From NCBI GenBank assembly GCA_024743215.1, contig JANSWZ010000002.1:186001-250000 (forward strand): a stretch of DNA of 64,000 nt, read 5' to 3'. This document shows, one piece after another, positions 1 to 64,000 of this stretch (the first letter of the stretch is position 1; each line of letters opens with the position of its first letter). This DNA comes from Alphaproteobacteria bacterium. GTDB lineage: Bacteria; Pseudomonadota; Alphaproteobacteria; Rhizobiales; GCA-2746425. Position numbers and translations under genes: made by a program. The notes beneath the pieces are model-generated. The model made no database searches. It had not been told where the DNA came from and worked only from the letters and a program-made list of their open reading frames with translations.

Positions 1-477
1 CATTTTCCAATGTGGTGGTTCGGACCACCAGCTATTCTGAAAGGCTGGTTTGACCGGGTATTGGCCAATGGCGCGATGCACAATACCGATGAGCGCTTTG
101 ACACAGGTCGGTGTCGCCACAAGACGGCATTGTTTTGCGTGACCACTGGTTCTTCAGCTGTGCAAAGCGCGCCGGATGGCAAGGAAGGCAATGCACAGAT
201 GCTGCTCTGGCCGCTTTCTCAGGCACTGCGCTATCTGGGTTTTTCTGTGCTACGCCCGATTACGGTCAGTGGTGTGCATAGTTATCACAAGGATGTCGCG
301 GCAGACGCATTGGCTCAGCGGCTCAGCAAGACGCTGGCAGATCAGCCCAAGATCATTGCAGATTTCGACAATTTACCGCGTCTTCACTTCAACACTGACG
401 GCGATTTTACAAAAGAAGGCCGGTTAAAACCAGACGCGCCGAGCCATTCGGATTTCATCCGCCATATTGGGCGATAG
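1..477 (+). CDS. NAD(P)H dehydrogenase (quinone)/flavodoxin-like oxidoreductase, 5' truncated by window edge
   Basis: The reading frame is open from base 1, so the start lies outside the window; the internal ATG at 10 is not the true start. The visible 158 residues open with FPMWWFGPPAILKGWFDRV, the typical stretch of NQO1/KefF-type flavodoxin-fold reductases that follows the FMN-binding N-terminal half. Family members transfer hydride from NAD(P)H via flavin to quinones or electrophiles in the cytosol. The C-terminal part (residues about 50-155) fits the family and the frame ends at a TAG. A related flavodoxin-like gene sits near 3.5-4.1 kb. Family assignment is good; the substrate cannot be inferred. 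Confidence 0.8.
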   Translation, partial: HFPMWWFGPPAILKGWFDRVLANGAMHNTDERFDTGRCRHKTALFCVTTGSSAVQSAPDGKEGNAQMLLWPLSQALRYLGFSVLRPITVSGVHSYHKDVAADALAQRLSKTLADQPKIIADFDNLPRLHFNTDGDFTKEGRLKPDAPSHSDFIRHIGR

Positions 478-543
478 GAAATTCGCCTGAAAACACGCTA
501 TATGAACCGCCAGCCTAATAAATCAGCAGACAGGATATACATC

Positions 544-1461
544 ATGAGTAGTTCGAACGAAACGATTGGCTTTGTCGGCGTTGGCCTGATGGGGCATGGC
601 ATGGCAAAAAATATCGCGGCAAAGGGCTATGCCTTGACCGTTATCGGACACCGCAATCGGAAGCCGGTCGAAGATCTTGTCGAACGTGGAGCAGCCGAGG
701 CCGGATCTCTGAAGGAACTTGGCGAAAAATCCTCAATCGTTTTCATCTGTGCGCCCGGCTCACCTCAGGTCGAGGCCATCGTGCGTGAGTTGAAAGAAGG
801 TTTGAAACCGGGCTCCGTCATTGTTGATTGCTCGACCTCTGACCCGACATCCACTGCCAGTCTTTCCGAACAATTGGCGGATTTGGATATCGCTTTGGCC
901 GACGCGCCCCTGGGCGGTACGCCGGTGCAGGCAGAAGCAGGTGAATTGGGTGCGATGATTGGTGCCGCAGATGAGGTCTTTGCCCGCATAAAGCCTGTGG
1001 TGGAAGCCTGGGCCGGGACAATTGTGCATATTGGCGGCGTGGGCGACGGTCACCGTATGAAATTGCTGAACAATTTCCTGTCGCTCGGGTATGGCGCGAT
1101 TTACTCTGAAGCCTTGGCGCTGGCCAGCAAGGTAGGTCTGTCACCAGCGAAATTCGACAGTGTTATTCGCGGCAGCCGCATGGATTGCGGCTTCTATCAG
1201 ACCTTCATGGACTACATCATGGAGGGCAATCGGGAGGCGCATAAATTCACCCTGTCCAATGCATTCAAGGATATGCGCTATCTGGAATCCATGGCTGATA
1301 ATGCCGGCATGGTGAACCCCGTCGGCAATGCGGTGAAGAACCTTTATGCAGCCGCACATGCAGCCGGTGGCGATGGCCCGGAAGACTATGTGCCGATGTT
1401 GCCTGAATATGTCGGGCGGCTCAGCGGCACAGAGGTCAAGCCGGAAAAACCCGTCAAGTAA
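544..1461 (+). CDS. NAD(P)-dependent oxidoreductase, 3-hydroxyisobutyrate dehydrogenase family
   Basis: A 305-residue beta-hydroxyacid dehydrogenase. The N-terminus carries the dinucleotide-binding signature GFVGVGLMGHGMAKN, followed by the GGTPVQAEAG substrate-loop region and the C-terminal helical domain with MKLLNNFLS, which contains the family's catalytic lysine. Members oxidise or reduce short 2- or 3-hydroxy acids (3-hydroxyisobutyrate, tartronate semialdehyde, 6-phosphogluconate-like). An in-frame ATG at 502 would add 14 residues, but 544 places the Rossmann motif at the usual distance from the N-terminus. It lies 66 bp after the upstream flavodoxin-like gene and converges on the antiporter gene, with the palindrome AGACCGGTCT exactly between them. 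Substrate unknown. Confidence 0.85.
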   Translation: MSSSNETIGFVGVGLMGHGMAKNIAAKGYALTVIGHRNRKPVEDLVERGAAEAGSLKELGEKSSIVFICAPGSPQVEAIVRELKEGLKPGSVIVDCSTSDPTSTASLSEQLADLDIALADAPLGGTPVQAEAGELGAMIGAADEVFARIKPVVEAWAGTIVHIGGVGDGHRMKLLNNFLSLGYGAIYSEALALASKVGLSPAKFDSVIRGSRMDCGFYQTFMDYIMEGNREAHKFTLSNAFKDMRYLESMADNAGMVNPVGNAVKNLYAAAHAAGGDGPEDYVPMLPEYVGRLSGTEVKPEKPVK

Positions 1462-1469
1462 GACCGGTC

Positions 1470-3446
1470 TCAGCCATCATTCTTTTCAGCCTCTGCTTCA
1501 ACATCGCTCAATGTGGGCGGAACCCAGCCGCGATCTGCGCGGCTGGCAAATGCCTTTGATTTGCCGCGCATGAAGGCTTCCTGTTCTGCGCCAATTTCCT
1601 TGGCGCGCGCCACATAGGTCTCGTTTTGGTGAATTGGAATGTCCGGATCATAAACCTGCGCCAACTGGCGTAATGCTTCTCTGTCACCATCAACAAAATT
1701 GCGCACCTGACGTTCCGCATCATATGGATGAAAGCCAAGCGCTTCGAGCGCGGAGCGTCCGGCACGAACAGAACTGTCAAATGTCTCGCGAATGATATCA
1801 CGAGCACCAGCTGCGTAGAGTTCATAAACGTGATTGCGGTCACGGGCGCGGACCACAATGTGGATGTGGGGATGCGATTGGGAAATGTAGTGCACCAGTG
1901 CTGTCGCCTGTTCTTTGTCATCGATGGCAATAACCAGCATCTTGGCCTCATCAATGCCTGCGGCGTGCAGCAGATCAGGGCGTGTGCCATCGCCGAAAAA
2001 CACCTCGAAGCCGAACATGCGCAGCATGTCCAATTGCGCAGAACTGTGATCCAGAACCACTGTATTGAAGCCCGCGCCCATGAGAATGCGGTTGATGATG
2101 CCACCAAATCGGCCATGACCAACCACAATGACAGTGCCCTTCTCGTCGATATCATCCGGCTCTCTGGTCTGCGCAACGGCATAGCGCGGCGCGATAACCT
2201 TGTCGTAGAGGATGAACAATGCCGGTGTCAGCAGCATTGACAAGGCAACGATCAGAAGCAGTTGATCGGCAATGTCTGACGGGATGACGTTGTTGGCAAC
2301 CGTGAAAGACAGCAGCACAAAGCCAAACTCGCCGGCCTGTGCAAGGCCAAGCGCAAACAGCCAGCGATCAGAACTGTCGATTTTGAAGATATAGGACAGG
2401 GCCAGAAGCACGCCAGCCTTTAGCGCCATCAGGGCAATTGTCAGGCCGATGATTGCGCCAAGATTGGCAAAAAGCAGGCCGAAATTGATGCCCGCACCGA
2501 CCGTCATGAAAAACAGGCCAAGCAACAATCCCTTGAAGGGATCGATGTCACTTTCCAACTCATGACGGTATTCGCTGTTCGCCAATACGACACCGGCCAG
2601 GAAGGTCCCAAGAGCTGGGGACAGGCCAACCAGTGTCATCAACAGCGCAATGCCGATGACGATCATCAAAGCGGTCGCAGTGAACAATTCCCGCAGCTTT
2701 GCCATGGCGATGAAGCGGAAGATGGGACGGGTCAGGAAGGAACCGCCGACAATGACGGCGGCAATGGCGGCGATGGTGACAAACGCACGTTGCCAGCCCG
2801 GTAACCCCTCCACCAGATTGATACCAGACCCGTGATCGCCATCATCTGCATGGCTGTCAGCGCCATGATCTCCGGCTGCGGCTTCGGTCCCGTGACCAGC
2901 TACGTCGACGCTTTGAGCAAGGTCTGCCAGTTCAGGCAGGGCCAGCAAAGGAATGAAGGCCAGCATGGGGATAACGGCAATATCCTGAAACAGCAGCACG
3001 GCAAAGCTGGACTGTCCGCCATCGGATTTCATAAGGCCCTTTTCGTTGAGCGTCTGCAAAACGATAGCCGTTGATGACAAGGCAAACACCAGACCAATGG
3101 CAAGGGAAATGGTCCAGGACAGATCCAACAGCATGGCGATCGCCATCACACACAGGGTCGTCAAACCCACTTGAAGACCGCCAAGGCCGAGCAGTTTTGA
3201 TTTCATCTGCCAAAGCAGGCGTGGCTCCAATTCCAACCCCACCAGAAAGAGCATCATCACCACACCGAATTCGGCGAAATGCTGGAGACTGATGACATCA
3301 ACACCCAGATTTTGCAGCAAGGGTGCAATGACAATACCGGCGATGAGGTAGCCCAGAACCGAACCAAGACCGAGACGGGAGGCAATCGGTACAGCGATGA
3401 CACCGGCAATGAGGAAAACGAAGGAGAGAACCAGGAAGCTTTCCAT
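1470..3446 (-). CDS. CPA2-family K+/H+ antiporter, KefB/KefC-like, with RCK domain
   Basis: A 658-residue protein: an N-terminal Na+/H+ exchanger membrane domain of about 12 helices (residues 1-415), then a cytosolic RCK/TrkA-N nucleotide-binding domain from about 438 with the VVGHGRFGG motif, and a roughly 90-residue C-terminal tail. Kef systems export K+ in exchange for H+ to acidify the cytosol during electrophile attack and are gated by glutathione adducts. Its start lies 3 bp after the stop of the flavodoxin-like gene at 3450-4058, the typical kefG-kefB or kefF-kefC arrangement. An unusual His/Asp/Gly-rich loop occupies residues 184-206. Glutathione gating is inferred from family and context. 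Confidence 0.88.
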   Translation of the reverse strand: MESFLVLSFVFLIAGVIAVPIASRLGLGSVLGYLIAGIVIAPLLQNLGVDVISLQHFAEFGVVMMLFLVGLELEPRLLWQMKSKLLGLGGLQVGLTTLCVMAIAMLLDLSWTISLAIGLVFALSSTAIVLQTLNEKGLMKSDGGQSSFAVLLFQDIAVIPMLAFIPLLALPELADLAQSVDVAGHGTEAAAGDHGADSHADDGDHGSGINLVEGLPGWQRAFVTIAAIAAVIVGGSFLTRPIFRFIAMAKLRELFTATALMIVIGIALLMTLVGLSPALGTFLAGVVLANSEYRHELESDIDPFKGLLLGLFFMTVGAGINFGLLFANLGAIIGLTIALMALKAGVLLALSYIFKIDSSDRWLFALGLAQAGEFGFVLLSFTVANNVIPSDIADQLLLIVALSMLLTPALFILYDKVIAPRYAVAQTREPDDIDEKGTVIVVGHGRFGGIINRILMGAGFNTVVLDHSSAQLDMLRMFGFEVFFGDGTRPDLLHAAGIDEAKMLVIAIDDKEQATALVHYISQSHPHIHIVVRARDRNHVYELYAAGARDIIRETFDSSVRAGRSALEALGFHPYDAERQVRNFVDGDREALRQLAQVYDPDIPIHQNETYVARAKEIGAEQEAFMRGKSKAFASRADRGWVPPTLSDVEAEAEKNDG

Positions 3447-3449
3447 GTT

Positions 3450-4058
3450 CTATGCCCCTTCCATTATTGGCAGCGTTTCAAAGGACAGCACATCCCTTGA
3501 GGCCGCATCTGCATAATCAAGCCGGTCATCACGGACCGCCTCCAACAATGCGCGATAGCCTTTGGCATGAGGATCAACCAGACCTTCTTTCGGCGCACGC
3601 AAGGACGCAAACAACACATAGGGTGGCGTAAATTCCATTTTGCAGAGCCCGGCCGTTTGTTCCAAAGGTGTCAGGAAGGTGCGCAACGGAAATTGCTGAT
3701 AGCCGGTTTTGGAATAAGCGTCTTCAGGACCAGCCGCCGTGATGGCAAGCATCATGCGTTTACCGTCCAGTTTGTCACCACCTTTGCCATAGGCAAAACC
3801 GTGTTCAAGCACCAAATCCTGCCATTCCTTGATCAGGGACGGGGTGGAATACCAGAACAATGGAAACTGAAACAAAATGACATCATGATTGAGCAGGCGC
3901 TGCTGCTCTTTGTCAATGTCGATGTTGCTGCGCGGATATTCCGCATACAAATCCACGAAGGTAATACCGTCCACATCCCGCGCAACTTTTGCCATTTCCC
4001 GATTTGTGTGGGAATGCCGCTGTCCAGGATGGGCATAATATACGATCAGTTTTGCCAA
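3450..4058 (-). CDS. Kef ancillary NAD(P)H oxidoreductase (KefF/KefG-like)
   Basis: A 202-residue flavodoxin-fold protein beginning MAKLIVYYAHPGQRHSHTNR and containing FQFPLFWYSTPSLIKEWQDLV, both characteristic of KefF/KefG and modulator-of-drug-activity proteins. Such proteins bind flavin, reduce quinones and electrophiles with NAD(P)H, and are required for full activity of the adjacent Kef antiporter. The length matches KefF/KefG (about 180-200). Only 3 bp separate its stop from the antiporter start, so the two are almost certainly co-transcribed and translationally coupled. Upstream lies a 113-bp gap to the aminotransferase, which probably holds the promoter. Confidence 0.88.
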   Translation of the reverse strand: MAKLIVYYAHPGQRHSHTNREMAKVARDVDGITFVDLYAEYPRSNIDIDKEQQRLLNHDVILFQFPLFWYSTPSLIKEWQDLVLEHGFAYGKGGDKLDGKRMMLAITAAGPEDAYSKTGYQQFPLRTFLTPLEQTAGLCKMEFTPPYVLFASLRAPKEGLVDPHAKGYRALLEAVRDDRLDYADAASRDVLSFETLPIMEGA

Positions 4059-4171
4059 AATTCGCCCCTTTGCCTTTTTTCAACCAAAGGGGAATAGCTT
4101 TTCGGAATCAAGCCAAAACTTAATTATCGGATGTGCGACAAAATGTGCCTGGCGATTGTCTTCCTTTCTAA

Positions 4172-5575
4172 TCAGGCCAAACCAAACTGACGTTCTGCAT
4201 CTGAAAGCGCTTCGTCGACAATGTTCAACGCATGATCCAACTCATCACGCTTCAGGATCAAAGGCGGGGTCAGGGTCATTGTGTTGCCCATGGAGAGCTT
4301 GAACGACAGGCCTTTGTCCAGACAGCGATAAAGCACGTCTTCTGCAAGTTCATTGGCAGGTTCCTTGCTATCACGCCCCAAAACAAGCTCTGCACCAAAT
4401 AAGAAGCCGCGACCACGCACATCTCCAATGGTCGGGTGTTTTTGCTGCATCTCCTGCAAACGTTCCAATGCATGGGCGCCCAAAGTGGCTGCGGATTCGA
4501 CCAGGCCCTCATCCTCGATAATCTCGATTGTCGTCAGCGCTGCGCGTGTTGTGACCGGGTTTTTCTCATGGGTGTAATGGCCAAAGGCAAATCCACCGGC
4601 GACATCCAGATGCGGTCGCGCCATGACGGCAGCGATGGGCAGAATACCGCCGCCCAGTGCCTTGCCCATGACCAGAAGGTCCGGCACCACGTCATCATGA
4701 TCACAGGCGAACATTTTGCCGGTCTTGCCAAGACCGGTCGGGATTTCATCAAAGATCAGCAAAGCGCCCGCTTCATTGCAGGCTTTGCGGACTTCCGCCC
4801 AAAAACCGGGAGGCGGAATGTAGGGCACGGCACGGGCGGGCTCTGCAATCACAGCGGCCACATCGCCTTCTTTTTCCAGCACATAGCGGACAAAATTTGC
4901 ACAGGTCAGTTTGCAAAGATCCAATTGTGGTGCGCCATTGTCATCCGGATAGCCATAGGGGCAACGATAGCAGGCAAAGGGAGCAACATGTTCTGTACCG
5001 GTCAAGAGCGGGCCGGCGACGGCTGAGCGAAACAATTGCTCACCGCCGACGGATGATGCACCAAAGCCAGCGCCATGAAAGGAGTCCCAGAATGAAATTG
5101 TCTTGTGGCGGCCAGTAGCTGCTCGGGCGATTTTCAATGCCACTTCCACCGCATCAGAGCCGCCGGTTGTGAACAGCACCTTTGACAAATCGCCTGGTGC
5201 AATGTCAGCCAGTTTTTTGGCAAGTGCCGTAGCGGGTTCGCAGGCAAAACGCCTTGGCGCAAAGGGCAGTTCATCCATCTGCTTTGCAATGGCTGCCTTC
5301 AGGCGCGGATGGCCATAGCCGATGTGATGGACGTTGTTGCCGTGAAAATCCAGATAGCGCCGCCCCTGCGCGTCCTTGATGTAAGGCCCTTCTGCCGCTG
5401 TAATGACGGACAGACAGGGCGTCGACACTGCTTGATGCAGGAAATAGCGCGCATCTTCATCCAGCAATTTTTGGGTTTCGGCATCATGATTGGCCGCGGC
5501 CCAACGGGCGCGGCGGGAGGACGTATTGACCTCTCCCTCGGATTGGGCAGGCGCAGCTTTGCTGGGTGGTGTCAT
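4172..5575 (-). CDS. Class III PLP-dependent aminotransferase-fold enzyme, PbfA-like (possible 1-hydroxy-2-aminoethylphosphonate ammonia-lyase)
   Basis: I place the start at the ATG at 5575 (467 residues); the frame stays open to 5902, but that extension overlaps the EamA gene and has no family resemblance. Class III landmarks are visible: TTGGSDAVEVALK for PLP phosphate binding, IFDEIPTG with Asp276 for the pyridinium nitrogen, and MGKALGGG with Lys305 as Schiff-base lysine. YLDFHGNNVHHIGYGHPR and the cysteine-rich CYRCPYG...CKLTC segment (Cys202, 205, 221, 225) resemble, from memory, the PbfA group that deaminates (R)-1-hydroxy-2-aminoethylphosphonate. No other phosphonate genes are in the window, so the substrate is uncertain. 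It sits 74 bp downstream of the EamA transporter, likely in the same transcript. Confidence 0.72.
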   Translation of the reverse strand: MTPPSKAAPAQSEGEVNTSSRRARWAAANHDAETQKLLDEDARYFLHQAVSTPCLSVITAAEGPYIKDAQGRRYLDFHGNNVHHIGYGHPRLKAAIAKQMDELPFAPRRFACEPATALAKKLADIAPGDLSKVLFTTGGSDAVEVALKIARAATGRHKTISFWDSFHGAGFGASSVGGEQLFRSAVAGPLLTGTEHVAPFACYRCPYGYPDDNGAPQLDLCKLTCANFVRYVLEKEGDVAAVIAEPARAVPYIPPPGFWAEVRKACNEAGALLIFDEIPTGLGKTGKMFACDHDDVVPDLLVMGKALGGGILPIAAVMARPHLDVAGGFAFGHYTHEKNPVTTRAALTTIEIIEDEGLVESAATLGAHALERLQEMQQKHPTIGDVRGRGFLFGAELVLGRDSKEPANELAEDVLYRCLDKGLSFKLSMGNTMTLTPPLILKRDELDHALNIVDEALSDAERQFGLA

Positions 5576-5649
5576 GTATGAATCCAAGCTTGTTGTGACG
5601 TCACTCTGACACCGGCTCAAGGTTGATGGCAAGCCGGGTTTTGATTTGC

Positions 5650-6528
5650 TCAATGGCTCTTGCGTTTGAACAAAAGGTCCTTTGCAGCCAGAACTGCCCC
5701 CGCGGTAATGAGCGCGCAGGCAGTGGCAATAATCCAGTTTGCCTGCTGGAACCCGGCGACAACCAGAACAAGGGTCGAGAGCAAAGGCGCTGCATAGCTG
5801 GATGCCCCAAGCACCTGAATGTCGCCATGTTTCACGCCATGGTCCCACGCGAAAAATGCCAACCCAACAGGACCCAAGCCAAGCCCAAGCACGGCCAGCC
5901 ATTGCAATAGATCAGCAGGCCATACGGTCTCTTCCAAAGCAAGATGGCAAAGGGCAGACAGAATGGCAGTCGCCAGACAAAAGCCAGTGACAATGTCGGT
6001 GGGAACACTGCCAAACCGGCGCGATAAAACCGAATAGGCCGACCATATCAGCGCGCAGACAATGGCTGCCAGATAACCCGGCACATAGTCGGTTTTGATC
6101 TGCAGGGAGCCGCCATTGGTGATGATCAATGCCGCACCCAGAAAACCGATCAGCGCGCCGAGAACATGATGGGTGCGGAGTGTTTCTCCGGGCAGAAACC
6201 CGGAAAAGACGACAATCAGCAAAGGCCAGAGATAGGCGATCAGACTGGCTTCGGCAGCCGGTGCAGACCGCAATGCGGTGAAGTAAAGGAAATGATAGCC
6301 AAACAAGGACGTCACTCCGAGCAACCAAACTGCCACTGGCTGTCTGAAGACAGATCTATCACTGCCACGCAGGAACCAGCTTGCGGCGCCGGCCATGCCA
6401 CCAATCGCAAATGCCATGGCGGTCAATTGAAACGGCGGCACCACTCCGCTGGCAGCCGTAAACAGAGCCAGCAAAGCCCAACTGAGAATGGCCGTGAAGC
6501 CTATGAGTGTAGAGGCGCGCCGTGTCAC
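5650..6528 (-). CDS. EamA-family (DMT) transporter
   Basis: A 292-residue membrane protein with about ten hydrophobic helices arranged as two EamA repeats (residues about 8-140 and 150-285), the normal architecture and length of 10-TM drug/metabolite transporters, often amino-acid or metabolite exporters (YddG/RhaT type). The motif SAPAAEASLIAYLWPLLIV in repeat 1 resembles aromatic amino acid exporters of the YddG group. Its start is 15 bp after the SDR stop and its stop 74 bp before the aminotransferase start, so these three minus-strand genes and the VOC gene probably form one transcript. The transported compound is unknown. Confidence 0.85.
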   Translation of the reverse strand: MTRRASTLIGFTAILSWALLALFTAASGVVPPFQLTAMAFAIGGMAGAASWFLRGSDRSVFRQPVAVWLLGVTSLFGYHFLYFTALRSAPAAEASLIAYLWPLLIVVFSGFLPGETLRTHHVLGALIGFLGAALIITNGGSLQIKTDYVPGYLAAIVCALIWSAYSVLSRRFGSVPTDIVTGFCLATAILSALCHLALEETVWPADLLQWLAVLGLGLGPVGLAFFAWDHGVKHGDIQVLGASSYAAPLLSTLVLVVAGFQQANWIIATACALITAGAVLAAKDLLFKRKSH

Positions 6529-6543
6529 AAGTAACTGCTCTGC

Positions 6544-7272
6544 CTAAATGTCCTGAGCCTGCGGCAAAACCACAAGTTCTCTTATCGTCACATTGGCCGG
6601 CTGCTGCAGCATGAAGGCAGCGATTTCAGCTATGTCTTCAGGCCGCAACACCTCCCCCTCAGCAACCTGCTGGTCAATGCGAGCGGGATCTATGTCGCCC
6701 CACAATTCAGTCGCTACGGTTCCCGGTAGAATTGACCCGACCCGAATACCATCCGATGCCACTTGTCGGCGTAGTGAGCGGACAAAGGCGTTGGCTGCGT
6801 GTTTGGTGGCAGAATAAACAGCCTCATCCCGCATATCGGCAACCCCGGCAATTGAGCCGATGACCATGATCTCACCGGATTGCTGCTGCTTCATATAGGG
6901 CAGCACCGCATGGGACAGCACCATGATACTGGTCAGGTTGACATCAATCATCTTTTGCATGGCTTCTGGCGTCATATCCGAAAATGTATCACTGGTATAA
7001 ATGCCGGCATTTTCGATCAGAATATCAAGTGAGCCGAATTTTTTGACCGCCTCTTTGACCAGCGCGTCCACCTGAGCGCGATCGGCAAGATCTGTTGGAA
7101 CACAGATGCTTTCGCCCTCCAACTCATCTGCCACCAGTTCAAGGGTCTTGCGCTCGCGTGCAGCCAACACCAGCTTGCAACCCATTTTGGACAGTTTGCG
7201 CGCAATGGCACGGCCAATACCAGAACTTGCACCTGTTACCAGCGCTGTTTTGCCTTCCAGAGACTTGCTCAT
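6544..7272 (-). CDS. SDR family NAD(P)-dependent oxidoreductase
   Basis: A 242-residue classical short-chain dehydrogenase. TGASSGIG near residue 15 is the cofactor glycine motif, IENAG near 88 the structural NNAG-type motif (with IEN in place of NN), and the catalytic set is Ser of MVIGSIAG plus YSATK. The subfamily resembles YdfG/YdaD-type enzymes acting on 3-hydroxy acids or serine-like alcohols, though substrate cannot be read from sequence. Length is typical. It lies between the VOC gene (61 bp upstream) and the EamA transporter (15 bp downstream). Confidence 0.88.
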   Translation of the reverse strand: MSKSLEGKTALVTGASSGIGRAIARKLSKMGCKLVLAARERKTLELVADELEGESICVPTDLADRAQVDALVKEAVKKFGSLDILIENAGIYTSDTFSDMTPEAMQKMIDVNLTSIMVLSHAVLPYMKQQQSGEIMVIGSIAGVADMRDEAVYSATKHAANAFVRSLRRQVASDGIRVGSILPGTVATELWGDIDPARIDQQVAEGEVLRPEDIAEIAAFMLQQPANVTIRELVVLPQAQDI

Positions 7273-7333
7273 GTCATTCCTTTAAATTTTTTGTTCTGCG
7301 CCAGCCAAGTTGCCCAGTACATGGGTCGCATCA

Positions 7334-7918
7334 TCATCCATAGGGGTTTTTAGGCCCGCGATCTGTTGAATGTGAGCGTTGTAGCCTGTGAGACAGACGC
7401 TCGATTGCTTCGGCTACATGCGTGTCTGCAATACTCTTGTCGCCCGCTTCAGTGCGGACAAGATGTGCTTCGAACAACACATCGGCGTGCGTTGCACCGC
7501 CTGGTGGTTCGAAGCGATAGGAGGCAAGTTCGATCAGCAATCCCAATGGGTCTTCGAAATAAATCGAATTCATGAATCCGCGATCCTTCTCGCCGGAATG
7601 TTTGATGCCGCGTGCATCAAGTCGACCGACCAATTGCGAATAGGTTGCCTGGCTCACCGCGAATGCAACATGATGGACACATCCCGGCTCTGTTGGCGTC
7701 CGGCTTGGATTACGCGCCCGTTTTTCGTTTGTGAAAACAGTAATGAGCCGCCCGTCACCGGGATCAAAATAAAGGTGACCTTCGTCTGGATCATCCAGAT
7801 TGGGCTGCTCAAAGACAAAGGGCATGCCGAGGACGCCTTCCCAAAAATCAATGGATGTTTGTCTGTCGGCACCGACCAGTGTGATGTGATGGACGCCTTG
7901 AGACTGGAGCTTTTGCAT
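7334..7918 (-). CDS. VOC family protein (glyoxalase/extradiol dioxygenase fold)
   Basis: I choose the ATG at 7918 because GGAG lies 9 bases upstream (in atcaGGAGagccatt); the frame extends to 8074 but the extra residues do not resemble the family. The 194-residue product contains two beta-alpha-beta-beta-beta modules: GVHHITLVGADRQTSIDFWEGVLG at the N-terminus and CVHHVAFAVSQATYSQLVGRL in the middle, with GLLIELASY supplying the usual acidic ligand. The His/His/Glu metal triad therefore appears complete. Members include glyoxalases, ring-cleavage dioxygenases and antibiotic-resistance proteins. The ~45 residue C-terminal tail is low in recognisable structure. It is the first gene of the minus-strand group. 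Confidence 0.8.
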   Translation of the reverse strand: MQKLQSQGVHHITLVGADRQTSIDFWEGVLGMPFVFEQPNLDDPDEGHLYFDPGDGRLITVFTNEKRARNPSRTPTEPGCVHHVAFAVSQATYSQLVGRLDARGIKHSGEKDRGFMNSIYFEDPLGLLIELASYRFEPPGGATHADVLFEAHLVRTEAGDKSIADTHVAEAIERLSHRLQRSHSTDRGPKNPYG

Positions 7919-8203
7919 AATGGCTCTCCTGATGCTGCTTTTGATAAATGACATTGCCCCATTTGGCAGACGCAGACCAGACACTGAGATGGCGGTGAGA
8001 CCTGCCGGTTCAGCACCCAACGAATTATCGATTCCGCATAAATTGATAGAAAAGTGCGATGTCATGGGCGTCACAATTTGGAAGCCCTTACTGATATCAC
8101 CTTAACCTTCTGTTTTAAAATAACTTTGCGTTTTTTCTCGCTTGGCTATCTCAGAGAAAAAAATACTTCTTGGTCACAAAAAACGATTTAGGGTTTCACA
8201 CCA
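7919..8203. promoter_or_regulatory. Divergent intergenic region between VOC gene and UxaA-type dehydratase
   Basis: A 285-bp spacer that must hold promoters for both diverging units. It contains a 9-bp A/T-rich inverted repeat, TTTTTTCTC at 8131-8139 and GAGAAAAAA at 8154-8162, separated by 14 bp. No confident -35/-10 pair can be assigned. The repeat could be an operator, but has no GC stem and no transcript entering it, so it is not a normal terminator. Confidence 0.4.
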
Positions 8204-9748
8204 GTGACGGGAGCGCATGTATTGAAAGCCGAGCAGAAAAAGATCCTGAGGATTTCGGACAATGATAATGTCGGCGTTGCATTGGTCGCGCTTGAGGTCG
8301 GTGATGTCCTTACAAGTGACGGCCTTCAAGCCAATCAGAAAACCATGCGCGGCCACAAAATAGCGCTTCACGATATTGCTGAAGGCGAGCTGGTTCACAA
8401 ATACGCTCAGGCCATTGGCGTTGCGAAAGAAGCGATCAAAGCGGGTGATCATGTTCACACGCATAATCTGTCCGGGGATGTTCTGGACCGACGCGGCGGG
8501 TCAGACAAAATTGAAATCTCCACGCTGAGTGACAATGATCTGCCAGATAGTTTTGCCGGCTACGCACGTGCCAACGGAGCCGTTGGCACGCGAAACTATG
8601 TGGCGCTTTTGTCCACCGTAAACTGTTCTGCCACGGTTTGCAGAGCCGTCGCAGACCATTTCAACAAAAGCGATGCGTTGGACAAATACCCCAATGTGGA
8701 TGGGGTTGTGGCCTTTGTTCACGGGCTTGGTTGCGCGGTTGATCCTGACGGGTTTGGCATTGATTTGCTGCAACGGACACTTGTGGGCGCGGCCTTTAAT
8801 CCCAATGTTGCAGCGACGGTGATAATTGGCCTTGGCTGCGAAACCAATCAGGCCGCATTCATGCTGCGGCGCCATGGCATCACAGAAACAGATACGCTGA
8901 AAAGCTTTTCAATTCAGGAAGCTGGCGGGACGGTCAAGTCCATTGAGCGCGCCATCCGTTTTATTGAAGACATGCTGCCGGAGGTGAACGCGCTTACCCG
9001 GACACAGCAACCTGTCAGCGCCCTGCGGCTTGCACTGCAATGCGGCGGTTCCGATTCCTATTCCGGCCTCACGGCTAATCCTGCCCTCGGCGTTGCGGCT
9101 GATATTCTGATCGCAAAAGGCGGTACGGCAATCCTGTCTGAAACGCCGGAGATTTATGGCGCTGAACACTTGCTGGCCGCACGGGCCGCATCGCCTGATA
9201 TTGCGCAAAAACTGATGGGTCTGATTGACTGGTGGCTGGACTACACGGCCAAAAGTGGTGCCAGTATTGAAAACAACCCCTCCTACGGAAACAAGATGGG
9301 CGGGCTGACCACCATTGCTGAAAAGTCTCTCGGAGCCTTGGCCAAATCCGGCCAGAGCCCACTTAAAGCCGTTTACAATTATGGTGAGCCAGTGACCGAG
9401 CGCGGGCTCGTTTTTGTCGATACGCCGGGCTATGATCCAATCTGTTCCACCGGCCAGATTGCCTCCGGTGCCACGATCATGTGTTTCACAACAGGGCGTG
9501 GCTCGGTGTCCGGTTTCAAGCCGGTTCCCACCATGAAGCTTTCAACCAATACTCAAATGTTTGACCGCATGCGCGATGATATGGATTTCAATTGCGGGAC
9601 CATCATCACCGGCGACACGCTGGAAGAATTGGGTCGTCAGATTTTTCTCCAGATCGTGGAAACCGCCTCAGGCAAAGAAACGCAGAGTGAACGCAATGGC
9701 TTTGGCGACAATGAATTCGTGCCATGGCAATTGGGCGCCATTCTATGA
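8204..9748 (+). CDS. UxaA family hydrolase (altronate/galactarate dehydratase type)
   Basis: A 514-residue protein with an N-terminal SAF-like domain (about 1-90, including HKIALHDIAEGELVHKYAQAIG) and a C-terminal UxaA/GarD catalytic domain from about 110 (GYARANGAVGTRNYVALLSTVNCSA, GLGCETNQ, CGGSDSYSGLTANPALG). Known members dehydrate altronate, galactarate or sulfolactate using Fe or Mn. The full-length fused architecture matches UxaA. The start is GTG at 8204; a TTG at 8222 with GGGAG 8 bases upstream is a strong alternative. It is followed after 28 bp by the phloroglucinol-hydrolase-like gene and probably co-transcribed with it. No uronate isomerase or reductase lies nearby, so the substrate is probably not a simple hexuronate. 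Confidence 0.85.
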   Translation: MTGAHVLKAEQKKILRISDNDNVGVALVALEVGDVLTSDGLQANQKTMRGHKIALHDIAEGELVHKYAQAIGVAKEAIKAGDHVHTHNLSGDVLDRRGGSDKIEISTLSDNDLPDSFAGYARANGAVGTRNYVALLSTVNCSATVCRAVADHFNKSDALDKYPNVDGVVAFVHGLGCAVDPDGFGIDLLQRTLVGAAFNPNVAATVIIGLGCETNQAAFMLRRHGITETDTLKSFSIQEAGGTVKSIERAIRFIEDMLPEVNALTRTQQPVSALRLALQCGGSDSYSGLTANPALGVAADILIAKGGTAILSETPEIYGAEHLLAARAASPDIAQKLMGLIDWWLDYTAKSGASIENNPSYGNKMGGLTTIAEKSLGALAKSGQSPLKAVYNYGEPVTERGLVFVDTPGYDPICSTGQIASGATIMCFTTGRGSVSGFKPVPTMKLSTNTQMFDRMRDDMDFNCGTIITGDTLEELGRQIFLQIVETASGKETQSERNGFGDNEFVPWQLGAIL

Positions 9749-9776
9749 ACAAGAATCAAAAGGACTGAATGATTTC

Positions 9777-10352
9777 ATGCATTATGAAGATATGACCGAC
9801 CTGCTTAAACCCGGCTATTCCAAGCTGGAAACCGGTTATGAGATGTTGGATACCGGCGAATTGATGGTCGCTGTTTACAACCGGATGATGGGTTGTCAGC
9901 ACCAATGGCTGGACCGCTGGTTCGGGCATTTTGAAACCGAAGAAGATTTCATTGAATGGCACCCGGAAGAGCACTTTACCCATGTGTGGAATGATAAGTG
10001 GCGCAAAGGCCATTACATCGGCGCAGCGCACACGGCGAAGCAACAGATTGGTGGGCGGCAACCACAATTCTCAACCATCCATTTTGAAGATCCGGCGCTG
10101 ATGTTCGACATGGATGCCGTAAAGGCCGCAAATGCCACTGTGGTGCTGGCCTATGGCACGCCGGGCGAATATGGCGACAGCACGGAGAAGATGACACGCT
10201 TTGTGCATGTGTCCCGCAACACGCGATTTGGCTGTGAAGTGCGCAGCCGGTTCTGGGTCAACACAACCGAGGAATTCGGGCCGCTTCTGATCGACCACTG
10301 CTTTGGTGAATTTGGCTACGCGCAGGCGATCTGGAAACGCGAATTTTCCTGA
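9777..10352 (+). CDS. DAPG hydrolase (PhlG)-like protein
   Basis: The start is the ATG at 9777 with AGGA at 9761-9764; the longer frame to 9561 overlaps the UxaA gene and is a shadow. The 191-residue product contains WHPEEH (residues 61-66), GHYIGAAH (78-85) followed by IGG, and near the C-terminus DHCFGEFGY with His174 and Glu178 four residues apart. This HxxxE pair matches the spacing of zinc ligands His270/Glu274 that I recall for PhlG, which hydrolyses a carbon-carbon bond in 2,4-diacetylphloroglucinol; phloretin hydrolase is related. The third acidic ligand cannot be placed with confidence, because the region before IGG reads KQQ. The protein is shorter than PhlG (about 290). Role with the dehydratase: inferred catabolic hydrolase. 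Confidence 0.65.
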   Translation: MHYEDMTDLLKPGYSKLETGYEMLDTGELMVAVYNRMMGCQHQWLDRWFGHFETEEDFIEWHPEEHFTHVWNDKWRKGHYIGAAHTAKQQIGGRQPQFSTIHFEDPALMFDMDAVKAANATVVLAYGTPGEYGDSTEKMTRFVHVSRNTRFGCEVRSRFWVNTTEEFGPLLIDHCFGEFGYAQAIWKREFS

Positions 10353-10368
10353 GGTCAAACGAACAAGG

Positions 10369-11463
10369 CTACAGGTCGATTTTCGTTGCAAAATCGACCT
10401 TGTCTGTAATGGCAATCGATCGGAAAACCTTCAATCGATTGCTGACCTTCTCACGGCTTTTGAGCAAATGGGCCAGCAGGCGCAATTTGCTTTCCTCCGA
10501 CCGTCGCCTTTTCAAGGCACCCAGAACAGCAATGTGTTCTTCAATGAACGGATCTTCTTCACCCACCGGAATTTCATAAGTTGCCAGAATGTGTTTCGAC
10601 AGGATGAGACCTGCATTGACGGTTTTCAGCGCCGCAATGCCTGCCGGATTGCCGGCATATTCCAACAGGTTGCGATGCAGGCACAGTTCCAGATTATCCA
10701 GCTCAGCACCGGTCACATCCGGCAGTTTTTCCAGAGCGCACTCATGGGCTGCCAATGTCTTGTCGAGGATCTCCATGGGAATGTAGACCGTGGCTTGCTG
10801 CAGCAGATTGGGCTCAAGCCAGGAGCGAATGTCATACAGTCCTTCGAGCCGGGCTTCATCCAATTGATAGATGATCCACTGACCGCCTTTGCGATGAGTC
10901 AGAAGCCCGTTGAACTCCAGGCGCTTCAGCGTGTCTTCAATGCTTTTTTTGCTGGCCGAATAGCGCTGCTGCAAAGCGCGCACGCTGAGGCGCCATGACC
11001 CAAGAACGGAGAGCCTGGTGACAACACCTTCAACATCATCGAGCAGCAGTGACGCTTCTGTAGCCAGCAAATCTGTATCCCCAGCCTCGCTGATCAGATC
11101 GGCATAATCGGACAGCCGGCCCTTTGTGGCCCATGGCGTGGAGCCGGTGGCAAATCCACGCGTTGATAACCGGCTGATGAGTTTCTCAGAAGCCAGCCAT
11201 TCCAGCGCCTGACGGGCAGGCGTGCGGCTGACTTTGAAGAGTTTTGCCACCATGGTTTCGCTCAGGCGCACGCCATCGGGTATGTCGCCTGCATCCAGTC
11301 TTTCAGCAATGACAGAAGCAATGGCGCGGTAGAGCGAAATGTCAGAGGTCTCCGCACCCTCAAATGTTGTGTGGGTCATGTCAGCTTCAGAATTCTGGGG
11401 CACGTCTTTGTCTCCCGATTCCTGATGATCAAACTTTGCCATGCCGTTACCAGCCGACTGCAT
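10369..11463 (-). CDS. GntR-type transcriptional regulator with two winged-helix domains and an FCD-like domain
   Basis: A 364-residue protein. Residues 41-107 form a classical GntR winged helix (LSETMVAKLFKVSRTPARQALEWLASEKLI). A second helix-turn-helix-like unit at about 143-200 (WRLSVRALQQRYSASKKSIEDTLKRLEFNGLL) precedes an all-helical FCD-type effector domain (about 203-340). Ordinary FadR/FCD proteins have only one DNA-binding domain and about 230 residues. The start is unclear: 11463 is the longest frame, while ATGs at 11442 and 11379 are alternatives without better ribosome-binding sites. It is the last gene of the minus-strand ABC operon (35 bp after the permease) and the likely regulator of that operon and of the facing dehydratase/hydrolase pair. 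Confidence 0.8.
   Translation of the reverse strand: MQSAGNGMAKFDHQESGDKDVPQNSEADMTHTTFEGAETSDISLYRAIASVIAERLDAGDIPDGVRLSETMVAKLFKVSRTPARQALEWLASEKLISRLSTRGFATGSTPWATKGRLSDYADLISEAGDTDLLATEASLLLDDVEGVVTRLSVLGSWRLSVRALQQRYSASKKSIEDTLKRLEFNGLLTHRKGGQWIIYQLDEARLEGLYDIRSWLEPNLLQQATVYIPMEILDKTLAAHECALEKLPDVTGAELDNLELCLHRNLLEYAGNPAGIAALKTVNAGLILSKHILATYEIPVGEEDPFIEEHIAVLGALKRRRSEESKLRLLAHLLKSREKVSNRLKVFRSIAITDKVDFATKIDL
10373..10400. terminator. Perfect 11-bp hairpin at the convergent gene ends
   Basis: AGGTCGATTTT and AAAATCGACCT pair perfectly around a 6-base loop (cgttgc). The hairpin lies in the last codons of the GntR gene, 21 bp after the stop of the hydrolase gene. Position between convergent units suggests a bidirectional terminator, but neither side is followed by a clean T-run beyond the stem's own A/T pairs. 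Confidence 0.5.
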
Positions 11464-11498
11464 CGGGCGGATGTGCGGTTTCCCTGCTGAACATCGCC

Positions 11499-12539
11499 TT
11501 ACACACGGTCTTTCACTCTTGGTTCGCGGCCATAAACGCCAACCGCCACAAGGATGAGCAATCCAAATGTGATCTGCTTGTCAGCTTCGGTAAAACCGCC
11601 GGCAACCAGCAACGTGCTGAGCACCGTAAAAATCATGGCACCCAGCATGGTGCGCCAATAATCGACGGCCCCGGTCAATGGCGCTGCGCCCCCCAAAATC
11701 ACAGCTGCCAGACCCTGAAAGAGGTAAGGATCGCCCAATGTGGCATTTGCGGTTCCGGCAAACCCGACCACCAGCAGGCCGGTCATGGCAGAGGCGATAG
11801 CGCTGATGGCAAAGACAGTGACCCAGATGAACCTTGTTCGGACCAAAGCGAGATCGGCAGCACGTGGGTTAAGAGCTGTTGCGTAGAGCTGACGGCCAAA
11901 TACGGTGCGCTTCAGGACCACTGCCATGATGACGCCAACGGCCAGCCAGATAATCACAACCGGCGGCACGGGAAGGCCGAATGTCGATGCGAACGGCCTT
12001 GTCAACGCGCCCAGAAATGGCGGAGCTACACCCGTGATATTGGCATTTGTCCAACCCAGCAAAACGCCTGAAACCAGTGAGCCCATGGCAAGGGTTACGA
12101 TCAGGGGATGAATGGAATATTTGTGTGCAATCCAGCCACTGAGACCGCCACAGAAACCAGCCAGAACAATGATCACAAGAATGGCTAAGCCCAGCGGCAC
12201 ACCCTCCGGCCCGGTAATCTGCGTAATGAGTGTGGAACCCAGAACGATAAAGGCCGGTATGGACACATCAATGCCACCCACAAGAATCGCCAGAGTCTGC
12301 CCCAAGGCTGCCAGCCCAAGCAGAGATGCCAGAATCAGCATTGTGCGCACGCTGAAGGGATTGAGAAAGCTGTCCATTGTCAGCGTTCCATAGGCAAGAG
12401 CTGCAATCAGAACCAGAATTTGCAGCAATGGAAATTGCCGTTGAAGCAGCACAACGCTCTGCCACAGAGTTCTTTGTGGAAGCTGCTGCCCTTCCATATC
12501 GCGGGCAGCGGTGGACTGGCTGTCAGGTTGGGTCATCAT
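11499..12539 (-). CDS. Ribose-type ABC transporter permease (second of pair)
   Basis: A 346-residue integral membrane protein of the BPD_transp_2 / RbsC family, with eight to ten hydrophobic segments and the family hallmark ALNPRAADLALVRT in the cytoplasmic coupling region followed by the GFAGTANATLGDPYLFQGLAAVILGGAAPLTG loop. A short hydrophilic N-terminus of about 35 residues precedes the first helix. It overlaps the upstream permease stop by 4 bp (ATGA), indicating translational coupling. Together with the paralogous permease, ATPase and binding protein it makes a complete importer for a sugar-like solute; two different permeases imply a heterodimeric channel. Confidence 0.9.
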   Translation of the reverse strand: MMTQPDSQSTAARDMEGQQLPQRTLWQSVVLLQRQFPLLQILVLIAALAYGTLTMDSFLNPFSVRTMLILASLLGLAALGQTLAILVGGIDVSIPAFIVLGSTLITQITGPEGVPLGLAILVIIVLAGFCGGLSGWIAHKYSIHPLIVTLAMGSLVSGVLLGWTNANITGVAPPFLGALTRPFASTFGLPVPPVVIIWLAVGVIMAVVLKRTVFGRQLYATALNPRAADLALVRTRFIWVTVFAISAIASAMTGLLVVGFAGTANATLGDPYLFQGLAAVILGGAAPLTGAVDYWRTMLGAMIFTVLSTLLVAGGFTEADKQITFGLLILVAVGVYGREPRVKDRV

Positions 12540-13522
12540 CCATGCGCCTCGCTTGATCCAGAGCGGCGCATGATGGCTCGCGCTCCCACAATCACACCTG
12601 CCAGCAATGCCGCGCCATAGGCGCTGCGCAACCAGGTTGATGGCACGTCCAATGCGGTCAGCACGTCCTGCAGCAGGAAGATCGCCGCGGCGCCAAAGAC
12701 TGCGCCGCGCAATGTGCCGCGCCCGCCATTCAATGTCGTGCCGCCCAGCGCCACGGCAGCAATGGCCAAAAGGGTGTATTGGCCGCCCTGTGTGGCGTCA
12801 GCTGATTGAAGCAACGCTGTCAGGGCAATGGCGCCAATCCCTGCAAACAGACCGCCCAACCCATATGCAACGATCCGGGTGCGCACCACATCAATGCCCG
12901 CTGAAAACGCTGTTGCATCATCTGCACCAACTGCAAACAGGGTGCGATTGAACGCGGTTTTCTTAAGCCCAACCCAGATCAGAACTGGCAGGCCGATGGT
13001 CAGCAGGCTACCTGGTATCGGGCCAATCCAGTGCGCCAGTTGCGATGTCCAGTTTGGTATTGCGGCAATGGGAATGGGTGCAACAGCCAGCGAGATGCCC
13101 GTCAGGACAAAATTGACGGACATGGTTGTGATGACGGGCGGATAGCGGAACTGCGCAATCACGATGCCATTGAACATGCCGACCGCTGTCCCCATCGCCA
13201 ACATGATGGGAATGGAAAACCACGGTGCACCCAGACCGTTGGGCAACAGCACTTTGACAAACACAATGCCGATCAACGCCATCAATGGCCCGATGGAAAT
13301 ATCAATGCCGCCACCGCCACTGACAATGGCTGGCGTGCTGGCCATGGCCGCTATTGCGAAAGGTGCAAATGTACCAAGCAGGATGGCCCAACTGGCCGGA
13401 GCCAGAATCCATGGATTGAGAAAAGCGGTGATCAGCAGCAGGAACACGGTCAGCAGCACGGCAAACACGCTGCTCCGGAACCATATCTGAAGTTGAGAAC
13501 GGATTGTCTCGACAGAACCCAT
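12536..13522 (-). CDS. Ribose-type ABC transporter permease (first of pair)
   Basis: I place the start at the ATG at 13522 (328 residues), 4 bp after the ATPase stop; the frame extends to 13561 but would overlap the ATPase gene by 35 bp. The protein is of the RbsC family, with about ten membrane helices and the conserved DDATAFSAGIDVVRTRIVAYGLGG coupling segment followed by GGTTLNGGRGTLRGAVFGA. It pairs with the downstream permease (4-bp overlap). Nothing in the sequence identifies the solute; the nearby isomerase-like and UxaA-type genes suggest a sugar, sugar acid or polyol. Confidence 0.9.
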   Translation of the reverse strand: MGSVETIRSQLQIWFRSSVFAVLLTVFLLLITAFLNPWILAPASWAILLGTFAPFAIAAMASTPAIVSGGGGIDISIGPLMALIGIVFVKVLLPNGLGAPWFSIPIMLAMGTAVGMFNGIVIAQFRYPPVITTMSVNFVLTGISLAVAPIPIAAIPNWTSQLAHWIGPIPGSLLTIGLPVLIWVGLKKTAFNRTLFAVGADDATAFSAGIDVVRTRIVAYGLGGLFAGIGAIALTALLQSADATQGGQYTLLAIAAVALGGTTLNGGRGTLRGAVFGAAAIFLLQDVLTALDVPSTWLRSAYGAALLAGVIVGARAIMRRSGSSEAHG

Positions 13523-13526
13523 GCGC

Positions 13527-15119
13527 CTATTGCTCCACTTTTCCAAAGAATGCCGAGACAATGGAGGTGCGCGACATTTCAGACCGATTCAATTCGCGGA
13601 AAATCTCCTGATCACGCATCACCAGGACACGATCCATCAGGGCCAGGTGTTCATCCACTTCACTTGAAATCATGATGACGGCCAGGCCGATATCTGTGAG
13701 TTCCTGCAGCAGGTGATACAAATCCTGCTTGGTGTGCGCATCGACACCGCGGGTCGGATCGTTCAGCAAAAGGACTTTGGGATCTGCGGCCAGCCAGCGT
13801 GCCATCACAATTTTTTGCTGGTTTCCGCCGCTCAAAGTAGAGACCGGCGCATCAGCATCATTATAGCGAATGCCCAATCTTTTCGCTAAATCGAAGAAGC
13901 GTTTCCGGGATTGTGCAGGCCATAGCAATCCGCCCTTCGTGTCCTGTTTCAAAGTCGGCAAGGCAAAATTGTCCAGCACTGACAATGGCAGGAACAGCGC
14001 TTCGGTTTTGCGCTCTCTTGGCACATAGGCAATGCCGTGTTTTGAAGCTTCTGTTTCGTTGCGAACGACCGCAGTGTTACCTTGGCTGTGCATCATGATT
14101 TCGCCGCTGCTCGTCACACCGCCACCCAGCGCGCGCAGCAACGCTTCCTGTCCATGCCCTTCCAGTCCGGCAAGGCCAATCATTTCACCAGCCTGAACCG
14201 TCAAGTTGATGGGTTGCCGACCTGGAAGAAGGGCAATTGACCGGGCTTCCAGCAAAACACGTTGCGTTTTGGATTTTGTCGCTGCGCGTTTCCGTGGCTC
14301 AGAGGAAACATCGGAGCCGGTCATCAATTGCACAAGGCGCGCAGGGGTTGCCTCTGCGCGGTTCAGTGTCCCCACGGTCTCTCCCAGACGCATGACGGTG
14401 ACACGATCTGAAATCTCGGTAACCTCATCCATGCGATGCGAAATGAAAAGAACACTTTTGCCGCGCTCTGCGCGGGTTCGTAATATGTCAAACAGGCGGT
14501 CCCGCGTGGCGACATCCAGAGCTGATGTTGCCTCGTCAAGGATCAATACAGCGGGATCACGCAACAGGGCACGGGCAATGGAGCAGGCCTGCCGGTCGCT
14601 CAGCGACAATGTTTCAACAGGTGCCTCCAGATCGGGAACCAGGCCCAGCAGATCATTGAGAACTGCGGTCGCTTTCGCAACGCGTTCTTCATGTCCGTAA
14701 CGCACCTTGAAAAGACCGTCTGACCCAAGCCAGACATTTTGCAGAACCGATTGCGGCCCCACAACCAGCACTTCCTGAAAGACGGTTCCAATTCCGTTTT
14801 GCAACGATTGGAAAGGAGATGACATTTGTTTGAGCAAATGGCCGTCAATTTCAATGGTTCCGCTGTCGGGCGTATGCACACCTGCCAGAACCTTGACCAG
14901 TGTGCTTTTGCCAGAGCCGTTCTCACCCTGAATGGTGTGAACCTCGCCAGAGCGCAGATCAAACGAGAAATCCCTTAGCGCTTTTGTTGCACCAAAGGAC
15001 TTTGCCAAACCCTGCCCGCGCAGGACGAGCATTTCGCGGTCACTTGCGGGTTTGTCTGTTTTGCCAGTTGTAGAGATGCGCGGTTCTGAAGACCGCGCAT
15101 CTGCAACATTCATTGTCAT
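13527..15119 (-). CDS. Ribose/galactose-type ABC transporter ATP-binding protein (two fused ATPase domains)
   Basis: A 530-residue RbsA/MglA-type ATPase with tandem nucleotide-binding domains. Domain 1 has Walker A GENGSGKST (65-73), a divergent signature LSLSDRQ (171-177) and Walker B LILDE (Asp195, Glu196). Domain 2 has the degenerate Walker A usual in this family (GLEGHGQEALL), signature LSGGNQQ (429-435), but its Walker B reads LLLNDPTRGVD, so the normal Asp-Glu pair is Asn453-Asp454. The second site is therefore probably non-hydrolytic. An N-terminal extension of about 30 residues precedes domain 1. The gene overlaps the binding-protein stop by 4 bp and leads into the two permeases. Confidence 0.9.
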   Translation of the reverse strand: MTMNVADARSSEPRISTTGKTDKPASDREMLVLRGQGLAKSFGATKALRDFSFDLRSGEVHTIQGENGSGKSTLVKVLAGVHTPDSGTIEIDGHLLKQMSSPFQSLQNGIGTVFQEVLVVGPQSVLQNVWLGSDGLFKVRYGHEERVAKATAVLNDLLGLVPDLEAPVETLSLSDRQACSIARALLRDPAVLILDEATSALDVATRDRLFDILRTRAERGKSVLFISHRMDEVTEISDRVTVMRLGETVGTLNRAEATPARLVQLMTGSDVSSEPRKRAATKSKTQRVLLEARSIALLPGRQPINLTVQAGEMIGLAGLEGHGQEALLRALGGGVTSSGEIMMHSQGNTAVVRNETEASKHGIAYVPRERKTEALFLPLSVLDNFALPTLKQDTKGGLLWPAQSRKRFFDLAKRLGIRYNDADAPVSTLSGGNQQKIVMARWLAADPKVLLLNDPTRGVDAHTKQDLYHLLQELTDIGLAVIMISSEVDEHLALMDRVLVMRDQEIFRELNRSEMSRTSIVSAFFGKVEQ

Positions 15120-16336
15120 TTGGGCATGCTGCCGGTGTTGAAGAGACCATCAAGATAGGCCTCACTCAGGAAGGGATTGCTTTCAGGTCCTGGTGCAGAG
15201 CCGGGCGTGTTCAGATCCCATGATGGATCAGCCCAATCTGCCAACTCGGCTTCTGTGATAACCGGCAACGTATCGACGATACTGCTGATTTTAAGGCCTT
15301 GACCTTGAAGAATACGCAGCGCCACACTGGCAGAAGCGCGCGCCAACGAGCCTTGTGTCAGTTCTGCTCCGACCGTCTCGTAGGTATCGCGGTTCTGATT
15401 CCAGTATCCAAGATGCGCTTTTGAAGCACCCAATTCGCCAACGGGCGGTACGGGCAATTGCGCGTCATTGAATGCACTGATGATACCACCAGCCATGCCG
15501 CCGCCAGCCTGGAAGACACCGCTGATTTTTGTTCCACCATGGGTGGCCAGAAACTTCAACGTTTCACCCTTGGCGACAGGCGGCGCGAAGAAGCCGGTCA
15601 AATCACCAACCGTTGTGATATCAGGGCAGTTCGACAGAACCGCCTCCATACCGGCGAATTCATCCTTGTCGAGTTGAATGCCGGGAATGGCATGTACGGT
15701 GAGCATATTGCCGGTGCCGTTCATGATTTTCACCAGGCCAGAGGTAACATCAGCACCGGCCATGAAGTTGTTGGCACTGACATTGACCGCGCTCAGGGAT
15801 GAGACTGGCGAGAGCAGGACAATTGTTGGAATTCCGGCTTCTTTTGCGGCTTCAATGGGTGCAACCAGTGCCTCACTGGACAATGGCTGTGTGATGATCG
15901 CATCAACCTTTTCGGCAATCAGCGCATTGAATTGCTGCACCTGCTGGGCCACGGCATCATTAGCACTGGCTGTGCGCACAACAACATCACCAACGGACTC
16001 AAATTTGCCAAGTTCCGCTTTGGCTGTTTCGACAAAAGCCACCTGCGTGTCATTGTCCAGCGGACCCCACAGGATGGCAATCGTGTAGTCACCATCCTTG
16101 GAGGATTTGAAATCGGCCCAGGGGCTGGCGCCGATGGGAGAAGAATATCCATTATAGGCTGGCGCATAGGATGCAGCCACGGATGACAACACACCATCAC
16201 TGTCTTGCGGCGCTATTGTTGGTATGTCTCCACAGGTTGCGGCGATGGCCGAAGATGTGACCAGGCTCGACGACAGCAGCATGGCTGCTGCCATTGTCAT
16301 TTTTCTAAAACGTCCCTGTTTCTCGTATTTTGTCAT
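15116..16336 (-). CDS. Sugar-type ABC transporter periplasmic binding protein
   Basis: A 406-residue type 1 periplasmic binding protein (RbsB/LacI-like fold). Residues 1-33 form a Sec signal peptide with a hydrophobic core AAAMLLSSSLVTSSAIA and a cleavage site near AIAA-TCG. The mature part contains YTIAILWGPLDNDTQVAFVETAKAE and VDAIITQPLSSEALVAPIEAAKEAGIPTIVL, the standard first and second strands of lobe 1. It delivers its ligand to the two downstream permeases. The gene overlaps the ATPase start by 4 bp; a 63-bp spacer separates it from the isomerase-like gene. Ligand unknown. Confidence 0.88.
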   Translation of the reverse strand: MTKYEKQGRFRKMTMAAAMLLSSSLVTSSAIAATCGDIPTIAPQDSDGVLSSVAASYAPAYNGYSSPIGASPWADFKSSKDGDYTIAILWGPLDNDTQVAFVETAKAELGKFESVGDVVVRTASANDAVAQQVQQFNALIAEKVDAIITQPLSSEALVAPIEAAKEAGIPTIVLLSPVSSLSAVNVSANNFMAGADVTSGLVKIMNGTGNMLTVHAIPGIQLDKDEFAGMEAVLSNCPDITTVGDLTGFFAPPVAKGETLKFLATHGGTKISGVFQAGGGMAGGIISAFNDAQLPVPPVGELGASKAHLGYWNQNRDTYETVGAELTQGSLARASASVALRILQGQGLKISSIVDTLPVITEAELADWADPSWDLNTPGSAPGPESNPFLSEAYLDGLFNTGSMPK

Positions 16337-16399
16337 CTTGTGCTCCTCTACACTTTAAATTCGTTGATTTTGATAAGTGTCTGTCAGCGCTTCCCGCAC

Positions 16400-17308
16400 T
16401 TATTGGCCGCCGCTTGCGCGGCGTATCTGACTGATTTGGTTCGTCAGTTTTTCAAGATAGATTCGTGATCGTTCCAGTCCGCCAATGCGGTCTCCCCAAT
16501 AGGATTCCACAACGATCGGGCCGGAAAATCCGCAGTCGAGAAGGGTTTGCAGCGCAACCCGGTAATCAATGACACCGTCTTCCATGGCGCTTGGATGTGT
16601 GACGATAAATCCGTCGGGATGCTCCATCCGCAGATTGTTTTTAACGTGCCAATATTCCGTATGTGGGGCGAGGGCCTCCAGCGTTTCGTACCAGGTCTCA
16701 TTCATCGGTACGGTGACCCGGGTCAGATTTCCAAGATCAGGATTGACGCCCAGATTGTCAGCACCAACCATATCAAGAAGCCGCAGAACATGAGCAGAGC
16801 GATCGATGATCGCATTTTCATTCATTTCCATGACAACCCGGATGCCCGCATTCCGGGCCCGTTTGCAAAGTGGCTGCAAGGATTCCGCCAGAGCTTCAAA
16901 GTCGGCGTCATCGGCTGGCGCATATGCTGGCGGGTTCGCCCAGAAGGAAACGTTCTTTCGCCCTGCACCTGGCGGCTTGTGCAGACCGATACAGAAGGTC
17001 TGCGCACCCAATTCCTGTGTGACATCAAGCGCGTGGTTTGCATCTTTCAAACCAAGAGTGCTCAGACCGATGATCGACAGGCCAGCATCCGCCACCATAC
17101 GTGCAAGTTTCTTAGCCTGGGAGAGAGGCATTGTTCGGGAGTCCAGCCAGATATCGCTCAACTCAACAGCGCTGAATCCGGCTATGGCAAGCGATTGAAG
17201 GCCTTCTTCGATGACCGCGTCGGTCATTTCAGTCGCTCGCAGGCCCTGCCCGGGCGCGGGCACCAAAGCCCCGGTTGATGCAGCAATCGTGAGTGTGTTC
17301 TGGCTCAT
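16400..17308 (-). CDS. Sugar phosphate isomerase/epimerase family protein (xylose isomerase-like TIM barrel)
   Basis: A 302-residue TIM-barrel protein of the AP endonuclease 2/xylose isomerase-like family. Candidate metal ligands occur in the expected order: Glu in VVMEMNENA, Asp in GVNPDLGN, His in EYWHVKNN and Glu in IVVESYWG near the C-terminus. Members isomerise or epimerise sugars, or act in inositol and dehydroshikimate metabolism (IolE, IolI, QuiC-like). It starts 5 bp after the cyclase-family gene's stop and precedes the binding-protein gene by 63 bp, so it belongs to the transporter operon and probably acts on the imported compound. Confidence 0.8.
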   Translation of the reverse strand: MSQNTLTIAASTGALVPAPGQGLRATEMTDAVIEEGLQSLAIAGFSAVELSDIWLDSRTMPLSQAKKLARMVADAGLSIIGLSTLGLKDANHALDVTQELGAQTFCIGLHKPPGAGRKNVSFWANPPAYAPADDADFEALAESLQPLCKRARNAGIRVVMEMNENAIIDRSAHVLRLLDMVGADNLGVNPDLGNLTRVTVPMNETWYETLEALAPHTEYWHVKNNLRMEHPDGFIVTHPSAMEDGVIDYRVALQTLLDCGFSGPIVVESYWGDRIGGLERSRIYLEKLTNQISQIRRASGGQ

Positions 17309-17313
17309 GGCAA

Positions 17314-18213
17314 CTACACAATCGCTACAGGTCTGATCATGGAGGCGGTCGCGCCCTTGATCTTCAGCGGCAGTGCGATGAAGCAGAATTCGTAAATACC
17401 CTTTCGGGCAATCTCGATGGTATCAACCATTTCCAGAATGAAAATTCCGCGTTCTATCAGCAATTCAATATGCACCGGGTGCGGATTGCCTTCCGTGGAG
17501 GACGGCAGGTTTTCGACACAGGGGCCATCGCTACCAATGGCCACCACACCCTGGTCTGCCAGATAGACAGCAGCACCATGGTCGATGCCGGATAATTCAT
17601 GCTCGGCAATGAATTTTTCATTGGGCCACCCGTCCAGCTGTCCTGTCCGAATGAGCGCAATGTCACCAGGTTGAAGCACAGTGTTCTGGCGCGCCAAAGC
17701 TGCCTTCACATCTCCTGCAGTGATGGCCGCATGGGCTGGCAAGGCGTCAATACCCTTCAGGGCCGGAATATCAATCAGAACACCTTTGGTAATAACAGGC
17801 GGAATTTGCGAAGCATCATGGGTGAGCGGGCCAAAATCCCCCAGATCCTTGTCTGCAGTGCTGCCGCCAAACCAGTGATTGTCCGGGCCGGCTGTTGCGT
17901 GAGCGAGCGAGTCGATATGGGCGCCGCAATGCGCACTGCTATTGATGACTTCACTCATCCAATTGAAGTTGACGTTGTTCTCGCCCATCCATTTCTGGTC
18001 ATCCTGAACCTGAATGCCTCTGGGTGTGCGGTAGGCCGTAACTTGCAATGGCACATGGGCGGGCCCCTGTGCCGGCATGTGGGGGTAACGAACACGTTCT
18101 AGATCGAACAAACGCCCTTCGCGAACAAGCGCGAATGCCCTGAGCATGTCTTGGGAACTACGCAAAGCAAGCAGGCTTTGAGGACCCTGATTTAAGTCAG
18201 TAACCCGATCCAT
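17314..18213 (-). CDS. Cyclase family protein (kynurenine formamidase-like metal hydrolase)
   Basis: A 299-residue member of the cyclase/KynB-like family, which hydrolyses amides or lactones using a metal held by the HxGTHxDxPxH motif. Here the motif reads HCGAHIDSLAH: all His and Asp ligands remain but Thr is Ala and Pro is Leu. DFGPLTHDASQIPPVITKGVLIDIPALKG and GDIALIRTGQLDGW are further family segments. The size is larger than KynB (about 210) and similar to longer cyclase-family proteins of catabolic operons. It is the first gene of the seven-gene minus-strand operon, 5 bp before the isomerase-like gene. A lactone- or amide-opening step on the imported solute is a reasonable inference. 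Confidence 0.82.
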   Translation of the reverse strand: MDRVTDLNQGPQSLLALRSSQDMLRAFALVREGRLFDLERVRYPHMPAQGPAHVPLQVTAYRTPRGIQVQDDQKWMGENNVNFNWMSEVINSSAHCGAHIDSLAHATAGPDNHWFGGSTADKDLGDFGPLTHDASQIPPVITKGVLIDIPALKGIDALPAHAAITAGDVKAALARQNTVLQPGDIALIRTGQLDGWPNEKFIAEHELSGIDHGAAVYLADQGVVAIGSDGPCVENLPSSTEGNPHPVHIELLIERGIFILEMVDTIEIARKGIYEFCFIALPLKIKGATASMIRPVAIV

Positions 18214-18235
18214 TTCGCCTCCCCTATTGCTGTTC

Positions 18236-18249
18236 TACGGAAAACCGTA
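18236..18249. promoter_or_regulatory. Inverted repeat TACGGAAAACCGTA upstream of cyclase operon
   Basis: A 5-bp perfect inverted repeat (TACGG / CCGTA) around AAAA lies 23 bp upstream of the first gene of the minus-strand ABC operon, in a 262-bp spacer. Its position suits an operator, possibly for the GntR regulator encoded by the same operon. No matching copy was found by eye upstream of the dehydratase gene. Confidence 0.4.
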
Positions 18250-18475
18250 AATTGTTTCTTTAGTGCGTGCGATGCTTTCTTGAAGGCTTCGAGTAAATCT
18301 CGTGTTCTTATTTTTATTGAATAATTTCAGATAATTAGCTTGTAATCTGGCACAACACTGAAAAACTCTCCTGGCGGATTAACGTACTTATCTGCGAACA
18401 TGTACGCATGGACGATAACGAAGACCGGGTTCGAAACAGGGGCCATGCCCATGCGAACTCAGCGCCGGGAAAACT

Positions 18476-19267
18476 CTATTGTCGCCATCTGGAAAAATGG
18501 GTTTCCGCTTTGCGCAAAATCTCATTCAAAACAATCGCTGCAGCTGCAATCAGGATAACCAGAGCAAACAGGTTTTGCGGCTCAAAGGAGTCAGAAAAGT
18601 GCCGGGTGTAGTAACCAATACCGCCCTGACTGGCGTAAAGTTCGGCCAGAATAACGCCTATGAGTGTCGCAGACATGCCAAGACGCATGCCGGTGAACAG
18701 GCTTGGGATGACAAAAGGGAATACGATGCGCCGAAAGATCTGACCTCTGGACGCACCCATTGAGCGGGCAGCCGTCATCAGGACAGGATTGATGTTCTGC
18801 GTGCCTGCAATCACGCAGACAATGATCGGGAAAAACCCATGTGTGAAACCGTAGACAATCTTGACCGCAGTCCCGATGCCAAAGGTCAGGACAAACAGCG
18901 GCAGAAGCGTGACTTGCGGAATTGCATAGATCAAAACAATGATCGGAAAGAACGTGCGGTAGGACAATTTGTTGACGCCGATCAGCATGCCCAAAATGCC
19001 ACCCGATAACAGCGCCATTGAGAACCCGGAAATCAGCGCAACGATCATGTAGCCAAGCGCGGAAAGGACCTTTGGATCCTGTATCAATGGGATCAGTGAT
19101 GCGGCCGTCTGGGTAGCTGTGGCGAGGAAATCCGGGTCGTCATACAGGCGCGCACCAAATTCCCAGATCAGGATGAATACAAGGATGACACCGAGACGTG
19201 CCACAAGGGGGGATCGAAACAGTGCGGGCATGTTGGCCGCGCTGGAAGCTGGAGATGTCTGGCTCAT
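18476..19267 (-). CDS. Nitrate/sulfonate/taurine-type ABC transporter permease (second of pair)
   Basis: A 263-residue BPD_transp_1 permease with six hydrophobic helices and the EAA loop MTAARSMGASRGQIFRRIVFPFVIPSLF contacting the ATPase. It resembles SsuC/TauC/NrtB proteins. It overlaps the preceding permease gene by 4 bp. Last gene of an operon encoding LVIVD protein, binding protein, ATPase and two permeases. Two distinct permeases instead of a homodimer is a less common but known layout in this family. Confidence 0.9.
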   Translation of the reverse strand: MSQTSPASSAANMPALFRSPLVARLGVILVFILIWEFGARLYDDPDFLATATQTAASLIPLIQDPKVLSALGYMIVALISGFSMALLSGGILGMLIGVNKLSYRTFFPIIVLIYAIPQVTLLPLFVLTFGIGTAVKIVYGFTHGFFPIIVCVIAGTQNINPVLMTAARSMGASRGQIFRRIVFPFVIPSLFTGMRLGMSATLIGVILAELYASQGGIGYYTRHFSDSFEPQNLFALVILIAAAAIVLNEILRKAETHFSRWRQ

Positions 19268-20016
19268 CGGTAGTGCGCCCCTTTTCGTTCAAGGCGCAGC
19301 ACCAAAGTATTTAATATGAAGGCGATGATGATCACGAAAATTATGTAAGTGAACATTCCCGCCGTGTTCATTGATTCAGCGTGGAATACGATTTTGTGGC
19401 CCAGACCGTTCAGCGAACCAAGCGTTTCACCACCGATGATGGACAGGAAACACAAGACAAAACCGATCCGCAGACCAGTCAGGATAACTGGAAGGGCAGC
19501 CGGCAGGAGCACGCGCTTGAAAAGCAGAAAACCGGACGCGCCCATGGAACTGGCCGCGCGTGTGTAAACCGGGTTTAGATTGCTGAACCCGCTGATCGTA
19601 TTCAGCACGATCGGAAAGAAACTCACGGTTGCCCCAAGAGCGATTTTCGATCCCACGCCCAGTCCGAAAAACAACATGGCCAGAGGATAGAAGATAATCA
19701 GCGGGATCGCGAAAATTGAGGAGAAAAGTGGTTCGAATACGCGCGTTGAAAATTTCGAGCGGCTGACGAGAAACCCGATAAATGTGCCAGCAGTGATGGA
19801 AATCGCATAGGCGCAACCGACTTCATAGAGTGTAACCTGAAGTGGTGAGATCCAGTCTCCCGATATGATCAGCTTGACAAAAGCTCGTGCCAGAACCGGC
19901 AATTCGGGCAGAAAAATACTGCTGACATAGCCAGTGGATGTAACGCCATACCAAAGCCCGAAAATAGCTGCGAAAAAAGTAAATTGGAACAGCCTTACAA
20001 GGCCCCGGTTATCCAT
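19264..20016 (-). CDS. Nitrate/sulfonate/taurine-type ABC transporter permease (first of pair)
   Basis: The start is the ATG at 20016, preceded by GGAGCAGG; the longer frame to 20166 is contained in the ATPase gene. The product is 250 residues with six membrane helices and the EAA loop YTRAASSMGASGFLLFKRVLLPAALPVIL. It overlaps the ATPase stop by 8 bp and the second permease by 4 bp, so expression is coupled. Family: SsuC/TauC-like; ligand unknown. Confidence 0.88.
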   Translation of the reverse strand: MDNRGLVRLFQFTFFAAIFGLWYGVTSTGYVSSIFLPELPVLARAFVKLIISGDWISPLQVTLYEVGCAYAISITAGTFIGFLVSRSKFSTRVFEPLFSSIFAIPLIIFYPLAMLFFGLGVGSKIALGATVSFFPIVLNTISGFSNLNPVYTRAASSMGASGFLLFKRVLLPAALPVILTGLRIGFVLCFLSIIGGETLGSLNGLGHKIVFHAESMNTAGMFTYIIFVIIIAFILNTLVLRLERKGAHYR

Positions 20017-20899
20017 GGTCACCTGCTCCCGGGTTTTGAGAGAGCTTGCTTTCCCGTTCCACCGCCTTGCGTATTTCATCGTGCAGCATGGAATAAAGGT
20101 GATTGCGCAATTTGTTGAATTTGTCCGAGGTAATGAAATCCGGATTGCGCGGATGAGGCTCATCAATCTCGATGATTTCTTTGATGGTTCCCGGCAATGA
20201 GGTCATGATCGCGACCCGGTCAGCCAGAAAAACCGCTTCGACCAGACTGTGGGTTACAAATACAATTGTCTTTTCAGTTTGTGACAGCATGACCGACAAA
20301 TCTTCGCCGAGCACCATTCTGGTCTGCTCATCAAGCGCCCCAAATGGTTCATCCATCAAAATGATATCGGTTTGCAGGCTGAGGGCGCGTGCCAGTTGCG
20401 CGCGCTGCTTCATGCCGCCGGAAATCTGTCCGGGATAATGATTGCCGAAGGAGCCAAGCCCAACGGCCTCTATCGCTTCGCGAGCGCGGGTCCACCGCTC
20501 TTCTTTTGGAACACCGCGGAATTCCAGCCCAACTTCGATGTTTTCAATGATGGTATTCCAGGGAAAGAGCGCACTTTCCTGAAAAACAAACGCAACTTCG
20601 TCCGGTCGCGGCCCGGTTACAGGCCCACCATTCACCAAGAGTTCGCCGGATGATTGGCTCGCCAAACCGCCCATAAGGTTCAGCAATGTGCTCTTGCCGC
20701 ATCCGCTGGGGCCGATGAGGCAGAGAAGCTCGCCACGCCGTGCTTCAATCGACACATTGTCCAAAGCAACCACGCTGGTTTCATCGCCAGGCGTGCCGAA
20801 GACCTGCGTGATATTTCTGGCCTCTATGGCAAGGTCAGCATCAGAATTCGGCAGTTGGGAATTGGCAACATCAGGTGTGGGTCCGTTTGTATTCACCAT
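20009..20899 (-). CDS. Nitrate/sulfonate/taurine-type ABC transporter ATP-binding protein
   Basis: A 296-residue single-domain ABC ATPase. Walker A is GPSGCGKST (about residue 63), Q-loop VFQESALFPW, signature ISGGMKQR (ISGG instead of LSGG), Walker B IILMDEPFGALDEQTR and H-loop VFVTHSL. This is the SsuB/TauB/NrtD type. An N-terminal stretch of about 25 polar residues precedes the domain. It follows the binding-protein gene after 69 bp and precedes the permeases. Confidence 0.92.
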   Translation of the reverse strand: MVNTNGPTPDVANSQLPNSDADLAIEARNITQVFGTPGDETSVVALDNVSIEARRGELLCLIGPSGCGKSTLLNLMGGLASQSSGELLVNGGPVTGPRPDEVAFVFQESALFPWNTIIENIEVGLEFRGVPKEERWTRAREAIEAVGLGSFGNHYPGQISGGMKQRAQLARALSLQTDIILMDEPFGALDEQTRMVLGEDLSVMLSQTEKTIVFVTHSLVEAVFLADRVAIMTSLPGTIKEIIEIDEPHPRNPDFITSDKFNKLRNHLYSMLHDEIRKAVERESKLSQNPGAGDHG

Positions 20900-20968
20900 T
20901 ATAAATCAAGCAGACCAGATGCTGCCAACTCCCTTGTTATTATCAGTCACGATCCAACTTTCAGCAGG

Positions 20969-21949
20969 TCAATTTGCTGGAAGATATTCTTCGGTATACA
21001 GCTTTGTCATGTCTGGTTTTTCGTCCAGAATTTTGGTGACGAGCAAACCTTCTGCAATTACATCAAGAGCTTCAGCATCGAAGCGGCCATCGTCGGACAA
21101 CATGCCGATCTGCCTGTCGTACCCCATTTCAAGAACTGCTGGCGGCAGATTGGTGAGGGGTTCAGCAACGGAAATCCATGCCTGTTTGTCGGCTTTGACC
21201 AAAGCAACTGTTTCGTAAAAAGCTGCCAGAAAGCGGCGAACAGTTTCGGGGTTTTCTTCACGGAATTTGTTGGTCGCAAAAATCAGATGCGTATGGAATT
21301 TCGGCAGATAATCGCCTGCTGCGACCAGCGTGCGGCCGGTGCCACGATTTTGCAGATTGTTGCCAATATCAACCGAGTTCATGAACCCGTCGATATTTTT
21401 GGTTTTCATCGCCGCCATTTGCGCCGGCACACCGCCCAGTGGCACGGTCACAATACCGTCCGGACCCCAGCCTTGCGCCAATGAAATTGTCCGGGTCAGG
21501 AAGTAGGTCAAAGATGAAGGATTGGCGATTCCAACTTTCATTCCCTTGAGATCATCGACCGTCTTGCTGGAATCAAAAAGAGGTGAATCCTCAGTCACCA
21601 CAATACCAAGGTTCATTGGCGCACCATGTGTGGCAGCAATCGCTATTTGAGGTGCGCCTCGCGCAATAAAGCCCAGTTCAGGACCTGTACCAATTCCGAT
21701 ATCAGCGGCGTTAGCAGCCAGAGCCTGCTGAAGCTTAGCGCCACCACCGGCTCCTGCGATCTCCAGTTCAAGATCATATTTTGCGAAGATGCCTTCCTCG
21801 ACGCCCACATCGACGATCGATAGTTGAAACGCATGCGGCACGGCTTTCAGCACGCGAACCTTATCTGCGGCCTGCGCAATCAGTGATGATGTCACCAGCG
21901 TCGCGGATGCAATCAGTATGTTTGCAAGGCTCCTTGAAATTCTATTCAT
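20969..21949 (-). CDS. Nitrate/sulfonate/taurine-type ABC transporter substrate-binding protein (NMT1/THI5-like)
   Basis: A 326-residue periplasmic binding protein with a Sec signal peptide (residues 1-27, ending IAQAAD). Lobe 1 contains VGVEEGIFAKYDLELEIAG and a glycine-rich ligand loop GAGGGAKLQQALAANAADIGIGTG; the second lobe follows DLKGMKVGI. This is the SsuA/TauA/ThiY-type fold. The ligand is unknown, but such proteins usually bind small anionic organics, pyrimidines or riboflavin. It lies 95 bp downstream of the LVIVD gene and 69 bp upstream of the ATPase. Confidence 0.88.
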   Translation of the reverse strand: MNRISRSLANILIASATLVTSSLIAQAADKVRVLKAVPHAFQLSIVDVGVEEGIFAKYDLELEIAGAGGGAKLQQALAANAADIGIGTGPELGFIARGAPQIAIAATHGAPMNLGIVVTEDSPLFDSSKTVDDLKGMKVGIANPSSLTYFLTRTISLAQGWGPDGIVTVPLGGVPAQMAAMKTKNIDGFMNSVDIGNNLQNRGTGRTLVAAGDYLPKFHTHLIFATNKFREENPETVRRFLAAFYETVALVKADKQAWISVAEPLTNLPPAVLEMGYDRQIGMLSDDGRFDAEALDVIAEGLLVTKILDEKPDMTKLYTEEYLPAN

Positions 21950-22044
21950 GATCTTCCTCCCTATAGTGTTTCTCAGGTATTCCGTCAGTATGCGAGGAGC
22001 CGCCAGCGATGGATTTCGCTGACGGTCCTGTCTTTCAATGCCAA

Positions 22045-23166
22045 TCAGGTTCGTTCCAAAATGTGCATGCCGCGATGGCGGTCGAGCAGGTAGATCAGTC
22101 CATTGTCATCGACCGTCACATCATTGCTCGACACCCGCTTGGAACCGGGCGGGACATCTGGAACGTAGCTTGCGACTTCCACCGGGGATTGCGGGTTCTT
22201 GATATCGATTACGCGCAGCCCGTTTGAAAACCAGGCCATGGGTATTTCGGTGCCAAAGAACTTTTCCGAGGGCTGATGAAGCCCCGTACACATGGGCACT
22301 TCCTTGCCTGCGAGGCCTTCAACCTGGTAGCTGGAAATGGGAACCGGGTTGGTTTCATCGGTGATATCTATCATCCACATGAAAGCAGCTGGTTCATGTG
22401 CTTCCCGCATCACATCTTCATCAGCAACCAGCAGATATTGGCGGCCGTTAATGTCGTACGGAATAGGCAATGCTGTGTGCGTGGGACAGGCAAATGGTGG
22501 TGCCCAATCCATACCGGACACACGCGTTGGGTTCGACATGTCATCAATATTGAGAATGACAAAACCGCCCTTCCAGTAACTTGTGTAGAGGCGATTTCCC
22601 TGGCGCAGGGGATGGTGGCATCGATGAGCCGTCCCTTCCCAGCTTGGCTCTTCGCCGCCTGCAATCCATTGACCCGGCATCCACCACCGACCGACTTCCT
22701 GCGGCTTTTCCGGATCAATGAGATCCAGAATCATGACGATGTTGCCCACATAGCCTTCAACGGTCGGTGACATGTAGAGGTAGCGCCCATCGAAATCATA
22801 GCGATGAACGCCCTTGCCTGCTGTCGTCCAGCGTGAAATTTCACGAGGTTTTGCAGGGGTCGAGACATCATAGATCACAACGCCACCGGCAAAATCATCG
22901 GGCACAGGTGAATTGTCGGCGTCATTCAATTCATGGTTCACAATCATAAGATTGTTTGCCACACGCACCTTATGAGAATGGGTTGCCGGGGCCATGCCGA
23001 TTGAGGCCAGTTCCTTTGCGTTTTTCGGGTCTCTCACATCAAAAATGGACGTACCATCAGGGGCGTTCACGTGGCCGATATAGGCAATTCCATCCACAAC
23101 GACGACCTGTCCTCCACCGACACAATCAACGTATCCGACCTCTTTAATATTGTACGCCTCTGGCAT
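22045..23166 (-). CDS. LVIVD repeat-containing beta-propeller protein
   Basis: The start is the ATG at 23166 with GGGAG five bases upstream; the frame continues to 23208. The 373-residue product shows repeated LVIVD-type blades: GIAYIGHVNAPDGTSIFDVRDPKNAKELASI, NLMIVNHELNDAD..VVIYDVSTPAKPREISRW, MILDLIDPEKPQEVGRW and VIDIKNPQSPVEVASY, each ending in a D-x-x-P-x-x-P-type turn. There is no signal peptide, so it is probably cytosolic, unlike many secreted LVIVD proteins. Function of the family is largely unknown; some resemble selenium-binding-like propellers. It is the first gene of the second ABC importer operon, suggesting a role in handling or sensing the imported solute. Confidence 0.78.
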   Translation of the reverse strand: MPEAYNIKEVGYVDCVGGGQVVVVDGIAYIGHVNAPDGTSIFDVRDPKNAKELASIGMAPATHSHKVRVANNLMIVNHELNDADNSPVPDDFAGGVVIYDVSTPAKPREISRWTTAGKGVHRYDFDGRYLYMSPTVEGYVGNIVMILDLIDPEKPQEVGRWWMPGQWIAGGEEPSWEGTAHRCHHPLRQGNRLYTSYWKGGFVILNIDDMSNPTRVSGMDWAPPFACPTHTALPIPYDINGRQYLLVADEDVMREAHEPAAFMWMIDITDETNPVPISSYQVEGLAGKEVPMCTGLHQPSEKFFGTEIPMAWFSNGLRVIDIKNPQSPVEVASYVPDVPPGSKRVSSNDVTVDDNGLIYLLDRHRGMHILERT

Positions 23167-23664
23167 TTCTCTCCCTTTCACGATGGGTCCCAAGATTGGT
23201 CCATCCAAAACATTGTGCGGATCGCTTGTCCCACTGCCGCTGCTGAAGACCCAAGTGACAGGCGCTCAAAACCGGGCCGCACAGGCGCCAATGCCCTGTA
23301 CTGACCTGGCATTCTGGGGATTGCACAAGGCCAAGGCTGTCAATGCTGGACACCGGCTTTCCGGTGTCGTCTCAAACTGCTGGCTGCCTCCACCCTGTCT
23401 GCAATTTTGCAGCACATCTAAAAGTGGCCGTGAAATGCTGTTTTGGTCCAATAGTAATGACTCACAAGATTATAACTTTGGGTTATAATGCTTTGCATGG
23501 AGTTGGGCGGAATTGGGCTTTTCAAATCGCCGTTTCGCGGGCATTCGACGGCCCACATTGCAGGAAACGACCGGATGCATGCCTCCACGGCATGAATTTA
23601 CTAGCGTTTGGATTAGACAACGGGTTGCAGGCAGGGCCTTGGGATAATCCGTTTGCTTATATAA
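23167..23664. other. 498-bp non-coding spacer with three inverted repeats
   Basis: No credible gene. The spacer separates the LVIVD/ABC operon from the 3' end of oxyR. It contains an 8-bp perfect hairpin (GACACCGG / CCGGTGTC, loop cttt, 23349-23368), the near-palindrome CTGCAATTTTGCAG (23399-23412) and a 21-bp dyad (23469-23489, listed separately). The promoter of the operon must lie here. Small frames on both strands lack ribosome-binding sites and family resemblance. Confidence 0.5.
23469..23489. promoter_or_regulatory. 21-bp perfect dyad upstream of LVIVD/ABC operon
   Basis: ATTATAAC and GTTATAAT form a perfect 8-bp inverted repeat around the 5-base spacer tttgg. Each arm contains a TATAAT hexamer reading outward. 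It lies about 300 bp upstream of the LVIVD start. It looks like a dimeric regulator's operator overlapping a promoter; which regulator is unknown. Confidence 0.45.
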
Positions 23665-24588
23665 TCAGTTCCGTGAAGCCTGCTCATGCTCGTTCCGCAG
23701 AACGATCGCTGATTGGCCTATCAGTTCAGACAAGCGCAATAATTGCGCGGCCAGTGGGCTGGTTTTGCGCCAGATCATGCCGATGGTTCGTGACGGCTGC
23801 GGCTCTTTAAAGCTTGCAACAGAAACAGATGCCGAGCGCGTTTCCACTGCCACCGCCATTTCCGGAAGCAAAGTAACGCCAAGGCCAACACCCACCATCT
23901 GAACCAGTGTTGAAAGAGAACTGCCATCCAGCCCCTCCCACGGACGGGCCGACGGCACACCACAGAAAGAAAGAGCCTGATCGCGAAAGCAGTGCCCCTC
24001 CTCTAGAAGCAGCAACCGCATTTCATGCAGCAACTCACTTTCAGGCACGGGCTTGTTGGCATCTTTGCTGGAACGAACCAGCATGAAGTTTTCCTCAAAC
24101 AATGCGACTTCCGTGAAAGATGGCTCCGATACAGGCAGTGCAACGATGGCCGTGTCTATGCGGCCATCGGCCAGTTCCTGAATCAATTTGGGCGTCAGGG
24201 TCTCGCGTACATGAATGTCGAGGTCCTTGTACACATGATTCAGCTTGCCAATGATTGTCGGCAGTAAATAGGGCGCAATGGTCGGAATGATACCGATCCT
24301 CAATCGCCCGACCAGCCCATCCTGAGACGCACGGGCCAATTCGCCCAATTCATCAACCGAACGCAGTATGTCACGAACCCGCAATGCGAAGGCTTCTCCG
24401 AAATTTGTCAGCCGGATTTGCCGCGCGCCGCGTTCTATGAGGGTTGTTCCCAGTTCATCCTCCAGCTCTTTGATCTGCATGGACAAAGCTGGCTGAGAGA
24501 TGGCACAGGCGTCAGCGGCGCGTCCAAAATGAGTGTGACGGGCCAAGGACTCAAAATAGCGAAGCTGCTTGAAAGTTATATTTGTCAT
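23665..24588 (-). CDS. oxyR: OxyR, LysR-type hydrogen peroxide sensor and activator
   Basis: A 307-residue LysR regulator. Residues 5-64 form the winged helix-turn-helix (LRYFESLARHTHFGRAADACAISQPALSMQIKELE), and the effector domain carries GHCFRDQALSFC with Cys200 and Cys209 nine residues apart, equivalent to the Cys199/Cys208 redox pair of E. coli OxyR, including the conserved RDQ. Oxidation to a disulfide activates transcription of peroxide-defence genes. It is transcribed divergently from katG, the standard alphaproteobacterial arrangement, and the spacer holds an OxyR-like tandem dyad. Both redox cysteines being present makes the assignment strong. Confidence 0.94.
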   Translation of the reverse strand: MTNITFKQLRYFESLARHTHFGRAADACAISQPALSMQIKELEDELGTTLIERGARQIRLTNFGEAFALRVRDILRSVDELGELARASQDGLVGRLRIGIIPTIAPYLLPTIIGKLNHVYKDLDIHVRETLTPKLIQELADGRIDTAIVALPVSEPSFTEVALFEENFMLVRSSKDANKPVPESELLHEMRLLLLEEGHCFRDQALSFCGVPSARPWEGLDGSSLSTLVQMVGVGLGVTLLPEMAVAVETRSASVSVASFKEPQPSRTIGMIWRKTSPLAAQLLRLSELIGQSAIVLRNEHEQASRN

Positions 24589-24623
24589 AAGCTGTACTTA
24601 TTCCTGCGATCAGAATATTCAAC
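24587..24623. promoter_or_regulatory. Putative OxyR binding region in the oxyR/katG spacer
   Basis: ATAAG-ctgta-CTTAT (24587-24601) is a perfect 5-bp inverted repeat with T-N11-A geometry overlapping the oxyR start codon. Exactly 22 bp further is a weaker copy, ATCAG-aatat-TCAAC (24609-24623). Two motifs 22 bp apart match the known OxyR tetramer footprint spacing. Binding here would allow autorepression of oxyR and activation of katG. Confidence 0.55.
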
Positions 24624-24767
24624 TTAAACTAATGAGTGGAATTTGCTAGAGTGTGCGCAGCAAGGGAAGGCTGTTCGATTTTGCAGCCACCTGATGATGA
24701 AGTTTCCAGAAGGCTTAAGCTCACAAGGAAAGTTCACTCAGGAGCCAACCAAGCAACCCAGCAATAA

Positions 24768-26990
<2,223 letters not shown>

Positions 26991-27411
26991 TTTTACCAGT
27001 TAAACCGATGCGCTTCCTGAACAGGATTTGCATGGGCTTCAATTCTCACAAGAATGCAGAACGGCGTTTCAAGTCAAATTGAAGCGCCGTTTTCTTGTTA
27101 AGGTGAAAATGGCATCCCATAACGGACGGCCATCTTCTTACTGCTGTAGTTCGCTTGATATAAATTCTGATCAAATTATCGTTTCTGCAGACGCTGTTTT
27201 GAAGACACACACATCCCTGGCCGCTGTCTGAGATAGCGATCTCTCGGCAAATCGGCATGGTCATATTGTGTTTGGTATCAGGGGCCGTTTCAGCCAATCA
27301 AATACTTTTTTGGGCCTCCCATTGAACCTGTCATTGATCGGGTGACACCTGATAAAGAGTCTATCTTAGGCCGCGCAAACAAATACGGCACAAACTTCTC
27401 AGGTGAACGAC
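26991..27411. other. 421-bp non-coding spacer after katG
   Basis: It holds the katG terminator (27060-27096). The remaining roughly 300 bp show no plausible gene, known RNA or clear repeat; the promoter for the downstream DUF6653-like gene must be in the last part. Confidence 0.5.
27060..27096 (+). terminator. Rho-independent terminator of katG
   Basis: AACGGCGTTTCAA (27060-27072) pairs with TTGAAGCGCCGTT (27079-27091) over 13 positions with one G-T wobble, loop gtcaaa, followed by TTCTTG. Located 70 bp after the katG stop. A GC-rich stem plus T-rich tail is the classical form. Confidence 0.85.
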
Positions 27412-27924
27412 ATGGATATTGGAAAGATTTCTGAACGGGTTATGACCATGAGTGATGCAGACTGGCAACGCCATATGAACCCATGGAGCGGCTGGTCTCG
27501 CGTTACTGTTCTTCCGTTACTGGCGCTATCAATCTGGAGCCATGTCTGGATCGGGTGGGCATCCATTTTCCCGATAATTCTTGTTCTGGTCTGGACGTGG
27601 CTTAATCCAAGGCTTTTCGGCGTGCCGCAATCTACCGACAATTGGATGTCGCAGGGCATTATGGGTGAACGTTTGTGGCTTGCAAAAAAAGACCATCCAA
27701 TTCCACAACATCACGCGGACACCACATTTGTATTGAACATCGCCAGTGGCATTGGCCTCTTTCTGCTTGTCCTTGGTCTTTGGTTTCTAGATGCCGGTCT
27801 GACCCTGGCAGGACTGATCATGTCCATGGGTGCGAAATTGTGGTTCCTGGACCGCATGGTTTGGCTTAAGGCTGACATGTCAGCAAGTCTGACAAAGATC
27901 GATCAGGCATCGACCGAGGCCTGA
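27412..27924 (+). CDS. DUF6653-like small membrane protein
   Basis: Start at the ATG at 27412 (AGGTGA six bases upstream); a GTG at 27403 is also in frame. The 170-residue product has two hydrophobic pairs, one at about 30-65 and another at about 103-140, and a conserved WQRHMNPWSGWSRV near the N-terminus that I associate with DUF6653 proteins. A cytosolic loop between the pairs carries GERLWLAKKDHPIPQHHADTT. No biochemical role is known to me. It stands alone between katG and a LysR gene that converges on it. Confidence 0.65.
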   Translation: MDIGKISERVMTMSDADWQRHMNPWSGWSRVTVLPLLALSIWSHVWIGWASIFPIILVLVWTWLNPRLFGVPQSTDNWMSQGIMGERLWLAKKDHPIPQHHADTTFVLNIASGIGLFLLVLGLWFLDAGLTLAGLIMSMGAKLWFLDRMVWLKADMSASLTKIDQASTEA

Positions 27925-27949
27925 ACTCCATGGGCCTGCCACCAATACG

Positions 27950-28840
27950 CTATCCCGTAAGGCTGTTTTTCAGATAATCGAGAAAAGTTCGCCGGGCGAG
28001 CGTGCTGTAGTCATCGACACGATGAACAGAGGCAATTTTAACATTTGGGAACAGGTGAGAGACATCGCGGGCGACCAGAGGTCTGTCCCGCTCCGGGTCA
28101 AATGTCGGGGTGGCGACAATGGCAACGCCAAGCCCGTTGGCGGCATAGGTTTTCATCACATCGGGGTTGCTGGTGGTCAACGCATAATTCGGGCTGAGGC
28201 CATGTCTGTCGAAGGTTTCACGTAGGGAAACCGTTGGCGTTTCAAACGCAATAATCGGCTCAGTTGAGATCATCTCAAGCGTAATTTCCTCGGCGCTGAA
28301 TAGAGAGCAATCAGCAGTCCCTATCAACAAGCGCGTCCATTCCAGCAAGACATCCGTTGCAAGATTTCCGCGCGGCTCAGAACCAATTGGTGCAATTGCA
28401 AAATCGCATTGTCCAAGGCGCACAGCTTCGACCGCCTTGTCCGATTCCTCGACCTGCATGCGCAGATGCACATTCGGGTGTTTGAGCGTGAATTTCTTGA
28501 CCGTTGGCGTGAGCAGATAATGTGCCAAAGTTGGTGTTGTTGCCAACGACAGTGTCTCGCGTTCCAGCGTGCTGGCTTCCAATCCGATCTTTTCAATACT
28601 GCCGATGTCCTGCAGAATACGTTCTGCATGGTACAGGATCTTCTCGCCCTCTGGTGTCAGACCAGACAGGCGTTTTCCGGTTCGAATAAAGATTTTGCGA
28701 GTGAGCGTATCTTCCAGTGATTTCAGATGCTTGCTGATCACGGACTGGGATGTATTCAGCTTTTTTGCAGCCTTCGACACATGAAACCCGTGCCTGCTTA
28801 TTTCAACAATAGCCTGAATCTGATTCAGTGAAAATCGCAT
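27950..28840 (-). CDS. LysR-family transcriptional regulator, CysB-like
   Basis: Start at the ATG at 28840 (296 residues); the frame continues to 28873 but overlaps the operator-like dyad. Residues 3-62 form the DNA-binding domain (QIQAIVEISRHGFHVSKAAKKLNTSQSVISKHLKSLEDTL), with the SQ-SVISKHL pattern typical of the CysB/Cbl branch. The rest is a periplasmic-binding-like effector domain. It is divergent from the propeller/tripartite-transporter/BKACE genes and is their probable regulator, with a 7-bp dyad in the shared spacer. Effector unknown. Confidence 0.87.
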   Translation of the reverse strand: MRFSLNQIQAIVEISRHGFHVSKAAKKLNTSQSVISKHLKSLEDTLTRKIFIRTGKRLSGLTPEGEKILYHAERILQDIGSIEKIGLEASTLERETLSLATTPTLAHYLLTPTVKKFTLKHPNVHLRMQVEESDKAVEAVRLGQCDFAIAPIGSEPRGNLATDVLLEWTRLLIGTADCSLFSAEEITLEMISTEPIIAFETPTVSLRETFDRHGLSPNYALTTSNPDVMKTYAANGLGVAIVATPTFDPERDRPLVARDVSHLFPNVKIASVHRVDDYSTLARRTFLDYLKNSLTG

Positions 28841-28859
28841 GTTAATAGTCCAAAATAGA

Positions 28860-28879
28860 ATATAATATGACAATTATAT
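28860..28879. promoter_or_regulatory. LysR-type dyad between regulator and propeller gene
   Basis: ATATAAT (28860-28866) and ATTATAT (28873-28879) form a perfect 7-bp inverted repeat around atgaca. The T-N11-A geometry is typical of LysR sites, and the position 20 bp upstream of the regulator start fits autoregulation and divergent control. Both arms also resemble -10 hexamers. Confidence 0.5.
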
Positions 28880-28955
28880 ATTTGAAATGGAATAAAGCAA
28901 TTGCCAAGCTGCAAGAGATGTTTGGCCGGATGGGGAGTTCGGCAGGTGAGGAAAT

Positions 28956-29984
28956 ATGGCAATCGCAACACAACCGGGCAGCCCGTCACGGGATAGCTCG
29001 TCCGCTGTTTCAAATCTTGAAGCGGTAAACAATCCAACCGGGCGTAACGGCCTTATCGGCATTGATAAGGTTGGCGACGCCATTTTGTTTTTTGATCCCA
29101 TCAGCCTTGAGACACAAAAGATCATTCCCCAGAAGAACCACCATGAACTGGCTGTCACGCCAGATCATAAATTTGCCTTCGTCTCTGAACTGGGCAAATT
29201 TTTTGCCGGGAACTTCATCGAATCCGGAGCGCATATCAGTCTGGTCGATCTGGAAGCCCAAACTGTTGTTCGCCGCATTCACACATCAAAATTCAAAGGG
29301 CCACACGCCATGCGCTTTGACGCAAATGGCGACCTTTGGGTGATCTTTGAAGAAACCGGTGAATTGGGTCGGGTTGATACCGGCACCATGGAGCTGGCTG
29401 AAACCTGCGTCATTGGCGCGGCTGGAAAGCGTGCGCCCTTCATTGAAGTTACACCGGATGGCAAGCGCATTTATGTCTCGTGTAAGCTTGGCAATATTCT
29501 GGTTTTTGATATCGCATCACGACAGGTGGCGGCAGAAATTCAGGTGCCAAAGGGAACCGAGGGCATCGCGATTTCACCCGGCGGCGAGCGGCTCTATGCG
29601 GCGGAAAACAGCAAGCAGGATCTGCTGGAAATCGACATTGCCACCAACAAGATCATTCGGGTGATTGCATTGAAGGGCGCTGTCCTCAGCAGCCCCAAGA
29701 CAAGCCGGTTGATCCGTCTGCGTTTCTCGCCGGATGGCAAATATCTGGTGAGCACAAATTATGTCTCCGGTGTCATGCATATCCATGACGCTCAGGACCC
29801 GGAAGATCACGTCCTGCTGCCGATCGCCAAGGGTCCACAAGGCATTGCCTTTGATCCAGATGGTGAGCACACGCTGATATCAAATCATGATTGCGGGCTG
29901 TTTACGCGCGTCCATCTGGCCAGCCAGAAAGCAGTGGCCTGCGTGGCCGCAGGCAAGGGTATCGAGACACTTACATATTTCTAG
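28956..29984 (+). CDS. YncE-like beta-propeller protein
   Basis: A 342-residue seven-bladed propeller with repeated strands such as VTPDGKRIYVSCKLGNILVFDIASRQVAAEIQVPKGTEGIAISPGGERLYAAEN and IRLRFSPDGKYLVSTNYVSGVMHIHDAQDPEDHVLLPIAKGPQGIAFDPDGEHTLISNHD. It resembles YVTN/YncE and cytochrome-d1-like domains. There is no signal peptide and no haem-binding motif is evident, so it is probably a cytosolic binding or scaffold protein or a lactonase-like enzyme. AGGA lies five bases before the ATG. It opens the cluster with the tripartite transporter, 38 bp upstream of the binding protein. Confidence 0.75.
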   Translation: MAIATQPGSPSRDSSSAVSNLEAVNNPTGRNGLIGIDKVGDAILFFDPISLETQKIIPQKNHHELAVTPDHKFAFVSELGKFFAGNFIESGAHISLVDLEAQTVVRRIHTSKFKGPHAMRFDANGDLWVIFEETGELGRVDTGTMELAETCVIGAAGKRAPFIEVTPDGKRIYVSCKLGNILVFDIASRQVAAEIQVPKGTEGIAISPGGERLYAAENSKQDLLEIDIATNKIIRVIALKGAVLSSPKTSRLIRLRFSPDGKYLVSTNYVSGVMHIHDAQDPEDHVLLPIAKGPQGIAFDPDGEHTLISNHDCGLFTRVHLASQKAVACVAAGKGIETLTYF

Positions 29985-30022
29985 AACAGAACAGATAATT
30001 GGTATAATGGGAGGAAATTGCC

Positions 30023-31012
30023 ATGACATTTTTGAAACTGAGCAGACGCGCTTTTGGTGCTCTGACATTTAGTGGGTTGGCCATTGGCGCGGTTGGTTTG
30101 TCACTGGCAGCCATGCCAACGCCTGCAGCGGCTCAATCCTATCCGGAAAAGCCCATCAACATTATTGTGCCAACAGGCCCTGGAAGCCTGGTTGATATTC
30201 TGGCGCGCCTTGTTGGCGATGGCATGACGGAGAATTGGGGCCAGCAGGTCATCGTCAAGAATATTGGCGGTGCCGGCGGCTCTATCGGAGCTGCCAAGAT
30301 TGCAGAAGCAGAGGCTGATGGCTACACGCTTGGTTTTGTGCCAGCGAACCTCACCACGCACCCGTATCTCTACAAGATCAAATATGATGTGCAGGCGGAT
30401 TTTGATCCGGTGATCCGGGTCGCTGGTGCGTCCATGGTGCATTACGTGAACAATGACCTTGGCGTTTCCAGCGTTCAGGAATTCATCGATTATGCCAAAG
30501 CCAATCCCGGCAAGGTGACATTTGCAACAGCGGGCCTTGGCAGTGCCGCCAATCTGGCATCGGAGCTGTTCCAGACCAAAACCGGCGTGAGCATGAAAGC
30601 CGTTCCTTACAAGAAGCTCAATCTTGGTGTTCTGGATGTTGTCGCTGGTCGCGTCTCCACCGTATTTGTGTCGGCTGCACAGGGCATGCAATTTGTCCGC
30701 GATGGCAAGCTGACCGCATTGGGCATCACCGGTCTGACACCCAACCCGGGCGCGCCGGAGTTGAAACCCATCGCGGAACTTGGCGTTCCCGGATATGAGT
30801 TCAAATCCTGGTTCGGCTTTATTACACCGTCGGGTGTTCCATCGGACATCATTGCCAAGCTGAATGCGGAAGTCGTTCGCCAGACAAAGACTGAGGCATT
30901 CCAACAGGCACTTGCAAAGGCCGGGCTGGAACTGATTGCTGGCACGCCTGAAGAATTTGCCGACGTGATTGATGCTGAGCTTGCGAACTGGAAAGGTATT
31001 CTTTCCAAGTAA
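30023..31012 (+). CDS. Tripartite tricarboxylate transporter substrate-binding protein (Bug/TctC family)
   Basis: A 329-residue periplasmic protein with the Bug-family sequence YPEKPINIIVPTGPGSLVDILARL directly after the signal peptide and VIVKNIGGAGGSIGAAKIAEAEADGYTLGF. The signal peptide (about 1-38) contains SRRAFGAL, a plausible twin-arginine motif, before a hydrophobic core ending AAAQS, so export may be by Tat. It captures a carboxylate for the TctA/TctB membrane complex encoded next. Bug proteins typically bind dicarboxylates or aromatic acids. Confidence 0.9.
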   Translation: MTFLKLSRRAFGALTFSGLAIGAVGLSLAAMPTPAAAQSYPEKPINIIVPTGPGSLVDILARLVGDGMTENWGQQVIVKNIGGAGGSIGAAKIAEAEADGYTLGFVPANLTTHPYLYKIKYDVQADFDPVIRVAGASMVHYVNNDLGVSSVQEFIDYAKANPGKVTFATAGLGSAANLASELFQTKTGVSMKAVPYKKLNLGVLDVVAGRVSTVFVSAAQGMQFVRDGKLTALGITGLTPNPGAPELKPIAELGVPGYEFKSWFGFITPSGVPSDIIAKLNAEVVRQTKTEAFQQALAKAGLELIAGTPEEFADVIDAELANWKGILSK

Positions 31013-31089
31013 TCAAGCTGTATTATGGTGCAAGGGCCTGCATTTGGGTGCAGGTCTTTGCTACGGTCTGGACTCAATTGGGAGATTGA

Positions 31090-31572
31090 TTGCAGACCCT
31101 GACTCTCACCAACACTGGGGGGCTTGCGGTGAAGTTATTGACTGACAAGGATTTTGGATCGGGTTTGCTGTTCGCCCTGGCTGGCATCATGGGTCTGGTC
31201 CTGACATCCAGCTTTGAATTTGGATCCACTGCAGAGCCCGGCCCCGGCTTTTTTCCAGTTATACTGTCTACGCTTCTCATTCTGATTGGCATCGCAGTGG
31301 GGCTTGGTGTTTTGCTGCGTGACGCTGATCCGATTTCGGCAATAGCGATCCGGCCCTTCTTGTTGATCACCTGCGCAGTCATCGTTTTTGCTGTGTGCAT
31401 TGAGCCCTTTGGTCTGATGCCGTCGGTGTTTGTCACGGCCATTGTTGCCAGCTTTGCCCGAGCCAATTATGGCTGGGTTCACCGCATTCTGGCTGCAACT
31501 GGCCTCGCCTTTTTCAGCGCGCTTTTATTTATTGGTGCCTTGAAACTGCCTGTCGCCCTCTGGTCATTTTGA
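31090..31572 (+). CDS. Tripartite tricarboxylate transporter small membrane subunit (TctB family)
   Basis: The start is TTG at 31090, with GGGAG five bases upstream; GTG near 31129 is an alternative. The 160-residue product has four hydrophobic helices (about 22-40, 57-77, 87-125, 135-158) and the GSTAEPGPGFFPVILS motif after the first helix, diagnostic of TctB. It is the small permease subunit and lies 10 bp upstream of the TctA gene. Confidence 0.85.
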   Translation: MQTLTLTNTGGLAVKLLTDKDFGSGLLFALAGIMGLVLTSSFEFGSTAEPGPGFFPVILSTLLILIGIAVGLGVLLRDADPISAIAIRPFLLITCAVIVFAVCIEPFGLMPSVFVTAIVASFARANYGWVHRILAATGLAFFSALLFIGALKLPVALWSF

Positions 31573-31582
31573 GGGGCATGCC

Positions 31583-33088
31583 ATGGAACTGATCAACAAT
31601 CTCAGCCTCGGTTTCAGCACAGTCTTAACCGGCCAGAATCTGCTCTTTTCCTTTTTCGGCGTCTTGCTGGGAACGCTTATCGGTGTGCTTCCCGGCCTTG
31701 GGCCATTGGTGGCCATCGCTGTCTTGTTACCCTTTACCTTCGGGCTTGATCCCGTGTCCTCCATGATCATGCTGGCTGGGATTTTCTACGGCGCACAATA
31801 TGGTGGCTCGACGACAGCCATTCTGATCAATTTGCCGGGAGAAGCCTCTTCCATTGTTACGACGCTGGATGGCCACGAAATGGCGAAGCGCGGACATGCC
31901 GGAAAGGCACTGGCGACCGCAGCCATCGGGTCTTTCTTTGCCGGATGTGTGGCCACGGTTCTGATTGGCGTCTTCGCACCGCCCCTTGCAGAGCTTGCCT
32001 TTCAGTTTGGCCCAGCTGAATATTTTTCCCTTATGGTTTGCGGACTGATTGTCTCTGTCGTGCTTGCAAATGGTTCCGTTCTGAAAGCCATCGGCATGAT
32101 GGTCTTTGGTCTGTTACTCGGTCTGATCGGCACTGATGAAATGACGGGCCTTCAGCGCATGACACTGGACATTCCTGAACTTTCGGACGGGTTGAGCGTT
32201 GCCGCTATTGCCATGGGCATTTTCGGCCTCGGCGAGATCATGCGCAATCTGGAAGATACCACCAAACGCGAATTCAGCGTGTCAAAAATTACAAGCCTGA
32301 TGCCGACACGGCATGATCTGAAACTCATTTTTGCGCCCATGGTCCGAGGCACGTTTCTGGGCTCATTTCTGGGTGTGTTGCCCGGCGGCGGAGCGCTGCT
32401 GGCTTCCTTCTCGGCCTATGCGCTGGAAAAGAAAATCGCCAGGGATCCCAGCGCATTCGGAGAAGGTGCCATTCAGGGTGTAGCTGCGCCGGAATCGGCC
32501 AACAATGCCGGTGCGCAAACCTCCTTCATTCCCATGCTGACCCTTGGCATTCCCTCCAATCCGGTGATGGCGCTGATGATCAGCGCTCTGATCATCCAGG
32601 GGATTGAGCCTGGCCCTGCCGTGATTACCGATCACCCGGAATTGTTCTGGGGTATTATTGCTTCCATGTGGATCGGCAATCTGATGCTTCTGGTTCTCAA
32701 CCTACCGCTTGTGGGCCTTTGGGTGAAGCTGGTGTCCATCCCCTATAAATTTCTGTTTCCGATTGTGATCGTGTTTGCCTGTGTGGGTGTCTTCAGCGTC
32801 AACAACACCGCCTTTGCCGTGCTGACCATGGCAGCCTTCGGAGTGCTTGGCTATGTGCTGAAAAAGCTGGAATGCGAGGCAGCTCCCATGATCCTCGGTT
32901 TCATTCTGGGGCCCATGATGGAAGGACATATGCAACGGGCTTTGCTGATCTCGGGCGGCGAGGTTTCTGTCTTTGTGCGCGAGCCAATCAGTGCCGGGCT
33001 TCTGATCGTTGCTGCCATTGCGTTGGTTGCTGCCGTGCTGCCGTCGGTTCGGAAAACAAGGACAATTGCGCTGGTGGATGAGGATTAA
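31583..33088 (+). CDS. Tripartite tricarboxylate transporter large permease (TctA family)
   Basis: A 501-residue protein with about 11-12 membrane helices, matching TctA length. Signature segments are LIGVLPGLGPLVAIAVLLP and YGAQYGGSTTAILINLPGEASSIVTTLDG, with the repeat counterpart GSFLGVLPGGGALLASFSAYALEK and GVAAPESANNAGAQTSFIPMLTLGIPSNPVMALM. GAGGGGCATGCC precedes the ATG. It forms the ion-driven uptake channel with TctB and the binding protein, independent of ATP. Confidence 0.94.
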   Translation: MELINNLSLGFSTVLTGQNLLFSFFGVLLGTLIGVLPGLGPLVAIAVLLPFTFGLDPVSSMIMLAGIFYGAQYGGSTTAILINLPGEASSIVTTLDGHEMAKRGHAGKALATAAIGSFFAGCVATVLIGVFAPPLAELAFQFGPAEYFSLMVCGLIVSVVLANGSVLKAIGMMVFGLLLGLIGTDEMTGLQRMTLDIPELSDGLSVAAIAMGIFGLGEIMRNLEDTTKREFSVSKITSLMPTRHDLKLIFAPMVRGTFLGSFLGVLPGGGALLASFSAYALEKKIARDPSAFGEGAIQGVAAPESANNAGAQTSFIPMLTLGIPSNPVMALMISALIIQGIEPGPAVITDHPELFWGIIASMWIGNLMLLVLNLPLVGLWVKLVSIPYKFLFPIVIVFACVGVFSVNNTAFAVLTMAAFGVLGYVLKKLECEAAPMILGFILGPMMEGHMQRALLISGGEVSVFVREPISAGLLIVAAIALVAAVLPSVRKTRTIALVDED

Positions 33089-33210
33089 CCCTGAAATCTG
33101 CGGCCTTACCGCAGCACTCCATGCAGTCCGATTGCCGGCAGTGGCGCGCCACTTTAGAATGTGTTTTACGAATGCCGGACCCATACACTCATCGGAGCGT
33201 TTCCCGTTCA

Positions 33211-33999
33211 ATGACCAAATCCCGTCCCTTGCCAAACATCATGGTGGCACCCAATGGTGCGCGCAGAACCAAGGCAGATCATCCGGCTATTCCCTTGACA
33301 CAGTCGGAACTGGTTGAAACAGCGATTGCCTGCCACAAGGCAGGTGCAGATGGGATACATCTGCACATCAGGAACCAACAAGGGCTGCATCTGCTGGATG
33401 CAGCGGGCTATGCGCAATTGCTTGAGGCGCTCTTTGTTACCGTTCCGGACATGTATCTTCAAGTGACATCAGAAGCGGCCGGTCGCTACGAAACCGCCGA
33501 CCAGATTGCCATTGTGCGCGCCCTGAAGCCGGATCATGTTTCTGTTGCACTGAGAGAAATGGCCCCCTCGCCTGAGGCCTGGCCCGCTGCCCGGGATTTT
33601 TATCATTGGGCAGAAGAAGCCAACGTTGCGATCCAGCACATTCTCTATACCCCCAAGGAAGTCGCAATGTTTCTTGGCGCATTGGACGAGGGCAAAATTC
33701 CCGGCACCCATCATTTGCTGCAGTTTGTTCTGGGCGACTATCAGGGCACGCAAATCAGCCGCCCCGATAATATACAGCCCCTGCTTGATCTGTTGGGCGG
33801 CTCTGGCACCGCCCATACATTCGACTGGATGCTGTGTGCCTTTGGACGCGAAGAGACAGACTGTCTGACAGAAGCTGTCAGACTGGGTGGGAAGGTCCGC
33901 GTCGGCTTTGAAAACTCACTCTGGAATCAAGATGGTTCACTGGCTGCTGACAATGCCGAGCGGGTTCGTGAAATTTTGCGATCCGTTCGGGCCTTGTGA
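33211..33999 (+). CDS. BKACE-family beta-keto acid cleavage enzyme
   Basis: I place the start at the ATG at 33211 (262 residues); the longer frame from 33121 adds unrelated sequence. PNIMVAPNGARRTKADHPAIPLT and HKAGADGIHLHIRNQQG contain the P-N-G-A-R and HLHxR segments of the family; the latter holds metal ligands. BKACE enzymes condense a beta-keto acid with acetyl-CoA and release acetoacetate plus a new CoA ester; Kce in lysine fermentation is the founding member. This belongs to the shorter branch. Its place 122 bp after tctA suggests that it degrades the imported carboxylate or its keto derivative. Confidence 0.82.
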   Translation: MTKSRPLPNIMVAPNGARRTKADHPAIPLTQSELVETAIACHKAGADGIHLHIRNQQGLHLLDAAGYAQLLEALFVTVPDMYLQVTSEAAGRYETADQIAIVRALKPDHVSVALREMAPSPEAWPAARDFYHWAEEANVAIQHILYTPKEVAMFLGALDEGKIPGTHHLLQFVLGDYQGTQISRPDNIQPLLDLLGGSGTAHTFDWMLCAFGREETDCLTEAVRLGGKVRVGFENSLWNQDGSLAADNAERVREILRSVRAL

Positions 34000-34028
34000 T
34001 TCAGGCCCAGTGATTCAGGCGCTGGGAG

Positions 34029-34976
34029 CTACTCGATTGTCTTGCGCAAAAGCACAAGATTGTCGAGCACCAGATTGGTTGACCAGATAAAGTCTGCATC
34101 CGCATCGGGCGTATCAAAAACATCCACAAAATTTGTGAAGCTTTTTTTGTTGTCGACGCCAACAGTTTCATTTGTGTAGGTGGAGGCATAAGGCCAGATG
34201 CTGTCGTCAAAACTGGGCATCATCCACGTTTCAGGAATGGCCCAGTGAGCGGCGGAAAAGCCAGTAGCATCGTTGACACCTTCCTGATCGCAGGTGGAGC
34301 TGTCCCGCAATGGACCGCTTACAACGAGGCAAGTGCGGTCCTTAAGCGGCGCTGTGTAAAAGGTCTGCGCGCGCCAACTGGAATCTGTCAGGGCAACGGT
34401 TTCACCGGATGAATCCTGAATATGGGCCACGAGGCCGCCATCGCCCGGATGATGGCTCGCACTGCGATTGGCCTCTGAGCCAAGGCCCAGATTTTCCTCC
34501 CAATCAACCATCATCACCGCAATGGTCACCGGACGGTCTGCGGAAAAACGAATTACATTTGAGTTGAATGGCGTGAACGGAACTGGATCGACCGCCAGCA
34601 ATTCGCCATTTACATAGAATTCAAAATAATTGTCTGCAAAGATATAGGCGGTGAATTCCTCATCGCCGCCCGCATCCATCAATGGAACATCTGCCAGGTC
34701 AAGGTCTGAAAGAGACCCAAGCTGGATGCCGCCACACTCATTGTACAAATCAGTTGCTTTTGGAGCTGTTTCAAAGTTGGTCGCTGCCGGAACAGTCCAA
34801 ACTGTACCGTCATCGGCCGCAATCTCTCCCACAGGGCTGATGCGAGATCTGTTCCCACAATCAATGAGGCCAGGATTGGTCGTTTCCGCCGGACCGGTTG
34901 TGAAGCTTGGTTCCTGTGCAAAAGCAGCAGGTGCGAGGGTGCAGAGAAAGACAATTGGGAGGGTAGCATTGAACAT
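34029..34976 (-). CDS. Secreted protein of unknown function, possible galactose-binding-like domains
   Basis: A 315-residue protein with a clear Sec signal peptide (1-20, ending AAFAQ). I do not recognise the family with certainty. Visible features are several aromatic beta-rich segments, YIFADNYFEFYVNGELLAVDP (a carbohydrate-binding jelly-roll-like blade), and W-x-MPSFDDSIWPYAS, reminiscent of the DDSxW pattern of galactose-binding-like domains in glycosidases. Cys residues near 41 and 80, and a pair near 213 and 226, could form disulfides. No catalytic motif is visible. It is monocistronic, convergent with the BKACE gene and divergent from the decayed cation-transporter gene. A periplasmic or surface ligand-binding role is an inference. 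Confidence 0.6.
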   Translation of the reverse strand: MFNATLPIVFLCTLAPAAFAQEPSFTTGPAETTNPGLIDCGNRSRISPVGEIAADDGTVWTVPAATNFETAPKATDLYNECGGIQLGSLSDLDLADVPLMDAGGDEEFTAYIFADNYFEFYVNGELLAVDPVPFTPFNSNVIRFSADRPVTIAVMMVDWEENLGLGSEANRSASHHPGDGGLVAHIQDSSGETVALTDSSWRAQTFYTAPLKDRTCLVVSGPLRDSSTCDQEGVNDATGFSAAHWAIPETWMMPSFDDSIWPYASTYTNETVGVDNKKSFTNFVDVFDTPDADADFIWSTNLVLDNLVLLRKTIE

Positions 34977-35057
34977 GCTTTCAGGCCGCCTGTGTGAGGT
35001 GGGGTGCCAAAGCGCGACACATTATGGGAACAGTTATTATTGAATTAGGGACTGAAT

Positions 35058-35380
35058 GTGAATTCAAAAGGAATGACGCTTGGGAAGACATTGGCAGGAC
35101 ATCATCACATAGACCCCGATGCTGGCGATACACATGTATTCTGGGCTGTGGTCATCAATCCGGGCCTTGCAATTGCTCAGATCATTGGCGGGGTTTTGTC
35201 TGGCAGCCTGGCATTGCGGGCTGATGCCTTACCTAATTTTCCGACGCCATATCTCTGATCATTGCGTTTGCCGCGCGCAAGATCGGGCGCCGCCCGGCAG
35301 ATGAAGCCATGACTTTTGGCTATGAGGCGGCCGGTCAAGCCGACAAACCCCATCACGATGTGGATCACGAACAGACTTGA
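35058..35380 (+). pseudogene. Cation diffusion facilitator (CDF/CzcD-type) transporter remnant
   Basis: Frame 1 from GTG 35058 encodes an N-terminus (GHHHIDPDAGDTHVFWAVVINPGLAIAQIIGGVLSGSLALRADAL) that matches CDF proteins closely up to the second helix, including the HHHxD metal segment and the ADAL motif. Loss of one T after TTTT near 35240 shifts the frame; in the frame starting at 35252 the family sequence resumes as SLIIAFAARKIGRRPADEAMTFGY and then jumps to a His/Asp-rich C-terminal tail HHDVDHEQT with stop at 35378-35380. About 200 or more central residues are missing. So there is both a one-base frameshift and a large in-frame deletion: the gene cannot make a working Zn/Co exporter. 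Confidence 0.85.
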
Positions 35381-35413
35381 ACCGGTTAAACCGTTGAAGG
35401 CCTTCAGCTAAAC

Positions 35414-36193
35414 CTATTTATCCTGAAGGATGCCCCACCGGCGCACGGTCATGGTTTCCAGTTTGCGGAACAGGAAACGGTCCATCACGAGCCAGATGAC
35501 GCCCACGATAATCATACCCAATATGACCGTCTCGGTCTGATACCATTGCACGGCATCCAGGGTCATGTAGCCAAGCCCCGTGGTTCCAGCGATGAGTTCT
35601 GCTCCAATCAGCGCGCGCCAGCCAAATGCCATGGATGAGCGAAAGCCAACAATCAACTGCACAAAGGCACCGGGTATGATGACTGTTTTCAGAATGTCAA
35701 ACCGGCTTGCTCCCAGGGAGAGGACGGCTCGGTAATAGGCCTGCGGTATGGATTCAACGCCGATCACCGTGTTGTAGAGATTTGAGAAGAAAATAATGTT
35801 GGCAATCACGAAGATGATGGCCCCATCGCCAATGCCAAACCATAAAACGGCCAGCGGAATCCAGGCGATGCCTGCAATCGACTGGAGGAATGTCAGCAAG
35901 GGCAACAGAAAATCAGACGCATGTCTGTTGACGCCAATGGCGATGCCAATTGGGACTGCCAGCAGATTTCCCACAATAAATCCAAGCGCCAGCCGATAAA
36001 GACTTACCAGAATATGTTGCAACAGCGATCCATCGCCGGTGAGTTCAATTGCTTTGGTCCAGACAAGCTGCGGTGATGGCAGCTTGTAAGCTGGCACAGA
36101 CAGCAGTGAAGGCAGCACTGTCCACAATATCAAAATGCCGATAAAGGGCGTCGCGGCGAGCAAATATGGCCTGAGTTTGAGAGTTTTCATCAT
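35414..36193 (-). CDS. Nitrate/sulfonate/taurine-type ABC transporter permease (second of pair)
   Basis: Start at the ATG at 36193 (ATGATG, overlapping the upstream stop by 4 bp); 36232 is the longest frame. About 259 residues with six membrane helices and the EAA loop YYRAVLSLGASRFDILKTVIIPGAFVQLIVG. A following segment FRSSMAFGWRALIGAELIAGTTGLGYM is typical of SsuC/TauC-like permeases. It is the last gene of the third ABC operon. Confidence 0.9.
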   Translation of the reverse strand: MMKTLKLRPYLLAATPFIGILILWTVLPSLLSVPAYKLPSPQLVWTKAIELTGDGSLLQHILVSLYRLALGFIVGNLLAVPIGIAIGVNRHASDFLLPLLTFLQSIAGIAWIPLAVLWFGIGDGAIIFVIANIIFFSNLYNTVIGVESIPQAYYRAVLSLGASRFDILKTVIIPGAFVQLIVGFRSSMAFGWRALIGAELIAGTTGLGYMTLDAVQWYQTETVILGMIIVGVIWLVMDRFLFRKLETMTVRRWGILQDK

Positions 36194-37017
36194 TGGACCT
36201 CGCGCTGCTCGGCCGTTGTGACCAAGCCCCATTTTTGAATGGTGGCGCGCTCAAAGGGGCGCAGATAGGCCAGTTCGATAATCAGCCACAACAGCCCCAT
36301 GATAATCATGCCTACAATGGTTCTGTCGGTCTGCTTGTTGGCCGCACCATCGAAAATCAGAAAGCCGATACCTGATGTGGCGGCAATGGCTTCAGCAATG
36401 ATGAGGCCACGGAATGCAAAGCCGGCACCAATGCGAAAACCGGTTACAATGCTTGGCAAAACACCGGGCAGAATAACTTCTCTGAGGATCTGCCAGCGGG
36501 TAGCGCCAAGTGATCGGGCCGCATTTACATAGACGATTGGCAGCGTCTGAATACCGGCCAGAACATTGTAGAGAATGGGAAATGCGACCACGAAGATCAG
36601 CAACGTCAATATGGTCGTGATGCCATAGCCAAACCAGATGACGAAGACGGGCAGCCAGGCCGATTCAACAATTGCATAAAAGAACCCGACCAAGGGTGCG
36701 AAAACCGCGGCAATGGCCTTGTTCAGGCCAAGTGCAAGCGCAACGCCAATGCCCACAAGTGAGCCAAGAAAGACGCCGACCACATAGCGGTAGAGACTGT
36801 CCAGAAGATAGACCTCCAGAATGCCCTTATGCATCATATCCCGAAATGCGTTGTAGACATCGACTGGCGCCGGGAAGAAATAGGAACTGACTCCGGACAC
36901 GCTGGCACCGATCTGCCAGGCAATGAACAACACAGCGATACCTGTGATCCCTTTGGCGGCCTTGATGCCACGCTTGGCGAATTGCCCATGTAAGAATGGC
37001 TTATTCACTGGCATCAC
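36190..37017 (-). CDS. Nitrate/sulfonate/taurine-type ABC transporter permease (first of pair)
   Basis: A 275-residue six-helix permease with the EAA loop YVNAARSLGATRWQILREVILPGVLPSIVTG and a following FRIGAGFAFRGLIIAEAIAATSGIGFL segment. The N-terminal 20 residues are basic and cytosolic. It overlaps the small membrane protein gene by 17 bp and the second permease by 4 bp. The two permeases in this operon are only distantly alike, suggesting a heterodimer. Confidence 0.9.
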   Translation of the reverse strand: MMPVNKPFLHGQFAKRGIKAAKGITGIAVLFIAWQIGASVSGVSSYFFPAPVDVYNAFRDMMHKGILEVYLLDSLYRYVVGVFLGSLVGIGVALALGLNKAIAAVFAPLVGFFYAIVESAWLPVFVIWFGYGITTILTLLIFVVAFPILYNVLAGIQTLPIVYVNAARSLGATRWQILREVILPGVLPSIVTGFRIGAGFAFRGLIIAEAIAATSGIGFLIFDGAANKQTDRTIVGMIIMGLLWLIIELAYLRPFERATIQKWGLVTTAEQREVQ

Positions 37018-37348
37018 CCTGCTCTTCTTCCCAGGGGGAAATGGACGAGATCCATGGTTTATTGGCCAGAGCCTTCAAATTATCCGTTGTGACATCGCGA
37101 AGATATACATTCATATCGTCTACCCGCATCAATCTGCCGGTCGCTTGCAAACGGGTCATGTGAAAGGATTCCGGTTCAAAGTCGAGGCTTGCGATGATGG
37201 CGTATTTTCCATCTGGTTCTGTCTTGAGACCATCGAGTTTCTGATCGCCCATTGACGCGCGATGTTGTGAAATGAAGAGCACGCCAAGCAGGATCAACGA
37301 CGTTGTCAGGATTGGCGGTTTCAGCAGCAGTCGCATCCAGCTCATCAA
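37001..37348 (-). CDS. Small membrane-anchored protein inside ABC operon, unknown function
   Basis: A 115-residue protein that I do not recognise. Residues about 8-26 form a single hydrophobic helix (signal anchor), followed by an exported or cytosolic domain with the alternating pattern FHMTRLQATGRLMRV-DDMNVYLRDVTTDNLKALANKPWISSI, which reads as beta-alpha-beta-beta-alpha-beta, a ferredoxin-like plait. The C-terminus is acidic. The gene overlaps the ATPase stop by 4 bp and the permease start by 17 bp, so it is translated as part of the transporter. An accessory or regulatory transporter subunit is an inference. Confidence 0.75.
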   Translation of the reverse strand: MMSWMRLLLKPPILTTSLILLGVLFISQHRASMGDQKLDGLKTEPDGKYAIIASLDFEPESFHMTRLQATGRLMRVDDMNVYLRDVTTDNLKALANKPWISSISPWEEEQGDASE

Positions 37349-38136
37349 GCTGCATCCTGTCGGACCAGCCGCGTGATTTCGTCACGCAATGCCTGGAAAC
37401 GTGGGTTTGAATTCAGTGACGACAGATCGCGATCTTTGCGTTCAATATCGATATCGACCATTGCCTTGATCTCGCCCGGCCCAGATGACAGAACCATAAC
37501 CCGGTCGCCGAGGAATATGGCTTCTTCCACACTGTGGGTAACGAAGAAAACGGTTACTTCGGTCTGCTGCCAGATGCGGACCAGTTCTTCCTGCAGTGTC
37601 ATGCGGGTTTGCGCATCTACTGCCGCAAAGGGCTCATCCATCAGCATCACTTCCGGTTGGTTGGCCAATGTGCGGGCCACGGCTGCACGCTGACGCATGC
37701 CGCCGGAGAGTTGATGGGGATATTTGGCTTCCGCGTCGGCCAGACCGCACAGAGCCAGATGCTCGCGGGCAATCTTGTCGCGCTCTGCCTTTGACATGCC
37801 TCTGAATTTCAGGCCCAGACCGACATTGTCCAATACGGTTTTCCACGGCAGCAATGCGTAATCCTGAAACACCACCCCGCGATCAGCACCCGGTCCTTCG
37901 ATCTGCTTGCCATTCAGCTTTATGGAGCCGCCCTGCGGGGTCAGAAACCCAGCAATTGCTGCCAACAGCGAGGATTTTCCGCATCCACTGGGTCCCACGA
38001 CAACCAGAAACTCATTGGCGCTTACCTCCAATGTGACATCCTTGACGGCCAGATGCGGCTCGGCAAAATCTTGATTGGTGTAAGCGATGGACGCGTTATC
38101 GACCGATATTTTGGGGAGTTCTTTATTCACAATCAC
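37345..38136 (-). CDS. Nitrate/sulfonate/taurine-type ABC transporter ATP-binding protein
   Basis: A 263-residue ABC ATPase with Walker A GPSGCGKSS, Q-loop VFQDYALLPWKTVLDNV, signature LSGGMRQR, Walker B VMLMDEPFAAVD and H-loop FFVTHSVEEA. SsuB/TauB type. It lies 58 bp downstream of the binding-protein gene and is coupled by 4 bp to the small membrane protein. Confidence 0.93.
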   Translation of the reverse strand: MIVNKELPKISVDNASIAYTNQDFAEPHLAVKDVTLEVSANEFLVVVGPSGCGKSSLLAAIAGFLTPQGGSIKLNGKQIEGPGADRGVVFQDYALLPWKTVLDNVGLGLKFRGMSKAERDKIAREHLALCGLADAEAKYPHQLSGGMRQRAAVARTLANQPEVMLMDEPFAAVDAQTRMTLQEELVRIWQQTEVTVFFVTHSVEEAIFLGDRVMVLSSGPGEIKAMVDIDIERKDRDLSSLNSNPRFQALRDEITRLVRQDAA

Positions 38137-38194
38137 ATGTCTTTGCTGTGGCAGATGAAAGCCGGGCCGTCATAGGAACGGCCCGACCTTTCTG

Positions 38195-39226
38195 CTAGTT
38201 TTTCAAATCGTCGGTGATTGGCTTCAGATCATCAAAGAATTCCGGAGCCTGCTCCATGGCAAAATTGATGAACTGATGATCGACCACTTCGTCCAGATCA
38301 ATTTCATCACGAAGCTTGCCGGCAGCTTTCAGACCGGGAATGGTTTTTTCCCGATACATGTCAACAGTGTAACGAGACATACGCGGGTCATTCAGACCAT
38401 TACGCATGGCAGACTTCATGACATTGGCATCCTTGATGTTGATCCAACGCAGGCTCACTTCGGCGGCTTCATCAAGGTTCTCACGAACCCATTGTGACGC
38501 TTCAGAGAATGCCAACATGAAGCGGCGGAGTTGCTCGGCCTTTTCGTTGACAACAGCTCTGGTTGTCAGAACAGTACCCGGATCGTAACAGGACTCGCAC
38601 TGACCAGCGATCAGCTGCTTGGCGCCTTCAACATTGACAACGCTTGTGGACAGCCAAGGTTCCCAGACGGAAATCGCATCGACATCACCGTTCAAAAGCG
38701 CGGTTGGCAGTTCAGGTGGCTTGACGTTGATCAACTCAACATCATCACCAGTCAGGCCAGATTGAGCGAGCAAGCCCAGGACGTAGCCTTCTGCGCCAGT
38801 GCCACGCGGCAATCCGATGCGTTTGCCCTTCAAATCTTCGATGGAATTGATACCGGCTGCAGAGGCAATGCCGACATTGTCGACATAATTGTCCTTCAGC
38901 GCATCACCATGAAGATGACCAATCAGCACCAACGGAAAGCCGTTTGATGCACCCGACAGGAACGGAATTGATCCCATTGTGTTGACATCATGCGCCCCGG
39001 CCAGCAAGCCGTTGATCATTTCAACACCGGTTTGAAACATCACGATTTCTGCATCAAGACCATGTTTTTCAAACAGGCCCTGCTCTACTGCCACAAAAAT
39101 TGGTGCATGCAGTGTTCCACCTGCTGCGGCAATTTTCAGCTTCAGAGTGTCCTGCGCAGTTGCGGCCCCTCCGCCGAGCAACAACGCCACCATGGCGAAG
39201 CGCATTAATTTGAGTATCATATTCAT
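38195..39226 (-). CDS. Nitrate/sulfonate/taurine-type ABC transporter substrate-binding protein
   Basis: A 343-residue periplasmic binding protein with a Sec signal peptide (1-24, ending ATAQD). Lobe 1 shows LKIAAAGGTLHAPIFVAVEQGLFEKHGLDAEIV and the hinge region DLKGKRIGLPRGTGAEGYVL. One pair of Cys, in GQCESCYDPG (around 205-208), is unusual for this family and could bind a metal or form a disulfide. It is the first gene of the third ABC operon. Its ligand is unknown, but the family favours small anions, sulfonates, amino-sulfonates and heterocycles. Confidence 0.88.
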   Translation of the reverse strand: MNMILKLMRFAMVALLLGGGAATAQDTLKLKIAAAGGTLHAPIFVAVEQGLFEKHGLDAEIVMFQTGVEMINGLLAGAHDVNTMGSIPFLSGASNGFPLVLIGHLHGDALKDNYVDNVGIASAAGINSIEDLKGKRIGLPRGTGAEGYVLGLLAQSGLTGDDVELINVKPPELPTALLNGDVDAISVWEPWLSTSVVNVEGAKQLIAGQCESCYDPGTVLTTRAVVNEKAEQLRRFMLAFSEASQWVRENLDEAAEVSLRWINIKDANVMKSAMRNGLNDPRMSRYTVDMYREKTIPGLKAAGKLRDEIDLDEVVDHQFINFAMEQAPEFFDDLKPITDDLKN

Positions 39227-39351
39227 AGTTTCCTCCTCTTTATTTGGGTGTCAGTCTGTCTGTGTCGGCCTGGTTCCAGAACTTCTGTTGGCAGGATATC
39301 CATGGCCAGCAATGCTGTTTTCGGGAATGTTTCGGGGATGGATTGCGTTTA

Positions 39352-39996
39352 TCAGGCCAGCCCCGGTTCTTTTCCAAGTGCTCTGGCTTCCGAGATACAA
39401 AGATGCTCATTCAGGGCAGCTGCTGCAGCCGCGCGGTCATCTACAATCAAGGCATCCAGTATTTTCAAATGCTCCTGCATGGCCGGTAAAACGCGTGAGG
39501 CAATGAAGCGGCGATTCAGGCGAACCATGCGCACCTTATCGCTGTTCCGACCATGTATCTGGGTCAGCAGATCATTCCCGATGGCGGCTATCAGTCCGTC
39601 ATGGAAGGCCCAATCGGCTTTGTAGGCATCTTGCAGCAGGATCTCGTCAATATTGGTTTCTGCCCTCACGGCAACGCTTTTTGTCCAGTTGCGGATTTCC
39701 TGCAATTCCGGCCAGCCATTGTCTTTGAGCTCATAACAAGCCTGCACTTCCAGGAACCGGCGCACCTGAAATGCGTTGGTGATAAAATCCCGGTCGACCT
39801 TGGCGATGCGAACACCCTTTTTGGGAAGCAACTCAACCAGACCTTCGCTTTCAAGCTGCCGCAAGGCGTCGCGTAAGGGACTGATTGAGACGTTCAATCC
39901 ATCACATAATTCCTGAATCGATAGAAACTGTCCGGGATGCAATTGCTCGGCAAACAGTGATTCCTTGAAGGCTGCATAGGCGTTTTCGCGAAGCAA
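39352..39996 (-). CDS. GntR-family regulator with FCD domain
   Basis: I choose TTG at 39996 (214 residues), with GGAGAGGA seven bases upstream; the frame extends to 40101, but that would put a promoter palindrome inside the gene. Residues 1-65 form a GntR winged helix (LSIQELCDGLNVSISPLRDALRQLESEGLVELLPKKGVRIA), and about 75-205 an FCD ligand-binding domain with the metal-binding pattern DWAFHDGLI, and EHLKILDAL. Divergent GntR regulators next to uptake operons commonly control them; here it lies upstream of the ABC operon in the same direction, 125 bp from the binding-protein start. Effector unknown. Confidence 0.85.
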   Translation of the reverse strand: MLRENAYAAFKESLFAEQLHPGQFLSIQELCDGLNVSISPLRDALRQLESEGLVELLPKKGVRIAKVDRDFITNAFQVRRFLEVQACYELKDNGWPELQEIRNWTKSVAVRAETNIDEILLQDAYKADWAFHDGLIAAIGNDLLTQIHGRNSDKVRMVRLNRRFIASRVLPAMQEHLKILDALIVDDRAAAAAALNEHLCISEARALGKEPGLA

Positions 39997-40024
39997 ATTC
40001 AGGTCCTCTCCCAATAAAATTTCT

Positions 40025-40038
40025 TGTAAAATTTTACA
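40025..40038. promoter_or_regulatory. 14-bp perfect palindrome upstream of GntR gene
   Basis: TGTAAAATTTTACA is a perfect 14-bp palindrome lying 29-42 bp upstream of the chosen TTG start of the GntR gene. FCD-type regulators bind short palindromes of this form, so autoregulation is likely. Its position argues against the longer start codon at 40101. Confidence 0.6.
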
Positions 40039-40195
40039 TGAAATATCAAAGCGTATGGAATGAGTCAATGCCCGACCTTCCGACTTGCTCCGGTCTGCCA
40101 CCCGATTTTAGCGCGGGTGTTTTTTTGAAATACATCCCCTGGCTTATCTGCCGGCATCTAAGCCATGGTTTAAAACTGCTGTTGAAATCTTCCGC

Positions 40196-40241
40196 TTGAC
40201 TCATTTGTCGGCCCTCCTGTTAAATAGAACAAAATAGGAAC
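40196..40241 (+). promoter_or_regulatory. SOS promoter with LexA box for imuA-imuB-dnaE2
   Basis: A -35 TTGACT (40196-40201) and -10 TTAAAT (40220-40225) are 18 bp apart. Immediately downstream lies GAAC-AAAATAG-GAAC (40227-40241), matching the alphaproteobacterial LexA motif GTTC-N7-GTTC read on the other strand. LexA bound here would cover the transcription start. The translation start is 6 bp further. Confidence 0.85.
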
Positions 40242-40246
40242 ATTTA

Positions 40247-41227
40247 GTGAGGGCGATTTTGCGTAACGCAACGGCAACAGCGTTGATTGATCATTTGCAT
40301 ACGCAGGATCAAATGCGCGTTCAGGATGGTTTTCAGACAAAAGTCGGGACCAGTTTACCCGCTGCGCTGAATGCACAGCTGGTCCCTGCCAGCCGCTTGC
40401 TGCCCAACAGCCAGACTGTTGCAGAAGATGAATTGTCAGCCTTTTTTGACGCTGGCCTGCCGCCCGGCAGCCTGCATGAAATACGCTGCGCGCACAGCCG
40501 TGATGCGGGGGCTTTGGCAGGGTTTGCAATGGCCTTGTTGAGCCGGATGAACCAACACGCGGCGAAACCGGTTTTATGGATATCGGCACCTTTTGCCGAT
40601 ACCAGCAATATGAGTCTGTTCCCGCAAGGTCTTGCCAATCTGGGCTTTGATCCTGACCGCCTTGTCATTGTCACACCACTCAGTGTGAAACACGCTTTAT
40701 GGGCGGCAGACGAGGCTGCCAAATGTACCGATCTGGCGGCTGTCATCCTGCATATTCAGGGCCATCCCAGAACATTTGATATGACCGCGACGCGGCGTTT
40801 GAACCTGCGGGCCAGTGAAAGCGGAACCAGCGTTCTTATTCTGCGACAGAGCAGCGAAGAGGAAGCCAATGCAGTCATAACACGGTGGTGCATCAAGCCA
40901 CGCCTGTCCTGCCAGTTAGACATGCATGGCAGCCCGAAGCCCGATGCAGGCATTGGTCATACCGCATTTTTCGCTCATCTGGAGCGCAACCGACAAGGGG
41001 CGACCGGAGCTGCCTCTGCCACATGGAACCACCAAATTCGAGGCTTTTGCCATGTCCGACACAAAGATCATATCCACGAACAATCAGGGGCACAATCAAG
41101 CCGCCAGTCAGGGCAAGGGACAGCGCTTCCTCAGCATCGCCTTCCCCTATCTGCCAACAGATCGGATCAGCCGTCAGATATGGGGAAAATCGTGGCGCTT
41201 CCAACAAAACTGGAACGGGCAGGCTGA
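40247..41227 (+). CDS. imuA: ImuA, mutasome accessory protein (RecA/SulA-like)
   Basis: A 326-residue frame starting at GTG 40247, with AGGA seven bases upstream. Residues about 50-235 are ImuA-like: VPASRLLPNSQTVAEDELSAFFDAGLPPGSLHEI and a RecA-like core with PVLWISAP and LFPQGLANLGFDPDRLVIVTPLS. ImuA recruits the ImuB-DnaE2 translesion polymerase during SOS. The last 58 residues overlap the imuB start region in another frame by 176 bp, and their sequence shows no family conservation, so the original stop seems lost or bypassed. The SOS box directly upstream supports DNA-damage induction. Confidence 0.85.
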   Translation: MRAILRNATATALIDHLHTQDQMRVQDGFQTKVGTSLPAALNAQLVPASRLLPNSQTVAEDELSAFFDAGLPPGSLHEIRCAHSRDAGALAGFAMALLSRMNQHAAKPVLWISAPFADTSNMSLFPQGLANLGFDPDRLVIVTPLSVKHALWAADEAAKCTDLAAVILHIQGHPRTFDMTATRRLNLRASESGTSVLILRQSSEEEANAVITRWCIKPRLSCQLDMHGSPKPDAGIGHTAFFAHLERNRQGATGAASATWNHQIRGFCHVRHKDHIHEQSGAQSSRQSGQGTALPQHRLPLSANRSDQPSDMGKIVALPTKLERAG

Positions 41228-42758
41228 CTGCCCGCCCCTTGCCGTCATCGCTTCCATTAAAAGTGCCTTGCGCCTGTCCGCGTTAAACCAGACAGCCAGA
41301 CAAGCCGGATTGCATAAAGATCAGACCCTGACAGATGCACGGGCCATTTTGCCAAAGCTGGACTGTCATGAATCCGATGATGCGGCCGATGCCGCGCTTC
41401 TGGAAGCCATTGCTGACTGGTGCGAGCGCTACACACCGCTGTTGTCCATCGACACGATCAATGGCCTGCCCGGCCTGATGCTGGACATCACCGGCTGTGC
41501 GCATCTGTTCAAAGGCGAGGAGACGTTGCGTCTGGATATGATCTCCAGCCTGAATGCCCAGGGTTTTGTCACCAACATTGCCATTGCCTCCACACCGGGG
41601 GCTGCCTGGGGCATTGCCCGCTACGGGAACGTAGGCGATAGCCGTATCGCGGCCCCCGGCACAGAGCGGGACCACGTCGCGCCCCTGCCCCTTGAGGCCC
41701 TGCGCATGGACCCGAAAACTGTTGAGGAACTGAAGCAGGTCGGGTTGAAAACCGTTGGCTGCATCATGGATTTGCCACGCGGGCCGCTATCGCTGCGGTT
41801 TGGCAGGCACTTGCTGCGCAGGCTTGATCAGGCGCTTGGCCGCGAAGAGGAAACCATTTCACCGCGCATGGCTGTGGCAGAACTTGCATCTGAACGGCAA
41901 TTTGTTGATCCGATCTCGTTGCAGGATGATATCAGCCGCAGCATTTTATCGCTTGCGGGTAATCTGAAACCTGTTCTGGAAAAGCGCGCGCTTGGCGCAC
42001 GGGTTCTGGTCTTGAAGCTGTTCCGGGTGGATGGAGAGCGCCGCATGCTCAGCGTTGTCACAGCCAATCCGGAACGCGAGCCTGCCCATATTGAGCAGTT
42101 ATTTCAGGATCGGCTTGTCAGTTTGCACAGCCCTTTGGAAGCCGGTTTCGGATTTGATCTGGTCCGTCTGGAAATTGCCACATCGGAGCCCATGCTTGAT
42201 CAGCAGGCTGATTTTGTTGCCAAAGTACCGATGGAAGACAGCTATAACGCGCTCATCAACCGGCTTGGCGCGCGCCTTGGCACAGACCGGGTCCAGCATT
42301 TCACCATGAATGACAGCCATATTCCGGAGCGCAGCTTTGGGGTTCTGCCGTCCATTCGCAGGCCCAACCAAAAAGGCCAGCCAAGACATAGACATCAAAA
42401 CATGCGGGCACAGGCGGCGCTTTCCCTGACAGATGCGGAGGATATGGAAGAGCTGGATACGCAACTGACGCGGCCAATCCTGCTGCTGAACCAGCCTGAA
42501 CCTGTGGATGTGATTGCCGAGATACCTGAAGGCCTGCCGCAACGCTTTCGCTGGCGCAAAGTGCTGTATGAGGTTGCCGCCAGCGAAGGGCCGGAGCGGA
42601 TTGCCTGCGAGTGGTGGCGCGATGGCCGTCAGGCGCTGACGCGGGATTACTTCAAGACCGAAGACCGTGAAGGCCGGCGGTTCTGGCTGTTCCGTCAGGG
42701 ATTGTATGAGCGGGAAGCCGGACGCCCGCATTGGTATATGCACGGGCTGTTCCCGTGA
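41052..42758 (+). CDS. imuB: ImuB, catalytically inactive Y-family polymerase-like protein
   Basis: Start at the ATG at 41052 (568 residues); an upstream frame to 40926 lies in imuA. A Y-family fold is recognisable from FLSIAFPYLPTDRISRQIW, where active Y polymerases have metal-binding aspartates (DMDAF-like); the second acidic motif region reads SIDTINGLPGLMLDITGCAHLF. ImuB bridges DnaE2, ImuA and the beta clamp. The C-terminal WRDGRQALTRDYFKTEDREGRRFWLFRQGL is the conserved tail. It overlaps imuA by 176 bp and dnaE2 by 4 bp. Confidence 0.9.
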   Translation: MSDTKIISTNNQGHNQAASQGKGQRFLSIAFPYLPTDRISRQIWGKSWRFQQNWNGQADCPPLAVIASIKSALRLSALNQTARQAGLHKDQTLTDARAILPKLDCHESDDAADAALLEAIADWCERYTPLLSIDTINGLPGLMLDITGCAHLFKGEETLRLDMISSLNAQGFVTNIAIASTPGAAWGIARYGNVGDSRIAAPGTERDHVAPLPLEALRMDPKTVEELKQVGLKTVGCIMDLPRGPLSLRFGRHLLRRLDQALGREEETISPRMAVAELASERQFVDPISLQDDISRSILSLAGNLKPVLEKRALGARVLVLKLFRVDGERRMLSVVTANPEREPAHIEQLFQDRLVSLHSPLEAGFGFDLVRLEIATSEPMLDQQADFVAKVPMEDSYNALINRLGARLGTDRVQHFTMNDSHIPERSFGVLPSIRRPNQKGQPRHRHQNMRAQAALSLTDAEDMEELDTQLTRPILLLNQPEPVDVIAEIPEGLPQRFRWRKVLYEVAASEGPERIACEWWRDGRQALTRDYFKTEDREGRRFWLFRQGLYEREAGRPHWYMHGLFP

Positions 42759-45700
42759 CCCAGCAGCCATTCGCCCTGCCTTATGTGGAACTGGCCGCAG
42801 CCAGCAATTTTTCCTTTCTGCGCGGGGCCTCTCATGGCGAGGAAATGGTTCTTCAGGCCAAAAAACTGGACCTCACCGGCCTTGCCATTGCCGATCGCAA
42901 TTCTGTGGCCGGTGTGGTGCGCGCTCATATGGCAGCCAAAGAGGCAGAGCTGCCCTTTGCACCTGGCTGCCGACTGGTGTTTACCGATGCCACACCGGAT
43001 ATTCTTGTCTGGCCGAAAAGCCGGCAGGGCTGGGGCAATCTGTGTGAATTGCTGACACGGGGCAAACGGCGCGCGCCGAAAGCTGCCTGTTATCTGCAGC
43101 TTGATGATTTTCTGGAATTGGGAGAGCAGATGATCATGGCCCCGGTTCTGCCCGCGCAATTTTCAGAAAAGACAGGCGCTTTTCTACCCGAATTGAAAAG
43201 CCGGTTTGGCCGCAACGTCTATCTTGCCCTGTCGCGCAGCTATGGGACGCATGATGACAGGCGGTTGCAACGCCTGTCACGCATGGCCAATACTTACAAA
43301 TTGCCGCTTCTGGCCATTGGCGACGTGCTTTACCACGCGGCGGACAGACGGCCTTTGCAGGATGTCTTGAGCTGCGTGCGCGAAGGCAAGACACTGGCCA
43401 CCATCGGCAAGGCACTGGAGCCGAATGCTGAGCGTCATTTGAAGTCAGGCGTTGAAATGACACAGCTTTTCAAAGGCTATGAATCGGCTGTCAGCGCTTC
43501 TGTATCCGTCTTTGAACAGTTGCAGTTCTCCCTGGATGAATTGCGCTATCAATATCCTGAAGACCCGGTTTTTGAAGAACTGGGCGGGCATCCCGTTCCC
43601 TCCCAGATTGCGCTGGAACAATTAACCGCACGCGGTGCAAAGGAGCGCTTTCCAGAAGGTGTGCCCGCCAAGGTGCAGGCTGCTATTCGCCATGAGATGG
43701 GTTTGATCAAGAAACTGAATTATGCCTCCTATTTTCTGACCGTTTACGACATTGTGCGCTTTGCCCGCAGTCAGGGTATTTTATGTCAGGGGCGCGGCTC
43801 TGCTGCCAATTCAAGCATCTGCTATTGCCTGCGCATTACCGAAGTTGACCCCGTCAAGGTTGATTTGCTGTTTGAACGTTTCATCTCCGAAGAGCGCGGC
43901 GAGCCACCGGATATTGATGTGGATTTCGAGCATGAGCGGCGCGAAGAAGTCATCCAGTATATCTACGCAAAATACGGGCGGGAGAAAGCCGGTCTGGCAG
44001 CCACGGTCATCACCTATCGCGCCCGCTCGGCCATACGCGAAGTGGGTAAGGTGTTTGGCCTGTCGGATGATGCCATCAGCGCCATTTCCGGCACGAGATG
44101 GGGCAGCGGATCGAGCGCCATCAGCGATGAGGAGACCAAACGGGCCGGTTTGGATCCACAGGACAAGCATCTGAAGCAATTGCTTGATCTGGCCAATCAG
44201 ATCATTGGCTTTCCGCGTCATCTCTCCCAGCATGTCGGCGGCTTTGTCATTACGCGCGACCGGCTGTCATCGCTGATCCCGATTGAAAACGCCGCCATGG
44301 ATGATCGTACCATTGTGGAGTGGGACAAGGATGACCTTGAAAGCCTGGGCATGCTGAAAATTGATGTGCTGGCGCTGGGCATGCTGACCTGCATTCGCAA
44401 GGCCTTTGATCTGCTCAAAACCCATTATGGCCGCGATGAAACTCTGGCGTCCCTGCCGCAGGAAGACACCGCCACCTATGACATGATCTGCCGGGCCGAC
44501 ACGCTGGGTGTGTTTCAGATTGAAAGCCGTGCGCAGATGTCGATGCTGCCGCGCTTGCGGCCCAGAACCTATTATGACCTTGTCATTGAGGTTGCCATTG
44601 TCCGGCCCGGACCCATTCAGGGGGATATGGTGCATCCCTATTTGCGCCGCCGCCAGGGCAAGGAAAAGGTCAGCTATCCTAAAGCTGAACTGGAAAGGGT
44701 ACTTAAAAAGACGCTGGGTGTTCCACTGTTTCAGGAACAGGCTATGAATATTGCCATCGTCGCGGCCCATTTCACGCCGTCCGAGGCTGATAAATTACGC
44801 CGCGCCATGGCTACGTTTCGCCGGGTTGGCACCATTGGCAATTTTGAACGGAAAATGGTGGAAGGCATGGTGGCCAACGGGTATGAGCGCGACTTTGCCA
44901 AACATTGCTTCAAACAGATCGAAGGGTTTGGCGATTACGGTTTCCCCGAAAGCCATGCAGCCAGTTTTGCCCTGCTGGTCTATGTGTCCTGCTGGCTGAA
45001 ATGCTATTATCCGGATGTGTTCTGCGCCGCGATCCTGAACTCGCAGCCCATGGGCTTCTACGCCCCGGCACAGCTTGCACGTGACGCAAGGGAACATGGT
45101 GTGGAACTGCGCCCGCCCGACATCAATCATTCAAACTGGGACACAAGTCTTGAGGCTGATTCACAGGCGCAGAGAATTGCACCGCAACACCGGGATATGG
45201 CTGGCGTGATGCAAAACAACCATGCGGTTCGCCTTGGCCTTAACCGGGTCAAAGGCCTGCATAAGGACCATGCGGACCAACTGGTTGCCCATCGCGGGCG
45301 TGGTTATGACAGCATGCGCGATCTGTGGCTGCGCTCCGGCCTTGCAAAATCCACTCTGGAACGTCTGGCAGAGGCCGACTGTCTGCGCTCTCTTGGTCTG
45401 GACCGTCGCACGGCCCTGTGGGCCGCCAAAGCGCTGGACCCGCTGACCAGTGAAGAGCGTCTGCCGCTGTTTGCAATCGGGGCTGATACAGATCGTCGTA
45501 ACGAGCCGGATGTTGCACTGCCGACCATGCCACTGGGCGAGCATGTGATCCATGATTACCGCTCGTTGTCCCTGTCGCTAAAGGCGCATCCTGTGTCTTT
45601 CGTCAGGCAAACATTGAGCCAAATGCATTATCGCCAGACAGAGGCTCTCAACACAGCACGGTCAAACTCATTCATTCGCATTGCCGGGCTGGTGCTTGTA

Positions 45701-46117
45701 CGCCAGCGGCCGGGTACGGCCAAAGGCGTGATCTTTGAAACCATCGAGGATGAAACAGGGGTCGCCAATATTATTGTCTGGCCAAAAACCTTTGAAAAGT
45801 ATCGACCAGTTGTTCTGGGTGCACGGTTTGTCGGCATTCATGGCAAGGTTCAAACGTCAGATGGCGTGACCCATGTGATTGCAAACCATCTTGAAGATCT
45901 GACGCATCTTCTGTCAGCCATCTCTGATGCAACGGACCATCTGGAGCCGTTGGCCAATGCAGATGAGGTTAAAAGCCCGCAGCAGGATATCAGGCAAAAA
46001 CGCGCACGCCCTGGACGACTTGAAAAATTTGAAGAGGACCTCGATACAATGCGTCACAAAAACCGCCCGCCGTCACGCGCCAGTGCGGTTTTGCCAAAAG
46101 GGCGAAATTTTCACTAG
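42755..46117 (+). CDS. dnaE2: DnaE2 (ImuC), error-prone DNA polymerase III alpha subunit
   Basis: Start at GTG 42755, in a GTGA overlap with the imuB stop; TTG at 42731 would give 1128 residues. The 1120-residue protein has an N-terminal PHP domain (YVELAAASNFSFLRGASHGEEMVLQA), a polymerase core with GRGSAANSSICYCL, EERGEPPDIDVDFEHERREEVIQY (catalytic Asp pair) and FIPESHAASFALLVYVS-type GFPESHA, and a C-terminal OB-fold (FIRIAGLVLVRQRPGTAKGVIFETIEDETG). DnaE2 performs mutagenic lesion bypass with ImuA/ImuB under SOS control. Confidence 0.96.
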   Translation: MTQQPFALPYVELAAASNFSFLRGASHGEEMVLQAKKLDLTGLAIADRNSVAGVVRAHMAAKEAELPFAPGCRLVFTDATPDILVWPKSRQGWGNLCELLTRGKRRAPKAACYLQLDDFLELGEQMIMAPVLPAQFSEKTGAFLPELKSRFGRNVYLALSRSYGTHDDRRLQRLSRMANTYKLPLLAIGDVLYHAADRRPLQDVLSCVREGKTLATIGKALEPNAERHLKSGVEMTQLFKGYESAVSASVSVFEQLQFSLDELRYQYPEDPVFEELGGHPVPSQIALEQLTARGAKERFPEGVPAKVQAAIRHEMGLIKKLNYASYFLTVYDIVRFARSQGILCQGRGSAANSSICYCLRITEVDPVKVDLLFERFISEERGEPPDIDVDFEHERREEVIQYIYAKYGREKAGLAATVITYRARSAIREVGKVFGLSDDAISAISGTRWGSGSSAISDEETKRAGLDPQDKHLKQLLDLANQIIGFPRHLSQHVGGFVITRDRLSSLIPIENAAMDDRTIVEWDKDDLESLGMLKIDVLALGMLTCIRKAFDLLKTHYGRDETLASLPQEDTATYDMICRADTLGVFQIESRAQMSMLPRLRPRTYYDLVIEVAIVRPGPIQGDMVHPYLRRRQGKEKVSYPKAELERVLKKTLGVPLFQEQAMNIAIVAAHFTPSEADKLRRAMATFRRVGTIGNFERKMVEGMVANGYERDFAKHCFKQIEGFGDYGFPESHAASFALLVYVSCWLKCYYPDVFCAAILNSQPMGFYAPAQLARDAREHGVELRPPDINHSNWDTSLEADSQAQRIAPQHRDMAGVMQNNHAVRLGLNRVKGLHKDHADQLVAHRGRGYDSMRDLWLRSGLAKSTLERLAEADCLRSLGLDRRTALWAAKALDPLTSEERLPLFAIGADTDRRNEPDVALPTMPLGEHVIHDYRSLSLSLKAHPVSFVRQTLSQMHYRQTEALNTARSNSFIRIAGLVLVRQRPGTAKGVIFETIEDETGVANIIVWPKTFEKYRPVVLGARFVGIHGKVQTSDGVTHVIANHLEDLTHLLSAISDATDHLEPLANADEVKSPQQDIRQKRARPGRLEKFEEDLDTMRHKNRPPSRASAVLPKGRNFH

Positions 46118-46147
46118 AGCACCTCTTGTTCCAGCAGGCCGCGCCCG

Positions 46148-46795
46148 TCAGCTGTTTTGAAGGCGGATATCCGGCACACGGCTTTTCCGATAAACCAAAA
46201 GACCGTTCGGCAAATCATTATCAAAAACCTTGCGTTCAATATCGGCCTCCGACAAGCCAAGCTTTACCCATCGCTCACGCAAGCGCCGCTCCAATTCGGC
46301 TTCGCCCACCTCGACCATCACCGTTCGGTCAAACTGCTCTGCCAATTGCTGCCAGGGCGCTTCATCCAACAGCATGTAATTCCCCTCAACCACAATCACA
46401 CGGGTTGCCTGTTCAATGAGAGCGGCACCTGCGCGGGCAATTTCGATGGATCTGTCAAACACCGGCACAGCAATGGAAGGCTCTGTATTGGCCCGAAGCC
46501 GCTTGAGCATGGAAGCCAGCCCACCAACATCAAATGTATGGGGCGCACCCTTTTGCGCCTGCCATCCTTTCGGTGTCAGCACATGGTCATCATAGTGATA
46601 GCCATCCATGGGCAGCAAGGCGGCCTGCCCTGCACGAACCTGGTTCAGTTGATCCACCAACCATTCAGCAAGGGTGGATTTACCAGAAGCCGGAGCACCT
46701 GCAATGGCAATGATGAGCCTGTTGCCAGCCAAACCGGCATTGCCGAGTTTTACAAGCTCCGACAAAAGTTCCTGCTGATTCAAGGATTCAGGCAT
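46148..46795 (-). CDS. P-loop nucleoside/carbohydrate kinase family protein (uridine kinase/FrcK-like)
   Basis: I choose the ATG at 46795 because GGGAG lies five bases upstream (215 residues). Walker A is GAPASGKST (33-41), followed by LLPMDGYHYDDHVL, the substrate-binding DGxH motif of the uridine kinase/phosphoribulokinase/pantothenate kinase superfamily, and VIVVEGNYMLLDEAPW as Walker B. DNDLPNGLLVYRKSRVPDIRL at the end is typical of the bacterial branch that includes the FrcK protein beside fructose transporters. It phosphorylates a small alcohol-type substrate with ATP; which is unknown. Fourteen bp after the hydroxyacid dehydrogenase, convergent with dnaE2. Confidence 0.8.
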   Translation of the reverse strand: MPESLNQQELLSELVKLGNAGLAGNRLIIAIAGAPASGKSTLAEWLVDQLNQVRAGQAALLPMDGYHYDDHVLTPKGWQAQKGAPHTFDVGGLASMLKRLRANTEPSIAVPVFDRSIEIARAGAALIEQATRVIVVEGNYMLLDEAPWQQLAEQFDRTVMVEVGEAELERRLRERWVKLGLSEADIERKVFDNDLPNGLLVYRKSRVPDIRLQNS

Positions 46796-46833
46796 ACAGA
46801 CTCCCATGTGTGTGGCCAAATATCAGCCGCGCT

Positions 46834-47775
46834 TCAATAACCTCGTGTCATATCCACCAGATACTCAAGCGATCTGCTTTCTCTATGCGCACGCACTTGT
46901 CTGGCAATCAGCTTTGACAGGGTCCTTGGATCGCTGACCGCCGCAACATGAGGCGTGATGATGACATTGTCCAAATCCCAAAGCGGGCTCTCCTGAGGCA
47001 AGGGCTCCACTTCAAACACATCCAGGCTGGCCGCTTTCAGCACGCCGTTTTGCAGGGCGGCCACAACATCTGTTTCCACATGAATGCGCCCGCGCCCGGC
47101 ATTAATGAAAACCGGTCCGCCCAGCGGTCCGCTTTGGTTCAGCTTTTCAAACACCGACCTGCCGATCAGCCCATTCGTCTCCGGTGTCAGTGGCAGCAAA
47201 CATACCAGAATGTCAGTAGCCGACAAAAATTCATCCAGCCCGTCGGCACCGTAAAAGCAGGTAACATTATCCAGTTCTTTCGGGGATCGGCTCCAGCCGC
47301 GCAAGCCAAAACCAAGCTTGTGTAACAGGCCTGCCGCATCGCGCCCCAATTCGCCAAGCCCCATCAAGCCGACTTGCACTTCCCTGGCTAAAGGTTGAGG
47401 CAAAACCTGCCAATTGCGATGGCGCTGCTGTTGAGAATACTGCAATTGCTGGCGGTGGTGCAGCAAGACCTGTGCCACCACCCACTCCGTCATCCAGGCT
47501 GTCAGATCAGGGTCGACAACGCGCGCCAGAGGCACAGGAGGCAATGTGTTGCCACCAAACAGATGGTCTACACCTGCGCCCAAAGAAAAAAGGGCTTTCA
47601 AATTGGGGAACACATCCAGGGTTTCGCCCTGGGCTGCCCACACCAGGGCATATTCAACCGCTTCCGGGTCTTCTACATCTGGGTAGGCTTCAATACGTTC
47701 ATCCGGCATCGCTGCCTGTAGGGCACGCACCCAGGGTGCCGGCTCCCAGCCATCGACCAATACAAGAATGCTCAT
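46834..47775 (-). CDS. 2-hydroxyacid dehydrogenase, glyoxylate/hydroxypyruvate reductase A-like
   Basis: A 313-residue D-2-hydroxyacid dehydrogenase. The nucleotide-binding motif is GLMGLGELGRDAAG (about 135-148), and the catalytic set is Arg in INAGRGRIHVE, Glu in VFEVEPLPQESPLW and His in NVIITPHVAA. The ghrA-type VDPDLTAWMTEWVVAQVLLHHR segment supports assignment as glyoxylate/hydroxypyruvate reductase. It reduces 2-oxo acids with NAD(P)H in the cytosol. It lies 9 bp downstream of yejF, so is carried at the end of the peptide-importer operon. Confidence 0.86.
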   Translation of the reverse strand: MSILVLVDGWEPAPWVRALQAAMPDERIEAYPDVEDPEAVEYALVWAAQGETLDVFPNLKALFSLGAGVDHLFGGNTLPPVPLARVVDPDLTAWMTEWVVAQVLLHHRQQLQYSQQQRHRNWQVLPQPLAREVQVGLMGLGELGRDAAGLLHKLGFGLRGWSRSPKELDNVTCFYGADGLDEFLSATDILVCLLPLTPETNGLIGRSVFEKLNQSGPLGGPVFINAGRGRIHVETDVVAALQNGVLKAASLDVFEVEPLPQESPLWDLDNVIITPHVAAVSDPRTLSKLIARQVRAHRESRSLEYLVDMTRGY

Positions 47776-47784
47776 GACAGCATT

Positions 47785-49428
47785 TTAGACCGCAACCTCA
47801 TCAGAATCGACGGCAGCAAGATCAAATGCCGCGGCCATCAAAGCCTTCGTATAATCCTGCTCAGGCGCATCAAAAATCTTTGCTGATGGTCCCTGCTCCA
47901 CCACTTTGCCAAGCCGCATAACGATGACTTCATTGGCAAGTGCCCGCACGACTTTCAGATCGTGACTGATAAACAGATAAGCCAGATTGCGCCGTTTCTG
48001 GACTGCACGCAGCAAATCCACGACTTGTGCCTGCACGCTCATATCCAGAGCCGAAGTTGGTTCATCCAACATCAGGAATTTAGGTTCCAGAACCAGCGCA
48101 CGTGCAATGGCAAAGCGCTGGCGCTGACCACCGGAGAATTCATGCGGATAGCGATGCCGCATTTCCGGATCCAACCCAACTTCCCGCAATACATCAGATA
48201 CGCGCTTTTCACGTTCCTGCACAGACAGTTTTGGAAAATGGATCGTCAGCCCTTCTTCAATAATTGCGGAGATCGACATGCGCGGGCTGAGAGATCCGAA
48301 TGGGTCCTGAAAGACGATCTGCATATCCTTGCGCAACGGGCGCAATTCCTTTGACGACTTGCCCTGAAGACCCGTTCCCAAAAGATTGATATCACCCCTT
48401 GATGAAATCAGTCGCATTAAGGCCAGACCAAGCGTCGTCTTGCCTGATCCGCTTTCACCAACAATACCCAGTGTCTGGCCTTCGCGCACGGTCACATCAA
48501 TGCCATCGACAGCTTTGATGTTATCGACCGTCTTGCGCATAAAGCCGCGTTTGATCGGGAACCAGACCTTGATGTCCTTCCCGGTCATAACGGGTGGTGC
48601 GTTCACATCCAGTTCCGGCGGATCACCCTTTGGCTCTGCAGAGAGCAGATGCTGGGTATAGCTGTGCTGCGGATTGCGGAAAATGTCTTCCGTTGGCCCG
48701 TGCTCCACAATCTCGCCATTTGTCATGACGCAGACCCTGTCGGCGATCTTACGCACAATGCCCAGATCATGGGTGATGAACAGCATGCCCATACCCATGC
48801 GGGTTTTCATATCGGCCAGCAATTCCAGAATCTGAGCCTGCACAGTGACATCAAGCGCAGTGGTTGGCTCATCGGCAATCAGCAGCTTCGGGTTGTTGGC
48901 AAGGGCCATCGCAATCATCACACGCTGGCGCTGCCCGCCGGATAATTGGTGCGGGTAGGAATCCAGCCGTTTCTCAGGGTCGCGAATGCCGACCTGATTA
49001 AGCAACTCCAAAACACGCGCCCGCACTTTGGTGTCGGATGCGCCCTGATGCAATTTCAAGGTTTCGCCAATCTGACGCTCCACCGAATGCAGCGGATTGA
49101 GCGAAGTCATGGGTTCCTGAAAAATCATGGAAATGTTGTTGCCACGCACGTGCTGCAAGTCTGTTTCCTTGGTCTGCATCAGGTCTTCGCCATCAAACAG
49201 AATACTGCCTGCCGGATGCGAAGCCGGGGGATAGGGCAGCAATTTCAAAATAGACAAGGCGGTGACCGACTTGCCTGATCCGGACTCACCCACCAGAGCA
49301 ACAGTCTCGCCCTGATCGATGTGGAATGACACATCTCGCACCGCATGCGTGGTTTTACCATCGGCGGTAAAGTCCACATGCAGATTGTCAACTTTCAAGA
49401 GTGGCGCAACCGCCTTATCTGTCACCAT
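47785..49428 (-). CDS. yejF: YejF-type peptide ABC transporter ATPase (two fused domains)
   Basis: A 547-residue ABC protein with two complete nucleotide-binding domains: [13 protein letters not shown] with [15 protein letters not shown] and [13 protein letters not shown] in the first, [15 protein letters not shown] with [15 protein letters not shown] and [13 protein letters not shown] in the second. Each carries the oligopeptide-transporter C-terminal segment ([27 protein letters not shown]). It powers uptake through YejB and YejE. YejABEF imports microcin C and, in rhizobia and Brucella, confers resistance to host antimicrobial peptides. The start overlaps the yejE stop by 1 bp. Confidence 0.93.
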
Positions 49429-50582
49429 CAGGAAAATGTCTTTCGTGGATCAAATGCATCGCGGACGGCTTCACCGACAAAAATCAGAAGGCTGAGCATC
49501 AGCGAGATGACAAAGAAGCCGGTCAGTGCCAGCCATGGTGCCTGAAGGTTGTTCTTACCCTGTGCCAACAGCTCGCCAAGTGAAGGCGACCCTGGCGGCA
49601 GACCGAAGCCCAGAAAGTCCAGCGATGTCAAAGTTGTGATCGAGCCATTGAGGATAAACGGCATAAAAGTAAGCGTTGCGACCATGGCATTTGGCAACAA
49701 ATGCCGCCACATGATCGTCATGTTACCAACACCCAAAGCACGGGCTGCATTGACATATTCAAAGTTTCGGGCGCGCAGGAATTCGGCCCGCACGACAGCT
49801 ACCAGACTGACCCATGAAAACAGCAACAGAATGCCGAGCAAAATCCAGAAATTCGGTGTGATGATGGCCGCCAATATCAACAACAGATAAAGCGTTGGAA
49901 CCGAGGTCCAGATTTCAATGAAACGCTGAAACAGTAGATCTGTCCAACCACCGAAATAGCCCTGCGTCGCGCCAGCAGCAATGCCAATGATGGATGAGAA
50001 AATTGTCAGCGTCAGACCAAACAGAACCGATATCCGAAAGCCATATATCAGGCGGGCCATGACATCACGAGCCTGATCATCTGTCCCAAACCAGTTCCAG
50101 TTGCCGATAGAGCAATTGGGATCATCCACCCCACCTGGATAACGCTGACAACGTTCCTCCTTGTCCAGCATCCATGAGGGAGCTGAAGGCGCAGGCGTTG
50201 GAATTTCATTGTTTACAGTGCGGTAGGAATAACGGATCGGCGCCCAAAGAATCCAGCCATTCGCCTCAATTTCTTCCAGTACAAACGGATCACGATAATC
50301 CGTCACTGGCAAGAAACCGCCAAATTTGTCTTCAGGATAATCAACAAAGACCGGTGTCAGCAATTCACCCTGGTAGGAGATGAGCAAAGGCTTGTCATTG
50401 GCAATGAATTCGGCAAACAAGGTGACAAAAAACAAAACCAGAAAAATCTGCAGGCTCCAGTAGCCGCGGCCATTGCCTTTGAAGTTCTGCCAACGCCTCT
50501 GATTGATTGGCGAAAACCGGCTGCGTTTTTGCGGCGGTGTTGCCGCGTCCGATGTCTCGGCTGGTATGATCTGTGCATCCAT
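49428..50582 (-). CDS. yejE: YejE-type peptide ABC transporter permease
   Basis: A 384-residue permease with the YejE N-terminus (SPINQRRWQNFKGNGRGYWSLQIFLVLF) and the long periplasmic insertion between helices 1 and 2 (about 60-170; CSIGNWNWFGTDDQARDVMARLIYGFRIS), which distinguishes it from DppC. The EAA-loop region is YVNAARALGVGNMTIMWRHLLPNAM. It begins 3 bp after the yejB stop. Confidence 0.93.
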   Translation of the reverse strand: MDAQIIPAETSDAATPPQKRSRFSPINQRRWQNFKGNGRGYWSLQIFLVLFFVTLFAEFIANDKPLLISYQGELLTPVFVDYPEDKFGGFLPVTDYRDPFVLEEIEANGWILWAPIRYSYRTVNNEIPTPAPSAPSWMLDKEERCQRYPGGVDDPNCSIGNWNWFGTDDQARDVMARLIYGFRISVLFGLTLTIFSSIIGIAAGATQGYFGGWTDLLFQRFIEIWTSVPTLYLLLILAAIITPNFWILLGILLLFSWVSLVAVVRAEFLRARNFEYVNAARALGVGNMTIMWRHLLPNAMVATLTFMPFILNGSITTLTSLDFLGFGLPPGSPSLGELLAQGKNNLQAPWLALTGFFVISLMLSLLIFVGEAVRDAFDPRKTFS

Positions 50583-50585
50583 GAC

Positions 50586-51704
50586 CTACACCTCCCGCGA
50601 TTCAAAATCGATACGCGGATCAATCCACGTATAGGTGAGGTCGGATATCAGACCAACCAGGAGCCCCATAATCGAAAAGATGAAAAGTGTGGCGAAGACC
50701 ACCGCATAATCCCTGTTGAGAACGGATTCAAAGCTTAAAAGCCCAAGGCCGTCCAACGAGAAGATCGTTTCAATCAGCAAAGAGCCAGAGAAAAATGCTC
50801 CGATAAACGCGCCTGGAAAGCCAGCTATCACAATCAGCATCGCATTTCGGAATACGTGACCATACAAAACCTGACGATTGGACACGCCTTTTGCCTTGGC
50901 TGTAACCACATATTGTTTGCGAATTTCATCCAGAAACGAGTTTTTGGTGAGGAGCGTGGAGGTCGCGAAAGCCGCCAGCGCCATGGCCGTCAAAGGCAGG
51001 ACCAGATGCCAGAAGTAATCCAGCACCTTTTCAAACAGATTCAGCTGATCAAAATTCTCTGACGTCAGGCCACGCAAGGGGAAAATATCCCAGAAACTCC
51101 CACCGGCAAACACAACTATCAGCAAGATCGCAATCAAAAAACCCGGCACCGCGTAACCGACAATGATGAGTGACGACGTCCATACATCAAAACGACTTCC
51201 GTCCCGCACAGCTTTGGAAATGCCAAGCGGGATTGAGATACCGTAAGAAATCAGTGTCATCCAAAGTCCCAGTGAAATCGAGACAGGCATTTTTTCCTTG
51301 ATGAGATCAATGACGCTCACGTCGCGAAAATAGCTGTTGCCAAAATCAAAGCGCACATAATTCCACAGCATGGAGAAAAAACGCTCAACCGGCGGTTTGT
51401 CAAAGCCGAAGTCCTTTTCCAGCTGACGGATAAACTCCGGGTCAAGGCCCTGTGCACCGCGATAGCGTGAATTGATCGGATCAGCCTGACCGGATTGTTC
51501 CAGATTGTTTTCACCAACGGATCCAAAGTCACCGCCAGATCCGCTGATGCGTTCTGTGGCTGAAATTGAATTGCCGGATAGTTTTGCAATCACCTGTTCA
51601 ACGGGTCCACCGGGTGCGAACTGGATGATGACAAAGGTAATGGCCATAATCCCGAACAAGGTTGGGATCATGAGCAAAATGCGTTTCAGAATATAAGCGG
51701 CCAT
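50586..51704 (-). CDS. yejB: YejB-type peptide ABC transporter permease
   Basis: A 372-residue DppB-like permease starting MAAYILKRILLMIPTLFGIMAITFVIIQFAPGGPVEQ, with a periplasmic insertion of about 70 residues (SGSGGDFGSVGENNLEQSG...) and the EAA-type segment YVVTAKAKGVSNRQVLYGHVFRNAMLIVIAGFPG. It forms the heterodimeric channel with YejE. The gene is 28 bp downstream of the second binding-protein gene. Confidence 0.93.
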   Translation of the reverse strand: MAAYILKRILLMIPTLFGIMAITFVIIQFAPGGPVEQVIAKLSGNSISATERISGSGGDFGSVGENNLEQSGQADPINSRYRGAQGLDPEFIRQLEKDFGFDKPPVERFFSMLWNYVRFDFGNSYFRDVSVIDLIKEKMPVSISLGLWMTLISYGISIPLGISKAVRDGSRFDVWTSSLIIVGYAVPGFLIAILLIVVFAGGSFWDIFPLRGLTSENFDQLNLFEKVLDYFWHLVLPLTAMALAAFATSTLLTKNSFLDEIRKQYVVTAKAKGVSNRQVLYGHVFRNAMLIVIAGFPGAFIGAFFSGSLLIETIFSLDGLGLLSFESVLNRDYAVVFATLFIFSIMGLLVGLISDLTYTWIDPRIDFESREV

Positions 51705-51732
51705 AATTCTATCGACTCAAACTGTTATTGCG

Positions 51733-53610
51733 TCAGATGGGCTTGGACCACCAAGTGGTTTCCACAGGGAAATAGTAATCCGGTTTTGTGTCTGGCCATT
51801 CATATTTGTCCCATACTGCTATTCGATGATTTGCCGAATACCACCCTGGAACCCAGTAATGGCCAGCACGGACCACCCGGTCAAGAGCCCGCCATGCAGC
51901 TTGATGGGTTTCGCGGTCTTTTGCAGCTTCCACTGTTTCTGTCAGCGCATCTACAACCGGGTCTTTGATGCCAGCCCAATTGTTGCTTCCCTCCAGATCT
52001 GCAGAGCGTGAGGAGAACAATTGATCAGCAGATGTAAACGGCGTGGCGGTCAGCGACAGCGCAGTACCGACCATGTCGTAGTCAAATACGGAGGAGCGGG
52101 CCTGGAACTGCGCCGGATCCACGACGCGTATTGTTGCCTCAATGCCCACAGCGCGGAGCGAGTCTACATATTTGCCATAGATGCGTTCAAACACAGGCGA
52201 ACGCACCATAATCTCCATCGTCAGTTTCTGACCATTGGCACTATACAATCCGCCATCCCGGCGCTGCCAGCCAGCTTCCGACAGGAGTTCCGAGGCACGC
52301 CGCAGCAAACTGCGATCGCGGCCGCTGCCATCAGATACGGGCGGAAGATAAGCTTCGCCAAATACGGCCTCGGGCAATTGGTCGCGGAAAGGTTCCAACA
52401 GCGCAAGCTCCATACCGCTTGCCACGCCTTCCGCCTTGTAAACCGAGCCTTCGACATAGGAAGAAACGCGAGAATAGGCGTTGAAGAACAGGTTTTCGTT
52501 GACCCATTCATAGTCGAAGCAAAGCACCAGTGCTTCCCGGGTTCGCGGGTCCGCAAATTTCTGACGTCTGGTGTTCAGAAAGGATCCTTGAAATCGCGGA
52601 CGCATTTCGGCTGGAAACAGTACTTTCTTGACCCGCCCATCAAGAGCCGCGGGAAAGTTGTATTCCGTTTCCCAGGTCTTGGATGTAAATTCCTGCCGGA
52701 AAGTCATATTGCCTTTTTTGAAGGCTTCAAAAGCGGTCTGCCGCTCGCGGTAGAACTCAACGCGCACCACATCGAAATTGGCCTGACCGCGCGCCACTGG
52801 CAAATCCTTTGCCCAATAGTCTTCCACGCGCTCATATTCCAGATAGGTTCCGGCATCAAAGCGGCCAATCCGGTATGGGCCTGACGCAAGAGGCGGGTCC
52901 ATGGTGGATGCAGTAAAGTCCCGATCAGCGTAATAGGCTTTTGAGAAAATCGGCGCGTCAGCAATTTCAAATATCAGGCCGCGAGACTGGGTGCCATCCA
53001 GTGTGACCAGAAGGTGCTGTGCATCAAGCGCTTCGATGGTCGATATCTTGCGAAAACTCTGGGTAAAATCAGGGTGCCCCTTCTCTTTCAGAATCGTCAG
53101 AGAAAATGCGACATCCTCTGCCGTCAAAGGCGTCCCATCGTGGAACCGGGCTTCCGGGCGCAGACTGAACAAAAAGCTGTTGCCGTCATCGGAAACCGTA
53201 ATGCTGTCAGCGACCAACCCATAGACCGCATCTGGTTCATCATGGGCACGAGCCATCAGAGTATCAAAGATCAATTCAAGACGTGGCGGGGCATCCCCCT
53301 TGGTGACGTGACCATTCAAGGTATTGAAGGTTTGTGGATTCTGATTGTGAAACCAACTGCCCGGCGCAAGGACAAAACGTCCGCCTTTGGGTGCCGCTGG
53401 ATTGACATAGTCAAAGTGGGAGAAGTCAGTGGGATATCTCAGATCGCCAAAGATAGACAGGCCGTGACGTGCAGGCTGATCTGTAAAGCCTTCAACCTGC
53501 TTGACCAGTGATTGTGCAAGTACAGGGCCGGCCGCAAGGCTCAGCAATGTCCCACCGGCAAAGATCAATCCTTCACGCCGGGTTATGCCTGTCGGGGTTC
53601 GCTTTGTCAT
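51733..53610 (-). CDS. yejA: YejA-type family 5 peptide-binding protein, Tat-exported paralogue
   Basis: A 625-residue SBP_bac_5 protein. The signal peptide contains TRREGL (residues 9-14) before a hydrophobic stretch IFAGGTLLSLAAGPVLAQS, a twin-arginine motif, unlike its Sec-exported neighbour. The mature part has YPTDFSHFDYVNPAAPKGGRFVLAPGSW and WHDGTPLTAEDVAFSL-type FHDGTPLTAEDVAFSL, the YejA hallmarks. It delivers peptides to YejBEF. It overlaps the upstream paralogue's stop by 4 bp. Confidence 0.92.
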   Translation of the reverse strand: MTKRTPTGITRREGLIFAGGTLLSLAAGPVLAQSLVKQVEGFTDQPARHGLSIFGDLRYPTDFSHFDYVNPAAPKGGRFVLAPGSWFHNQNPQTFNTLNGHVTKGDAPPRLELIFDTLMARAHDEPDAVYGLVADSITVSDDGNSFLFSLRPEARFHDGTPLTAEDVAFSLTILKEKGHPDFTQSFRKISTIEALDAQHLLVTLDGTQSRGLIFEIADAPIFSKAYYADRDFTASTMDPPLASGPYRIGRFDAGTYLEYERVEDYWAKDLPVARGQANFDVVRVEFYRERQTAFEAFKKGNMTFRQEFTSKTWETEYNFPAALDGRVKKVLFPAEMRPRFQGSFLNTRRQKFADPRTREALVLCFDYEWVNENLFFNAYSRVSSYVEGSVYKAEGVASGMELALLEPFRDQLPEAVFGEAYLPPVSDGSGRDRSLLRRASELLSEAGWQRRDGGLYSANGQKLTMEIMVRSPVFERIYGKYVDSLRAVGIEATIRVVDPAQFQARSSVFDYDMVGTALSLTATPFTSADQLFSSRSADLEGSNNWAGIKDPVVDALTETVEAAKDRETHQAAWRALDRVVRAGHYWVPGWYSANHRIAVWDKYEWPDTKPDYYFPVETTWWSKPI

Positions 53611-55514
53611 TCGGCAGCCTCAACGCGGGCGGCCTTTTCATCATCATACCACCAGATAGTCGGGAAACCCGGCTCAGCAAAAGCTGGCAATATCTCCGGA
53701 TGGGAAAAACGATCCCAGCGAGCAGTACGTGTCGACAATAACGTCCAGCCCGGGATGATGTAATGATTGGCCAGCAGAACCCTGTCCATCGCCTTCGTCG
53801 CTGCAATCAGTTCTTCGCGGTCCTTGGCAAAGATTATGCGTTGAATGAGTTTATCAACGGCAGGGTTTTTAACCCCTGCCCAATTGCGTGCACTTTCCTG
53901 GTCTGCGGCAGCAGAGCCGAAATATTCCAATTGCTCATTTCCCGGAGACAGTGACTGCGCCCAACCTGAGTAGATGAAGTCAAAGTCACGGCTTCGTACG
54001 CGGTTTACCCACTGGGAACTGTCAACAATACGCACCGAGAGATCCACGCCAATTCGTTCGAAATTCGACTTCAGGCGCAATGCGACTTTCTCAAAACGAT
54101 TGCTGTTGAGAAGATACTCAATGGTAAAGGGTTCGCCTGTTTCAGCGTTCACCATTTTCCCATCTTTCAATTTATAACCTGCTTCGCGAAACAGTTTTAT
54201 GGCCTCACGCAAATTGCTGCGGTATGCGCGCGTGTCACCAGACACCGGATTTTCATAAGATGTTGTGAAAACCTCATCTGGAACCATGTCACGCATGCCC
54301 TCGAGCAACTCGAGTTCCAGACCTGTTGGCAAGCCAGAAGAAGCCAATTCGTCGCCATAAAAATAGGAGTTAATGCGTTCGTATTGGTCGAAGAACAGGG
54401 CCTGATTCATTTCATTGAAATTGAAAGCGTAGTTCAGAGCCTTGCGAACACGCGGATCCTGAAACTTTTCACGGCGCAAATTGGGGATAAACCCAACCAT
54501 CAGTCCACGCCCGCGCTCGGCGAAACTCTCTTTGATAACCCGCCCGTCAGCCACTGCGGGGAAATCATATCCGGTGGCCCAGACACGCGCGGTGCTTTCA
54601 ACCCGATAATCATAATCGTCCGATTTAAAGGCTTCCATCTGGACAACGGAGTCCCGGAAATATTCGTATCGAACTCGATCAAAATTATGCTGGCCAATAT
54701 TGACCGGCAAATCCCGGCCCCAATAATCTTCAACACGTTCATACTCAATGGTACGCCCTGGAACGACCCTTGAAACGCGGTAAGCGCTGCTTCCAAGCGG
54801 GATTTCCAAAGTACCCTTCGTTATGTCCCGTTGTTCGCCCTTTTCATCCGTGCCTTCCCACCAATGCTTGGGCATAACAAGCAGTTGGCCAACAATGTGC
54901 GGCAGTTCCCGGTTTCCAGTCTGATCGAATGTGAACATGACTTCATGGTCATTGATGATTTCCACACCACTGACATGCTTGTAGTAATTCTGGTAAACAC
55001 GGTTGTTCTCGATCAGCGTGTTGAACGACCAGGCCACATCATCAGCTGTCAGCGGCTCTCCGTCATGCCAACGTGCATCGGGATGCAATTGAAATGTGAC
55101 GCTGGAGTAGTCGTCAGGATAGCGCATCTGCGTGGCAATCATGGGATACATAGCTGAGACTTCGTCCAGAGAAGACGTCAACAGAGTGTCGTAAATCAGG
55201 CCAAGACCAATCGCGAGATTGCCGCGTTGTGGCACGGAATTGAGGGTGTCAAAAGTGCCGTCGGTTGCCAGTCGCACAATTCCGCCCTTTGGGGCATCTG
55301 GATTGACATAGTCAAAATGAGCAAAATCATCAGCGTATTGCGGCTCGCCAACCAGGGCAGTGGATTTTTTCCACTCGCTCATCGTTTGTGCGCTCGCCGG
55401 ACTCACGACCCATAAGGCCGCCAGCATTGTTAGGACCAGCGTTCCCGCCATGATCAAACTGTGCTGAAACTTATCGTCTGCACATGCTCTTATTTGCTCA
55501 CTCTTTATTGCCAA
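53607..55514 (-). CDS. yejA: YejA-type family 5 peptide-binding protein, Sec-exported paralogue
   Basis: The start is TTG at 55514, six bases after a perfect AGGAGG; the ATG at 55562 lacks a ribosome-binding site. The 635-residue product has a Sec signal peptide with core SLIMAGTLVLTMLAALWVVSPASAQ. Mature landmarks: YADDFAHFDYVNPDAPKGGIVRLA and WHDGEPLTADDVAWSFNTL. It is first in the operon and coupled by 4 bp to the second paralogue. Presence of two YejA proteins before yejB matches the Brucella/rhizobial arrangement; the pair share the fold along their whole length but have diverged, suggesting different peptide preferences. Confidence 0.92.
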   Translation of the reverse strand: MAIKSEQIRACADDKFQHSLIMAGTLVLTMLAALWVVSPASAQTMSEWKKSTALVGEPQYADDFAHFDYVNPDAPKGGIVRLATDGTFDTLNSVPQRGNLAIGLGLIYDTLLTSSLDEVSAMYPMIATQMRYPDDYSSVTFQLHPDARWHDGEPLTADDVAWSFNTLIENNRVYQNYYKHVSGVEIINDHEVMFTFDQTGNRELPHIVGQLLVMPKHWWEGTDEKGEQRDITKGTLEIPLGSSAYRVSRVVPGRTIEYERVEDYWGRDLPVNIGQHNFDRVRYEYFRDSVVQMEAFKSDDYDYRVESTARVWATGYDFPAVADGRVIKESFAERGRGLMVGFIPNLRREKFQDPRVRKALNYAFNFNEMNQALFFDQYERINSYFYGDELASSGLPTGLELELLEGMRDMVPDEVFTTSYENPVSGDTRAYRSNLREAIKLFREAGYKLKDGKMVNAETGEPFTIEYLLNSNRFEKVALRLKSNFERIGVDLSVRIVDSSQWVNRVRSRDFDFIYSGWAQSLSPGNEQLEYFGSAAADQESARNWAGVKNPAVDKLIQRIIFAKDREELIAATKAMDRVLLANHYIIPGWTLLSTRTARWDRFSHPEILPAFAEPGFPTIWWYDDEKAARVEAAE

Positions 55515-55661
55515 GATCAGCCTCCTGAAAACGCACCTAAATTCTGAACGATGCCGGAACATCGTCCACCCGTCCTTATTTCTATAGGTTATAAGCCGGA
55601 CTGGACTAGGGCAAAGGTGTCTTTATGACCAAAATTTAAGCGATGCAGGGGGTAAATCGGG

Positions 55662-56318
55662 TCACAAACGCAGGATTTCGGCACGAAGCTCGGGAAGGCC
55701 GGTGCCTTTTTCTGAAGATGTCAGCAAAATCTCGGGATGTGCCGCTGGACGTTTGGCAATGGCAGCGCGGGTTTTTTCCAAGGCTTCCTGCAGTTCGGGC
55801 GGACGAGGCTTGTCGACTTTTGTCATGACAATCTGATAGGAAACAGCGCTCTTATCCATCAGATCCAGCGCTTTCAGATCTGTTTCCTTGATGCCATGAC
55901 GGCTGTCGACCAACACATAGGCGCGCCGCAGATTTGGCCGCCCACGCAGATATGAATAGACAAGACGTGTCCACGCTTCGACTTGCCCCTTGGGCGCTTT
56001 GGCATAGCCATAGCCCGGCATGTCGACGATGGTGATATCGTCGTTTGTGAAAAAATTCAGTTCCTGAGTACGACCGGGTGTGTTGGACGTTCGCGCCAAA
56101 CCATTTTGACCGGTCAGCGCGTTGATCAGACTGGATTTCCCAACATTTGACCGACCGGCAAAGGCAATCTCGATACCGTCATTTTCCGGGAGCTGAACGA
56201 GCTTTGCAACACCCAGAACAAACCGCCATGGACGGGCGAAAGCCAGTCGACCGGCTTCCAATTGCTCAGGTGTGAACGCTTTTTCAGCCGAGTCTGATTC
56301 CGTGTTATCTATGCTCAT
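55662..56318 (-). CDS. engB: Ribosome biogenesis GTP-binding protein YihA/YsxC (EngB)
   Basis: Start at the ATG at 56318, sharing ATGA with the upstream acetyltransferase stop; longer frames lie inside that gene. The 218-residue protein has G1 [10 protein letters not shown]2 TPGRTQ, G3 DMPGYGYAK and G4 TKVDK in order. EngB is an essential GTPase acting in 50S subunit maturation. In alphaproteobacteria it normally follows yidC directly; here one gene intervenes. Confidence 0.95.
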
Positions 56319-57001
56319 TGTGGCGCCGCCCGTTCCATCGCTTCCAGATCCGTCCCGCGAATGACATTCAGATTGCGGGTAATTGTCGCTATATCCCAGT
56401 TCCACCATGCAATGCGGCACAGACGATCGATTACGTCCTGATCAAAACGTTGTTTCACAGTTCGTGCCGGATTGCCTGCTACAATCGTGTAAGCGGGCAC
56501 ATCACGCGTAACAACCGCTCGTGCCGCAACAATGGCGCCGTCGCCGATCGTCACACCTGGCATGACCATGGCTTCCCGACCAATCCATACATCATTTCCA
56601 ATATGTGTGTTGCCACGCGCGTTTTTGGGCCATTCATATCCGGCTTCCCAGCCACGGCGCATGGCGGCAAAGGGATAGGTAGAAAATCCGTCCATCGCAT
56701 GATTTGCGCCGTTCATAATAAATTGCACCCCAGTCGCAAATGCGCAAAAGCGGCCAATAATCAATTCATCGCCAATAAAGTCGAAATGATATTTGACGCA
56801 TTTTTCCAGAAAGTTTTCTGGCCCATCCGGGTCATCATAATAGCTGTAATCGCCAATCGTCACATGCGGATGATCAACCAAGCAATTGAGAAAGCCCAAT
56901 TGCGGGAATTCCGACAAGGGAAATGCCAATTCTGGGTCTGGCCCCATCCCAGACACACCATCGGACTGGCCGACGCTTTGCTCAGGAATATCTGCAGGCA
57001 T
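56315..57001 (-). CDS. CatB-related O-acetyltransferase (xenobiotic acetyltransferase, left-handed beta-helix)
   Basis: A 228-residue protein with hexapeptide repeats of a left-handed beta helix: [37 protein letters not shown], then [54 protein letters not shown]. The His in [15 protein letters not shown] is the catalytic base of the Vat/CatB-type group. Members acetylate chloramphenicol, streptogramins or sugars; actual substrate is unknown. It sits between yidC (126 bp upstream) and engB (4-bp overlap), an insertion into an otherwise conserved core block. Confidence 0.85.
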
Positions 57002-57127
57002 TTCTGTCTCGAATCAAATGGGTTGGTCTGTCTGTTGCGCCAGTAAATCAGGTCTGAATCGAACGATCAAACAGATCGCCCGGTCCAGAACATGATTCAA
57101 AGCCAATCTCAGCACAGCGAATGGTTG

Positions 57128-58972
57128 CTATGCCTTCTCGTCTTTCTCTTTACCACCCAAGCCAAAAGCTTCGAGAGTGTTTTTCCAGATTTCCACAGGC
57201 ACGCCCTGACGGCGCATAATGACCGACTGCTGTGCAATTGACAGGGTGTTGTTCCAAGCCCAATAGATCACCAGACCTGCCGGGAATGACGCCAACATGA
57301 AGGTGAAAATAACCGGCATCCAGGTGAAAATCATGGCCTGTGTCTTATCGGGCGGCAATGGGTTCAGACGCATCTGAACGAACATGGTTACGCCCATAAT
57401 CAACGGCCAGATGCCAAGCATCAGGATTTGCGGCGGGTCCCAGGGAATAAGGCCAAACAGGTTGAAAATCGATGTGGGGTCTGGTGCAGCCAAATCCTGA
57501 ATCCAGCCAAAGAAGGGCGCATGGCGCATTTCAATGGTAACAAACAGAACCTTGTACAACGCAAAGAACACGGGAATCTGCAACAAGACCGGAAGACAGC
57601 CCGCCAAGGGATTGATCTTTTCCTTCTTGTACAATTCCATCATTGCCTTTTGCTGTTGAGCACGATCATCCTTGTAACGCTCCCGCAATTCCGTCAGTTG
57701 CGGCTGAACCTTTTTCATATTGGCCATGGAGGCGTATGATTTATTGGCAAGCGGGAAAAAGAATATTTTCAGAACAACGGTCACGGCCAGAATGGCAAGA
57801 CCGAAATTGCCGATCAGATTGAAGAGCCAATCCAGAGCCACAAAAAGCGGTTTGGTGATGAAATAGAACCAACCCCAATCGATCATCAGATCGAAGCGCT
57901 CGATGCCCGGTGCTTCACGGTAGCTGTTAATGACGTTGACTTCCTTGGCACCTGCAAACAGTCGGGAGATGTGTTCTCCGCTGCTGCTGGGTGCAACTTC
58001 CACCAACTCACCCAGAAAATCTGCCTGGAATGCGGAGCGGTTGTTGACCGTATGGTGGAAGAAACGCGGTGTGTAGGTCTCTCCCGGTGTCGGTACAATG
58101 GCAGACGCCCAATATTTGTCCGTGATGCCGAGCCAGCCCTGGGTCTGCGTGCCGAATTTCAGCTCGCCCTCTTCTTCCAGGTCATCATAATCGACTTCCT
58201 GCAAACCTTCTTCGCCAACAAAACCAATCATGCCTTCGTGCAGAATAAAGAAGTTCTGGAGGTCAGGAATGCCGTGGCGCGTTACCAGCGCATAGGGGAA
58301 CAGTGACACTGACGCATCTGTGTTGTTCTCCACACTGTCCGTGATTGTCACCAGATAATGTTCGTCTATCTCATAGACCCGCGAGAATATCAGACCCTCG
58401 CCATTGTCCCAGGAAACGGTAATCGGCGTTTCCGCGGTCAGACGATTTCCCTGGGTCAGGGTCCATGAGGTCTGACTGTCGGGTAGTGCGGCAGTTACGC
58501 CCTGCCCCTTCACCCAACCAAATTCCGCATAATACGGGTTTGCGCTGCCTGATGGTGAAAACAGCTGAATGATCGGGCTTTCCGGGTCAATCTCTTCGCG
58601 GTAATTCTTCAAAGACAGATCATCAACCCGGCCACCGGTGAGATTGATGGATCCGGTCAAATCCGGCGTGTCGATCATAACACGTTGGCTGGACTGTAAA
58701 ACAGCTTCGCGTGGCGCGCCGGACGGCGGCGCCACTGTGCCTGTTGCAGTGCTGCCGGGTGTTGCACCAGGGGTTGGGACAACGCTGGCACCAGCATCAG
58801 GTGCTGTTGATCCAGATGTCCCGGCACCCGTTGTTTGGGCAATTTCCGCCTGGCGTTGTTCCGCCTGAAGCCGGGCTTCTTCCTGCTGAGGGCCCCAGAT
58901 AAAGAACTGGGCCGCCATCAAAACGACAGCAGACAACGCAACGGCAAGTATGAGATTCTTAGTGTCCTGCAT
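57128..58972 (-). CDS. yidC: Membrane protein insertase YidC
   Basis: A 614-residue YidC of the Gram-negative type: N-terminal helix (LILAVALSAVVLMAAQFFIW), a Pro/Ala/Gly/Thr-rich linker (about 35-85), a large periplasmic beta domain (about 95-345), and the conserved five-helix insertase core from about 370 (WGWFYFITKPLFVALDWLF; MANMKKVQPQLTELRERYKDD; KEKINPLAGCLPVLLQIPVFFALYKVL). It inserts proteins into the inner membrane, alone or with SecYEG. It starts 14 bp after the rnpA stop. Confidence 0.96.
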   Translation of the reverse strand: MQDTKNLILAVALSAVVLMAAQFFIWGPQQEEARLQAEQRQAEIAQTTGAGTSGSTAPDAGASVVPTPGATPGSTATGTVAPPSGAPREAVLQSSQRVMIDTPDLTGSINLTGGRVDDLSLKNYREEIDPESPIIQLFSPSGSANPYYAEFGWVKGQGVTAALPDSQTSWTLTQGNRLTAETPITVSWDNGEGLIFSRVYEIDEHYLVTITDSVENNTDASVSLFPYALVTRHGIPDLQNFFILHEGMIGFVGEEGLQEVDYDDLEEEGELKFGTQTQGWLGITDKYWASAIVPTPGETYTPRFFHHTVNNRSAFQADFLGELVEVAPSSSGEHISRLFAGAKEVNVINSYREAPGIERFDLMIDWGWFYFITKPLFVALDWLFNLIGNFGLAILAVTVVLKIFFFPLANKSYASMANMKKVQPQLTELRERYKDDRAQQQKAMMELYKKEKINPLAGCLPVLLQIPVFFALYKVLFVTIEMRHAPFFGWIQDLAAPDPTSIFNLFGLIPWDPPQILMLGIWPLIMGVTMFVQMRLNPLPPDKTQAMIFTWMPVIFTFMLASFPAGLVIYWAWNNTLSIAQQSVIMRRQGVPVEIWKNTLEAFGLGGKEKDEKA

Positions 58973-58986
58973 GAAGGGTCCAGCTT

Positions 58987-59490
58987 TTAGGCAATGTCAG
59001 AGGGCTTTATGCCCTGCTCTTTAAGGGGATTTTGATCGATTGGCGAGTGGTCAGGCTCAGGATTCTCAGCTTTTTTATCAAGTTTACGAGAACGGCGCCT
59101 GATTTGAGCTGCAATTTTGTCAAATGCGCTGGCCAGATCCTGCTGAATTTCTGAAAACGACATCGTAAGCGCCGACAGTCTGCCGACGACAACATAATCA
59201 GTGTTTGGAAGAAATAAATCCGTTTGGCCGTTTTCACCGCCGGATTTTTCAAGAAGGCGAACGGCTTCTTTAAGGCGACGGCGGACACGGTTGCGTATGA
59301 CCGCATTGCCAACTTTTTTGGTAACAGTAAATCCAATGCGGGTCGCGCCATTGGTTGGTTGCTCGCGGTCCGGTTGCTCGTGTTCCTGTATCTGGTGTTG
59401 CCATGCCTGTAGCACAAGGGCGCGGCGCACCTGTTTGTGCCCCCGCGCCGCACGCAGAAAATCAGAACGTTTTTTGAGCCGATCCATCAA
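58987..59490 (-). CDS. rnpA: Ribonuclease P protein component
   Basis: A 167-residue protein with the RnpA start MDRLKKRSDFLRAARGHKQVRRALVL and the RNA-binding signature IRNRVRRRLKEAVR. It supports 5' maturation of tRNA precursors with the RNase P RNA. A basic, low-complexity tail after about residue 120 extends it beyond the usual 115-130 residues. Starts at the first or second ATG (59490/59487). It is 71 bp downstream of rpmH and 14 bp upstream of yidC, the standard order. Confidence 0.94.
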   Translation of the reverse strand: MMDRLKKRSDFLRAARGHKQVRRALVLQAWQHQIQEHEQPDREQPTNGATRIGFTVTKKVGNAVIRNRVRRRLKEAVRLLEKSGGENGQTDLFLPNTDYVVVGRLSALTMSFSEIQQDLASAFDKIAAQIRRRSRKLDKKAENPEPDHSPIDQNPLKEQGIKPSDIA

Positions 59491-59561
59491 AGCGCTTCTG
59501 GTCTGTGTCGAATCAGAAACGCTCTAACCCGGTGCCGACCGCCTTAGGCCGACAACCTGTC

Positions 59562-59696
59562 TTAAGCCGAAAGGCTCTTACGACCTTTTGCGCGGCGCGC
59601 AGCGATAACGCGGCGGCCACCGCTTGTTGCCATGCGTGCGCGAAAACCGTGGCGGCGTTTACGAACCAGACGGCTCGGTTGGTAGGTACGTTTCAT
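59562..59696 (-). CDS. rpmH: Ribosomal protein bL34
   Basis: A 44-residue gene read from the minus strand: [20 protein letters not shown] at the start and GRKSLSA before the TAA stop, with the family's [13 protein letters not shown] core. It is the near-universal partner of rnpA. Its leader holds a perfect 8-bp inverted repeat ending 10 bp before the ATG. Confidence 0.97.
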
Positions 59697-60111
59697 CGTA
59701 TCTCTGCCGCAAAGTTTGCGGCCCTCTCAAAAAGTCTATCACAACGTCGCAAGACGGGAAATCATACTGGCAAATCCAAATCCGCGTAAAGTTTAGCCGA
59801 GGATTGCCAAAGTCAGCGGGCTTATAGGCAAGAATGTCAGCAAAAGTCAATTGATAGCGGACCAGAATTCCGTAATTCGATCAATCTTGGCTGATCACTT
59901 TCAACATCGCAATAATCACAGCCGCGTGAGGCCGGTTTGACCCTTCTCTCACTTATGGGTGAGACTCGCGAATTGTGCTTTCGTTTTGCCATCAGACATC
60001 TATTTAGGGGCTGTTCCCGGTCGAACACACAAGATCGCAACCAATACAGACCGGACGCAAAAGCCGCAATCGACCTGAAGCAACACTTGATGATTTTAAA
60101 GAGGGGCACCT
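59697..60111. other. 415-bp divergent spacer between rpmH and the TVP38 gene
   Basis: No supported gene; the open frame at 59837-60109 on the minus strand lacks a ribosome-binding site and any family resemblance. The spacer contains the rpmH leader repeat (59706-59722) and a 6-bp hairpin TCTCAC/GTGAGA (59947-59964). Promoters for both divergent units must lie here; no confident hexamers were identified. Confidence 0.5.
59706..59722 (-). promoter_or_regulatory. Inverted repeat in rpmH leader
   Basis: GCCGCAAA and TTTGCGGC are perfectly complementary around a single G, ending 10 bp before the rpmH ATG on the transcript side. In DNA this is an operator-like dyad; a hairpin would need loop opening but could still hide the ribosome-binding region. 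Suggests transcriptional or translational control of bL34. Confidence 0.4.
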
Positions 60112-60921
60112 ATGATGCTGTCCGAGCAACTTGAAGAGCAAACACAAATGGAAAATGCCGAGAAGCAAGACAAATCCGGTTCCAGCCTGAAACGCTGGCT
60201 GCCGTTGGTCGCCATTGCCAGCTTCATGGCATTTGCCTTTTTCATGGGATGGCATGAAGCCCTGTCCATCAGCGCCTTGATAGAAAACAGAGAACGTCTT
60301 GGCGCTTTCGTCGAAAACAATTTTGCCCTGACATTACTGGCCTATGTCGGCATTTACATTGCCGTGGTGGTGCTTTCGCTGCCGGGTGCCGGCATCCTGA
60401 GCATTGGCGGCGGGTTCCTGTTTGGCTGGCTGGTGAGTGCGCCTGCGACCATTGTTGCCGCAACAATAGGAGCCACACTCTTGTTCCTGGCCGTCACGAC
60501 ATCTTTTGGGGATGCCTTGCGTGCCAAAGCCGGCCCCTGGGTCGCCAAGCTGAAAGAGGGTTTTGAAAAAGATGCCTTCAACTACCTTCTGTTTCTCCGC
60601 CTCGTACCGGCCTTTCCATTCTGGCTGGTCAATCTTGCGCCGGCCATGCTTGGTATCAAGCTGTCCACATACGTAGCTGCAACACTTATCGGCATCATTC
60701 CCGGCTCGTTTGCCTTTGCCTTTGTGGGCGCCGGACTGGGGAGTGTTATCGAGGCGCAGCGCGCTGCTAATGCCGATTGCATTGGCAACAGCGAATGTGC
60801 CATCGAAATCAGCACCGGTGACCTGATTACACCTGAAATTCTTGCGGCTCTGGCAGCTCTCAGCGTGGTTGCCCTGATCCCTGTTGTTCTGAAGCGGTTG
60901 CGCAACCGCAAACCCGCTTAA
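60112..60921 (+). CDS. TVP38/TMEM64 family membrane protein
   Basis: A 269-residue protein (start 60112 or 60115; GAGGGGCACCT precedes). It has an N-terminal helix (about 28-48), then the SNARE-associated/VTT domain with LTLLAYVGIYIAVVVLSLPGAGILSIGGGFLFGW, FLRLVPAFPFWLVNLAPAMLGI and TYVAATLIGIIPGSFAFAFVGAGLG, and a last helix at about 243-262. Family members are DedA-like membrane proteins, some recently linked to lipid scrambling. It is followed after 27 bp by the FAD oxidoreductase; these two occur fused in other bacteria. Confidence 0.88.
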   Translation: MMLSEQLEEQTQMENAEKQDKSGSSLKRWLPLVAIASFMAFAFFMGWHEALSISALIENRERLGAFVENNFALTLLAYVGIYIAVVVLSLPGAGILSIGGGFLFGWLVSAPATIVAATIGATLLFLAVTTSFGDALRAKAGPWVAKLKEGFEKDAFNYLLFLRLVPAFPFWLVNLAPAMLGIKLSTYVAATLIGIIPGSFAFAFVGAGLGSVIEAQRAANADCIGNSECAIEISTGDLITPEILAALAALSVVALIPVVLKRLRNRKPA

Positions 60922-60948
60922 CCCGACCTATTTGGAAAGACACTTATT

Positions 60949-62373
60949 ATGGCCGAAATTCTCACACCTGACATTTGCGTCATTGGCGCCGGTTCCGGCG
61001 GGTTATCCGTTGCAGCCATCGCGGCAGCCTTCGGTGTTTCCGTTGTTCTGATCGAAAAAGGTAAAATGGGCGGTGATTGCCTGAATTATGGCTGCGTGCC
61101 TTCCAAAGCCATGATCGCAACGGCCAAAACCGCAGATGCAATCCGGCATGCTGATAAATACGGAATTCACGTGCCCGAGCCTGTCGTCGACTTTCAGCAG
61201 GTCCATGATTATGTGCATTCAGTGATTGGCGCAATCGCGCCCAATGACAGTGTAGAGCGTTTCACCTCCATGGGCGTTCACGTCATTGAAGGCGCCGGGA
61301 AGTTCATCAACCCAAGGGTTGTCGAGGTCAATGGCATCCGCATTCGTGCCAGACGCTTTGTGATCTCAACGGGATCCAGCGCCGCCGTCCCGCCAATCAA
61401 GGGACTGGACAGCGTTCCCTACCTGACCAATGAAACCATCTTTGAACGCACCGAAGCGCCTGATCATCTGATCATCATTGGCGGCGGTCCCATCGGTATG
61501 GAGATGGCCCAGGCCCATCGGCGTCTTGGTGCTCAGGTCACAGTGGTTGAAGCGTTCAAGGCGCTTGCCAAGGATGATCCTGAACTGACAGAAATCGTTC
61601 TCGACAAGCTGAAAGAAGACGGCATTGTCATTCGTGAAGAGGTTAAAATTGCCCGGGTTGAAAAATCCGGCAGCGGCGTGGCCGTTGTGCTGGATAACGG
61701 TAATGGTGAAGAAGAAATCATTGCCGGCAGCCATCTTCTGGTCGCAGCCGGTCGCAAGCCGAATGTAGACGGACTTGGCCTGAAAGAAGGACGCATTCGG
61801 TTTGATCGTGCCATCAAAGTGTCCAAAAGCATGCGCACCTCCAACCGGCGTGCCTATGCGATTGGCGATGTGTCCGGCAGCCTGCAATTCACCCATATGG
61901 CAAATTACCACGCAGGTCTTGTGATCCGCGCCATTCTGTTCCGCATGCCCGTGAAGGAAAATCGGAACATCATCCCCTGGGCCACTTATACGGACCCGGA
62001 AATGGCACATGTCGGCTTTACTGAAGAATCAGCCCGCAAAAAATATCGCGGCATCAAAGTTCTGCGCTGGCCCTATGCAGAAAACGACCGGGCGCAGGCC
62101 GAAGGCAAGACCAGTGGTCTGATCAAGGTTATTGTAAACCGAAAAGGCAAAATCCTTGGCGCATCCATTGTCGGCTATCAGGCCGGTGAGATGATCAATA
62201 TGTGGTCTCTGGCAATTTCACAAAAGATGAATATCAGCGCGATTTCCGGCTACATTTCGCCATACCCGACGATCACCGAAATCAGCAAACGTGCAGCTAT
62301 CACCAATCTTTCGGGCGCCGCGCAGAACAAATGGGTTCAGCGGGTCATCAAATTCCTGCGCCGATTTGATTGA
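60949..62373 (+). CDS. FAD-dependent pyridine nucleotide-disulfide oxidoreductase (mercuric reductase/dihydrolipoyl dehydrogenase-like)
   Basis: A 474-residue class I flavoprotein disulfide reductase. FAD motif GAGSGGLS (13-20), redox pair Cys44/Cys49 in GGDCLNYGCVPSK, NAD(P) motif IIGGGPIGMEMAQ, second FAD motif AYAIGDV. The C-terminal interface reads GYISPYPTITEISK: the usual HxHPTxxE catalytic His is absent, so classical lipoamide reduction is unlikely. It is co-transcribed with the TVP38-family protein; the two domains occur as a single fused protein in other bacteria, supporting a shared membrane-linked redox role. Electron acceptor unknown. Confidence 0.88.
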   Translation: MAEILTPDICVIGAGSGGLSVAAIAAAFGVSVVLIEKGKMGGDCLNYGCVPSKAMIATAKTADAIRHADKYGIHVPEPVVDFQQVHDYVHSVIGAIAPNDSVERFTSMGVHVIEGAGKFINPRVVEVNGIRIRARRFVISTGSSAAVPPIKGLDSVPYLTNETIFERTEAPDHLIIIGGGPIGMEMAQAHRRLGAQVTVVEAFKALAKDDPELTEIVLDKLKEDGIVIREEVKIARVEKSGSGVAVVLDNGNGEEEIIAGSHLLVAAGRKPNVDGLGLKEGRIRFDRAIKVSKSMRTSNRRAYAIGDVSGSLQFTHMANYHAGLVIRAILFRMPVKENRNIIPWATYTDPEMAHVGFTEESARKKYRGIKVLRWPYAENDRAQAEGKTSGLIKVIVNRKGKILGASIVGYQAGEMINMWSLAISQKMNISAISGYISPYPTITEISKRAAITNLSGAAQNKWVQRVIKFLRRFD

Positions 62374-62686
62374 TCACATTTTGATCTACAGTCAGCAGGG
62401 TTACAGACAACAACTCTGCTGGCGAGGCATAATGCGTCCCGACAGCCCCACCCAAGGGTTTTGGCAACTGGCCATTCGAATAATCGTTCCGCAATATGCC
62501 TCGGCTCCTATTGGAACTGATTGCAGTGGATTTGTGTGCCGTCAACTCGGCCGGTCCGGGACCCCTCTGGTCTGCCAGGGTCAGCTTAGGTTTAAAGTCA
62601 CCAAGGCCTTTATCCACCAAGCCTGAAAAACGCAATGACCGGTTCAAGCCCATACCTGCTGACAGGCGGTGTGTTAAACTGTCAGA
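62374..62686. other. 313-bp spacer without recognisable gene
   Basis: Short frames on both strands have no family resemblance. The only structure is a 7-bp inverted repeat, CTGACAG (62659-62665) and CTGTCAG (62679-62685), ending one base before the next start codon. Confidence 0.45.
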
Positions 62687-63175
62687 ATGAGGACTGCCAA
62701 AAAGTATGAATTTCGCCAGGCGACGATGGATGATCTTGATTTGCTGATGAAGTGGCAAGCGCGTCCGCATGTTCGCGCGTGGTGGGGATCGGGTGAACCA
62801 TACGATCAGGAAAGAATAAGCGATCCCCGTGTATCGCGTTGGATTGTCTCAACGAACAACAGCCCGTTTGCCTTCATGCAAGACTATACCGTGCATGGGT
62901 GGGAAGATCACCATTTTGCCAAACTTCCCAAGGGGTCACGTGGAATTGACCAATATGTCGGAGACCCTGACATGATTGGTGTTGGGCATGGATCAGCGTT
63001 TATTGGTGCAAGGATGCGGGCTGTCTTTGATGAAGGTGCACCCATTATCGCGACCGATCCTCATCCTGACAACAAGCGGGCGATTTCAGTCTACAAGAAA
63101 CTGGGTTTCGAACCGTTTGGGCCACCTCAAGAAACTCGGTGGGGCTTGATCCTGCCAATGCTCGCTAGGCGGTAA
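62687..63175 (+). CDS. GNAT acetyltransferase, aminoglycoside 6'-N-acetyltransferase-like
   Basis: A 162-residue GNAT protein beginning FRQATMDDLDLLMKWQARPHVRAWWG, like AAC(6')-Ib-type and related Acetyltransf_8 enzymes, with FAFMQDYTVHGWEDHHFAKLP, GVGHGSAFI (acetyl-CoA loop region) and TDPHPDNKRAISVYKKLGFEP as the C-terminal motif. It transfers acetyl from acetyl-CoA to an amine. Environmental chromosomal copies are common and resistance cannot be inferred. No good ribosome-binding site is visible; a hairpin abuts the ATG. Confidence 0.8.
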   Translation: MRTAKKYEFRQATMDDLDLLMKWQARPHVRAWWGSGEPYDQERISDPRVSRWIVSTNNSPFAFMQDYTVHGWEDHHFAKLPKGSRGIDQYVGDPDMIGVGHGSAFIGARMRAVFDEGAPIIATDPHPDNKRAISVYKKLGFEPFGPPQETRWGLILPMLARR

Positions 63176-63484
63176 GCGACGCACAGCAAACGGAAGCCTT
63201 GTCCGCTTGTCACCCGTTGGCCCAATGATTCAAATGTGGAGAGCCTCATCTGGATTGAGCCATACTTACCCAATTGAGAATGACGTCCGTTGCGCAGGCT
63301 GATACACACTGAGTTTGCGGCACTATTCCAAGGCGGTCAGCTGGCGCCCTTCCAAAGTGGAAAATCGACCTGCCACTAATGTCGGCAATCGGGACTTTTC
63401 TGCCTTTGGATTGCAACGCAGATGAGATACTGATTTACTCGGTTTTCACTTTTCTTTTGATCGAATCTGCGGGGCCAAATCAAT
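63176..63484. other. 309-bp spacer with nothing recognised
   Basis: No gene, RNA or repeat could be supported here. Short frames have no family resemblance. Confidence 0.4.
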
Positions 63485-63928
63485 ATGGTGAAACGAATGG
63501 CGACGTGCCGATGCGGTCAGCTCTCAGCAACCTGTGAGGGTGAGCCAGTTCGCGTTTCGGCGTGCCATTGCCTTGAGTGTCAAAAGCGTTCCGGCAGCGC
63601 GTTTGCTACTCAGGCGCGGTGGCCGGAAGCCGATGTTAAAGTAATTGGAAAATTCAAGCTGTGGGAACGATTTGCAGACAGTGGTCATAAAGCGACATAT
63701 CAATTTTGTCCTGAGTGTGGCTCGACGCTGGCATATGTAATCGAAGGCTGGCCAGGCGTCGTAGCAATCCCTGTAGGTGCATTCGCAGATCTAAAATTCC
63801 CTGCGCCCTGTTTCTCCGTGTATGAGCACCGAAAGCATCCATGGGTGGAGATTCGAGGTGAGGATGTTGAACACTCATCGGACCCAAGCATCGCTCATTT
63901 GCAAGGCAGATTACCAGACTCGAAATAG
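63485..63928 (+). CDS. GFA family protein (glutathione-dependent formaldehyde-activating enzyme fold)
   Basis: A 147-residue zinc protein. Cysteines Cys8, Cys10, Cys27, Cys29 and Cys32 lie in TCRCGQLSATCEGEPVRVSACHCLECQKRSGSAF, followed by FCPECGST in the middle, the two zinc sites of the GFA fold. The family includes S-hydroxymethylglutathione synthase-like proteins but most members have unknown substrates. ATGs at 63485 and 63497 are both possible starts. It is the last complete gene of the window. Confidence 0.88.
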   Translation: MVKRMATCRCGQLSATCEGEPVRVSACHCLECQKRSGSAFATQARWPEADVKVIGKFKLWERFADSGHKATYQFCPECGSTLAYVIEGWPGVVAIPVGAFADLKFPAPCFSVYEHRKHPWVEIRGEDVEHSSDPSIAHLQGRLPDSK

Positions 63929-64000
63929 TAATCGACATACCCTCGAAACAGTCACTTTGGGTTCAAATCCGACATTTGCCACTATTGCAAATCATGGCAA

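Follow-up and report, generated by a model that had tools for sequence, protein, structure and literature searches.

A candidate accessory subunit encoded within one branch of SsuABC/TauABC-like ABC importers

ABC importers of the SsuABC/TauABC group occur widely, and textbooks describe them as needing only a binding protein, a permease and an ATPase, with a single permease gene being the rule in TauC or SsuC systems. What an additional single-helix subunit contributes to an ABC transporter has been asked chiefly for metal importers and for LptC, a component of an exporter. An operon in the window, by which we mean the whole 64,000-nucleotide alphaproteobacterial stretch analyzed here, combines an importer of this general kind with a small open reading frame (ORF) and so raises the question of whether the small gene encodes a further component of the transporter. 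If it specifies a conserved extra subunit, then the annotation of this branch, its expression in foreign hosts and its structural study all omit a part, and the branch would allow the contribution of a single-helix subunit to an importer to be tested directly.

Layout of the operon and coding status of the small gene

The small ORF sits between the ATPase gene and the first permease gene, in an operon that also contains a second permease and a binding protein (Table 1). Pfam models identify BPD_transp_1 permeases, an ABC_tran ATPase and a binding protein of the NMT1/SsuA family, the last of which also scores above the TIGR01728 cut-off (174.5 bits against 163.5). The importer thus resembles the SsuABC, TauABC and NrtABC (NitT/TauT) systems in its NMT1/SsuA binding protein, BPD_transp_1 permeases and TauB/NrtD-like ATPase, but differs from them in having two different permease genes, a point missing from the initial annotation, and a conserved small protein predicted to be bitopic. 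For both window permeases, the NCBIfam TauC, SsuC and NtrB models all score below their own cut-offs.

Table 1. Positions of the importer operon, its regulator and the coded segments of the small protein in the window
Feature	Positions	Strand	Evidence and remarks
GntR/FCD regulator gene, upstream of operon	39352..40101	-	PF00392 and PF07729
Substrate-binding protein gene, NMT1/SsuA type	38195..39226	-	PF09084, E 2.7e-26
ABC ATPase gene	37345..38136	-	PF00005, E 3.8e-32
Gene for the small, predicted bitopic protein, 114 aa from ATG 37345	37001..37345	-	Alternative start TTG 37348, giving 115 codons
Codons of predicted membrane helix, residues 10-35	37241..37318	-	AlphaFold2, hydropathy
Codons of signature F-x-P-E-x-F-H, residues 56-62	37160..37180	-	Alignment
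Codons of predicted beta-alpha-beta-beta-alpha-beta domain, residues 47-104	37034..37207	-	AlphaFold2
Permease gene 1	36190..37017	-	PF00528, E 8e-24; GTG start, later starts possible
Permease gene 2	35414..36193	-	PF00528, E 1.8e-20; start set by comparison with a congener (L006)

The initial annotation had described an ORF of 115 codons at 37001-37348 on the minus strand, overlapping the ATPase gene by 4 bp and the permease gene by 17 bp. All three statements agree with our analysis when the ORF is read from the TTG at 37348 and permease 1 from the GTG at 37017. Because the ATPase gene ends at 37345, the first overlap is 4 nt with the TTG start and 1 nt with the ATG. The GTG of permease 1 is kept in a congener (genome G002), although start codons further in are possible, and the congener has the same layout at both junctions of the small gene.

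The G002 ortholog of the small protein is 75% identical to that of the window. In its own frame, comparison of the two genes gives a pS of 0.645 and a pN of 0.140, corresponding to a dN/dS of about 0.10, and the five other frames are interrupted by stops. The equivalent dN/dS values for the ATPase and permease 1 are 0.04 and 0.07; the small protein evolves faster than these partners, yet is clearly constrained. Purifying selection and conservation rule out a spurious ORF.

Distribution of the small gene and its partnership with one importer branch

A search with a single sequence detected the small gene in 5 of 61 genomes, the window's own included, and overlooked it in G036, from which it was recovered with a profile; with a profile built from five members, it was detected in 11 of 385 genomes belonging to the class. 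These many-genome searches score only 6-12 first-look candidates per genome, and absences in them are not proof. In addition, 84,980 species, each represented by a single genome, were scanned with a pattern, which yielded 87 relatives among 141 pattern matches; 80 of the 87 were analyzed as loci. Because the scan relied on a single pattern around PE[RSA]FH, its counts are minimum values, and the motif is invariant partly because of how the members were chosen. Judged by record title, the relatives include members of Alpha- and Betaproteobacteria, of Haloactinopolyspora (Actinomycetota), and of bins named Rokuibacteriota and Armatimonadetes; for two of these four phyla the evidence comes from metagenome bins, and a record with the label Bacillus carries an unverified flag. 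On an Agrobacterium plasmid the gene is annotated as a hypothetical protein.

The initial annotation had asked whether homologues always lie in operons like SsuBC/TauBC. Across 91 loci (80 from the pattern scan and 11 from the class profile search, the window itself being L091), importer genes, and permease genes in particular, adjoin the small gene in every one. The ATPase gene directly precedes it in 87 of the 91, and in 70 of those 87 the two genes share 4 nt at the ATPase stop; the remaining four, in a wider view, read binding protein-ATPase-permease-permease-small. One locus (L033) has no in-frame ATG, GTG or TTG start for the gene. Two permease genes are visible in 83 loci; the other eight end early, and for five of these, wider loci or searches reveal two permeases. 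The commonest gene order is permease-permease-ATPase-small-binding protein, that of the window is binding protein-ATPase-small-permease-permease, and a third is binding protein-permease-permease-ATPase-small. Where the order is ATPase-small-permease-permease, the binding protein gene is divergent (L012 and L013) or comes last (the Agrobacterium plasmid).

Co-occurrence follows the same lines. A permease profile built from ten small-gene loci, the window's included, gave 12 matches of 343-373 bits among 398 genomes from the phylum. They come as pairs in six genomes (G000, G039, G218, G575, G698 and G779), with the next best match at 214; a profile of the small protein, run over the same 398 genomes, found the gene in exactly these six. 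Among 250 genomes of the class, six have the permease pair (314-368 bits) and all six have the small gene. In a set of 30 chosen genomes, all 22 permease matches of at least 302 bits fall in the 11 genomes known to carry the small gene, and the next scores 219. The genome samples of these searches overlap, and only part of the candidates in each genome is scored. When the binding protein of the window was searched against 61 genomes, 7 contained a match with an E value of 1e-30 or lower, and six of these have the small gene; in the seventh (G038) a related binding protein (E 2.4e-34) occurs with one permease, and the small gene was not found. Nor was it found in G113, which has one permease of 224 bits. 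G290, a genome in 460 contigs in which neither the small gene nor a partner permease was found, has a 298-bit permease fragment of this branch and so stands against the pattern, but the fragment runs off a contig end, and the genome was left out of the counts. The small gene was not found where the importer branch was not found.

As controls, 36 loci with lower-scoring permeases (L128-L139 and L149-L172) were searched with the small-protein profile at E values up to 1, without a match; the absence in L149-L172 carries little weight because these stretches stop about 1.5 kb past the permease. Three other stretches (L146-L148) show no small gene because they end before it, and it is present in those genomes. 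Six of the controls (L128, L129, L130, L131, L139 and L156) contain two permease genes without the small gene and represent further two-permease branches of the superfamily. The small gene as a general need of two-permease importers is rejected on the basis of these six operons. The link to importers of this type, as first annotated, holds for one two-permease branch and fails for importers of this type in general.

In a quick permease tree, 58 permeases from loci with the small gene are separated from 42 control permeases with a support of 87, which is below the starred level of 95. The first permease of the window groups with the second permease of Bradyrhizobium-type loci; therefore, the order of the paralogues is swapped between these types. 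Distances among the small proteins track those of their four partners (r 0.92-0.94 over 36 loci, with 0 of 1000 permutations as high), and these correlations indicate that the five genes have travelled together. The small gene is inherited with the other four through several gene orders; its coding is conserved, and its genomic partnership with the importer is consistent.

Neighbourhood and co-inheritance fit a subunit, an assembly factor or a regulator alike. The main rival to a subunit is an assembly or stability factor, the helix of which would pair the two permeases or shield them from proteolysis and take no part in the transport cycle. The close association of the gene with a two-permease branch and the coupled start codons would suit a role in making the complex, as would the apparent differences in substrate between loci. 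However, a stabilizing helix alone needs no conserved extracellular domain with nearly invariant residues, and other two-permease operons do without the small gene, so we regard this explanation as unlikely, if the most serious of the alternatives. The reading that we prefer, and consider probable from the genomic and sequence comparisons, is that the small protein serves as an accessory subunit dedicated to one distinct SsuABC/TauABC-like importer branch, composed of a binding protein, two different permeases, an ATPase and the small protein itself.

Sequence, topology and predicted fold of the small protein

No Pfam, NCBIfam or PDB-sequence family covers the small protein. The window sequence matches nothing in NCBIfam at E values up to 0.1; its only Pfam match, to Sensor_TM1 (E 0.055), is below the cut-off, and a sequence search of the PDB returned just two antibody light chains (E 0.93 and 0.97). 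When 49 members were compared with families, the matches were scattered and confined to single members, the strongest being to DUF6186 (E 8.7e-4, in 1 of 49), which we take as chance. None of the 49 matches the CbiN family or LptC. The absence of a Pfam or NCBIfam family, the importer neighbourhood in 91 of 91 loci and the 4-nt overlap in 70 of 87 together make a previously undescribed transporter component, as the initial annotation had put it, the best reading. No such importer subunit is described in the literature that was searched by title and abstract opening, mostly non-subscription and without preprints.

Nine residues are invariant in the 49 aligned members: L54, F56, P58, E59, F61, H62, Q67, G70 and W98. 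The wider set (L006-L100) comprises 95 loci and 93 distinct proteins. In eight loci found by profile (L092 and L094-L100), PERFH is kept in seven and reads AEQFH in L096, and N replaces Q67 in L097-L100. The alignment points to an F-x-P-E-x-F-H motif that, with the Q, G and W, is nearly invariant.

In hydropathy profiles of the 49 members a single stretch, close to the N-terminus, is membrane-like (its best window scores 1.90 on average), and none of the 49 has another window exceeding 1.4, in agreement with the single helix of the initial annotation. Likewise, the ferredoxin-like plait that it predicted is recovered by AlphaFold2 (pLDDT 90 for the window protein), which places the membrane helix at residues 10-35, followed by a strand (47-54), a helix (60-69), two strands (71-76 and 79-86), a helix (87-94) and a final strand (99-104); the model of a Bradyrhizobium member has a matching plan. 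The flank N-terminal to the membrane stretch is more positive than the C-terminal flank in 44 of the 49 members and ties with it in four. The charge bias places the C-terminal domain outside in most members, so that an N-in, C-out orientation is probably the correct one; the topology of the window member rests on the family, because its own flank charges are tied. A different reading of the N-terminal stretch is that it is a signal peptide, with the domain set free in the periplasm to assist the binding protein. In the alignment, the hydrophobic stretch is followed by small residues in many members, as might be expected of a cleaved protein, but the predicted helix continues through residue 35 or 37 in the two models, and we consider cleavage very improbable.

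No PDB entry reaches E 0.001 in Foldseek; the best row (E 0.084) is a prodomain of the subtilisin type, as are many of the rows that follow it. VIA-align superimposes the window model on ProN-Tk-SP (3afg) with a Z of 8.9 (rmsd 2.5, 76 aligned) and the Bradyrhizobium model with a Z of 8.1 (rmsd 2.3, 74 aligned), values for which a common arrangement may suffice; prosubtilisin E is next. The predicted fold may accordingly be nearest to that of Inhibitor I9/subtilisin prodomains, which it resembles in the order of strands and helices and in the leading rows of both searches; unlike them, the small protein is membrane-anchored and encoded in importer operons. No member matches Inhibitor_I9 (PF05922) up to E 0.1 among the 49, and PF05922, sought in 26 genomes for a comparison profile, gave one match, too few for a profile.

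Proposed role and surroundings of the importer

The enzymes encoded beside the importer differ in the five loci examined: an RraA-like protein with KDPG aldolase (L087) or with PfkB (L017), a sulfatase with an M24 peptidase (L011), a GMC oxidoreductase (L010), and a molybdopterin dehydrogenase, upstream, with a formyl transferase containing an ACT domain (L102). The best PDB relatives of three of the binding proteins are binders of the sulfonate, nitrate and taurine types, with weaker THI5-like and other rows. The initial annotation had suggested a subunit that might sense ligand or gate transport. The neighbouring enzymes bear on the idea that the small protein regulates the importer, as a brake or a ligand sensor, its prodomain-like domain blocking or sensing on the periplasmic side. 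Subtilisin prodomains inhibit their proteases, the predicted fold may be nearest to theirs, and the flank charges make a periplasmic placement likely. However, the likeness in fold is weak and shows no function by itself; the differences among neighbouring enzymes argue against a sensor of one particular substrate, and these varied enzymes, taken with a nearly invariant patch, are ill-suited to a sensor of different ligands. A regulator is, in our judgment, improbable.

For an accessory subunit, we can outline how it might act. The bitopic protein would begin with a short segment in the cytoplasm, cross the membrane with one helix and end in a ferredoxin-like domain on the periplasmic side, and it would assemble with the permease pair, aided by translation coupled to that of the ATPase and the following gene. 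The helix could pack against the permeases, and a short linker after K36 would hold the domain close to the membrane, with the F-x-P-E-x-F-H/Q/G/W patch facing the site where the binding protein docks; docking or release of the binding protein would thereby be coupled to the transport cycle. From its predicted location and its conservation, the small protein probably acts at this periplasmic face. A more tentative extension, which we hold to be less likely than not, is that throughout the importer branch, in at least four phyla by name, the small protein is an obligatory fifth component, a bitopic protein whose prodomain-like periplasmic domain lies above the permease heterodimer and grips or frees the binding protein, in a cycle unlike that of the textbook importer.

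Other ABC systems offer partial parallels. The Cbi/NikMQO metal importers have, to our knowledge, no classical binding protein. Their small membrane components CbiN, NikN and NikL are tied to particular branches, and CbiN and NikN have two membrane domains according to the published account (PMC2667541), in contrast to the one membrane segment of the small protein (49 of 49 members). In LptC, as described in PMC11458178, a membrane helix enters the interface of the two permeases of LptB2FG, and the protein has a periplasmic domain and is needed for productive transport. The likeness to LptC is of layout only, a helix with a periplasmic domain: LptB2FG is a lipopolysaccharide exporter, whereas the small protein partners an importer, and the periplasmic beta-jellyroll of LptC contrasts with the mixed alpha/beta ferredoxin-like plait that AlphaFold2 gives in two models. 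CbiN/NikN and LptC show that an ABC system can depend in some way on a small partner in the membrane.

Several features of the surroundings can be recorded. In L101 and L102, loci from relatives within the class, the small gene is the last of the importer and is followed by an ORF, which in L102 is the formyl transferase with an ACT domain, presumably PurU-like; the surroundings of these two loci hint at a substrate that yields one-carbon units. Near the operon of the window, the stretch 30023-33999 (plus strand) holds three ORFs that we take to be tripartite tricarboxylate transporter-like (tctC, tctB and tctA) and, after them, a BKACE gene (PF05853). A secreted-looking protein of 315 aa (34029-34976, minus strand) has no Pfam match at the cut-off (glycosyl hydrolase 2 N-domain, E 0.12), and the congener (L006) has an ORF resembling it close to its own importer. 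Positions 35100-35323 (plus strand) hold a gene remnant that matches, in two reading frames, only residues 6-80 of an intact 323-aa copy in the same congener (L006, 8202-9173), a protein that we assume to be related to cation diffusion facilitators. Beside the regulator of the operon, at 40247-42758 (plus strand), are ORFs that appear to us to resemble the ImuA/ImuB pair of SOS mutagenesis.
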